A stretch of DNA of 42,956 bases from Enterobacteriaceae endosymbiont of Plateumaris sericea (GTDB lineage Bacteria > Pseudomonadota > Gammaproteobacteria > Enterobacterales > Enterobacteriaceae). The stretch spans positions 134,252 to 177,207 of the forward strand of contig NZ_CP046224.1 in the NCBI RefSeq assembly GCF_012562605.1, in the 5' to 3' direction. Within the stretch, counting starts at the first letter, position 1. The number at the start of each line of letters is the position of its first letter. This document shows, in pieces, positions 1 to 42,956 of the stretch. The notes below the pieces were generated by a model. It ran no database searches and was not told the DNA's origin. It worked only from the letters and a program-made list of their open reading frames with translations. The position numbers and the translations under genes were made by a program.

Positions 1-1776
1 ATCTAATGTTTTTTTAATTGTATATAAATCTAATTGCCAATTTTCCAAACTTTTAATAGCATTATATTTTATACCTAAAATTTTTGCATTAATTTTATAC
101 ATACCATATGTAGGAGGAAAAAATAATATTTTATCATTTTCATAATTACAAAATGTACGAATTAATAATTCTATTCCTTCATCTGCACCACGACTTACTA
201 ATATATTATCAATATTAACACCACAATAATTACTATAATTTTTAATTAATCTTTTTGGTTGAGGTTCTGGATATCTATTAAATGTATTTTTAATAAGTTT
301 TAAAATAGGTGTAATTGGTGATTCATTAGCATTTAATAAAATATGATCAAATCTACTATTATCTAATAATCTTGCTGATTGATAAGGTATTAAATTAATA
401 ATATTTTTTCTAGCTATTTTATTTATATTATTTTTATATTTATTATTATTTTGTTCTAAACAATATTTTTTTTTAATAAATTCACTTCTTAAAGTAACTG
501 CATTTTTATGACCTATTAATTTTTCTGTTTTTGACATAATTTCAACAGTATTAGATATATTTAATAACCCTTGTGGAGTTAATTCTTGAACAGTCATGCG
601 TTTCTGAAAATCAGAAACTCCTAAACTAGAATAAGTTAAAGCATGTCCATATGTTGGCAATACATGATTGGTTCCTGATGCATAATCTCCAACTGATTCT
701 GGAGCCCAATTACCTAAAAATATTGATCCAGCATTTATAATATTGGGTAATATTTTTTCATATTCATGACATTGAATCATTAAATGTTCAGGTGAATATT
801 CATTAGATATCTCTATACATTGATTAATATTTTTTGTAATTATAATATAACTATTACTAAGAGATTTTTTTATTATATTTTTTCTAGGTAAATTTATAAT
901 TTGATTATTAATTCCATTAATTACTTCTTTAGCTATTTTTTCTTCTGGAGTAAGTAAAATAACTTGAGAATCAACTCCATGTTCTGCTTGAGAAATTAAA
1001 TCAGCTATAATAAAATTAGAATAAGCAGATTTATCAGCAATTATCATTAATTCTGATGGACCAGCTGGCATATCTATAGATGTATTTTCAGTATTTTCTT
1101 TTTGATTACTAACTTGTTTTTTAGCTTCAGTAACAAATGAATTTCCTGGACCAAAAATTTTATTTACTTTTGGTACGGAATTTGTTCCAAAAGCCATAGC
1201 TGCAATAGCTTGAGCACCTCCAATTTGAAAAATTTTTTTAATTTTACATAAATCAGCAGTATATAATATTTCATTAGATATAGGTGCTGGAGAGCACATT
1301 ATAATATTTTTACATAATGCTAATTGTGCAGGAATTCCTAACATTAATACTGTAGAAAATAAAGGAGCTGTTCCTCCAGGAACATATAATCCTATAGAAT
1401 TAATAGGACGATAAATTTCCTGACAGTATACTCCAGATGTAGTTTCTATTTTTTTAGTTGTAAATATTTGATATGAATGAAATTTATGTATATTATAAAA
1501 AGCATTATCAATTGCATTTTTAATATCTTTTTTTATATTTAATTTAGCATTATTAATTTTTTCAACAGGAATTTCTAATGTATGGACTTTAATTTTATCA
1601 AATAATAAATTATAATATTCTAAAGCACTATCACCTTCCTGTTTTACTTTTTTTATAATATTTTCTACATCTTTTTTTACATTTTTATCTAAAAAAATTA
1701 CTGGTCTAGTTAATATCTTTTTTTGTTGATTTTTATTACATAAATCCCAATAAATGATATTTTTAAAAAAATTCAT
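1..1776 (-). CDS. hisDC: Fused histidinol dehydrogenase - histidinol-phosphate aminotransferase (HisD-HisC), 3' end outside window
   Basis: One open frame of 592 codons with no stop runs off the window edge. Residues 1-437 match HisD, which oxidises L-histidinol to histidine in two NAD-dependent steps. The zinc ligands Q263, H266, D364 and H423 and the catalytic pair E330-H331 are present, each four above E. coli numbering. From about residue 446 the same frame continues as HisC, the PLP-dependent aminotransferase acting on imidazole-acetol phosphate: ARKNIINLIPYQSAR at 455, LNANESP at 481, SRGADEGIELL at 528. The PLP lysine lies beyond the window. Between the domains is a short Asn/Lys-rich linker. 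HisC has no ATG, GTG or TTG near its expected start; the nearest upstream Met is M414, inside HisD. I see no ribosome site there. In E. coli hisD and hisC are separate overlapping genes. The ATG at 1776 has GGAG just upstream, inside the end of hisG. Confidence 0.93.
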   Translation of the reverse strand, partial: MNFFKNIIYWDLCNKNQQKKILTRPVIFLDKNVKKDVENIIKKVKQEGDSALEYYNLLFDKIKVHTLEIPVEKINNAKLNIKKDIKNAIDNAFYNIHKFHSYQIFTTKKIETTSGVYCQEIYRPINSIGLYVPGGTAPLFSTVLMLGIPAQLALCKNIIMCSPAPISNEILYTADLCKIKKIFQIGGAQAIAAMAFGTNSVPKVNKIFGPGNSFVTEAKKQVSNQKENTENTSIDMPAGPSELMIIADKSAYSNFIIADLISQAEHGVDSQVILLTPEEKIAKEVINGINNQIINLPRKNIIKKSLSNSYIIITKNINQCIEISNEYSPEHLMIQCHEYEKILPNIINAGSIFLGNWAPESVGDYASGTNHVLPTYGHALTYSSLGVSDFQKRMTVQELTPQGLLNISNTVEIMSKTEKLIGHKNAVTLRSEFIKKKYCLEQNNNKYKNNINKIARKNIINLIPYQSARLLDNSRFDHILLNANESPITPILKLIKNTFNRYPEPQPKRLIKNYSNYCGVNIDNILVSRGADEGIELLIRTFCNYENDKILFFPPTYGMYKINAKILGIKYNAIKSLENWQLDLYTIKKTLD

Positions 1777-1778
1777 TT

Positions 1779-2678
1779 TTACTCCATCATTTTTTCAATA
1801 GGTAAAACTAAAATTGAGCTAGCACCAAGTAATTTCAATTTTTCCATAGTTTCCCAAAATAACGTTTCACTACTTACCATATGCATAGCAACTTTATTAT
1901 TTTCTCCAGCTAAAGGTAATATTGTTGGATGTTCTGCTCCTGGTAATAAAGCAATTATTTCTTTTAATTTTTTATTAGGTGCATGTAGCATAATATATTT
2001 TGATTCTCTAGCTTTAATTACTCCTTGAATACGAGATAATAATTTATTAATTAATTTTTGTTTAATATTTATTATATTTCCATAACGTTGTATAAGGCAG
2101 GCTTTAGAAGCATATATTATTTCTACCTCTTTTAAACCATTTGCTTCTAAAGTAGCACCAGTAGAAACTAAATCACATATAGAATCTGCTAAACCTACTC
2201 TCGGAGCTAATTCTACTGAACCATTTAACATACAAGATTTAAATTTTATATTATAATTATCAAGATATCTTTTCAATAAATTTGGATATGATGTAGCAAT
2301 ACGTGTATTTTGTAAATATTTAATACCTGTATAATTTTCATCAATAGGTATTGCAATTGATAATCTACAAATGCCAAAATCTAATCTACGTAATGTTAAA
2401 TAATAAGCATTATCTCCTTTAGAATAACGAGTTAAAACTTCTTCTTCTAAAACATTTTCTCCGATAATTCCTAAATCTACAACTCTTTCCATTATTAACC
2501 CTGGTATATCATCATCACGTACCATTAAGATATCAATCGGCATATTTTCTGCAAAAGCTATTAACCGTTGTTGTTGTAAATTAACTTTAATACCACATTT
2601 TTTTAATAATTCACGAGAATCATCACTTAAACGACCAGATTTTTGCATAGCTATGCGTAACCGATTGTTATCTAACAT
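1779..2678 (-). CDS. hisG: ATP phosphoribosyltransferase HisG
   Basis: HisG makes phosphoribosyl-ATP from ATP and PRPP, the committed step of histidine synthesis. The protein has 299 residues, exactly the E. coli length, and is collinear throughout: [15 protein letters not shown] near the N-terminus, [20 protein letters not shown] in the catalytic domain, [13 protein letters not shown] in the PRPP-binding region, and a C-terminal regulatory domain ending [11 protein letters not shown]. This is the long, histidine-inhibited form that needs no HisZ. The start at 2678 is supported by AGGA about nine bases upstream. It is the first gene of a leftward his operon and ends two bases before hisDC. 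I found no leader peptide with a histidine run in the 186 bases upstream, so the classical his attenuator appears to be absent. Confidence 0.98.
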
Positions 2679-2864
2679 GATTTATCGTCCTTTTATTTTT
2701 ATTTATAATGTTTTAAATTCGTCTGTTTATATTAAATATATCAGGTATTTATTATAAAAATAAAAATTTATTTAAAATATATTATGAATATTTATACCAA
2801 AATTATAAATAACAATATTTAAATATATTTAACTTAAATTAAACAAATTATTAAAAAATAACAA
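2679..2864. other. Spacer between rnhA and hisG
   Basis: This AT-rich spacer of 186 bases must hold the hisG promoter (leftward) and the end of the rnhA transcript. I see TATAAT-like strings but no convincing -35 element, no his leader peptide and no strong hairpin. Confidence 0.5.
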
Positions 2865-3359
2865 CTATTTTTTAAAAGAATTTTTTTCTTTTTTTATTAT
2901 ATTAATATATCCAATATCTTGATAATTAGGATTTTTAGCAGAAAAACGAGCTAATTGGTCACATTTTTCATTTTCAATGTTTCCAGTATGTCCTTTAATC
3001 CAATACCAATGAATATCATGATTAATTAATGCTAAATCTAATCTTTTCCATAAATCAATATTTTTTACCGGTTTTTTATTAGAACACATCCATCCATATT
3101 TTTTCCATTTATGTATCCAAGTAGTTATACCTTTTTTTAAGTATTTACTATCAGTAATAATATTTATATTAAAATATTCTTTTAAAGATTCTAATGCTAT
3201 AATGGAAGCCATTAATTCCATTCTATTATTTGTAGTAAAAAAAAAACCTTGCGTAAAAATTTTTTCATGGGAATAATACTTTATTATAGCAGCATATCCT
3301 CCAGGTCCTGGATTATAAAGACAAGAACCATCAGTAAAAATTTTTATATTTTTGTACAT
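2865..3359 (-). CDS. rnhA: Ribonuclease HI
   Basis: RNase HI cuts the RNA strand of RNA-DNA hybrids, removing R-loops and primer remnants. At 164 residues it is slightly longer than the 155 of E. coli. The acidic active-site residues fall at exactly the E. coli positions: D10 (FTDGSC), E48 (NNRMELM), D70 (IITDSKY) and D134, with the catalytic-loop histidine H124 (IKGHTG). The Lys/Trp-rich handle ([10 protein letters not shown]) is kept. The extra C-terminal residues are lysine-rich and look like an AT-drift extension. It is divergent from dnaQ with 47 bases between starts, the ancestral enterobacterial arrangement. Identification is secure. Confidence 0.98.
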
Positions 3360-3406
3360 ATATTAATTCTCTATATAAATTTATAAATATATATTAAAAA
3401 CAAATT

Positions 3407-4129
3407 ATGAATAAATTAAATTTTCGTCAAATAGTTTTAGATACAGAAACAACAGGAATAAATTCTTCTCCTCCTTATTATAAAGGACATCGTATTATAG
3501 AAATAGGTGGAGTAGAAATAATAAATCGTCGTGTTACAGGAAATAATTTCCATGTATATATTAATCCTAAAAAAACAATAAGTTTAGAAGCATTAAATAT
3601 TCATGGTATTACTAATAAATTTTTATGTGATAAACCTACATTTAGTCAAATTATAAATGATTTTTTAAATTATATAAATAATTCTGAATTAATTATTCAT
3701 AATGCTCAATTTGATATTGATTTTATCAATTATGAATTATCTCTATTAAAAAAAAATATACCTAACATTGAAAAAAATTGTTCTATAATAGATACATTAA
3801 AAATATCTCGTAAATTATTTCCAGGAAAACGTAATTCTTTAAATTCATTATGTTCACGTTTTAATATTGATAAAAGTAATCGTACTATGCATGGAGCTTT
3901 ATTAGATGCCAAACTTTTAGCTAATGTTTTTTTATCTATGACTAGTATTCAAAATTCATTTATATTAGAATTTTCAAAAAAGAATATGGTAGATAAAAAT
4001 GATATTTTAAAAAAAAAAATAATAAAGAAAAAATTATTAGTATTATATCCTTCTAAAGAAGAATATGAATCACATTATTTAAAATTAGATATTATTAAAA
4101 AAAAATGTGGTTTTCATTTATGGAATTAA
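3407..4129 (+). CDS. dnaQ: DNA polymerase III epsilon subunit (3'-5' proofreading exonuclease)
   Basis: DnaQ is the proofreading exonuclease of the replicative polymerase core. It has 240 residues against 243 in E. coli. All catalytic residues keep E. coli numbering: D12 and E14 (LDTETTG), D103 (QFDIDF), H162 and D167 (MHGALLDA). The C-terminal tail that contacts the polymerase alpha subunit is shorter and lysine-rich but still ends in a recognisable KKCGFHLWN. Proofreading therefore looks intact, which matters because MutS elsewhere in the window looks weakened. There is no clear Shine-Dalgarno motif before the ATG. The gene lies divergent from rnhA and upstream of tRNA-Asp, as in E. coli, where dnaQ is followed by aspV. 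Confidence 0.98.
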   Translation: MNKLNFRQIVLDTETTGINSSPPYYKGHRIIEIGGVEIINRRVTGNNFHVYINPKKTISLEALNIHGITNKFLCDKPTFSQIINDFLNYINNSELIIHNAQFDIDFINYELSLLKKNIPNIEKNCSIIDTLKISRKLFPGKRNSLNSLCSRFNIDKSNRTMHGALLDAKLLANVFLSMTSIQNSFILEFSKKNMVDKNDILKKKIIKKKLLVLYPSKEEYESHYLKLDIIKKKCGFHLWN

Positions 4130-4152
4130 TTAAAAAAATTTAAATAAAAGTA

Positions 4153-4180
4153 TTGACGATATTAACATATAATTTATAAT
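4153..4180 (+). promoter_or_regulatory. Sigma-70 promoter of tRNA-Asp
   Basis: TTGACG at 4153-4158 and TATAAT at 4175-4180 are separated by 16 bases, a near-consensus pair placed about 15 bases before the tRNA. It is among the best promoters visible in the window, so the tRNA is probably transcribed independently of dnaQ. Confidence 0.8.
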
Positions 4181-4194
4181 ATAATTATATTATA

Positions 4195-4268
4195 GGTGCG
4201 ATAGTTCAGTTGGTTAGAATACCGGCCTGTCACGTCGGGGGTCACGGGTTCAAGTCCCGTTCGCACCG
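4195..4268 (+). tRNA. tRNA-Asp (anticodon GTC)
   Basis: This is a 74-base cloverleaf closely matching E. coli tRNA-Asp. The acceptor arm GGTGCGA pairs with TCGCACC, the anticodon GTC is at 4229-4231 in a CCGGC/GTCGG stem, the T arm carries GGTTCAAGTCC, and the discriminator base is G. The 3' CCA is not encoded (the next bases are TGA), so CCA must be added by a tRNA nucleotidyltransferase, unlike tRNA-Asn later in the window. Its place after dnaQ matches aspV in E. coli. Confidence 0.97.
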
Positions 4269-4279
4269 TGATAAAAACT

Positions 4280-4307
4280 AAAATAATATTTTTCATAATA
4301 TTATTTT
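4280..4307. terminator. AT-only stem-loop between tRNA-Asp and mscS
   Basis: AAAATAATATT at 4280-4290 and AATATTATTTT at 4297-4307 form a perfect 11-bp stem with a 6-base loop. It lies just after tRNA-Asp and overlaps the mscS stop codon on the other strand, so it could end transcription from both sides. There is no GC core, so terminator function is inferred from position and symmetry. Confidence 0.55.
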
Positions 4308-5082
4308 AATTATTATTAATCCATAATACACAGGAATTTTTATATAATTCTAAATTATGTTTAATAATATTCGTTAAATCAGAACATATTTCTTTTTTAT
4401 AAAGAAAATTACTAATCCAAAAAAAAACTGTAAGATTTATTGAAATATTATTAATTTCATCTATAATAACAATTATTTTAGAATTTTTAATTATTCTTTG
4501 ATCTAAATAGATTGTATCCAATAATATTTTTTTTATCATATTTAAATCTTCACTAATTAATAATCGAGAAAGTCCTAAAGTAATTTTATTACGATATTCA
4601 TGACATTGAGAAAGATTAGTAATATTATCTGCTAATATTTTACCATTAGGTATTAATGTAATAATACCATCAAATGTTTTTAACTGAGTAGAAAAAATTT
4701 CTACTTTAGTTACTTGACCACTAATATTACAAACATTTATATAATCACCTATTTCAAATATACGAAAAGTAATAATTAATAATCCAGATGCTAAATTTGA
4801 TAATGCACTTTGCCAAGCTAAACCAATAACAATACTTATTGTACCAAAAGCAGCAATTATTGATGCTGTATGTACACCTATATTACTTAATAGACTAACT
4901 ATAGTAAAAATTACAATAAGATACTTTAAAATATTTGAAATAAATCCTATAGCAATAGGATCTATTTTTTTTACAATAAAAATATTATATATAATTTTTG
5001 CAAGTAAACGAATTATTAATAATTCAGTTAATAAAATACAACTTGATGTTAGTATATGTAATAATTGATAAGAAATAAACAT
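4306..5082 (-). CDS. mscS: Small-conductance mechanosensitive channel MscS
   Basis: MscS is an inner-membrane channel that opens under membrane tension to release solutes during osmotic downshock. The 258-residue protein is shorter than the 286 of E. coli, mainly by loss of N-terminal residues before TM1 and of the C-terminal tail. TM1 and TM2 occupy roughly residues 5-75. The pore helix TM3 and its continuation are recognisable (IGLAWQSALSNLASGLLI), followed by the beta domain (LIPNGKILADNITNLS). At the TM3 kink the family glycine (G113 in E. coli, LQG) is serine (WQS), and L111 is tryptophan. The gene follows fbaA on the same strand after 114 bases, as in the E. coli pgk-fbaA-mscS cluster. 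Function is probably kept, but gating may differ. Confidence 0.92.
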   Translation of the reverse strand: MFISYQLLHILTSSCILLTELLIIRLLAKIIYNIFIVKKIDPIAIGFISNILKYLIVIFTIVSLLSNIGVHTASIIAAFGTISIVIGLAWQSALSNLASGLLIITFRIFEIGDYINVCNISGQVTKVEIFSTQLKTFDGIITLIPNGKILADNITNLSQCHEYRNKITLGLSRLLISEDLNMIKKILLDTIYLDQRIIKNSKIIVIIDEINNISINLTVFFWISNFLYKKEICSDLTNIIKHNLELYKNSCVLWINNN

Positions 5083-5125
5083 TTTATTATATATAATCCT
5101 ATTTACATTAAAAATAATAATTTAT

Positions 5126-5155
5126 TTATTATTATATATATATATATAATAATAA
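5126..5155. terminator. Perfect 30-bp AT palindrome downstream of fbaA
   Basis: Fifteen-base arms centred between 5140 and 5141 are perfectly complementary. The core is a TA dinucleotide run flanked by TTATTATTA / TAATAATAA. It sits after the fbaA stop on the fbaA strand and before mscS, so it may be a terminator or attenuator in the tktA-pgk-fbaA-mscS transcript, or a cruciform-forming site. Confidence 0.45.
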
Positions 5156-5164
5156 GATATTATT

Positions 5165-5182
5165 ATTGTTATATATAACAAT
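5165..5182. repeat. Perfect 18-bp palindrome next to the fbaA stop
   Basis: ATTGTTATA followed by TATAACAAT is perfectly self-complementary with no spacer and contains one GC pair per arm. It is the first of two tandem palindromes between fbaA and mscS. Confidence 0.45.
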
Positions 5183-5196
5183 TATAAAGAAATATA

Positions 5197-6276
5197 TTAT
5201 AATATATTTATAGCATTTAATTCTTGAAAAGTTTTTTCTAATCTTTTTCCCATTGATATTTGAGATGCTCTAATCCATGATCTTGGATCATAATATTTTT
5301 TATTTGGTTTATTTAAACCTTCTGGATTACCTAATTGTGTTTGTAAATATTTTTTATGTTCTTTATAAAAGTTTAATATTCCTTCCCAACTTGCCCATTG
5401 AGTATCTGTATCAATATTCATTTTAACTACACCATAATTTATAGATTCTTTAATTTCTTTTTCAGACGACCCTGAACCTCCATGAAAAACAAAATTTATA
5501 GGATTATGAATTAAATTATGTTTTTTACTTATAAAATTTTGTGAATATTTTAAAATTTTAGGTAATAATTTTACATTTCCTGATTTATATACACCATGTA
5601 CATTACCAAATGAAGCAGCAATTATAAATTGAGAACTAATAGAATTTAACTTTTCATAAGCATAATTAACATCTTTAGGATCAGTATATAATGATTTTTT
5701 TTCTAAATTACTATTATCTAAACCGTCTTCTTCTCCTCCTGTACATCCTAATTCTATCTCTAATGTTATATTCATTTTAGACATTCTTTTAAAATATTTA
5801 CTACATATATCAATATTATCTTGTATAGAATTTTTTGATAAATCAATCATATGAGAAGAAAATAAAGGCTTGCCATTTAATAAATAAAATTTTTCATTTT
5901 CATCTAATAATCCATCTATCCAAGATAAAGTTTTTTTAGAACAATGATCTGTATGTAATATTACTGGTATTCCATAATATTGAGCAATTTTATGTACATG
6001 ATGTGCTCCAGATATTGCTCCTATAATAGATGCTAATGGAGAATTTTGAATTTGTAATTTTTTACCTGCAATAAAAGAAGCACCACCAATAGAAAATTGA
6101 ATAATTACTGGAGATTTAACTTTAGCTGCTGTTTCTAAAACTATATTGATAGAATCAGTACCTATACAATTTATTGCAGGTAAAGCAAATTTATTTTCTT
6201 TTGCTATTTTAAATATAGTTTGTACATCATGACTAACAACAACACCTGGTTTTACATAATTTAAAATTTTAGACAT
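5197..6276 (-). CDS. fbaA: Fructose-bisphosphate aldolase, class II
   Basis: FbaA reversibly splits fructose 1,6-bisphosphate into dihydroxyacetone phosphate and glyceraldehyde 3-phosphate using zinc. It has 359 residues, the same length as E. coli FbaA. The catalytic aspartate and a zinc histidine are in HTDHCSKKTL (D110, H111). The second zinc-site segment ELGCTGGEEDG, the FGNVHGVYK histidine and the FHGGSGSSEKEI phosphate-binding segment are all present. It lies 31 bases after pgk on the same strand, in the ancestral pgk-fbaA order, so the two are almost certainly co-transcribed with tktA. Confidence 0.98.
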   Translation of the reverse strand: MSKILNYVKPGVVVSHDVQTIFKIAKENKFALPAINCIGTDSINIVLETAAKVKSPVIIQFSIGGASFIAGKKLQIQNSPLASIIGAISGAHHVHKIAQYYGIPVILHTDHCSKKTLSWIDGLLDENEKFYLLNGKPLFSSHMIDLSKNSIQDNIDICSKYFKRMSKMNITLEIELGCTGGEEDGLDNSNLEKKSLYTDPKDVNYAYEKLNSISSQFIIAASFGNVHGVYKSGNVKLLPKILKYSQNFISKKHNLIHNPINFVFHGGSGSSEKEIKESINYGVVKMNIDTDTQWASWEGILNFYKEHKKYLQTQLGNPEGLNKPNKKYYDPRSWIRASQISMGKRLEKTFQELNAINIL

Positions 6277-6307
6277 ATCATTACTTTGCCTTATTATTGA
6301 TGAATAT

Positions 6308-7510
6308 CTAATAATGATTATTTAAATCATCATAATAGATAGAATTAATATTCTGATATTTTTTTAATATAGATACGCAAGGTAATTTTTTACCTTCTAC
6401 AAAATTTAAAAATGATCCGCCTCCTGTGGAAATATAGGAAATTTTATTAAATAAATTAAATAATTCTATTGCAGCTAATGTATCTCCACCTCCTGCAATA
6501 GAAAATGCATCACTATTAGCAATAGTATAAGCTATAGTTTTAGTTCCTTCATTAAAATTTGTTAATTCAAAAACTCCTACAGGTCCATTCCATAATATTG
6601 TTTTTGCTGTATTTAAAATATCTACTATAATTTTTATAGTATTTTTACCAATATCCATGATTTTTTCATTCAATAATATATTATTAATTTTTTTTGTTTT
6701 AACTAATGTGTTATTTGAAAATGATGTACCTACTTTACAATCTATAGGAATAATAATATTATTATATTCTTCTTTTAATTTTTTTGCTAAAATTAAAGCA
6801 TTTGGTTCATATAATGATTGACCAATATTATTATTTATTGCTAAAAATGTATTAGCAATACCACCTCCAACAATAATTTTATCTGATAATTTAGCTAATT
6901 TATTTAATACATTAAATTTAGTTGAAATTTTTGATCCACCTACAATAGAAATAATAGGATGTTTAGGTTTTTTAAAAATTTTATTTAAATTATTTAATTC
7001 ATTTATTAATAATAAACCTGCACAAGATTTATTTGCATATTTTATTACTCCATAAGTAGAAGAATGTTTTCGATGTGATGTTGCAAATGCATCCATTACA
7101 AATATGTCACATAATGAAGCATATTTTTTAGATAATTCTTCATTATTATTTTTTTCACCTATATTAAAACGAACATTTTCTAACATTATTATTTCATTTT
7201 TTTGAATATTTAATTTATTTAAATAGTTTTTTTGTAAGGTTACTTTATAATTTAAAATATTTTCCAAATATTGACTAATATTTTTTAAAGAAAATATGTG
7301 ATTATATAATCCTTCTATAGGACGTCCTAAATGAGAAGCTATAATAATTTTAGCTCCTTTATTTATAGCATATTTTATAGTTGGTAATGATAAACGAATT
7401 CTAATATCAGAAATTATATTTCCCTTACAATCTATAGGAACATTAAGATCAGATCTAATTAATAATATTTTATTTGTAATATTAATATCTAAAATACTTA
7501 ATATAGACAT
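6308..7510 (-). CDS. pgk: Phosphoglycerate kinase
   Basis: Pgk transfers phosphate from 1,3-bisphosphoglycerate to ADP, a substrate-level ATP step of glycolysis. It has 400 residues against 387 in E. coli; the extra length is mostly short Asn/Lys-rich loop insertions and a C-terminal tail. Family landmarks run in order: RSDLNVPI near the N-terminus, SHLGRPIEG, MLENVRFNIGEK, the hinge-side VGGSKISTK, the NGPVGVFE segment and the nucleotide-site AGGGDTLAAIE, then STGGGSFLNFVEG. It is placed 21 bases after tktA and 31 before fbaA. The epd gene found between tktA and pgk in E. coli is gone. Confidence 0.97.
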   Translation of the reverse strand: MSILSILDINITNKILLIRSDLNVPIDCKGNIISDIRIRLSLPTIKYAINKGAKIIIASHLGRPIEGLYNHIFSLKNISQYLENILNYKVTLQKNYLNKLNIQKNEIIMLENVRFNIGEKNNNEELSKKYASLCDIFVMDAFATSHRKHSSTYGVIKYANKSCAGLLLINELNNLNKIFKKPKHPIISIVGGSKISTKFNVLNKLAKLSDKIIVGGGIANTFLAINNNIGQSLYEPNALILAKKLKEEYNNIIIPIDCKVGTSFSNNTLVKTKKINNILLNEKIMDIGKNTIKIIVDILNTAKTILWNGPVGVFELTNFNEGTKTIAYTIANSDAFSIAGGGDTLAAIELFNLFNKISYISTGGGSFLNFVEGKKLPCVSILKKYQNINSIYYDDLNNHY

Positions 7511-7531
7511 ATTTTAAAATCCTTTACTTAA

Positions 7532-9538
7532 TTAATTATTTTTTAAAAGATCTTGAATTTTTAAAATAATATTTTCTACTGTAAAACCAAATTTTTTAAA
7601 TAATATTTCAGCAGGAGCAGAATAGCCAAATTTATCTATTCCTATAACAATTCCTTTTAAACCTACATATTTATACCAAAAATTAGATTGACCAGCTTCA
7701 ATTGCTATTCTTAATTCAATATTTTTTGGTAATACATAATTTTTATAATCATCATTTTGTTTTTCAAAAATATCTGTAGAAGGCATAGAAACAACTCTAA
7801 TTTTATATTTTAATTTAGATAATTGATTATATGCTTCTACAGCTAAATAAACTTCTGAACCTGTTGCTATTAAAATAATATCAGGATTTTGTTCTAAACA
7901 ATCTTTTAATATGTAACCTCCATGTGTAATATATGTTATTTTATTTTTATTTCTGATTTGTGCAGGTAAACTTTGACGGGATAATATTAATGCAGTTGGA
8001 CTATTAATATTTTCAATTGCATATTTCCATGCAATAGCTGTTTCTAATTGATCACATGGACGCCAAACACTTAAATTTGGAATTAATCTTAAACTAGATA
8101 ATTGTTCTATTGGTTGATGAGTAGGTCCATCTTCACCTACTCCAATAGAATCATGAGTATAAATCATTATATTTCTAATTTTCATTAATGCAGCCATACG
8201 AATAGCATTACGGCAATAATCAGAAAATGTTAAAAAAGTCGCTGTATATGGAATGAATCCTTTATATAAAGAAATTCCATTAGCTATAGCAATCATACCA
8301 AATTCTCTTACTCCATAATGAATATAATTACCACATATAGATTTATTTATAGCTTGAGATTCTGAACATAAAGTTAAATTACTAGAAGCTAAATCAGCAG
8401 AACCACCTAAAAATTCAGGTAAAATTTTTGAAAAAAATTCTAAACATTCTTGAGATGCTTGACGAGTAGATATATTAATAGGATTTTGATATAATTTTTG
8501 AATAAATTTTTTAAAGTTAATAATCCAATTATTAGGTAATAAATTATTAATTCTTCTTTTTAATTCTTTAGCTAGTTCCGGAAATATATTAGAATAATCA
8601 TTAAATTTATTTATCCATTTTAATTCTTTTAAACTACCAATATCTTTTGCATTCCATTTTTCATAGATTGATTTTGGTATTTCGAAAGGTTTATAATGCC
8701 AATTTAATTTTTTTCTAGTTAATTCAATTTCTATTTCTCCTAAAGGAGAACCATGTGATATATTTTTCCCAGATTTATTAGGAGAACCAAAAGCAATAGT
8801 TGTATTACAAATTAATAAAAATGGTTTTTCTTCTATAGAAGACTTAGCTTTATCAATAGCTTGTTGTATTTCTTTATAATCATGTCCATTTATATTAGGA
8901 ATAACATTCCATCCATATGATTCAAATCTTTTTTTAGTATCATCAGTAAACCATCCATTAATATTACCATCAATAGATATACCATTATTATCATAAAATA
9001 CTATTAATTTTTTTAATTTTAATGTTCCTGCTAAAGAACATACTTCATGAGATATCCCTTCCATTAAACAACCATCACCTATAAATACATAGGTATAATG
9101 ATTAATTATATCATAATTTGGTTTATTAAATTGTGATGCTAATGTTTTTTCAGCTATAGCCATACCAACAGCATTAGCTAATCCTTGACCTAATGGTCCT
9201 GTAGTAGTTTCTATATTTGGTGTACATCCAAATTCAGGATGTCCTGGAGTTTTAGAATTTAATTGTCTAAATTTTTTTAATTCTGATATTTTTAAATCAT
9301 ATCCAGTTAAATGTAATAAACTATATATTAACATTGAACTATGGCCATTAGATAATATAAATCTATCACGATTTATCCATAGTGGATTTCCAGGATTATG
9401 ATTTAAATAATCACGCCATAATACTTCTGCTATGTCAGCCATACCCATAGGAGCACCAGGATGTCCAGAATTAGATTTTTGTATAGCATCTATACTTAAT
9501 ATACGAATAGCATTAGCAAGTTCTTTTCGAGAAGACAT
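7532..9538 (-). CDS. tktA: Transketolase
   Basis: Transketolase moves two-carbon ketol units between pentose-phosphate and glycolytic sugars using thiamine diphosphate. It links glycolysis to ribose 5-phosphate (for histidine and nucleotides) and erythrose 4-phosphate (for chorismate, the AroC product). It has 668 residues against 663 in E. coli. Seen in order: [18 protein letters not shown], the [19 protein letters not shown] segment, the thiamine-binding [36 protein letters not shown] and the C-terminal domain ([13 protein letters not shown]). The start is supported by AGGA ten bases upstream and an N-terminus [12 protein letters not shown] that matches E. coli. It is the first gene of a leftward tktA-pgk-fbaA operon. 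Confidence 0.98.
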
Positions 9539-9849
9539 TATTCATGATTCCTAATAATTATATTTGTTAAAAAAATAAATTTTTAAAATTAATAATTTAA
9601 ATTTATAAGAATTTTTCTATAAAATAAATATATACTGAAATAATATTAAAATCTATTTATTATATTTTCAAAAAATTAGATTAATTATATTAATTAATAT
9701 AATATTAGTAATTAATTTTTTATTATTAAAATATTTATAAAACATAATTTAATTTATTTAAATTTTATTTTTAATAGAATATTTTTCTAATAAATATTAT
9801 TTAAAATTATTAACATTAAATTTTATTAAGTAATTTAAAAGGGATAATA
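9539..9849. other. Divergent spacer between tktA and metK
   Basis: These 311 AT-rich bases separate two divergent genes and must hold both promoters. I see the ribosome sites (AGGA before tktA, AAAAGGG before metK) but no SAM riboswitch fold, no Met-box repeat and no additional gene. Confidence 0.6.
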
Positions 9850-11004
9850 ATGAGTGAATATCTTTTTACTTCAGAATCTGTTTCTGAAGGACATCCTGAT
9901 AAAATGGCAGATCAAATTTCTGATGCTATATTAGATGCTATAATTAAACAAGATATAAAAGCACGTGTTGCATGTGAAACATATATTAAAACTGGAATAG
10001 TATTAATTGGAGGAGAAATAACTACTACTGCAACTATAGACATAGAAAAAATAATAAGACAAACAATAAAAGAAATAGGATATACAAACTCAAATATGGG
10101 ATTTGATTATAATTCTTGTGCTATATTAAATAATCTAGGTAAACAATCAGAAGATATTTATAAAGGAATATTTAATAAAAATGGGTTAATAAAAGGAGCA
10201 GGAGATCAAGGACTAGTTTTTGGATATGCGACTAATGAAACAGATAATTTTATGCCTGCACCCATAACTTATGCTCATCGTTTAGTATATAAACAATCTG
10301 AAGTAAGAAAAAATGGAATTTTACCATGGTTAAGACCAGACGCTAAAAGTCAAATTACTTTCAAATATAAAAATAATAAAATTATAGGAATAGAAACAGT
10401 AGTTTTATCAACTCAATGTTCAGAAGATATATCTTATAAAAAATTACAAGAAGCAGTAATGGAAGAGATTATTAAACCAGTATTACCTAATATATGGTTA
10501 CATAAAAATACAAAATTTTTTATTAATCCTGCTGGTCGTTTTATAATTGGTGGTCCAATGGCAGATTGTGGATTAACAGGACGTAAAATTATTGTAGATA
10601 CATATGGTGGTATGGCACGACATGGTGGAGGATCATTTTCAGGAAAAGATCCTTCAAAAGTAGATAGATCTGCAGCATATATAGCAAGATATATAGCAAA
10701 AAATATAGTTGCTTCTTCTTTAGCATCACGTTGTGAAATTCAAATAGCTTATGTAATTGGTATTTCTAAACCTATATCTTTAATGGTAGAAACATTTGGA
10801 ACTGGAAAAATTTCTAATGAAAAATTAACTTTGTTAATACAAGAATTATTTGATTTAAGACCTTTTAATATAATTAAAATGTTAAATCTTTTAAATCCAA
10901 TATATAAAAAAACATCTTCTTATGGACATTTTGGAAGAAATATTTTTACATGGGAAAAAATAGATAAAATTAATGAATTACTAGAAAAATCTAAAATTCA
11001 ATAA
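9850..11004 (+). CDS. metK: S-adenosylmethionine synthetase
   Basis: MetK makes S-adenosylmethionine from ATP and methionine. It supplies methyl groups to RsmH and PrmB, which are encoded in this window. The 384 residues equal the E. coli length. The N-terminal [19 protein letters not shown] carries the ATP-site histidine. [16 protein letters not shown] is the hexapeptide region, and [19 protein letters not shown] is the glycine-rich phosphate loop. A strong ribosome site, AAAAGGG, lies just before the ATG. It is divergent from tktA, which recalls the metK-to-tktA neighbourhood of E. coli with speA, speB and others deleted. Confidence 0.98.
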
Positions 11005-11042
11005 TTTTACTATTATTAATTTTAATATTATAATAAATATTA

Positions 11043-13571
11043 TTATTTTATAGAAATTTTTTCTAATGCGATTACTTTTTCATTTTTATTTGTTTTTATT
11101 ATAGTTACTCCTTTAGTATTACGACTAACTACACAAATTTCTGAAACATATGTACGTATTAAAGTTCCCATATTAGTTATTATTAATATTTGATCATTAT
11201 AAGATACTTGTATAGCATTTACTACTAAACCATTTCTTTTATTAATTTTAATAGAAATTACACCTTTAGTAGATCTTGATTTAATTGGATATTCTTTATT
11301 ATTTGTTCTTTTACCATATCCGTTTTGAGTAATAGTAAGAATATCATTCTTAGATTGATCATTTAAAACAATTAATGCAACTACACTATCTCTTTGAGAT
11401 AAAAGTTTTATACCTCTTACACCAGTTGATACTCTACCCATAGATCTAACTTTTATCTCATTAAATTTTACAACTTTACCAAAAGATGAAAACAACATTA
11501 TTTTATCTTTTTTATGAGTTATAGCAACTCCTATTAAAGAATCATTTTTTTTTAATTTTATTGCGATAATTCCGTTATTTCTAGGATTACTAAATTTATT
11601 TAAATTAGTTTTTTTAACTATTCCTTTTTTAGTTGCCATAAATAAATTTAATTTATCACTATATTTATTTACTACAAGTAAATTAGTGATTCTTTCATAA
11701 TTTTTTAAAGGTAAAATATTAATAATTGGTCTTCCTTGCGCATATCTATTAGATTTAGGTAAATTATAGACTTTTGTCCAATATAAACGTCCTAAATTAG
11801 AAAAACATAAAAGAGTATCATGTGTATTAGCTATAAGTATACGATTAATAAAATCTTTTTCTTTTATTTTAACGGCTAATTTTCCTTTACCACCTCTATG
11901 TTGAACTTCATAATCAGATAATTTTTGATATTTAATATATCCTTGATATGATAAAGTAACTATTACATCTTCAGCATTGATTAAATCTTCTGTTGTTATA
12001 AAAGATTTATTTTTAATAATTTCAGTTTTTCTTGTATCTCCAAATTCTTGTTTAATAAAAATTAATTCTTTATATATTACTTTCATTAAACATTGATAAT
12101 CATCAACAATTTTTATAAGTTCTGATATTTTATATATTATATTTTGATATTCTTGGAATAATTTTTTATGCTCTAAATTAGTTAATTTATGTAATTTTAA
12201 ATCTAAAATAGATTGTACTTGTTCATGACTAAAAGAATAATTATTAGATTGAATTAAATTTAAGTTATTAGTATAATTATTAGACTCTTTTATTTCTTTA
12301 GATTTTAAAATAGATAATACATTATTAATATTCCATAATTTAGAATGAATTTTATTTTTTATTGTTTCTATAATAGAAGAAGAACGAATAATTTCTATTA
12401 TTGGTTGTATATTAGATAATGCTACTATTAATCCTTCTAAAATATGAGCTTTATTACGAGCTTTATTAATTTCATAATTAGTTCTACGTATTACTACTTC
12501 TCGACGATGGGATATAAATGCTTCAATAATATTTTTTAACGACATAACTTTGGGTTCCCCTTTATATAAGGAAACCATATTAATATTAAAAGAAATTTGT
12601 AATGGAGTTAAAGAATATAAATTATTTAGAATAACATTTGTTGACATATCTTTTTTTATTTCTATAACAATTCTAATTCCATCTTTATCTGATTCATCTC
12701 GTAAATTTTTAATTCCATGAATTTTTTTTTCTTTAACAAGTTCTGCTATTTTTTCTATTAATTTAGCTTTATTAACTTGATATGGTAATTCATATATAAT
12801 AATTGAAGATTTATTATTATTTGTAATAATTTTACTACGTCCACGAATAAAAATTTTTCCTTTTCCTGTAATATAAGCTTTTTCAATTCCATTAAAATCG
12901 TTTATAATTCCTGATGTAGGAAAATCAGGACCTGTAATATATTTCATTAATTCTTGAATAGAAATATTTTCATTTTTTATATAAGCTAAACATGCATTTA
13001 TTACTTCTGTAAGATTATGTGGAGGTATATTTGTAGTCATACCAACAGCTATTCCAGAAGATCCATTAATTAATAAATTAGGTATTTTGGTAGGCATTAC
13101 TTCTGGAATTTTTTCGGTACTATCATAATTAGGTAAAAAATTTACTGTTTGTTTTTCTAGATCATTAATTATTTCTTGAGCTATTTTAGTCATTCTTATT
13201 TCAGTATAACGCATAGCTGCAGCTGAATCACCATCAATAGATCCAAAATTACCTTGTCCATCTATTAATGTATATCTTAAAGAAAATGATTGTGCTAATC
13301 TTACTATTGTATCATAAACAGCAGAATCGCCATGAGGATGATATTTACCTATAACATCTCCTACAATACGTGCTGATTTTTTATAAGGTTTATTCCATGT
13401 ATTTCCTAATATATACATAGCATATAACATTCTTCTATGCACAGGTTTTAATCCATCTCTAGCATCTGGTAATGCTCTACCAACTATAACAGACATAGCA
13501 TAATCTAAATAAGAATTTTTTAATTCTTCTTCAATATTAATTGAATTAATTTCTTTAGAAAAAAAAACCAT
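11043..13571 (-). CDS. gyrA: DNA gyrase subunit A
   Basis: GyrA is the DNA-breaking subunit of gyrase, which introduces negative supercoils. I place the start at 13571. There the N-terminus [17 protein letters not shown] aligns residue for residue with E. coli, and AAGGA lies 11 bases upstream. An in-frame ATG eight codons earlier (13595) precedes that ribosome site and is unlikely. The resulting 842 residues put the catalytic tyrosine at Y122 (AAAMRYTEI), as in E. coli; the quinolone-pocket residues S83 and D87 are wild type. The C-terminal DNA-wrapping domain is present, but its GyrA box reads QHRGGKG where E. coli has QRRGGKG, and the acidic C-terminal tail is missing. It converges on metK; the setting differs from E. 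coli. Confidence 0.97.
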
Positions 13572-13802
13572 ATAAATTATTATCCTTTTAAACATATATT
13601 AATATGTTAATTTTAACATAATTAATTATATTCTATTAATATATTTGAAAATAATATTAACAGGATTAATATAAAAAATTATTTATTTAATGTATTAATT
13701 GCTATTTTATAAATAATTTTTTATTTAATAAAAATTTAAACATTATAATTTTAAATTAATGATTTATTAGATAAATATAATATATTTTTTTATCATTATA
13801 TA

Positions 13803-16214
13803 TTAATATTTATAATTTTTTTCTAATTGAATAATTTTTTTTTTAGCTAATTTAATTACTTCTTTAGGTATACCAGCTAAAGAAGCAACAAATAAACCAT
13901 AATTTTTATTAATAATGCCATTTTTTAATGCATACATAAATACAATAGATCTATTAGATTCTATAGCATCAAAATAAACATTTTTTATTCCTTTATTTTT
14001 TAAAGACAAATTAGTTAATTCAATATAATTAGTAGAAAATAATGTCATTGATTTTATTTTTTTTGCAAGATTTTCAGCACAAGCCCATGCAATAGATAAT
14101 CCGTCATATGTAGATGTACCTCTACCAATTTCATCCATTAATACTAAACTATATTTATTAGCATTTCTTAAAATATTTGCTGTTTCAATCATTTCGATCA
14201 TAAAAGTAGATAAACCAGAAGAAATATCATCCATAGAACCAATTCTTGTAAATATACGATCTATTGGTCCAATTATAGCTTTATCAGCAGGTATATAACT
14301 ACCTATATATGCCATTAAAATAATTAATGCAATTTGACGCATATAAGTACTTTTACCACCCATATTAGGACCTGTAATTATTAACATATGATTTTTAGGA
14401 GTTAATAGTAAATTATTAGGAATAAATTGATCTTTAAGAATATTTTCTACAATAGGATGACGAGAATTTTCTAAATATAATCCTAAATTATTACTAATAA
14501 TAGGTCGTTTATAATTTAAAGTGATTGATCTTTCTGCTAAATTACATAATACATCTAACTCTGATATAAATAAAACTATTTTTTGTAAATTAGGTAATTC
14601 AGGATAAATAAGATCAAATAATTGATTATATAGAAATTTTTCTAATATTAATAATTTGTTTTTAGATGAAAAAATAATTTCTTGGTAATTTTTTAATTCA
14701 GGAATAATATATCTATTACAATGTTTTAATGTTTGAATATTTAAATATTTTTTAGGTAATTTTTTAATTTTTTGATTTTTAGTTATTTGGATATAATATC
14801 CATGAATAGTATTAAATCCTATTTTTAATTTTTCTATATTTAATAACTTACGTTCTTTTTTTTCTAAAACGATTAAGTATTCTTTAGAATTTTTAGATAA
14901 TTTTCTTAATTCATCTAAAGATTTATTATATCCTGTAGCAATAACATTGCCATCTTTTAATAAAGTAGAAGGATTCTTTTTAATTGATTTTTCTAATAAA
15001 AGTTTTAATTTTTTAAAAAGTCCTAAATTAAAAATTTTATTTTTAATATAACAATCTCCCATAATTTTTAAAATATTATGTATGTCAGGTAAAATATGAA
15101 AAGTATTTCTTAAAGAAACTAAATCTTTAGGTTTTGCTGTTCTTAATGATAATCTTGCAATTATTCGTTCAATATCATTTATATTAATTAATAATTTTTG
15201 AAAATTAGTAAAATATTTTCGTAATTTTGAAATACTATTTTGCCGATTAATAATAGTATTATTATTACGAGTTGGAGAATGTAACCAACGTTTTAATAAA
15301 CGACTACCCATTGTAGTACTACAATGATCTAATATATTTATTAAAGTATTATCTTTATTACGTGATATACTTTCTGTAATTTCAAGATTCTTTCTAGTAT
15401 TTTCATCCATGATAATTTCACTATTAGAATTTTTTAATTTAATATTATTTATATGAGGTAAAAATATACGTTGTGTATCTTTAACATATTGTATTAAACA
15501 ACCAGCAGCTTTAATAGCCATTAATGCTTTTTCGATACCAAAACTTCTTAAATTTTTAGTTTTAAATTGCATATTTAATTGTTGATTAGCTGTTTCAAGA
15601 TCAAATTCCCATATAGGTCTACGTTTAATACAATTTCTTTTTTCTATTAATTTCATATATTGAAAATTTTCAGGATATAATAATTCAACGGGATTAGTTT
15701 TTTGTAATTCACCAGATATTATATCATAATTTTTACTTTCCATAATCCTAAAATTTCCAGAACTCATGTTTAAAGTTGCATAACCAAAACCATAATCTAT
15801 TTCTTGCCATATAGATGCTAATAAATTATCTTGATTATTTTTTAATAAAATATCATCACTTACAGTTCCAGGAGTAATAATACGTACAATTTTACGTTCT
15901 AATATTTTATTAGGAGTTCTATTCATGTTGTTAATTTGTTCACAAATAGCTACTGATTCACCTAAATAAATTAACTTTGATAAATAATTATCTAAACTAT
16001 GATATGGTATTCCTGCCATAGGTATTGGTTTTCCATCTAATATACCTCTTTGAGTAAGAACAATATTAAGTATTTTTGATGCTTTTTTAGCATCTTCAAA
16101 AAACATTTCATAAAAATCACCCATACGATAAAATAATAAAATATTAGGACATTGATTTTTTATTTTGAAATATTGTTTCATTATAGGAGTATATTTAATA
16201 TTTTTTATGTTCAT
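13803..16214 (-). CDS. mutS: DNA mismatch repair protein MutS (C-terminally shortened)
   Basis: MutS detects mismatches and recruits MutL. The protein has 803 residues against 853 in E. coli. The mismatch-reading Phe-X-Glu motif is present (F34-Y35-E36 in RMGDFYEMF), as are the Walker A loop [11 protein letters not shown] and the Walker B/D-loop [16 protein letters not shown]. Two ATPase-region positions are changed: the histidine in E. coli ATHYFEL (H728) is asparagine (N729, STNYIEL, codon 14028-14030), and the serine in SKSYGL is asparagine (NKNYGL). The sequence ends soon after the helix-turn-helix region, so the C-terminal tetramer domain and clamp-binding motif of E. coli MutS are missing. 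DNA recognition looks kept, while ATP-driven signalling is doubtful. No mutL is in the window. Confidence 0.95.
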
Positions 16215-16698
16215 TATTATTTCAAACTCTATATTATTTTATATTAAATATATGATAAAATTATATAATTTAAATAGTAATTTATATAGTTTATATTAAT
16301 ATAAACAATTTTAATAAAATTTATTTTTTTTTATAAAAAATAATAACTTAAAAAATAAATTAATAACATTTATATAAAATAAAGATTTTAATCTTAGATG
16401 TTTTAAAGTTTGCTTAATAATATGTTTGTTAAAATATATAATTATTAATTATATATTTATATTATTTATATAAAATTATTTTAATTAAAATTTATTTTAA
16501 ATAATATACAGTCTATAATAATTTCTTATACATATGAAAAATTTAAATTACTTAAAATTATTTAATAAAATTTTATATAAATATAAAAAATATCTTAAGA
16601 AGATTATTTAAAATTAAAAATTACTTTTTTAGTACAATATTTTAATTATTTTTAATAATTAATTAAAATAATTATTTAATCATATATAAATATAAATT
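16215..16698. other. Long divergent spacer between mutS and rsmH
   Basis: These 484 very AT-rich bases contain no gene I can support. The E. coli neighbour of rsmH, mraZ, is not recognisable, and the longest rightward frame I noticed (from about 16534) gives only 25 unremarkable residues. Small dyads are visible: AAGATT / AATCTT at 16382-16395, and a 10-bp stem ATTTTAATTA / TAATTAAAAT at 16639-16669 about 30 bases before the rsmH start. Promoters for mutS and rsmH must lie here, but I cannot pick them out with confidence. Confidence 0.6.
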
Positions 16699-17640
16699 AT
16701 GATAAAACATTTACCAGTTATGTTAAAAGAATCTGTCGATAGTTTAAATATAAAAGAAAATGGAATTTATATAGATGCCACATATGGATGTGGAGGACAT
16801 ACAAAATTAATTTTATCTAAATTAGGAAAAAAAGGTCGTATTTATGCGATAGATTGTGATATAAAAACAATATTAATTAATAAAATTTTAGATAAAAGGA
16901 TAATATATATAAATGAGAAATTTTCTAATTTAATAAATATTTTAGATTCTCAAATATTGGGAAAAATAGATGGAATATTATTTGATTTAGGTTTTTCATC
17001 TTTTCAATTAAATAATCCTAAAAGAGGTTTTTCTTTTATGTTTGATGGTCCATTAGATATGCGTTTTGATCAAAATCATGGAATAACTGCAGCTCAGTGG
17101 ATTCAACAAGTTAGTAAAAATAAATTAGCTTATGTATTAAAAAAATACGGGGAAGAAAAATTTGCTAATATTATAGCATATAATATTAAAAAATATATTA
17201 TAAAAAATAAAATAAATAAAACAAGTCATTTAAGTAAATTAATATGTTCTATAATATATAAATTTAAAACCAATAAAAAAAGATTTAAACATCCTGCAAC
17301 AAGATCTTTTCAAGCTATAAGAATTTTTATTAATAAAGAATTAGAAGAATTAAAAAAAGCTTTATTTAATTCATTAAGTATACTAAAAAAAGGTGGTATA
17401 TTATCTGTAATTAGTTTTCATTCATTGGAAGATCGTATTGTAAAAAGATTTATGAAAATAAATAGTATAAATAATAATCAATATTATTCTCGTATTCCAT
17501 TAACTGAAAAAGAAATAAATATTCTATCTAAAAATAATTATAAATTAAAAATAATTAATAGAATATTTCCTAGTTCTAAAGAAATTTATAGTAATCCAAG
17601 GTCAAGAAGTGCGATACTACGTATAGGAAAAAAAATATAA
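16699..17640 (+). CDS. rsmH: 16S rRNA (cytosine-1402 N4) methyltransferase RsmH
   Basis: RsmH (formerly MraW) uses SAM to methylate C1402 in the decoding centre of 16S rRNA. The 313 residues equal the E. coli length. The N-terminus HLPVMLKESVDSL leads into the SAM-binding motif DATYGCGGHT. ILFDLGFSSFQLN, FSFMFDGPLDMRFD and the C-terminal SVISFHSLEDRIVKRFM follow. It is the first gene of the shrunken dcw cluster; the ftsL and ftsI genes that follow it in E. coli are absent and murE comes next. No ribosome site is visible before the ATG. Confidence 0.97.
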   Translation: MIKHLPVMLKESVDSLNIKENGIYIDATYGCGGHTKLILSKLGKKGRIYAIDCDIKTILINKILDKRIIYINEKFSNLINILDSQILGKIDGILFDLGFSSFQLNNPKRGFSFMFDGPLDMRFDQNHGITAAQWIQQVSKNKLAYVLKKYGEEKFANIIAYNIKKYIIKNKINKTSHLSKLICSIIYKFKTNKKRFKHPATRSFQAIRIFINKELEELKKALFNSLSILKKGGILSVISFHSLEDRIVKRFMKINSINNNQYYSRIPLTEKEINILSKNNYKLKIINRIFPSSKEIYSNPRSRSAILRIGKKI

Positions 17641-17658
17641 AATTATATTATATTTTTT
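17630..17658 (+). terminator. AT-only stem-loop at the rsmH end
   Basis: AAAAAATATAA at 17630-17640 (including the stop codon) pairs perfectly with TTATATTTTTT at 17648-17658 around a 7-base loop, ending in a T run. It sits where ftsL-ftsI have been lost and may weaken read-through into murE. Confidence 0.4.
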
Positions 17659-17690
17659 ATATTAATATTTAAATTTTATAAGGTATATAA

Positions 17691-19208
17691 TTGAATAATT
17701 ATAGATTAAATTTAGCAGAAATGTTAAATAATTTTATTAATAATCATAAAATATCTAATATTTTTATAAATAAAATAGTTTTAGATAGTCGAAAAATTAA
17801 AGGTAAACATTGTTTATTTTTAGCTATTAAAGGTTATAAATTAGATGGTAAAAATTTTATAGATGATGCCATTAAAAATGGTGCTATTGCTATTATAGTT
17901 GATAGTAATCGTAATATTAATCCATATAATATTATTTATAAAAATAATATTCCTATAATTACTTTACCAAATTTACAAGAAAAAATTTCTTTTTTTGCTG
18001 GAAAATTATATAAAAATCCTAGTAATAAAATACCTGTAATTGGAGTAACAGGAACTAATGGAAAAACAAGTATTACTAATTTTTTAATGCAATGGATTAA
18101 TTTATTAGGTAAAAAAGCAGCGATTTGTAGTACATTAGGTAATGGTTTTGATAAAAATTTAATAACTACTAATAATACAACGGATTCTGCTATTGAAATT
18201 CAATATATATTAAAAAATTTTATAGAACAAAAAGCAGACATAGCTATTGTAGAAATATCTTCTCATGGTTTAAAACAGTTTAGAGTATCTAATTTAAAAT
18301 TTTCAGCTGGAATTTTTACAAATTTAAGTAGAGATCATTTAGATTATCATCTTAACATGAAAGATTATGAGCTAACTAAATGGAAATTTTTTTCTGAACA
18401 TAAAATTAAAACAAGTATAATAAATATTGATGATATCATAGGATATAATTGGTTTAATAAACTATCTTACAATAATAATACCATTGCAGTTACTACTAAA
18501 AAAAATATTTTTATTAAAAATAATTTATATTTTAAAGTTAATAAAATAATTTTTTTAAAAAATTATACTATTATTAAATTTAATTCAAGTTGGGGTAAAG
18601 GGATTATTAAAATATTTCTTCTTGGATATTTTAACGTAATTAATATTATTTTAAGTATGACTACATTATTAACTTTAAATTTTCCTTTAAAAGAGCTTAT
18701 ACATACTTCATCTAAATTACATTCTGTTTATGGAAGAATGGAAGTTTTTCCTTCACAAATAAAATATCCAACTATTATAATTGATTACGCTCATACTCCT
18801 GATGCATTAAAAAATGTACTTTTAACTATTAAATTATATTGTAAAGGAAAAATATGGTGTATATTTGGATGTGGAGGTGAAAGAGATATTGGTAAACGTT
18901 TAATTATGGGAGTTATTGCTAAAAAATTTTCAGATATTGTAATTATTACTACTGATAATCCTAGATCAGAAAATATAATGAATATTATTAAAGATATTAT
19001 ACAAAAATATAAATGTAATAGTAACTTACATATAATAATAGATAGATGTGAAGCAATTAATTATGCAATAAATAATGCTAATAAAAATGATACTATACTA
19101 ATAGCAGGTAAAGGTCATGAACAATATCAAATTATAGGAAATAAAATTTTTAATTATTCTGATTATAATGTTGTTAATAATTTTTTTAAAAAAATATCTA
19201 ATGAATAA
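17691..19208 (+). CDS. murE: UDP-MurNAc-tripeptide synthetase (meso-diaminopimelate-adding) MurE
   Basis: MurE adds meso-diaminopimelate to UDP-MurNAc-Ala-Glu in the cytoplasm. It has 505 residues against 495 in E. coli. The ATP loop is GVTGTNGKTS. The central domain shows VEISSHGLKQFR and TNLSRDHLDYH, and the C-terminal domain contains YAHTPDALKN and the DNPR motif (TTDNPRSEN) that selects diaminopimelate over lysine. The start is a TTG at 17691 with AAGG seven to eleven bases upstream; the next in-frame ATG (M11) would cut into the conserved N-terminal domain, so TTG is preferred. The last eight bases overlap murF. Confidence 0.96.
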   Translation: MNNYRLNLAEMLNNFINNHKISNIFINKIVLDSRKIKGKHCLFLAIKGYKLDGKNFIDDAIKNGAIAIIVDSNRNINPYNIIYKNNIPIITLPNLQEKISFFAGKLYKNPSNKIPVIGVTGTNGKTSITNFLMQWINLLGKKAAICSTLGNGFDKNLITTNNTTDSAIEIQYILKNFIEQKADIAIVEISSHGLKQFRVSNLKFSAGIFTNLSRDHLDYHLNMKDYELTKWKFFSEHKIKTSIINIDDIIGYNWFNKLSYNNNTIAVTTKKNIFIKNNLYFKVNKIIFLKNYTIIKFNSSWGKGIIKIFLLGYFNVINIILSMTTLLTLNFPLKELIHTSSKLHSVYGRMEVFPSQIKYPTIIIDYAHTPDALKNVLLTIKLYCKGKIWCIFGCGGERDIGKRLIMGVIAKKFSDIVIITTDNPRSENIMNIIKDIIQKYKCNSNLHIIIDRCEAINYAINNANKNDTILIAGKGHEQYQIIGNKIFNYSDYNVVNNFFKKISNE

Positions 19209-20568
19209 ATTAATTTACTTAAAAAAAATTACACAAATTGTTAATGGTAAATTAATTGGAAATAATATTGATGTATTAAATTTTTCTATAAACAGTAAAA
19301 AAATTAATGCTAAATGTGTATTTATTGCTATTATTGGAAATAATTTTGATGGACATGATTTTATTCAAGAAGCCATTCATAATGGAGCAATAGCTATAAT
19401 TGTAAATAAATATTTACAAGTAACAATTCCTCAAATAATTGTATTAAATACAACTATTAGTTTAGGTAAAATAAGTTTATGGAAAAGATTACAATCAAAA
19501 TCTCATTTTATAGGTATTACAGGATCATCTGGTAAAACATCTGTTAAAGAAATGACCGTATCAATTTTAAAAAATACCGGAAAAACTTTATTTACTAAAG
19601 ATAATATGAATAATATTATTGGTGTATCTTTAACATTATTAAATTTAAATGATAAATATAGATATATTATTATTGAGTTAGGAGCTAATAATTTAAATGA
19701 TATTAAATACTCAAGTAATTTAGTTAGACCTAATACAGCTATTATTAATAATATATCAGAATCTCATTTAGAAGGTTTTAAATCTTTTAAAAATATTATT
19801 AAATGTAAAAGTGATATATTCAAATATTTATCAAATAATGATAGAGCTATTATTAACTTTGATGATATAAATCATAAAAAAATTTTATATAAATTAATTA
19901 ATAAAAAAATATGGACATTTTCTATAAATAATCATAATACTGATTTTTTTACTACTAATTTAAAAATATTACAAGATAAAATTTACTTTAATTTACATAC
20001 ACCAATAGGAATTATTTTTATTAATTTATTTATTATTGGTGGATTACATAATGTAAGTAATGCATTAGCTGCATCAGCATTATCATTATCTGCAGGAGCA
20101 TCTTTAAAAGATATATCTAAAGGTTTAGCTGATTTTAAATCAGTATTTGGTAGAATTTCTCCAATAAAATTGGGAACTAATAAATTAATTTTAAATGATA
20201 CATATAATGCTAATCCTCAGTCAGTTATAGCTGCTATTAATGTTTTAAAAAAAATGAATGGAAAAAAAATTTTAGTAATTGGTGATATGATGGAATTAGG
20301 ATTTAATTCATTTTTTTTTCATAACCAAATAAAAATTTTTATTTTACAATGTAAATTAGATTATGTTTTAAGTATTGGAAAATATAGTAAATATATTACA
20401 AAAGATAATAATAATGCTGAACATTTTTTTAATAAAAAAACATTAATTAAAAGATTAATTAAAATATTAACTAATTTTAATAATTTTACTATATTATTTA
20501 AAGGATCTAGAAAAGCTCAAATAGAAATTTTAATAAATATGTTATTAGAGCAGGAGCAATTTAAATGA
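19201..20568 (+). CDS. murF: UDP-MurNAc-tripeptide D-alanyl-D-alanine ligase MurF
   Basis: MurF attaches D-Ala-D-Ala (made by DdlB, also in this cluster) to the tripeptide precursor, completing UDP-MurNAc-pentapeptide. I place the start at 19201, overlapping the end of murE by eight bases (ATGAATAA). An upstream in-frame ATG at 19168 lies inside murE and would add 11 residues absent from E. coli. The protein has 455 residues against 452. The ATP loop is GITGSSGKTSVKEM, ELGANNLNDI and SESHLEGF mark the central domain, and FGRISP and LNDTYNANPQS lead into the C-terminal domain. The stop overlaps the mraY start (ATGA). Confidence 0.97.
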   Translation: MNKLIYLKKITQIVNGKLIGNNIDVLNFSINSKKINAKCVFIAIIGNNFDGHDFIQEAIHNGAIAIIVNKYLQVTIPQIIVLNTTISLGKISLWKRLQSKSHFIGITGSSGKTSVKEMTVSILKNTGKTLFTKDNMNNIIGVSLTLLNLNDKYRYIIIELGANNLNDIKYSSNLVRPNTAIINNISESHLEGFKSFKNIIKCKSDIFKYLSNNDRAIINFDDINHKKILYKLINKKIWTFSINNHNTDFFTTNLKILQDKIYFNLHTPIGIIFINLFIIGGLHNVSNALAASALSLSAGASLKDISKGLADFKSVFGRISPIKLGTNKLILNDTYNANPQSVIAAINVLKKMNGKKILVIGDMMELGFNSFFFHNQIKIFILQCKLDYVLSIGKYSKYITKDNNNAEHFFNKKTLIKRLIKILTNFNNFTILFKGSRKAQIEILINMLLEQEQFK

Positions 20569-21650
20569 TAATAATATTAGTTAAATATTTAAAATATTTT
20601 TTTCCAATATTAAATATTTTTATTAGTCTAGCTTTTCGTGCTATTATAAGTCTTTTAACTTCTTTTTTTATTTCATTATATATTATTCCATATTTTATTA
20701 TATTTTTTAAAAAAAAAAAATATTCTCAAGTTATTCGTTTAGATGGTCCAAAATCTCATTTAAATAAAAATAATATTCCTACTATGGGTGGTATTATAAT
20801 ATTAATATCATTTCTTATTTCAGTTTTATTATGGTCTGATTTATATAATCCATATTTATGGTATGTATTAATAATAGTTATATTTTATGCATTAATTGGT
20901 TTTATCGATGATTATTATAAAATTATTTTAAATAATTCTATTGGATTAGTAGTTTATAAAAAAATTTTTTTACAAACTATTATAACAATAATAATTATTA
21001 CATTTTTTTATATGAATAATACAGAAAAATCTGCATTTCAATTAATAATTCCTTTTTATAAAAATATTAAAATTTATTTAAATTTTACTATATATTTAAT
21101 AATTTCTTATTCAATTATACTATGGATTAGTAATTCTGTAAATTTAACAGATGGACTAGATGGTTTAGCTATTATTTCTGTAATATTGGTTATGTTTGGA
21201 TTAGCATTATTATCATATGTTACAGGAAATATAAATTATTTTAAATATTTAAATATTACATATTTAAAACATACAAAAGAATTAGTAATTGTATGTACTG
21301 CTATTATTGGTTCAGGATTAGGTTTTTTATGGTTTAATACATATCCAGCGATTATATTTATGGGAGATACAGGATCATTATTTTTAGGAAGCGCTATAGG
21401 AATGATTACTGTTTTAATAAGACAAGAATTATTATTAATTATTATGGGTGGAATATTTTTATTAGAATCATTATCTGTAATAATTCAGGTTATATTTTAT
21501 AAATATAAAAAATATCGTATATTTCTCATGGCTCCTATACATCATCATTTTGAATTGAAAGGACATCTAGAATCTCATATTGTTATTAGATTTGGAATAG
21601 TATCATTAATATTATTACTTATTGCTTTATCAATATTAAAGGTATGTTAA
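20565..21650 (+). CDS. mraY: Phospho-MurNAc-pentapeptide translocase MraY
   Basis: MraY transfers phospho-MurNAc-pentapeptide from UDP to undecaprenyl phosphate, forming lipid I at the inner membrane. It has 361 residues against 360 in E. coli, with about ten hydrophobic segments. Hallmarks are GPKSHLNKNNIPTMGG, the magnesium-binding aspartates D115-D116 (GFIDDYYK), NLTDGLDGLA, FMGDTGSLFLG and the HHHFELKG loop. GGAG lies ten to thirteen bases before the ATG. The start overlaps the murF stop as ATGA, and the end overlaps murD by seven bases, so translation is probably coupled. A run of 12 A bases (20709-20720) encodes KKKK near residue 50. Confidence 0.98.
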   Translation: MIIILVKYLKYFFPILNIFISLAFRAIISLLTSFFISLYIIPYFIIFFKKKKYSQVIRLDGPKSHLNKNNIPTMGGIIILISFLISVLLWSDLYNPYLWYVLIIVIFYALIGFIDDYYKIILNNSIGLVVYKKIFLQTIITIIIITFFYMNNTEKSAFQLIIPFYKNIKIYLNFTIYLIISYSIILWISNSVNLTDGLDGLAIISVILVMFGLALLSYVTGNINYFKYLNITYLKHTKELVIVCTAIIGSGLGFLWFNTYPAIIFMGDTGSLFLGSAIGMITVLIRQELLLIIMGGIFLLESLSVIIQVIFYKYKKYRIFLMAPIHHHFELKGHLESHIVIRFGIVSLILLLIALSILKVC

Positions 21651-22957
21651 TAAATATGATTAAAAAAGTAGTAATTATAGGTTTAGGAATTACTGGACTT
21701 TCATGTATTAAATTTTTTATTAATAAAGGTATTATACCATATGTTATGGATAATAGAACTAATCCTCCTTGTATTAAAGAAATACCACCTTTAGTTAAAT
21801 ATTGTATTGGTTATCTTAATAAAGATTGGATTTTAAATGCTAAATTAATTGTTATTAGCCCCGGAATTTCTTTGTTCCATCCATTATTAAAAAATGCTGC
21901 TAATAAAGGAATTAAAATAATAGGAGATATTGAATTATTTTATTATTTTTCCCAAAATCCTATAATTGCTATTACAGGAACTAATGGAAAAAGTACAGTA
22001 ACTAATATGATTGGAAAAATTATAAATAATTATTATAGTGCTGGAATTGGAGGAAATATTGGATATCCTGCATTAGATTTATTATCTAATTTTCAAAATT
22101 TTTATGTATTAGAAATATCTAGTTTTCAATTAGAAACTATTAAAAAATTTAAAGCATATATATCTGTTATATTAAATATTTCATTCGATCATATGGATCG
22201 TTATCCATTAGGAATAAAGCAATATCAAAAAATTAAATTAAATATTTATAAAAATGCTTCTATATGTATATATAATACTAATGATTTTTTAACATATCCA
22301 AATAATTTACAAAAAAATCAACGTGTTATTAGTTTTGGTATAAATAAAGGAAAGTATCAATTATATAAAAATCAACAAAATATGTATTTAAAGGTAAATA
22401 ATAAAATAATTTTAAATTTTAATAATACTAAATTAATAGGAACACATAATTATCTTAATTCTTTAGCTGTATTAGCAATATCAGATATATTACATATACC
22501 AAGAAAAATATCTTTAAAAATTATTAGTAATTATACATCAAATAATCATACATTACAAATTATACATAAACATAATGGAGTAATGTGGATTAATGATTCT
22601 AAATCTACTAATATAAATAGTACAAAAGCAGCTTTAAATTTTTTTAGTAATGCTAAAAGAATATGGTTATTATTAGGAGGATATGATAAAAATTGTAAAT
22701 TTCATTTATTAAAAAAATATTTAATGAATGATAAAATTCATATTTATTGTTTCGGATTAGCTAGTAAAAAAATAATATCTTTATATCCTAAAGCAATACG
22801 AGTAAAAACTATGGCTGATGCAATAAAAAATATTTCAAAATTTTTAAAATATGGTGATATAGTTTTATTATCTCCAGCTTGTTCAAGTATTGATCAATTT
22901 ATTAATTTTAAAGATCGTGGAGAAAAATTTATTAAATTAGCTAAACAAAATATTTAA
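21644..22957 (+). CDS. murD: UDP-MurNAc-L-alanyl-D-glutamate ligase MurD
   Basis: MurD adds D-glutamate to UDP-MurNAc-L-Ala. It has 437 residues against 438 in E. coli. Conserved parts in order: VVIIGLGITGLS, ITGTNGKSTVTNM (ATP loop), LEISSFQLET, DHMDRYPLG, THNYLNSLA, WINDSKSTN and LLSPACSSIDQF. One normally invariant segment has decayed: E. coli TGLPHRFE reads TSNNHTLQ, so the arginine next to the conserved histidine (R302) is threonine (T303, codon 22550-22552). The other three Mur ligases here keep that arginine. The start could be 21644 (overlapping mraY, E. coli-like N-terminal length) or 21656. The stop lies inside a long palindrome; ftsW, next in E. coli, is missing. Confidence 0.93.
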   Translation: MLINMIKKVVIIGLGITGLSCIKFFINKGIIPYVMDNRTNPPCIKEIPPLVKYCIGYLNKDWILNAKLIVISPGISLFHPLLKNAANKGIKIIGDIELFYYFSQNPIIAITGTNGKSTVTNMIGKIINNYYSAGIGGNIGYPALDLLSNFQNFYVLEISSFQLETIKKFKAYISVILNISFDHMDRYPLGIKQYQKIKLNIYKNASICIYNTNDFLTYPNNLQKNQRVISFGINKGKYQLYKNQQNMYLKVNNKIILNFNNTKLIGTHNYLNSLAVLAISDILHIPRKISLKIISNYTSNNHTLQIIHKHNGVMWINDSKSTNINSTKAALNFFSNAKRIWLLLGGYDKNCKFHLLKKYLMNDKIHIYCFGLASKKIISLYPKAIRVKTMADAIKNISKFLKYGDIVLLSPACSSIDQFINFKDRGEKFIKLAKQNI

Positions 22958-22980
22958 AATATATTTTAAATATTTTGTTT
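22943..22980. terminator. Perfect 38-bp palindrome spanning the murD stop codon
   Basis: Nineteen-base arms (22943-22961 and 22962-22980) are perfectly complementary with no spacer. Each arm is AAAC/GTTT at the outside with one GC pair, and the rest is AT. The murD stop (22955-22957) is in the left arm and a T-rich stretch follows the right arm. The place is where ftsW has been deleted. It could be a rho-independent-like terminator, an mRNA 3'-end protector, or a cruciform. Confidence 0.55.
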
Positions 22981-23020
22981 TTCATTAATTTAAATATTTT
23001 TTATTAAATTTATTATATAA

Positions 23021-24088
23021 ATGAAAAATTCAAAAAAAATTATTATAGTCTCTGGTGGAACAGGTGGACATATTTATCCAGGTCTTAATATAGCATATAA
23101 ATTAATAGAGAAAGGATGGGATGTGCGTTGGTTAGGCACAATAAATAGAATGGAAGCAGATATTATTCCTAAAAAAGGAATTAAAATTTATTTAATTAAG
23201 TTTTTTAAATTTGAAAAAAAAAATATTTGGTCTAAAATATTTACTTTATTTAAATTAATAAAACCAATGTATGAATCTATTTTAATTTATAAATCTTATA
23301 AACCTAATGTAGTTTTAACAATGGGAAGTTATATATCAGGACCTAGTGGAATAGCAGCATGGTTATGTGGTATTCCGTTAATTATTCATGAACAAAATAG
23401 TATTCCAGGAATCACTAATAATTTTTTATCAAAAATATCTAAAATAAATATGCAAGCTTTTCCTAATACATTTACAAATGGTATATTAGTAGGTAATCCT
23501 TTAAGTAAAGAAATAATTAAATTATCTTTATATAAAAAAAATATTTTAAAATATAATTTTCCTCTTCATATATTAATTATGGGTGGTAGTCAAGGATCTA
23601 ATATAATAAATAATATAGGGGTACAATTAGCAAAAATTTTAAAAAATAAAGTAATTATATTACATCAAGTAGGTAAAGGTAATTTAAAAAATATATCTTT
23701 ATCTTTTTTAGATAAATATCAAAATAAATTTTATTCTGTAACAGAATATATTTCTGACATACATAATGCATATAAATGGGCAGATATTGTTATTAGTAGA
23801 TCAGGAGCTATGACTGTTAGTGAAATTTCTGCTATAGGATTACCAGCTATTTTTATACCTTTTAAACATAAAGATAATCAACAATATTTAAATGCATTAA
23901 GATTAGAAAAAATTGGAGCAGCAAAAATTTTTGATCAAAATAATTTAAATATTAATGATATTATTAATACTTTATTATCTTGGAATAAAAAAATATTAAC
24001 TATTATGTCAAAAAGATCTCGTAATATTTCTTTAATTAATTCTACAGAATTAATTTATAAAGAGATAAAAAATATTTTTATTAATTAA
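23021..24088 (+). CDS. murG: UDP-GlcNAc:lipid I N-acetylglucosaminyltransferase MurG
   Basis: MurG adds GlcNAc to lipid I on the inner face of the membrane, giving lipid II. Its 355 residues match the E. coli length. The donor and acceptor loops are clear: VSGGTGGHIYPGLNIA at the N-terminus, LTMGSYISGPSGIAAW, HEQNSIPGITN, then in the second domain MGGSQGSNIIN, SRSGAMTVSEISAIGLPAIFIPF and DNQQYLNA. No ribosome site is seen before the ATG, and the 63-base gap after murD holds a 38-bp palindrome, so how this gene is expressed is unclear. It is followed by murC after 29 bases. Confidence 0.97.
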   Translation: MKNSKKIIIVSGGTGGHIYPGLNIAYKLIEKGWDVRWLGTINRMEADIIPKKGIKIYLIKFFKFEKKNIWSKIFTLFKLIKPMYESILIYKSYKPNVVLTMGSYISGPSGIAAWLCGIPLIIHEQNSIPGITNNFLSKISKINMQAFPNTFTNGILVGNPLSKEIIKLSLYKKNILKYNFPLHILIMGGSQGSNIINNIGVQLAKILKNKVIILHQVGKGNLKNISLSFLDKYQNKFYSVTEYISDIHNAYKWADIVISRSGAMTVSEISAIGLPAIFIPFKHKDNQQYLNALRLEKIGAAKIFDQNNLNINDIINTLLSWNKKILTIMSKRSRNISLINSTELIYKEIKNIFIN

Positions 24089-24117
24089 AATTTTCTATAA
24101 TATAGAATGATAAAATA

Positions 24118-25581
24118 ATGATAAAAAATATACTTTATGAAAAAATAAAATATGTAACACCTAAAATGGACAATATCAATAATATTCATTTTATTGGTAT
24201 AGGAGGTTCAGGTATGGGTGGTATAGCTTATATTTTAGTCAAAAAAGGATATAATATCAGCGGATCAGATATTATTTCTAATGATATTACAAAGAATTTA
24301 ATTTCATTAGGAGTAAAAATATATTTTCAACATAATGCTAAAAATATTAATAACGCAAATGTTATTGTAGTATCTTCAGCAATAAAAAATAATAATCCAG
24401 AAATAATTGCTGCTAAAAGAAATAATATAATAATAATTAGTCGAGCAAAAATGTTAGCTGAAATAATGAGATTTTATTATGGTATAACCATAACTGGTAG
24501 TCATGGTAAAACTACTACTACTGCTATGATATATCATATATATTCATCATTAGGTCTTGATCCAACATTTGTTAACGGAGGTATATTAAAAAAATCAGAA
24601 TTATATGCTCATTTAGGAAAAAGTAAATATTTTATAGCAGAAGCAGATGAAAGTGATGCTTCTTTTTTAAATTTAAGACCAATTATAAATATCATCACTA
24701 ATATTGAAGATGAACATTTAGAATATTATCAAAATAATATTGAAATATTAAAACAAAATTTTTTAAATTATTCACAAAATATACCTTTTTATGGTTGTGT
24801 TATTGTTTGTATTGATAATTTATCTATTCGAAATTTATTAAAAAATAATTTGATACATAATAATATTATAACCTATGGTTTTAGTAAAGATGCAGATATA
24901 AAAATATGTAATTATCAACAACATGGTTTAAAAAGTAAATTTGTTTTATCACACAAAAAAAAAAATATATTTTTAAAAATAAATTTAAATATACCTGGTT
25001 ATCATAATGTTTTAAACGCAACAGCAGCTTTTATTGTATCTTCTTATATAGGAATTAATCATAAAAATATTTTAAAAGCATTAGAAAATTTTTCAGGTAT
25101 AAAAAGAAGATTTGATATTTTAGGTATTTTTAAATATAAAAAAAATAATTTAATAAATAATATTATTATTATTGAAGATTATGGACATCATCCTACTGAA
25201 ATAAATATAACAATTAATACAATACGTATGATTTGGCCTAAAAAAAAAATTATAATGATATTTCAACCACATCGTTATTCTAGAACTATAAATTTATTAA
25301 ATAAATTTATTAAAGTATTATCTACTGTTGATGTATTATTTATATTAAATATATATTCTGCTGGAGAAGAATATATTATGGGTGGAGATAGTATTTCTTT
25401 ATATAATAGTATTAAAAAATATGGAAAAATTAATCCAATTCTTGGAATATGGAAAAATTATCATGAAATGATGATAAGTTTATATTCAAAATTTACTGGA
25501 AATGATATATTATTAATTCAAGGTGCTGGAGATATTAATAATATATCATCTTTATTAGTTAAAAAAAAATTAAAATTATAA
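24118..25581 (+). CDS. murC: UDP-MurNAc-L-alanine ligase MurC
   Basis: MurC adds L-alanine to UDP-MurNAc, the first amino acid of the stem peptide. It has 487 residues against 491 in E. coli. HFIGIGGSGMGGIA is the nucleotide-sugar domain loop, TGSHGKTTTTAM is the ATP loop, and AEADESDASFLNL and NIEDEHLEYY mark the catalytic centre. GYHNVLNATAA, FSGIKRRFDI (invariant arginine kept) and EDYGHHPTEI follow. The ribosome site is weak. The gene contains a run of 11 A bases (24955-24965). It is placed between murG and ddlB as in E. coli. Confidence 0.97.
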   Translation: MIKNILYEKIKYVTPKMDNINNIHFIGIGGSGMGGIAYILVKKGYNISGSDIISNDITKNLISLGVKIYFQHNAKNINNANVIVVSSAIKNNNPEIIAAKRNNIIIISRAKMLAEIMRFYYGITITGSHGKTTTTAMIYHIYSSLGLDPTFVNGGILKKSELYAHLGKSKYFIAEADESDASFLNLRPIINIITNIEDEHLEYYQNNIEILKQNFLNYSQNIPFYGCVIVCIDNLSIRNLLKNNLIHNNIITYGFSKDADIKICNYQQHGLKSKFVLSHKKKNIFLKINLNIPGYHNVLNATAAFIVSSYIGINHKNILKALENFSGIKRRFDILGIFKYKKNNLINNIIIIEDYGHHPTEINITINTIRMIWPKKKIIMIFQPHRYSRTINLLNKFIKVLSTVDVLFILNIYSAGEEYIMGGDSISLYNSIKKYGKINPILGIWKNYHEMMISLYSKFTGNDILLIQGAGDINNISSLLVKKKLKL

Positions 25582-25620
25582 TTATTAATATTATTAAAAT
25601 ATTTTTTATAAAAAATTCAT

Positions 25621-26541
25621 ATGTCTAATAAAATAGCTGTTTTATATGGTGGTAATTCACCAGAAAGAGAAATATCTTTAATTTCAGGTAAAATGGTATT
25701 AAATTCATTAAAATCAATGGGTATTAAAGCTTATGGACTAGATACTAAATATTTTTCCTTATTTTCATTAAAAAAAAATAAATTTAAAAAAATTTTTATT
25801 GCTTTACATGGTAAAGGAGGTGAAGATGGAAGTATACAAAATATATTAGAATATCTTAATATTCCTTATACTGGTAGTAGATCATTAGCATCTTCTATAA
25901 CTATAAATAAATTTATTACAAAAACTTTATGGAAAGAATATGGTTTACCTGTATATCCACACTTTTTTTTAAAAAAAAAAGATTTTATAAAAAAAAATTA
26001 TTTAATAATAGAAAAAAATATTTTAAATTTAACCTTACCTGTATGTGTAAAACCTAATACTACAGGATCAAGTTTAGGAGTTTTTAAAATAGATAATATT
26101 AATTATTTATTAAATGCTATAAAAAAATCTTTTATGTATGGTAATAGTGTATTAATTGAAAAATATATTGAAGGAATAGAATATACAGTTAGTATTTTAG
26201 GTAGTAAAATATTACCATCAATTAAAATTGAATCTCCTTATTTATTATATGATTATGATGCAAAATATATTAATAAAAATACTAAATATTTTTGTCCTAG
26301 CGGATTAAATAAATATAAAGAAAAAGAATTAGCTAATTTAGCTATGAATGCATGGAATTTATTAGAATGTAGTGGTTGGGGTAGAGTCGATATAATTTTA
26401 GATAAAAAAAATAATTTTCAATTATTAGAAATAAATACTTGTCCAGGAATGACTCCTCATAGTTTATTTCCTATAGCTGCTAAAACAGCTGGTTTATCTT
26501 TTAATAATGTGATTAATAAAATTTTATTTTTAGCTAAATAA
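25621..26541 (+). CDS. ddlB: D-alanine-D-alanine ligase
   Basis: DdlB joins two D-alanines with ATP for MurF to use. The 306 residues equal E. coli DdlB. The ATP-grasp signatures are LYGGNSPEREISLISG (N-terminal loop), ALHGKGGEDGSIQ, VKPNTTGSSLGV (nucleotide loop) and EINTCPGMTPHSLFP (metal-binding end). No ribosome site is visible. A T8-A10 homopolymer pair occurs at 25963-25980 within the coding sequence. It is the last gene of the cluster; ftsQ, ftsA, ftsZ and lpxC, which follow in E. coli, are absent. Confidence 0.97.
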   Translation: MSNKIAVLYGGNSPEREISLISGKMVLNSLKSMGIKAYGLDTKYFSLFSLKKNKFKKIFIALHGKGGEDGSIQNILEYLNIPYTGSRSLASSITINKFITKTLWKEYGLPVYPHFFLKKKDFIKKNYLIIEKNILNLTLPVCVKPNTTGSSLGVFKIDNINYLLNAIKKSFMYGNSVLIEKYIEGIEYTVSILGSKILPSIKIESPYLLYDYDAKYINKNTKYFCPSGLNKYKEKELANLAMNAWNLLECSGWGRVDIILDKKNNFQLLEINTCPGMTPHSLFPIAAKTAGLSFNNVINKILFLAK

Positions 26542-26569
26542 ATATTTTTATAAAAATAATTTAAAATTA

Positions 26570-26588
26570 CTATTTTTTTAAAAAATAG
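26570..26588. terminator. Short dyad after ddlB
   Basis: CTATTTTTT and AAAAAATAG flank a single base, forming a nearly perfect 19-base dyad in the convergent gap between ddlB and the DciA-like gene. Confidence 0.35.
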
Positions 26589-26610
26589 ATAAATATAATT
26601 TAAAAGTTTT

Positions 26611-26650
26611 ATTTTTATAAAATTATATATATTATATATTTTATAAAAAT
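26611..26650. terminator. 40-base AT stem-loop between convergent ddlB and dciA-like gene
   Basis: ATTTTTATAAAAT (26611-26623) pairs perfectly with ATTTTATAAAAAT (26638-26650). After a one-base bulge the inner bases pair for a further five. Its position between two converging genes suggests bidirectional termination; there is no GC core. Confidence 0.45.
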
Positions 26651-26664
26651 TTATTTTATATAAA

Positions 26665-27138
26665 TTAATTTGCTAAAGCAGCTAATTGTTCTATGATATA
26701 ACGTAATTTTATAGGACTTTTTTTAGCTAGGTTTAGTAATAAAATAGCACTATTTTTACTTAAAATATTTTGTTTATAAAAATATTTATTTTTAATAATA
26801 TTATTATTTGTTAATAGCATTGGATTAATCTTAATATTTATATTTTTTAAAGAAGGCAAAATTTTTTTTTTTAAAAGTGATAAAATATTTGATTTTTCAT
26901 ATAAAAATCTCATCATAGAGCTAGCATTATATGTTTCTATAATTAAAATATTATTTTTAAAATTTTTTGCATCATAGCAATTATTTAATTCTATTGGAAA
27001 ATAATTTTTAATTATTTGGTTAATTTTTTTTAAAATATTTATATATAATTTTAATTTTATGAATATTCTTGAACAAGAAGGATAATTATATTCATTATAA
27101 AATATTTTTTCAATTGATAATAACTTATTATTACGCAT
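26665..27138 (-). CDS. DUF721 / DciA-like protein
   Basis: This 157-residue basic protein is not an E. coli gene. The middle section, ILIIETYNASSMMRFLYEKS followed by LLKKKILPSLKNINIKINP, matches the DUF721 pattern of a strand, a conserved S-x-x-x-R-x-L helix and a strand. The end, SKNSAILLLNLAKKSPIKLR then IIEQLAALA, resembles the helical tail of gammaproteobacterial members. DciA is the DUF721 protein that helps load the replicative helicase in bacteria lacking DnaC/DnaI. In several gammaproteobacteria its gene lies beside lpxC and secA, the position seen here, and it is divergent from secA. Alternatives are a secM-like or otherwise unassigned protein, but SecM's arrest peptide is not present. 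The family call is fairly confident; helicase loading is inferred. Confidence 0.72.
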   Translation of the reverse strand: MRNNKLLSIEKIFYNEYNYPSCSRIFIKLKLYINILKKINQIIKNYFPIELNNCYDAKNFKNNILIIETYNASSMMRFLYEKSNILSLLKKKILPSLKNINIKINPMLLTNNNIIKNKYFYKQNILSKNSAILLLNLAKKSPIKLRYIIEQLAALAN

Positions 27139-27248
27139 AAAAATATTTATCCTTTAATTATTTATTTTAAATTGTTTAATAATTTATTTTAACAAATAAA
27201 TTTATATTTTTTACATTATAATTAAAAATTTTATTTAAGAGTATATAT

Positions 27249-29984
27249 ATGTTAAAAAATTTTTTATCAAAAATTTTTGGTAGTCATAATGACAATGTTT
27301 TACGACGTATAAAAAAAATAGTCAATAATATTAATAGTTTGGAAAAAAATTTTGAAAAATTAACTGATTTAGAATTAAAAAATAAAACTTTATTATTTAA
27401 AATAAAATTAAAAGAAAATTTTACATTAGAAAATATTTTACCAGAAGCTTTTGCTACCGTAAGAGAAGCAATTAAAAGATTATTTGGTATTAGACTTTTT
27501 GATGTTCAATTAATAGGAGGAATAGTATTAAATAATAATTGTGTTGCTGAAATGCGTACAGGAGAAGGAAAAACTTTAACAGCAACTTTACCAGCTTATC
27601 TTAATGCTCTAACTGGTAATGGAGTTCATATTGTTACAGTTAATGATTATTTAGCCAAACGTGATGCAGAAAATAATAGACAATTATTTGAGTTTTTAGG
27701 ATTAAATATAGGTATTAATTTATCAGGAATGTCACCTAATGAAAAAAAAATATCTTATTTAGCTGATATTACTTATGGTACAAATAATGAGTTTGGATTT
27801 GATTTTTTACGAGATAATATGATTTTTAGTTATACAGATAAAGTACAAAGAAATTTATATTTTGCTATAGTAGATGAAGTTGATTCAATTCTTATAGATG
27901 AAGCTAGAACACCATTAATAATATCTGGACCAACTGAAGATAGTTCTAAACTATATACACAAATAAATAAAATTATTCCAAAATTAATATATCAAGAAAA
28001 AGAAGATTCTGATTCTTTTAAAGGTAAAGGACATTATTTTATAGATGAGAAATCTCGTCAAGCATATTTAACAGAAAAAGGATTAGTTTATGTAGAAAAA
28101 ATTTTAATAGAGAAAAAAATTATTAAAAAAGAAGAATCATTATATTCTAATTCTAATATTATTATTATGCATAATATTATTGCTGGATTAAGAGCTCATA
28201 AATTATTTATAAAAAATGTTGATTATATTGTAAAAAATAATGAAGTTATTATAGTAGATGAACATACAGGACGTATTATGAAAGGAAGAAGATGGTCAGA
28301 TGGACTTCATCAAGCAATAGAAGCAAAAGAAAATGTAAAAATTAATAATGAAAATCAAACTTTAGCTTCTATTACATTTCAAAATTATTTTAGATTATAT
28401 ACAAAATTATCAGGAATGACAGGTACAGCTAATACAGAAGCATTTGAATTTAAAGAAATTTATAAATTAGATACTATTATTATTCCTACTAATAAACCAA
28501 TGATAAGAAAAGATTTACCTGATTTAATATATATTACAGAAAAAGAAAAGATTAAAGCAATTATAAATGATATAAAAAATAAATATTTTATAGGACAACC
28601 AGTATTAGTTGGTACAATTTCAATTGAAAAATCAGAATTAATTTCAAAAAAATTAACGTTAATAGGTATTAAACATAATATTTTAAATGCAAAATTACAT
28701 TCAAAAGAAGCTGAAATTATATCTCAAGCAGGTAAAAAATATGCTGTAACTATAGCAACAAATATGGCAGGAAGAGGAACAGATATTGTTTTAGGAGGAA
28801 ATATTCAATTTAAACTAAATAACCAATTAAATAAAGATCAAATAAAAAATATAAAATTATCTTGGTTAAAAGAACATAATGAAGTTTTATCTTTAGGAGG
28901 ATTATATGTAATTGGTACTGAACGTCATGAATCTCGCAGAATTGATAATCAATTAAGAGGTCGTTCAGGACGTCAAGGTGATTATGGTTCTTCAAGATTT
29001 TATCTATCTATGGAAGATTCTTTAATGCGTATTTTTGCTTCAAATAAAATATCAAAAATTATGCATAAATTTGGTATGAAAAAAAATGAATCTATTGAAC
29101 ATCCATGGATAAATAAAGCTATAGCTAGAGCACAAGAAAAAGTAGAAAATTATAATTTTGATATAAGAAAACAATTATTAGAATATGATGATGTAGTTAA
29201 TGATCAACGTTTAGCTATATATACACAAAGAAATAAATTACTAAAAACTCAAAATATTAGTATAATTATAAAACAGTTTAGAAAAGATGTATTTCAAAAA
29301 ATTATAGATAAATATATAAAATCTAATTTTTTTTTAGAAGATGAATGGGATTTAATAAAATTAAATAATTATTTTAAAAAAAAATTTAATTTATATTTAC
29401 CTATTGATAAATTATTAAAAAATTCTAAAAATAATAAACAAATTCTTAGTAAAGATTATTTTTTTAAAAAAATAATTAATTTTTCCGAACAAGAATATAA
29501 TAAAAAAGAAAATATATTAGGTAATGATATTATACGTAGTTTTGAAAAAAATATAATGCTTCAATTATTAGATAGTTTATGGAAAGAACATCTTTCTGCT
29601 ACAGATTATTTAAGAGAAGGAATTCATTTAAGAGGATATGCACAAAAAGATCCTAAACAAGAATATAAAATTGAATCTTTTAATATGTTTAGTTTAATGT
29701 TAGATTCTTTAAAAGAAGAAATTATTACTGTTTTAAGTAATATTTCAATAGAAATACCAGAAAAAGATATTTTTAATTCATCAATAAAATTACAAAATTT
29801 TAGAAATAAAAATAATGAAAAAATTATAAATAATTTAAATCTTTCTAAAGAAGATTATCATTATTTTATAAATAAAAAGAAAAATATTAATACTAACATT
29901 TACTCATTAAATAAAATAGGTAGAAATGATTTATGTCCTTGTTCTTCTGGAAAAAAATATAAATTTTGTCATGGTAATGGATAA
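27249..29984 (+). CDS. secA: Preprotein translocase ATPase SecA
   Basis: SecA drives secretory proteins (for example PotD, encoded later) through SecYEG. It has 911 residues against 901 in E. coli. The N-terminus [17 protein letters not shown] matches. The Walker A MRTGEGKT and the [15 protein letters not shown]alker B segment follow, then the preprotein domain, [25 protein letters not shown] and [16 protein letters not shown] in the second motor domain. The scaffold helix and [19 protein letters not shown] precede a C-terminal zinc motif [14 protein letters not shown] that binds SecB and lipids. There is no secM upstream and no mutT downstream. It is divergent from the DciA-like gene and convergent with dnaJ. 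Confidence 0.98.
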
Positions 29985-30000
29985 ATATTTTTTTTAACAT

Positions 30001-30044
30001 TACAATAGAGGGTATAAAAAATTTATTTTTTACCCTCTATTGTA
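30001..30044. terminator. Strong terminator between secA and dnaJ
   Basis: TACAATAGAGGGTA (30001-30014) pairs perfectly over 14 bp with TACCCTCTATTGTA (30031-30044), and A/T tracts in the loop extend the helix. It is the only GC-containing terminator stem I see here (GAGGG/CCCTC). On the plus strand it is followed by TTAATTTTTT, a typical rho-independent tail for secA. It also abuts the dnaJ stop, so it may serve both genes. Confidence 0.85.
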
Positions 30045-31151
30045 TTAATTTTTTAAATTATCAAAAAAAAGTTTTATATTATTTAAAAATTTTTTATATT
30101 TAGGAGTATTTTTATAATTATCTAATTTAATAAAAGTTTTTCCTAAATTATATAATATTATTTTTTGTTTATCATTTAAATTTACTGGAGTCTCTACAAT
30201 AACTTTACATAATAAATCTCCAATAATATTATCTCTTATTGATTTAATACCTTTATTACGTAATCTAAATATTTTTCCTGTTTGAGTTTCTGGTGGAATT
30301 TTAATTTTTATAAATCCATTTAATGTTGGAATATCTAAATTTCCACCTAATGCTGCTATAGAAAAATTAATAGGTAATTCACAAAATAAATTATTTTCTT
30401 CTCTTATAAAAAGAGGATGTTTTTTTATTCTAATTTCTATATATAAATCTCCAGATGGAGCACCATTATTACCTAGTTCTCCTTCTCCATTTAATCTAAT
30501 ACGATCTCCAGTATTAATTCCTGACGGAATTTTTATAGATAATATTTTATATTTTTCTACTTTTCCTTTACCTTTACAAGTAATACATAAATTTTTTATT
30601 AAAGAACCTCTACCCTGACAATTAGGACAAGTTTGTTGTACAGTAAAAAAACCTTGTCTCATTTGTATTTGTCCATGACCATTACAAGTATAACAATTTT
30701 GAAGAGATCCTTGAGATCCGGTACCATTACAATTAATACAAATTTTTAAAAATGGAATTTTAATTTCTTTAGTTACTCCTTTTACTGCTTCTTCTAAAGA
30801 AATATTAATAGCATATTTTAAATCATTTCCTTTATTAGATTTATTATTTCTTGTACCTCCAAAAATATCACCAAAAACATCACCAAAAATATCACTAAAA
30901 TCAGTTGTATTATTTACATTATCTTGTTCAAAAGCAGAATGTCCATATTGGTCATAAGCAGATCTTTTTTGTTTATCACTTAAAATTTCGTAAGCTTGTT
31001 TAATTTCTTTAAATTTATTTTCAGCCTTTTTATTTCCTGGATTACGATCTGGATGAAATTTTATAGCCAAACGTTTATATGCTTTTTTAATTTCACGATC
31101 TTTTGCATTTCTAGTAATACCTAAAATTTCATAATAATCTTTTTCTGACAT
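30045..31151 (-). CDS. dnaJ: Co-chaperone DnaJ (Hsp40)
   Basis: DnaJ delivers unfolded clients to DnaK and stimulates its ATPase. It has 368 residues against 376 in E. coli. It shows the J domain with its HPD motif ([10 protein letters not shown]), a Gly/Phe segment ([13 protein letters not shown]), and four complete zinc-binding repeats ([32 protein letters not shown]). The two client-binding beta domains ([28 protein letters not shown]) follow. GGAAAGG lies upstream of the start. It follows dnaK on the same strand after 137 bases, so it should share the heat-shock promoter. Confidence 0.98.
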
Positions 31152-31183
31152 AATATATTACTACCTTTCCTAATCCTATAACT

Positions 31184-31238
31184 TTAATACCGATTTCTAT
31201 ATTAATAAATATTATTTATAATATATAAACGGTATTAA
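31184..31238 (-). repeat. Inverted repeat in the dnaK-dnaJ spacer
   Basis: TTAATACCG (31184-31192) and CGGTATTAA (31230-31238) are perfect 9-bp arms, and the 37 bases between can form a nested AT hairpin. It lies between dnaK and dnaJ in their shared transcript and could limit read-through or mark an RNA processing site that keeps DnaK above DnaJ. Confidence 0.45.
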
Positions 31239-31288
31239 TATAATTTTATAATCAATTAGTGAAAATAATTTAATGATTGAGGAGGCAA

Positions 31289-33208
31289 TTATTTTTTATT
31301 ATCTTTGACTTCTTCAAATTCAGCATCTACAACATTATTATCTTTATTTTTAGATTTATTATCATTCATATTATTATTTGTTTTTTGTTGATTATTATTT
31401 TCCATTAAATTTGAAATTTTACTGGATGCTTGAAGTAATAATTGCATTTTTGTTTGGATATCATTTTTATCTTCTGTTTTTAATGATATATTAAGTGCAT
31501 TTATTGCATTTGTAATAAATGTTTTATCTTCTTTAGTAATTTTATCACCTACTTCTTCCATTTTTTTCTTTGTACTATGAATAAGTTGATCAGATTCATT
31601 ACGTATTTTAATTAATTCTTCAAATTTAATATCTGATTCAGCATTAGATTCTGCATCTCTTATCATTTTTTCTACTTCTTTTTCATTAAGTCCTGATGAT
31701 GCTTTTATTATAATTTTTTGTTCTTTACCACTTTTTTTATCTTTTGCAGAAACATGTAATATTCCATCAGCATCTATATCAAAAGTTACTTCTATTTGTG
31801 GAATACCACGAGGTGCAGGACTAATACCATCTAAATTAAACTGTCCTAGAGATTTATTATCATTTGCTCTTTTACGTTCTCCTTGTACTACATGAATAGT
31901 TACAGCAGATTGGTTATCTTCAGCAGTAGAAAAAACTTGACTATGTTTTGTAGGAATAGTAGTATTTTTATTAATTAAAGGAGTCATAATACCTCCTATA
32001 GTTTCTATTCCTAATGATAAAGGTGTAACATCTAATAATAATACATCTTTTACATCACCAGCTAATACACCTCCTTGAACAGCAGCACCAATTGCAACTG
32101 CTTCATCTGGATTAACATCTTTTCTAGGTTCTTTGCCAAAAAAATCAGCAACTTTTTTTTGAACCATTGGCATCCTTGTTTGTCCACCTACTAAAATCAC
32201 ATCATTAATATCAGATATAGATAAATGAGCATCTTTTAAAGCCATTTTCAATGGATTTATAGATTTATCTATTAAATCCTCTACTAAAGATTCTAATTTA
32301 GCTCTTGTTACTTTAATATTTAAATGTTTAGGTCCTAAAGAATCTGCAGTAATATATGGTAAGTTAACATCTGTTTGTTGTGTAGATGATAACTCAATTT
32401 TTGCTTTTTCTGCAGTTTCTTTTAAACGTTGCATTGCTAATGGATCATTAGTTAAATCAATTCTTTGATCTTTTTTAAATTCTGATACTAAATAATTAAT
32501 TAAACGACTATCAAAATCTTCACCACCTAAATGAGTATCACCATTTGTTGCTAATACTTCAAAAGTTTTTTCTCCATCAACTTCATCTATTTCAATAATA
32601 GAAATATCAAATGTACCTCCTCCTAGATCATATACAGCTATAGTCTGATTTCCTTTACCTTTATCTAATCCATAAGCTAAAGCTGCAGCTGTTGGTTCAT
32701 TAATAATACGTTTTACTTCTAACCCTGCTATACGTCCTGCATCTTTTGTAGCTTGTCTTTGAGCGTCATTAAAATAAGCAGGTACCGTAATTACAGCTTC
32801 ACTAACTTTAGTACCTAAAAAATCTTCTGCAGTTTTTTTCATTTTTTTTAATACTTCTGCAGAAATTTGTGGTGGTGCTATTTTTTGTCCTTTAACATAT
32901 AACCATGCATCACCATTATTTGATTCAATAATTTTGTAAGGCATAATTTTTATATCACGTTGTACTTCTTCATCTTGGAAACGACGTCCAATAAGCCTTT
33001 TAATTGCAAAAAGAGTATTTTGCGGATTTGTAATAGCTTGACGTTTAGCTGGTTGACCTACTAAAATTTCTCCATCTTTAGTATAAGCAATAACTGATGG
33101 TGTAGTTCTATCACCCTCTGCATTTTCTAATACACGAGCTTTTGTTCCATCTATTATTGCAACACAAGAATTTGTTGTACCTAAATCAATACCAATTATT
33201 TTACCCAT
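31289..33208 (-). CDS. dnaK: Chaperone DnaK (Hsp70)
   Basis: DnaK is the main Hsp70 chaperone. It has 639 residues against 638 in E. coli and is one of the best conserved proteins in the window. Phosphate-loop [44 protein letters not shown] and [15 protein letters not shown] mark the ATPase domain. The linker [19 protein letters not shown] leads to the substrate domain, and the C-terminus ends in the usual acidic [19 protein letters not shown] precedes the ATG. Endosymbionts commonly rely on high chaperone levels to buffer unstable proteins, and the retained sigma-32 promoter fits that. Confidence 0.99.
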
Positions 33209-33303
33209 TTAAAAGATCCTCAACTTAATTTTTTATTAAATTATATAAATAATTTAATTAATAAAATATTTTAAAATATTTCACATTTTTGAAAATCATA
33301 GTC

Positions 33304-33332
33304 CTTGATGAAAAGAAAATGGGGACTCATAT
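33304..33332 (+). promoter_or_regulatory. Possible sigma-32-like promoter facing pepA
   Basis: On the plus strand CTTGATG (33304-33310) is followed after 14 bases by ACTCATAT (33325-33332), which matches the CCCCATAT consensus at six of eight positions. It overlaps the dnaK promoter face to face. This is weak and inferred. Confidence 0.3.
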
Positions 33333-33344
33333 CTAAGCATCAAG
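33317..33344 (-). promoter_or_regulatory. Sigma-32 (RpoH) promoter of dnaK
   Basis: Read on the minus strand, CTTGATG (33344-33338) is followed after 13 bases by CCCCATTT (33324-33317). Both elements and the spacing match the E. coli dnaK P1 heat-shock promoter as I recall it. Transcription would start near 33309, giving a leader of about 100 bases. Confidence 0.9.
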
Positions 33345-33481
33345 GTCTAAATGTAAAAATTTTTTTAATTTGATTTTATATAAGTATAATTATTGAATTT
33401 ATAATATAAAAATTTTTTAAAATATATCTATTTTATTTTAATAAAATTCTAAAAATAATATTTAAAACAAATGTTTTAACA

Positions 33482-33509
33482 AACTTATATTATATGTATA
33501 ATATAAGTT
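33482..33509 (+). promoter_or_regulatory. 28-bp dyad containing the probable pepA -10 element
   Basis: AACTTATATTATA and TATAATATAAGTT are perfect 13-base arms around TG. The right arm begins with TATAAT (33497-33502), preceded at 15 bases by TTAACA (33476-33481). This is a plausible sigma-70 promoter inside an operator-like palindrome, 33 bases before pepA. Confidence 0.45.
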
Positions 33510-33542
33510 GATTTTTTTCTGTAATATATTTGGAGAATAAAA

Positions 33543-35045
33543 ATGAAGTACCTAATGGAAAAAATAAATTTTACAAAAAAATATAAATCAGAATGTATAG
33601 TAATTGGAATGTTTGAAAAATATCAATTTTCTTGTATTGCTGATATTATTAATAAAATATCTAATAATTATATATTAAATATTACAAAAAAAAATAATTT
33701 TAAAGGAAAAATTAATCAAATATTAATGTTATATGAAGTACCTAATATTTTAATAAAAAAAGTATTAATTATTGGTTGTGGTATTAAAGATAAACTTAAT
33801 AGAGAAACTAATAAAATCATTATTAAAAAAGTAATTAATCAATTAAAAGAAATTGAAATAAAAGATGTTCTTTGGTGTTTAACAAATTTAATAATTAAAA
33901 ATATTGATTTATATTGGAATATAAGAGATACAATAAATATTATTGAAGATAAATTCTATATTTTTAACAAATTTAAAAAAATAAAAAAATATAAATTATC
34001 TCTTATTAAATTTAATACGAATGATAATAATATTGAAATTTATAAAAAAGCAATTAAACATGCTATAGCAATCAAAATTGGCATTATAAAAACTAAAAAT
34101 CTTGCAAATTTACCTCCTAATATATGCAATCCTAAATATTTATCTTTAGAAACATATAAATTAGCTGAGAAATACTCTAAAAATATTTCAGTAAAAATTA
34201 TCAATGAAATAGAAATGAAAAAATTAGGTATGAATGCTTATTTAGCTGTAGGTAATGGTTCTAAAAATGAATCTATGATATCTATCATTAAATATGATAA
34301 TTTATTTGATAATAGTCAACCTATAGTATTAATAGGAAAAGGTTTAACTTTTGATTCAGGAGGAATATCTTTAAAACCAAGTTTAAATATGGATGAAATG
34401 AAATATGACATGTGTGGTGCAGCATGTATATATGGAATAATGAATATTATATCTGAATTAAAATTACCTCTTAAAGTTATTGGTATTATTGCAGGATGTG
34501 AAAATATGCCTGATAGTAATTCATTTCGTCCTGGTGATATTATTAAAACAATGTCAGGAAAAACAGTAGAAATAATAAATACTGATGCGGAAGGAAGATT
34601 AGTTTTGTGTGATGTATTAACATACGTAAATAAATTTAATCCTTCTATAGTTATAGATATTGCTACATTAACAGGAGCTTGTGTAGTTGCTTTAGGAAAT
34701 AATATTAGTGGGTTGATGTCTAATAATTTAAAATTATCAAAAAATATAATGAAAGCATCATTAGATGTAGATGACCGAGTTTGGGAATTACCTATTAATG
34801 ATAAAAATTATTATAACCAATTAAAATCAGATATTGCTGATATAAGAAATACTGGAAATTCTAATGCTGGAGGAGCAATTACAGCTGCATGTTTTTTAGC
34901 AAAATTTACTAAACAATATAAATGGGCACATATAGATATTGCAGGAACAGCATGGAATTATAGTGAAAATAATAAATCTTTTTCTTCTGGTAGACCTGTT
35001 AATTTATTATGCCAGTTTTTATTAAATTATTCATATAATAATTAA
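33543..35045 (+). CDS. pepA: Leucyl aminopeptidase PepA
   Basis: PepA is a two-zinc aminopeptidase that recycles peptides. In E. coli it also binds DNA, at carAB and in Xer recombination. It has 500 residues against 503. Metal and catalytic residues are in GKGLTFDSGGISLKPS, MKYDMCGAA and NTDAEGRLVLCDVL (the family signature). The C-terminal domain also shows IATLTGACVVALG and AHIDIAGTAWNY. The N-terminal DNA-binding domain is present but diverged and lysine-rich. GGAG eight bases before the ATG supports 33543, though M5 is possible. It is the first gene of a rightward pepA-valS-argI-ridA-potD run; holC, between pepA and valS in E. coli, is absent. Confidence 0.97.
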   Translation: MKYLMEKINFTKKYKSECIVIGMFEKYQFSCIADIINKISNNYILNITKKNNFKGKINQILMLYEVPNILIKKVLIIGCGIKDKLNRETNKIIIKKVINQLKEIEIKDVLWCLTNLIIKNIDLYWNIRDTINIIEDKFYIFNKFKKIKKYKLSLIKFNTNDNNIEIYKKAIKHAIAIKIGIIKTKNLANLPPNICNPKYLSLETYKLAEKYSKNISVKIINEIEMKKLGMNAYLAVGNGSKNESMISIIKYDNLFDNSQPIVLIGKGLTFDSGGISLKPSLNMDEMKYDMCGAACIYGIMNIISELKLPLKVIGIIAGCENMPDSNSFRPGDIIKTMSGKTVEIINTDAEGRLVLCDVLTYVNKFNPSIVIDIATLTGACVVALGNNISGLMSNNLKLSKNIMKASLDVDDRVWELPINDKNYYNQLKSDIADIRNTGNSNAGGAITAACFLAKFTKQYKWAHIDIAGTAWNYSENNKSFSSGRPVNLLCQFLLNYSYNN

Positions 35046-35084
35046 ATATTATAAATAGTTTTACATATAGGATATTATTTAATA

Positions 35085-37937
35085 ATGGATAAAATATATA
35101 ATCCCCAAGAATTTGAAAAAAAAATATATTTTTATTGGGAAAATAACAAATATTTTAAATGTGTAATAGATAAATCTAAAAAAAACTTTTCTATTATGGT
35201 TCCTCCACCAAATATTACTGGTTCCCTACATATGGGACATGCACTACAATATATTATAATTGATATAATAATACGTTATCAACGTATGTTAGGTAAAAAT
35301 ATTTTATGTCAAGTAGGTACAGATCATGCAGGTATTGCTACTCAAAATATAATAGAACAAAAATTATTTATAAAAAAAAATGAAATTAAATATAAAAATA
35401 ATAAAAATATTTTTTTAAATGAAGCGTGGAAATGGAAAAAAAAATATTGTAATATAATATTTAATCAAATGCGTAGATTAGGTTTATCTGCAGATTGGGA
35501 TCGTAAAAGATTTACTATGGATAAAAATTTTTCTAAGTCTGTAAGAAATATTTTTATATCTCTTTATGAAGAAGGATTAATATATAAAAAAAAAAAATTA
35601 ACTCATTGGGATTTAAAACTTCATACTGCAATTTCTGATTTAGAAATAGAACATAAAAAATTTAATACTTATATTTGGTATATTCGTTATTCATTAGAAA
35701 ATAACGTAACAACTTTAACTGGTAAAAATTATTTAATTATTTCTACTACTAGACCAGAAACATTATTAGCTGATACTGCTATAGCTATTAATCCATTAGA
35801 TAAACGTTATTCAAATTTAATAGGAAAATTTGTAATAGTACCATTAATTAATAGAAAAATACCTATTATTGCAGATAATCATGCAGATATAAATAAAGGT
35901 ACTGGATGTGTTAAAATAAGTCCAGCACATGATTTTGATGATTATCAAGTAGCTTTAAGAAATAATTTACCTTTAATTAATATATTTAATACCTATGGTA
36001 ATATTTTAAAAAAATATCAAATTTTTGATATTAATGGTAAAAAAATAACAATATATCCTGATAATATACCTAAAATATTTCAAAATTTATATTTTATAAC
36101 AGCAAGAAAAATTATCATTGATATTATTAAAAATAATGGTTTACTTGAATACTGTGAACAAAAATTAGTATTAATACCATGTAGTTCTCGTAGTGAAACT
36201 ATAATTCAACCTATGTTAACTAGTCAATGGTATTTAAATATTAAAAAATTAGCTAAAACAGCAATAAATGCAGTTAAAAAAAAAAAGATTAGTTTTTTCC
36301 CTAAAAATTATGAAAATATGTTTTATTCTTGGATGGAAAATATTCAAGATTGGTGTATATCCCGTCAATTATGGTGGGGCCATAAAATACCAATATGGTA
36401 TGATATTAATAAAAAAATTTATGTTGGAAAAAATGAAAAAGAAATACGTAAAAAATATAATTTAAATAAAAATTTTTTTATCATACAAGATCAAAATGTT
36501 TTAGATACTTGGTTTTCATCAAGTTTATGGACTTTTATTACTTTAGATTGGCCTAATCATACACAAGAATTTCATATATTTCATCCTACAAATGTTATTG
36601 TTAGTGGTTTTGATATTATATTTTTTTGGATATCCAGAATGATTATGATGACAATGCATTTTGTAAAAAATAAAGATAATACACCACAAATTCCATTTAA
36701 ACATGTTTTAATGACTGGATTAATTAGAGATGAAAAAGGAGAAAAAATGTCAAAATCAAAAGGAAATGTTATTGATCCAATTGATATTATTGATGGTATT
36801 TCATTTTCTAATTTAATAAAAAAAAGACTTAATAATATAACAGAAAAAAAATATATAAAATTAATTAAAGATTATACAAAAAAACAATTTCCAAATGGAA
36901 GTAAAAATTATGGTACAGATTCTTTAAGATTTACATTAGCTGCTTTATCTTCTACTGGAAGAGATATATATTGGGATATGTCTCGTTTAGATGGTTATCG
37001 TAATTTTTGTAATAAAATTTGGAATGCTAGTATTTTTATACTAAAAAATATAAAATATGAATATATAAATAATAAAGAAAAATTATCTATTCCTGATAAA
37101 TGGATTATTAGTGAATATAATTTAATTATAAAATTATATTCAGATGCATTAAATAAATATCGTTTTGATCAAGCTACTAATATTTTATATAATTTTATAT
37201 GGAATAAATTTTGTGATTGGTATTTAGAATATGCAAAAATTATTTTTAAAAATAAAAACTATACTCAATATATAGGAACACATTATACATTATATAATGT
37301 TTTTAAATCGTTATTAAAACTTGCTCATCCTATTATTCCTTTTATAACTGAAGTTATATGGCAAAAAATTACAAATAATAAAAAAATATATAATAATAGT
37401 ATTATGATACAATCATTTCCAAAATTCAATAAAATAGCAATAGATAACAAAGCTACAAATTTTTTTAATCTTTTTATTAAAATAATTACTATTGTTCGTA
37501 AAATAAAAGTTGAAATGTATATAAAAAATAATAAACAAATTAATATTTATTTTAAAAATAAAAATACAAAAATATTGTTTTTTTTAAAAAAAAATATAAA
37601 TTTATTAAAAAGTTTTTTAAAAATCAATGAAATTTTTTTTATATCACAAGAAGAATGCTTTCCTAAAATATCATTTATAAAAAAAATAAATGATATTGAA
37701 TTATCAATTCCTATAAATAATGATTTAATCGATAAAAAATATATATTAATTAAAATTGAGAAAGAATTAAAAAATAACGAACAAATAATAAATTATTTGA
37801 ATAAAAATATTAATAATAAAAATTTTTTTAAAAATGCACCTAAGCATATTATTGAAAATAATATTAAAAAATTAGAAAAATATAAAAATTTACAAATAGA
37901 ATTAATTAAAAAACAAAAATTAATTTTAACATTATAA
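35085..37937 (+). CDS. valS: Valyl-tRNA synthetase
   Basis: ValS charges tRNA-Val and edits mischarged threonine. It has 950 residues against 951 in E. coli. PPPNITGSLHMGHAL holds the HIGH-type motif, and STTRPETLLADTAIAINP and the following GTGCVKISPAHDFDDYQ form the editing domain. DWCISRQLWWGHKIP and GEKMSKSKGNVIDP (KMSKS loop) complete the catalytic core. The C-terminal coiled coil is very lysine- and asparagine-rich but full length. It contains runs of 12 A (35586-35597) and 11 A (36276-36286). A weak AGGA precedes the start. It is preceded by pepA after 39 bases. Confidence 0.98.
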   Translation: MDKIYNPQEFEKKIYFYWENNKYFKCVIDKSKKNFSIMVPPPNITGSLHMGHALQYIIIDIIIRYQRMLGKNILCQVGTDHAGIATQNIIEQKLFIKKNEIKYKNNKNIFLNEAWKWKKKYCNIIFNQMRRLGLSADWDRKRFTMDKNFSKSVRNIFISLYEEGLIYKKKKLTHWDLKLHTAISDLEIEHKKFNTYIWYIRYSLENNVTTLTGKNYLIISTTRPETLLADTAIAINPLDKRYSNLIGKFVIVPLINRKIPIIADNHADINKGTGCVKISPAHDFDDYQVALRNNLPLINIFNTYGNILKKYQIFDINGKKITIYPDNIPKIFQNLYFITARKIIIDIIKNNGLLEYCEQKLVLIPCSSRSETIIQPMLTSQWYLNIKKLAKTAINAVKKKKISFFPKNYENMFYSWMENIQDWCISRQLWWGHKIPIWYDINKKIYVGKNEKEIRKKYNLNKNFFIIQDQNVLDTWFSSSLWTFITLDWPNHTQEFHIFHPTNVIVSGFDIIFFWISRMIMMTMHFVKNKDNTPQIPFKHVLMTGLIRDEKGEKMSKSKGNVIDPIDIIDGISFSNLIKKRLNNITEKKYIKLIKDYTKKQFPNGSKNYGTDSLRFTLAALSSTGRDIYWDMSRLDGYRNFCNKIWNASIFILKNIKYEYINNKEKLSIPDKWIISEYNLIIKLYSDALNKYRFDQATNILYNFIWNKFCDWYLEYAKIIFKNKNYTQYIGTHYTLYNVFKSLLKLAHPIIPFITEVIWQKITNNKKIYNNSIMIQSFPKFNKIAIDNKATNFFNLFIKIITIVRKIKVEMYIKNNKQINIYFKNKNTKILFFLKKNINLLKSFLKINEIFFISQEECFPKISFIKKINDIELSIPINNDLIDKKYILIKIEKELKNNEQIINYLNKNINNKNFFKNAPKHIIENNIKKLEKYKNLQIELIKKQKLILTL

Positions 37938-37979
37938 AAATAAAAAATTTAATTATTATATTTATAGGTAATTATTATT

Positions 37980-38996
37980 ATGAATCAGTTTTATAATCGT
38001 CATTTTTTAAAATTATCAAATTTTTCTAAAAAAGATATTTATGAATTACTTAATATTTCTTTAAAACTTAAAAAAGATAAAAAAAAAAATAAGGAAATTA
38101 AAAAATTATACAATAAAAATATTGCCTTAATTTTTGAAAAAGAATCAACTAGAACAAGATGTTCTTTTGAAATAGCATGTTATGATCAAGAAGCTAAAAT
38201 AACATATTTAGATAAATATAATAGTCATATAGGATATAAAGAATCAATTAAAGATACAGCTCGTATATTAGGTCAAATATATGATGGAATTATATTTCGA
38301 GGAAAATATCAAAAAGATATAGAAGTTTTATCAAAATACGCAGGTATTCCTGTTTGGAATGGTTTAACAAATGAATTTCATCCTATTCAAATATTATCAG
38401 ATTTATTAACAATTAAAGAAAATTTAGTAAATAAATCTTTAGATAAAATATCATTATCATATATAGGAGATATAAATAATAACATTGCTAATACTCTCTT
38501 AGAAGCAGCATTAATTATTGGATTTAATTTAAATTTAATATCACCAAAAAAATTATGGCCTGATAATAAATTATTTAATAATTTATTATTAAATAATCAA
38601 AATATTATTTTAACAGATAATATTAATAATGGTGTTAATGGTGTAGATTTTATTTATACTGATGTTTGGTTATCAATGGGAGAATCTTCTAAATTATGGG
38701 AATCAAGAATTAATGATTTACACATTTATCAAGTAAATAAAGAACTATTATTAAAAACTAAAAATAAAAATATTAAAATTATGCATTGTTTACCATCCTT
38801 ACATTTATATAATCATTATAAAAAATATTTTAATCAAAAAATTATGTCTAAATATAATTTATTTAATGGATTAGAAATTACAGATGAAATTTTTGAATCT
38901 AAAAATAGTATTATTTTTGAACAATCAGAAAATAAACTTCATGTTATTAAAGCTATAATATTATCAACTTTATTAAAAAATAAATATTATTTATAA
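37980..38996 (+). CDS. argI: Ornithine carbamoyltransferase
   Basis: OTC joins carbamoyl phosphate and ornithine to make citrulline in arginine synthesis. It has 338 residues against 334 in E. coli ArgI. The carbamoyl-phosphate loop is FEKESTRTRCSFE, with FHPIQILSDLLT and the ornithine segment TDVWLSMGES. The catalytic-cysteine segment reads MHCLPSLHLYNHY, where E. coli has HCLPAFHDDQ, so the Cys is kept but the following residues have drifted. Gene symbol follows the valS-proximal E. coli paralogue; argF would be equally acceptable. It implies that carbamoyl phosphate and ornithine are available, though their genes are not in the window. Confidence 0.96.
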   Translation: MNQFYNRHFLKLSNFSKKDIYELLNISLKLKKDKKKNKEIKKLYNKNIALIFEKESTRTRCSFEIACYDQEAKITYLDKYNSHIGYKESIKDTARILGQIYDGIIFRGKYQKDIEVLSKYAGIPVWNGLTNEFHPIQILSDLLTIKENLVNKSLDKISLSYIGDINNNIANTLLEAALIIGFNLNLISPKKLWPDNKLFNNLLLNNQNIILTDNINNGVNGVDFIYTDVWLSMGESSKLWESRINDLHIYQVNKELLLKTKNKNIKIMHCLPSLHLYNHYKKYFNQKIMSKYNLFNGLEITDEIFESKNSIIFEQSENKLHVIKAIILSTLLKNKYYL

Positions 38997-39001
38997 TATT
39001 T
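38982..39001 (+). terminator. AT stem-loop at the argI end
   Basis: AAATATTA (38982-38989) pairs with TAATATTT (38994-39001) around a 4-base loop, with the argI stop codon in the right arm. It is similar in position to the dyads at rsmH and murD. Confidence 0.35.
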
Positions 39002-39064
39002 TACAAAAAAATTTGTTAGATATAAATTTAAAACAATAAAAATTTCTTTAAGAGTTTGTTTTTT

Positions 39065-39472
39065 ATGAAAAAAATAATTTATACTAAAAAAGCACCTATA
39101 CCTATAGGTCCATATGTTCAAGGAATTATATTTAATAATATAATTATTACTTCAGGACAAATACCTATCAATCCAATATATAATAAGATTGATAGTAATG
39201 ATATAGAAAAACAAACTGTACAAGTATTAAAAAATATAAAATCTATTATTAATAAAGCACATTTTTCTATTAAAAATATAGTAAAAACTACAATATTTTT
39301 AATAAATTTAAATGATTTTAATATTATAAATAATGTATATAAAAAATTTTTTATTGAAAATAATGCTAATTATCCAGCTAGAACTTGTATAGAAGTATCT
39401 CGTTTACCACAAAATGCAAAAATTGAAATAGAAGCTATAGCAATAAAACCAAATAATAATAATTATTATTAA
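39065..39472 (+). CDS. ridA: Reactive imine deaminase RidA
   Basis: RidA hydrolyses reactive enamine/imine intermediates (such as 2-aminoacrylate) released by PLP enzymes, protecting amino-acid metabolism. It has 135 residues against 128 in E. coli. Conserved parts are IPIGPYVQG, IITSGQIPINP and the active-site YPARTCIEVSRLP, whose arginine binds the substrate carboxylate, then KIEIEAIAIK. I place the start at the ATG 39065, ten bases after AAGAG. An in-frame TTG at 39056 sits too close to that ribosome site. It lies near argI, as in the E. coli argI-ridA neighbourhood. Confidence 0.96.
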   Translation: MKKIIYTKKAPIPIGPYVQGIIFNNIIITSGQIPINPIYNKIDSNDIEKQTVQVLKNIKSIINKAHFSIKNIVKTTIFLINLNDFNIINNVYKKFFIENNANYPARTCIEVSRLPQNAKIEIEAIAIKPNNNNYY

Positions 39473-39485
39473 TAAGGAATATTAT

Positions 39486-40532
39486 ATGATTTTTTTAATA
39501 AAATTAATATTTATTTTTTTTGTATTAAATTTACAAAATATATATTCATATGCGAATACTAATAATACAGTTTTCTTTTATAATTGGACAGAATATGTTC
39601 CTGCCGGTTTATTAGAAGAATTTACTAAAGAAACTGGAATTAAAGTAATTTATTCAACATATGAATCAAATGAAAGTATGTATGCAAAATTAAAAACTTA
39701 TAAAAAAGATTCTTATGATCTTATTGTACCTTCTACATATTTTATAGCTAAAATGAGAAATGAAGGAATGTTACTAAAGATAAATAAAAATAAATTAACA
39801 AATTTTATTAATTTAGATCCTAAATTTTTAAATAAATCTTTTGATCCTAATAATGATTATTCCATTCCATATATATGGGGATTTACAACTATAGCTATAA
39901 ATAGTCATGATATAAATTCAAATTCTATAAATAGTTGGGCTGATTTATGGAATCCTAAATATAAAAATGCAATTTCTTTAATTGATGATACTAGAGAAGT
40001 TTTTCAAATTGCATTAATGAAATTAGGTTATTCAGGAAATGAAACAAATTTAAATCATATTAAACAAGCATTTCAAGAATTACAAAAATTAATACCTAAT
40101 ATTATTACATTTAATTCTGATAATCCTGGAATACCTTTTATAGAAGGAGAAGCAAAATTAGGTATGATATGGAATGGATCTGCATATGCAGTAAAAAAAT
40201 TAGGTATTCCTTTAAAAATTATTTGGCCAAAAGAAGGTGCAATTTTTTGGATGGATAGTCTTGCTATTCCTTCTAATGCAAGAAATGTAGAAGGTGCTTT
40301 AAAATTAATTAATTTTTTATTAAGAGCTAGAATATCAGCTAAAGTAGCAGAATTAACAGGATATTCAACACCAAATTTAGCAGCAAAAAAATTATTACCT
40401 CAAAATATCATTAATGATAATACATTATATCCAAATGATCAAATAATTAAAAAAGGTGAATGGCAAAATGATATAGGAGATAATATTAATAAAGAATATG
40501 AATCTTTTTTTCAAAAATTAAAACATTCATAA
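39486..40532 (+). CDS. potD: Spermidine/putrescine-binding periplasmic protein PotD
   Basis: PotD captures polyamines in the periplasm for the PotABC importer. The 348 residues equal E. coli PotD. A hydrophobic signal peptide ends near residue 23 (IYSYA, then NTNN). The polyamine-site residues occur at exactly E. coli numbering: W34, Y37, S83, Y85, D168, E171, W229, W255, D257, Y293 and Q327. Such complete retention implies active selection. AAGGA lies six bases before the ATG, and the gene is 13 bases after ridA, so it is probably in the same transcript. In E. coli it ends the potABCD operon; here potA, potB and potC are not adjacent. Confidence 0.97.
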   Translation: MIFLIKLIFIFFVLNLQNIYSYANTNNTVFFYNWTEYVPAGLLEEFTKETGIKVIYSTYESNESMYAKLKTYKKDSYDLIVPSTYFIAKMRNEGMLLKINKNKLTNFINLDPKFLNKSFDPNNDYSIPYIWGFTTIAINSHDINSNSINSWADLWNPKYKNAISLIDDTREVFQIALMKLGYSGNETNLNHIKQAFQELQKLIPNIITFNSDNPGIPFIEGEAKLGMIWNGSAYAVKKLGIPLKIIWPKEGAIFWMDSLAIPSNARNVEGALKLINFLLRARISAKVAELTGYSTPNLAAKKLLPQNIINDNTLYPNDQIIKKGEWQNDIGDNINKEYESFFQKLKHS

Positions 40533-40538
40533 AAAATT

Positions 40539-41504
40539 CTAATAATAATTAATTTTATATTTAGAATAAATATTCATACATTTTTTACTACAACAATTAT
40601 GATATTTATCCTTACATGAAGAACATTGAATAAATAATAAATGGCAAAAATTATTTTTACAATTTGTATAAATATCATAATAATTATTACATTGATAACA
40701 ATGAGAAATAACATCTTCGGTTACTGATTCGCTCATTCTATTATCAAAAACAAAATTTTTTCCTTTAAACTTTATAGGTAAATTATTTTTTTTAGCATCA
40801 TTAATATAACCAATAATTCCTCCTTTAATATGAAAAATATTTTTAAAATTATTATATAATAACCAAGAAGTAGCTTTTTCACAACGAATACCTCCAGTAC
40901 AATATAAAATAATATTTTTATTTTTATACTTTTGTAAATTATATAATAATGTTGACATTTGTTCTCGAAAATTATTTGCTGGAGTAAATATAATAGCATT
41001 ATTAAAATGACCTATTTTATATTCATAATAATTTCTTATATCAACAATAATAGTATTATCACTATCTTCTAGCATTATATTTACTTGATAAGCATTTAAA
41101 TATTTACCTACAGTTATAAAATTTAAAAAATCAAAATTTTTTATACCATCATTTATAATATTTTTTTTATTTATAACTCTTAAAACCCAAAATGCATTTT
41201 TTTTATATTCTATTGCTGAATTTATATATAAATTTTTTAATTGAGGATTTAATTTATATAAAAAAAATTTCATCATTTCATAAAAGTAACAAGGAATACT
41301 AATTTGTGCATTTATTCCTTCAGAAGAAATATATATTCTTCCAAAAATATCTAAAGTATTAAATAAAATATAAATATTATTACGAAATATTAATGGATCA
41401 TTAATAAAAAAATATTTATAAAAAGACAAAATTTTTCTTTCTTCATTTTTTTTAAATATAATTTTTTTTAATTCAAAATTAGATTTTCTATTATGTAATA
41501 ACAT
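40539..41504 (-). CDS. trhO: tRNA uridine(34) hydroxylase TrhO (YceA)
   Basis: TrhO is a rhodanese-fold enzyme that hydroxylates uridine 34 in several tRNAs (the ho5U step of cmo5U-type modification). I place the start at 41504, where MLLHNRKSN matches the E. coli N-terminus and AAGGA lies five bases upstream. The frame extends 17 codons further but lacks support. The protein has 321 residues against 350. SFYKYFFINDP and GRIYISSEGINAQISIP form the N-terminal domain. The rhodanese catalytic loop YCTGGIRCEKA and KGGIIGYI follow, then a cysteine-rich C-terminal section (CYQCNN, TNCKNNFCHLLFIQCSSC). The basic E. coli tail is missing. It converges on potD with six bases between stops. Confidence 0.95.
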   Translation of the reverse strand: MLLHNRKSNFELKKIIFKKNEERKILSFYKYFFINDPLIFRNNIYILFNTLDIFGRIYISSEGINAQISIPCYFYEMMKFFLYKLNPQLKNLYINSAIEYKKNAFWVLRVINKKNIINDGIKNFDFLNFITVGKYLNAYQVNIMLEDSDNTIIVDIRNYYEYKIGHFNNAIIFTPANNFREQMSTLLYNLQKYKNKNIILYCTGGIRCEKATSWLLYNNFKNIFHIKGGIIGYINDAKKNNLPIKFKGKNFVFDNRMSESVTEDVISHCYQCNNYYDIYTNCKNNFCHLLFIQCSSCKDKYHNCCSKKCMNIYSKYKINYY

Positions 41505-41703
41505 AAAATTCCTTAATAATTTATTACCGAAGATCGTAATTAACAAATATATCATAAAATAATATTTGATTTTGCATAAACTGTATTTACCTATTTCGCT
41601 ACTTCGATATAATAATTTTTTAATATTTTAATTTATTTTAACATAAAATTATTCATTAATAATTATTTAAATTATATAAAAATCAAATATTTTTATAATT
41701 TTC

Positions 41704-41730
41704 TTGACATAAACATAATATTAATAATAG
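41704..41730 (+). promoter_or_regulatory. Promoter of tRNA-Asn
   Basis: A perfect TTGACA (41704-41709) lies 42 bases before the tRNA. The best -10 candidate is TAATAG at 41725-41730 (15-base spacing), so the -10 is weaker than that of tRNA-Asp. Confidence 0.6.
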
Positions 41731-41750
41731 AATTATATTAGTTGTAATAA

Positions 41751-41826
41751 TCCTCTGTAGTTCAGTTGGTAGAACGGCGGACTGTTAATCCGTATGTCAC
41801 TGGTTCGAATCCAGTCAGGGGAGCCA
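41751..41826 (+). tRNA. tRNA-Asn (anticodon GTT), CCA encoded
   Basis: This sequence is almost identical to E. coli tRNA-Asn. The acceptor TCCTCTG pairs with CAGGGGA (one G-T wobble), the anticodon GTT is at 41784-41786 within GGACTGTTAATCC, and the T arm carries GGTTCGAATCC. Unlike tRNA-Asp here, the 3' CCA (41824-41826) is encoded. Confidence 0.98.
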
Positions 41827-41845
41827 ATAATATAATTATATTATT
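41826..41845 (+). terminator. Perfect 20-bp AT palindrome after tRNA-Asn
   Basis: AATAATATAA and TTATATTATT are perfect 10-base arms starting at the last base of the tRNA CCA, followed by TTC. It is probably the terminator of tRNA-Asn, again without GC pairs. Confidence 0.5.
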
Positions 41846-41885
41846 TTCATTTTTAATAATTTTATATTTATTAGTTTACTTTTTT

Positions 41886-42833
41886 ATGAATATAAATTTA
41901 AAAAAACTTCTTAAGATAGAAATTATCAATGAACTTTTATCTATAAAAGATATGATTCGTTGGTCTGCTAGTTGTTTTAGTATATCTAATATATGGTATG
42001 GACATGGTCCTAATAATCCTTTAGATGAATCTATTCAGTTAATATTACCTATATTAGGATTACCACCATACACATTAAATAATATATGGGATGCAAAATT
42101 AACTTTACAAGAACGTAAATTAATATTTAGATTAGTTTTTAAAAGAATAAAAAATAGAATTCCTATAGTATATTTAACAAATAAAACTTGGTTTTGTGGT
42201 CATGAATTATATATTGATCGTAGAGTATTAATACCTAGATCACCAATATCTGAATTAATTAATAATAAATTTAAATTTAATGGATTAAAATTAAAATTTA
42301 CTCCTAAAAATATATTAGATTTATGTACTGGAAGTGGATGTATTGCTATTGCTTGTGCATATTTATTTCCTAACTCTTATATAGATGCTATAGATATTTC
42401 TTTAGATGCTATTAATGTAACTGAATCTAATATTGAATTACATGGTTTAGAAAAACGTATTACTCCTATTCATAGTAATTTATTTGAAAAATTACATACT
42501 TCTCATTCTTATGATTTAATAATATCTAATCCACCTTATGTTGATAAAAATGAATTAAATTATTTACCTAAAGAATATTCATATGAACCACAAATAGGAT
42601 TAATAGCTGAAGATAATGGATTAGATATTATTAATAAGATTATAATAAATTCTTTTTTTTATCTTAAAAAAAATGGTTTTTTAATTTGTGAAGTAGGAGA
42701 TAAAATGAAATATATCATAAAAAAATATTCTTTTATAAATTTTCAATGGTTAAAAATAAAAAATGGTGGTATAGGAATATTTAAAATAGATCGTAATATA
42801 ATAGAAAAAATAAGAATAATGCAGAAGAGGTAA
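41886..42833 (+). CDS. prmB: Ribosomal protein uL3 glutamine methyltransferase PrmB
   Basis: PrmB methylates a glutamine in ribosomal protein uL3 with SAM. The start is the ATG at 41886; the open frame continues upstream into tRNA-Asn, which cannot be coding. The protein has 315 residues against 310 in E. coli. The N-terminal helical domain shows [20 protein letters not shown] and [16 protein letters not shown]. The SAM loop is [13 protein letters not shown], and the catalytic substrate-glutamine motif is SNPPYVD. A wide gap from the tRNA and no clear ribosome site leave the expression signal open. It is followed by aroC after two bases, as in E. coli. Confidence 0.96.
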
Positions 42834-42835
42834 AT

Positions 42836-42956
42836 ATGTCAGGTAATAGTATTGGAAAAATATTTCGTGTAACTACATATGGTGAATCTCATGGAATCGC
42901 TTTAGGATGTATTATAGATGGTTTTCCTCCAGGTATTCCATTAAGAGAAAATGATT
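42836..42956 (+). CDS. aroC: Chorismate synthase (5' part only)
   Basis: AroC forms chorismate from EPSP, the last step of the shikimate pathway, using reduced FMN. Only the first 40 residues are in the window. They match E. coli closely: [20 protein letters not shown] (start of the FMN-binding fold), then [22 protein letters not shown] just before the ATG is a good ribosome site that lies within the end of prmB, so the two genes are probably co-translated. Confidence 0.95.

Follow-up and report, generated by a model that had tools for sequence, protein, structure and literature searches.

Histidinol dehydrogenase (HisD) and histidinol-phosphate aminotransferase (HisC) are predicted to be made by the endosymbiont of Plateumaris sericea as one polypeptide of about 800 residues, and it is highly probable (we would put the probability at about 90 per cent) that this is so and that the joined enzyme had a single origin, through loss of a stop codon in a common ancestor of the reed-beetle symbionts sampled. 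From the sequence comparisons we infer two active halves and a single protein as the main product. The DNA analysed (the window) is a stretch of 42,956 nucleotides (G000:C1:134252-177207), and the genus sample consisted of 24 genomes (G000, the genome of the window, to G023). In G010, the closest relative with a gap-free gene, the fused protein has 804 residues.

The frame begins with an ATG on the minus strand and is open up to the window edge (1776..1, 592 codons), which confirms the initial annotation in this respect. The upstream gene of the his operon, hisG (1779..2678, minus strand, NCBIfam match), ends 2 bases from this ATG. The HisD half, residues 1-430 (487..1776, minus strand), was delimited by TIGR00069, which matched residues 37-430 with 500.1 bits (cut-off 243.8), and by alignment with E. 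coli HisD (1k75), which extended over residues 4-430 of the G010 protein. It is followed by a junction of 21 residues (431-451; 424..486, minus strand), which was bounded by the E. coli alignments and aligns with neither E. coli HisD nor E. coli HisC. Judged by length, about 8 of these residues represent the HisD tail and about 6 the start of HisC; about 7 are extra, and the earlier estimate of a linker of roughly ten residues was a fair one. In the window the linker is rich in Lys and Asn and contains neither a stop nor an ATG, GTG or TTG codon. The first such in-frame start codon past H423 is 136 codons on, within the HisC core, exactly as had been claimed. The linker includes a run of nine A residues (466..474, minus strand, by sequence count); no other homopolymer in the window's share of the fusion gene reaches a length of 8. 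The HisC half starts at residue 452 and is cut by the window edge at residue 592 (1..423, minus strand). TIGR01141 matched this piece from residue 456 with 107.3 bits, below the cut-off of 276.55, because the window edge truncates HisC. When the pieces on the two sides of the adjoining scaffold gap were taken together, the score was 368.7 bits, and the description of a complete HisD followed by HisC in one frame was borne out for both domains.

The gene does not end at the window edge. Immediately adjacent to window base 1 there is a scaffold gap of 95 N (G000:C1:134157-134251), and beyond it (G000:C1:134156 and below) the same frame continues to the hisC stop. The flanks of the gap are the same 82 bases, with one mismatch. 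Gap and repeat add up to 177 bases or 59 codons, which is exactly the excess of the open frame of G000 (863 codons) over that of G010 (804 codons). The gap is therefore very probably an unmerged assembly overlap and the G000 gene full length. The interruption of the window's copy by an N gap between overlapping, unmerged flanks, together with the ambiguous bases present in the G002 assembly, might raise the suspicion that the joined frame is an assembly or sequencing error. However, the junction (424-486) is clear of the gap, and the same fusion was found in the other 23 assemblies, 22 of which have no ambiguous bases. Because none of these 23 genomes has such a gap, the probability that the fusion was created by chance or error is negligible, and this source was ruled out.

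In all 24 genomes of the genus hisD lies within a stop-free frame of 802-869 codons, and TIGR01141 is over its cut-off, always in the fused frame; the domain pair is thus joined in every sister symbiont of the sample. No second TIGR01141 match over the cut-off was found in any of the 24 genomes. A second HisC elsewhere was ruled out also for G000, in which the PF00155 matches beyond the fusion were PatB, SufS and GlyA only. The window protein is 93% identical to that of G010, and among the matches listed the nearest named protein was that of the Plateumaris braccata Enterobacteriaceae endosymbiont (86% identity to the G010 query); next came proteins from the symbionts of several Donacia hosts.

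The alignment comprised the 23 relatives apart from G000, among them G002 despite its ambiguous bases, and all of them matched both TIGR00069 (E up to 1e-60) and TIGR01141. Residues Q263, H266, D364 and H423 of the G010 protein align with Q259, H262, D360 and H419 of E. coli HisD, which we take to be the zinc ligands, and E330 and H331 align with E326 and H327, presumably the catalytic residues. These six positions were invariant in all 23 relatives, consistent with the earlier claim that the zinc ligands and the catalytic Glu-His pair are present. In the HisC half, K661 of G010 aligns with K214 of E. coli HisC and is presumably the PLP lysine; this residue and Y502, N604, D631, Y634, R669 and R782, which we take to be its partner residues, were likewise invariant (23/23). 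Mean pairwise identity over the 24 genomes was 73% for HisD, 68% for HisC and 41% for the linker, which occurred in seven different lengths with the frame kept in every one.

To these figures can be added the dN/dS values of 11 hand-picked close pairs, in which G000 was represented by the window part only: 0.135-0.321 for HisD and 0.130-0.417 for HisC (window against G010: 0.216 and 0.158, respectively). They point to purifying selection on both halves. The values also bear on the question whether the HisC half might be a decaying remnant carried behind HisD. In favor of decay, the accessible text of PMC7289800 describes hisC as missing and replaced by other aminotransferases, and HisC dN/dS was above HisD dN/dS in 6 of the 11 pairs. 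Yet HisC dN/dS did not leave the range given above, the catalytic residues are invariant in 23/23 relatives, and a copy over the curated cut-off is present in every genus genome (24/24). We regard decay as very improbable.

A different objection is that the frame is fused but HisD and HisC are nevertheless made in quantity as two products. This could happen if HisC began internally, at an unusual codon or at an ATG found in few species, or if the polymerase slipped on the A-runs of the linker, in which case a share of the messages would end just after HisD. Runs of 8 or more A residues are present in 18 of the 24 linkers (nine in the window, the longest, 18, in G004); in the window a slipped frame would close 1 or 4 codons further on, with HisD complete, and in 7/24 genomes an ATG or TTG lies in frame in the interval from H423 to the PY motif of HisC. 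However, 17/24 genomes have no standard start codon in that interval, the window has none for the 136 codons mentioned above, and a shared internal ATG, located in each case at the same place 10 codons before the PY motif, was found in 4/24 only. Because no run of 8 or more exists in 6/24 linkers, and the HisD part also has such runs in 21/24 genomes, we consider production of two proteins in quantity unlikely, although the linker A-runs could give rise to some truncated product. The statement in the initial annotation that HisC is made only within the fusion is thus strong for the window and weaker for the genus as a whole, where 7/24 linkers hold an ATG or TTG.

Some of the A-runs in the coding sequence are very long, for example those in the linkers of G003 (12), G004 (18) and G009 (12), among others. 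In a hand count over the 24 genes the linkers contained 20 runs of 8 or more, the HisD parts 65 and the HisC parts 42; per base, the density is about three times higher in the linker.

The initial annotation knew of no described HisD-HisC fusion. As a sequence the pair is known. The suggested database search for the domain pair scored 7,994 candidate proteins, and among the best 120 of these, both Pfam domains were present in 119, of which 11 belong to reed-beetle symbionts (including the window's own protein and one assigned by identity) and 108 come from elsewhere. The matches listed include proteins of Xenorhabdus, Sodalis, Shewanella, Bacteroidota and others. As regards the literature the claim stood: a search that was thin on subscription journals found no paper describing a HisD-HisC fusion. 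In the accessible part of PMC1963479 hisC does not occur, and in that of PMC3896937 the 'hisDC' mentions refer to the hisDCB operon or to C. glutamicum HisD, not to a fusion.

Fusions were seen also at the level of loci and genomes. Among the best 80 of 573 named loci, 6 were fused, a proportion that cannot be read as a rate, since the selection favors in-frame neighbours. All six are from metagenome-assembled genomes (three Bacteroidota and one each labelled Proteobacteria, Ktedonobacteria and Bacillota). In a survey of the family, 335 of 392 genomes matched. The own genus accounts for 5 of the 335, and at least 4 of the other 330 carry a fusion (G404, G278, G206 and G195). At least 34 family matches span both domains: the 5 from the own genus, at least 4 fused ones and at least 25 in which the two domains share a frame that is broken by between one and three stops. 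A tree was built from 52 sequences, including 8 of the 24 reed-beetle symbionts, and the reed-beetle sequences formed one clade with a support of 1.000. The other fusions were spread over some five additional positions, in most cases close to unfused relatives; those of P0016, P0017 and P0026 grouped together. Support was weak for the sister of the reed-beetle clade (0.63), for the position of the Sodalis fusion (0.58 and 0.04) and for the grouping of G404 with G345 (0.45). The fusions of less reduced relatives (G404, G278, G206, G195, P0012-P0015 and P0026) stand apart in the tree, and in the genera of G404/G278 and of G206 some species are unfused.

A fusion unique to reed-beetle symbionts was ruled out by these database, family and tree results. 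The scatter of fusions over the tree, with unfused relatives nearby, suggests that the loss of one stop is an easy step that has been taken repeatedly. What sets the reed-beetle symbionts apart is fixation through the genus, 24/24 genomes against at least 4 fusions in the 330 other matching genomes of the family.

The separate hisD and hisC genes of Enterobacterales have the same order as the two halves of the fusion and 50-56% best-segment identity to them (enteric matches listed), but there is a stop between them, often with a 4-base overlap. The most probable route to the fused gene starts from such neighbours in a gammaproteobacterial his operon, between which the stop (and, if needed, the frame difference) would have been lost a single time, before the sampled reed-beetle symbionts diverged. 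Once hisC was without a start and a ribosome site of its own, restoration would need several simultaneous changes. We think that the fusion was kept mainly by this ratchet in a shrinking genome, which is the simpler account of its fixation. Passing of substrate between the halves was set aside as an unlikely reason for the fusion: HisC catalyzes step 7 and histidinol dehydrogenase steps 9-10 of the pathway, and the phosphatase step of HisNB falls between the two reactions. According to the estimate quoted in PMC7289800, the hosts of these symbionts diversified over 75-100 million years, and the fusion, common to all 24 examined genomes, would be a dated case, in which the ratchet idea can be set against the scattered fusions of free-living relatives.

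In an AlphaFold2 model of the P. braccata symbiont protein (46 sequences) both halves were confident domains (mean pLDDT 90.1), and a helix (421-444) extended from HisD into the linker. The pTM of 0.63 leaves the relative placement of the two domains loose. Foldseek matched the halves to HisD (1kae/1k75) and HisC (1fg3/1gex), respectively. HisD and HisC are both homodimeric enzymes, here connected by a short linker.

Several known systems resemble the fusion in part. HisNB of gammaproteobacteria (histidinol-phosphatase and IGP dehydratase), which is present in this very operon, is also an in-frame fusion of two his-operon genes for non-adjacent steps; it joins other partners and is well described (PMC8305728 and PMC3896937, accessible parts), in contrast to the scattered HisD-HisC proteins. 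HIS4 (HisIE-HisD) of fungi similarly has HisD as a component of a bigger histidine enzyme, about 800 residues long (PMC1963479, accessible part), but it is eukaryotic, has HisD at the C-terminal side, joined to HisIE, and lacks HisC. The scattered fusions (Xenorhabdus sp. TCT-1, Sodalis sp. Ffu, Shewanella marina, Bacteroidota and others) have both Pfam domains in one protein. The 108 listed are 764-921 residues long, 105 of them between 772 and 856, and one bears the UniRef name 'Multifunctional fusion protein'. Unlike the reed-beetle proteins they fall outside that clade, with unfused relatives nearby and some placements weak.

In the window's genome the operon consists of hisG-hisDC-hisNB-hisH-hisA-hisF-hisIE, and every gene is over an NCBIfam cut-off. 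Since the fusion supplies HisC and the other his genes of the operon pass their cut-offs, the predicted histidine pathway is complete with the fusion; it is without step 7 if the fusion is ignored. No Rfam match to a his leader was found upstream of hisG (window 1-6000, E up to 1), where the search gave one tRNA and two sub-threshold matches only.

Reis et al. 2020 (PMC7289800, accessible text) reported five genes, including hisC and argD, as absent from otherwise complete pathways, and proposed that their roles are taken over by other aminotransferases of the symbiont or the host; annotation was by RAST, with KO identifiers assigned via BlastKOALA. Because the his operon is complete with the fusion, we infer that the published hisC gap is an annotation miss, in which the HisC half was hidden by labels that allow one name per gene. 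Among the listed reed-beetle proteins named by source (n = 9), eight carry the name 'histidinol dehydrogenase' and the ninth that of 'histidinol-phosphate transaminase'. Histidine genes are among those raised in larvae (PMC12508126), and the accessible main text of that paper makes no mention of hisC or hisD. For argD the situation is different: no PF00202 (class III) match was found in G000, while 14/14 control genomes had such matches, and it looks as if in G000 the published absence holds for argD and does not hold for hisC. At the sequence level the histidine pathway of this nutritional symbiont thus loses its published gap, and the HisC step can be explained without recourse to an enzyme of the host or a substitute. 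The case suggests that annotation with one name per gene can hide fused genes and that other 'missing' genes of reduced genomes are worth the same check.

Four aminotransferase families were searched in G000. The only likely transaminases were the HisC half (PF00155), one PF01063 member, which is probably IlvE, and SerC; the other matches were PatB, GlyA, SufS, an IscS-like protein (below its NCBIfam cut-off) and cystathionine gamma-synthase. The HisC half is the sole class I transaminase found in G000. Genus-wide, the other PF00155 matches of at least 95 bits were PatB-like frames in 6/24 genomes only, and the remaining matches, to which an identity was assigned in G000 only, scored about 53 bits or less. 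It is conceivable, though doubtful, that the HisC half serves as the all-purpose aminotransferase of these symbionts. By analogy it may replace tyrB, because some HisC enzymes (Thermotoga maritima, Bacillus subtilis) accept aromatic amino acids as well; in the accessible text of the same source (PMC9309667) such activity is not known for E. coli HisC. If true, synthesis of tyrosine and phenylalanine could likewise run through the fused enzyme, which would substitute for the missing tyrB and perhaps, in the lysine pathway, for argD.

A PF01063 match was missing in two of the 24 genomes (G002 and G020), which fits the reported loss of ilvE in two Macroplea symbionts (PMC7289800, accessible text). 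In G008 the PF01063 gene, probably ilvE, is in two pieces with a stop (G008:C1:192811-193507), whereas it is uninterrupted in 21 other genomes; this may represent decay, a gene rescued by slippage or an assembly error.
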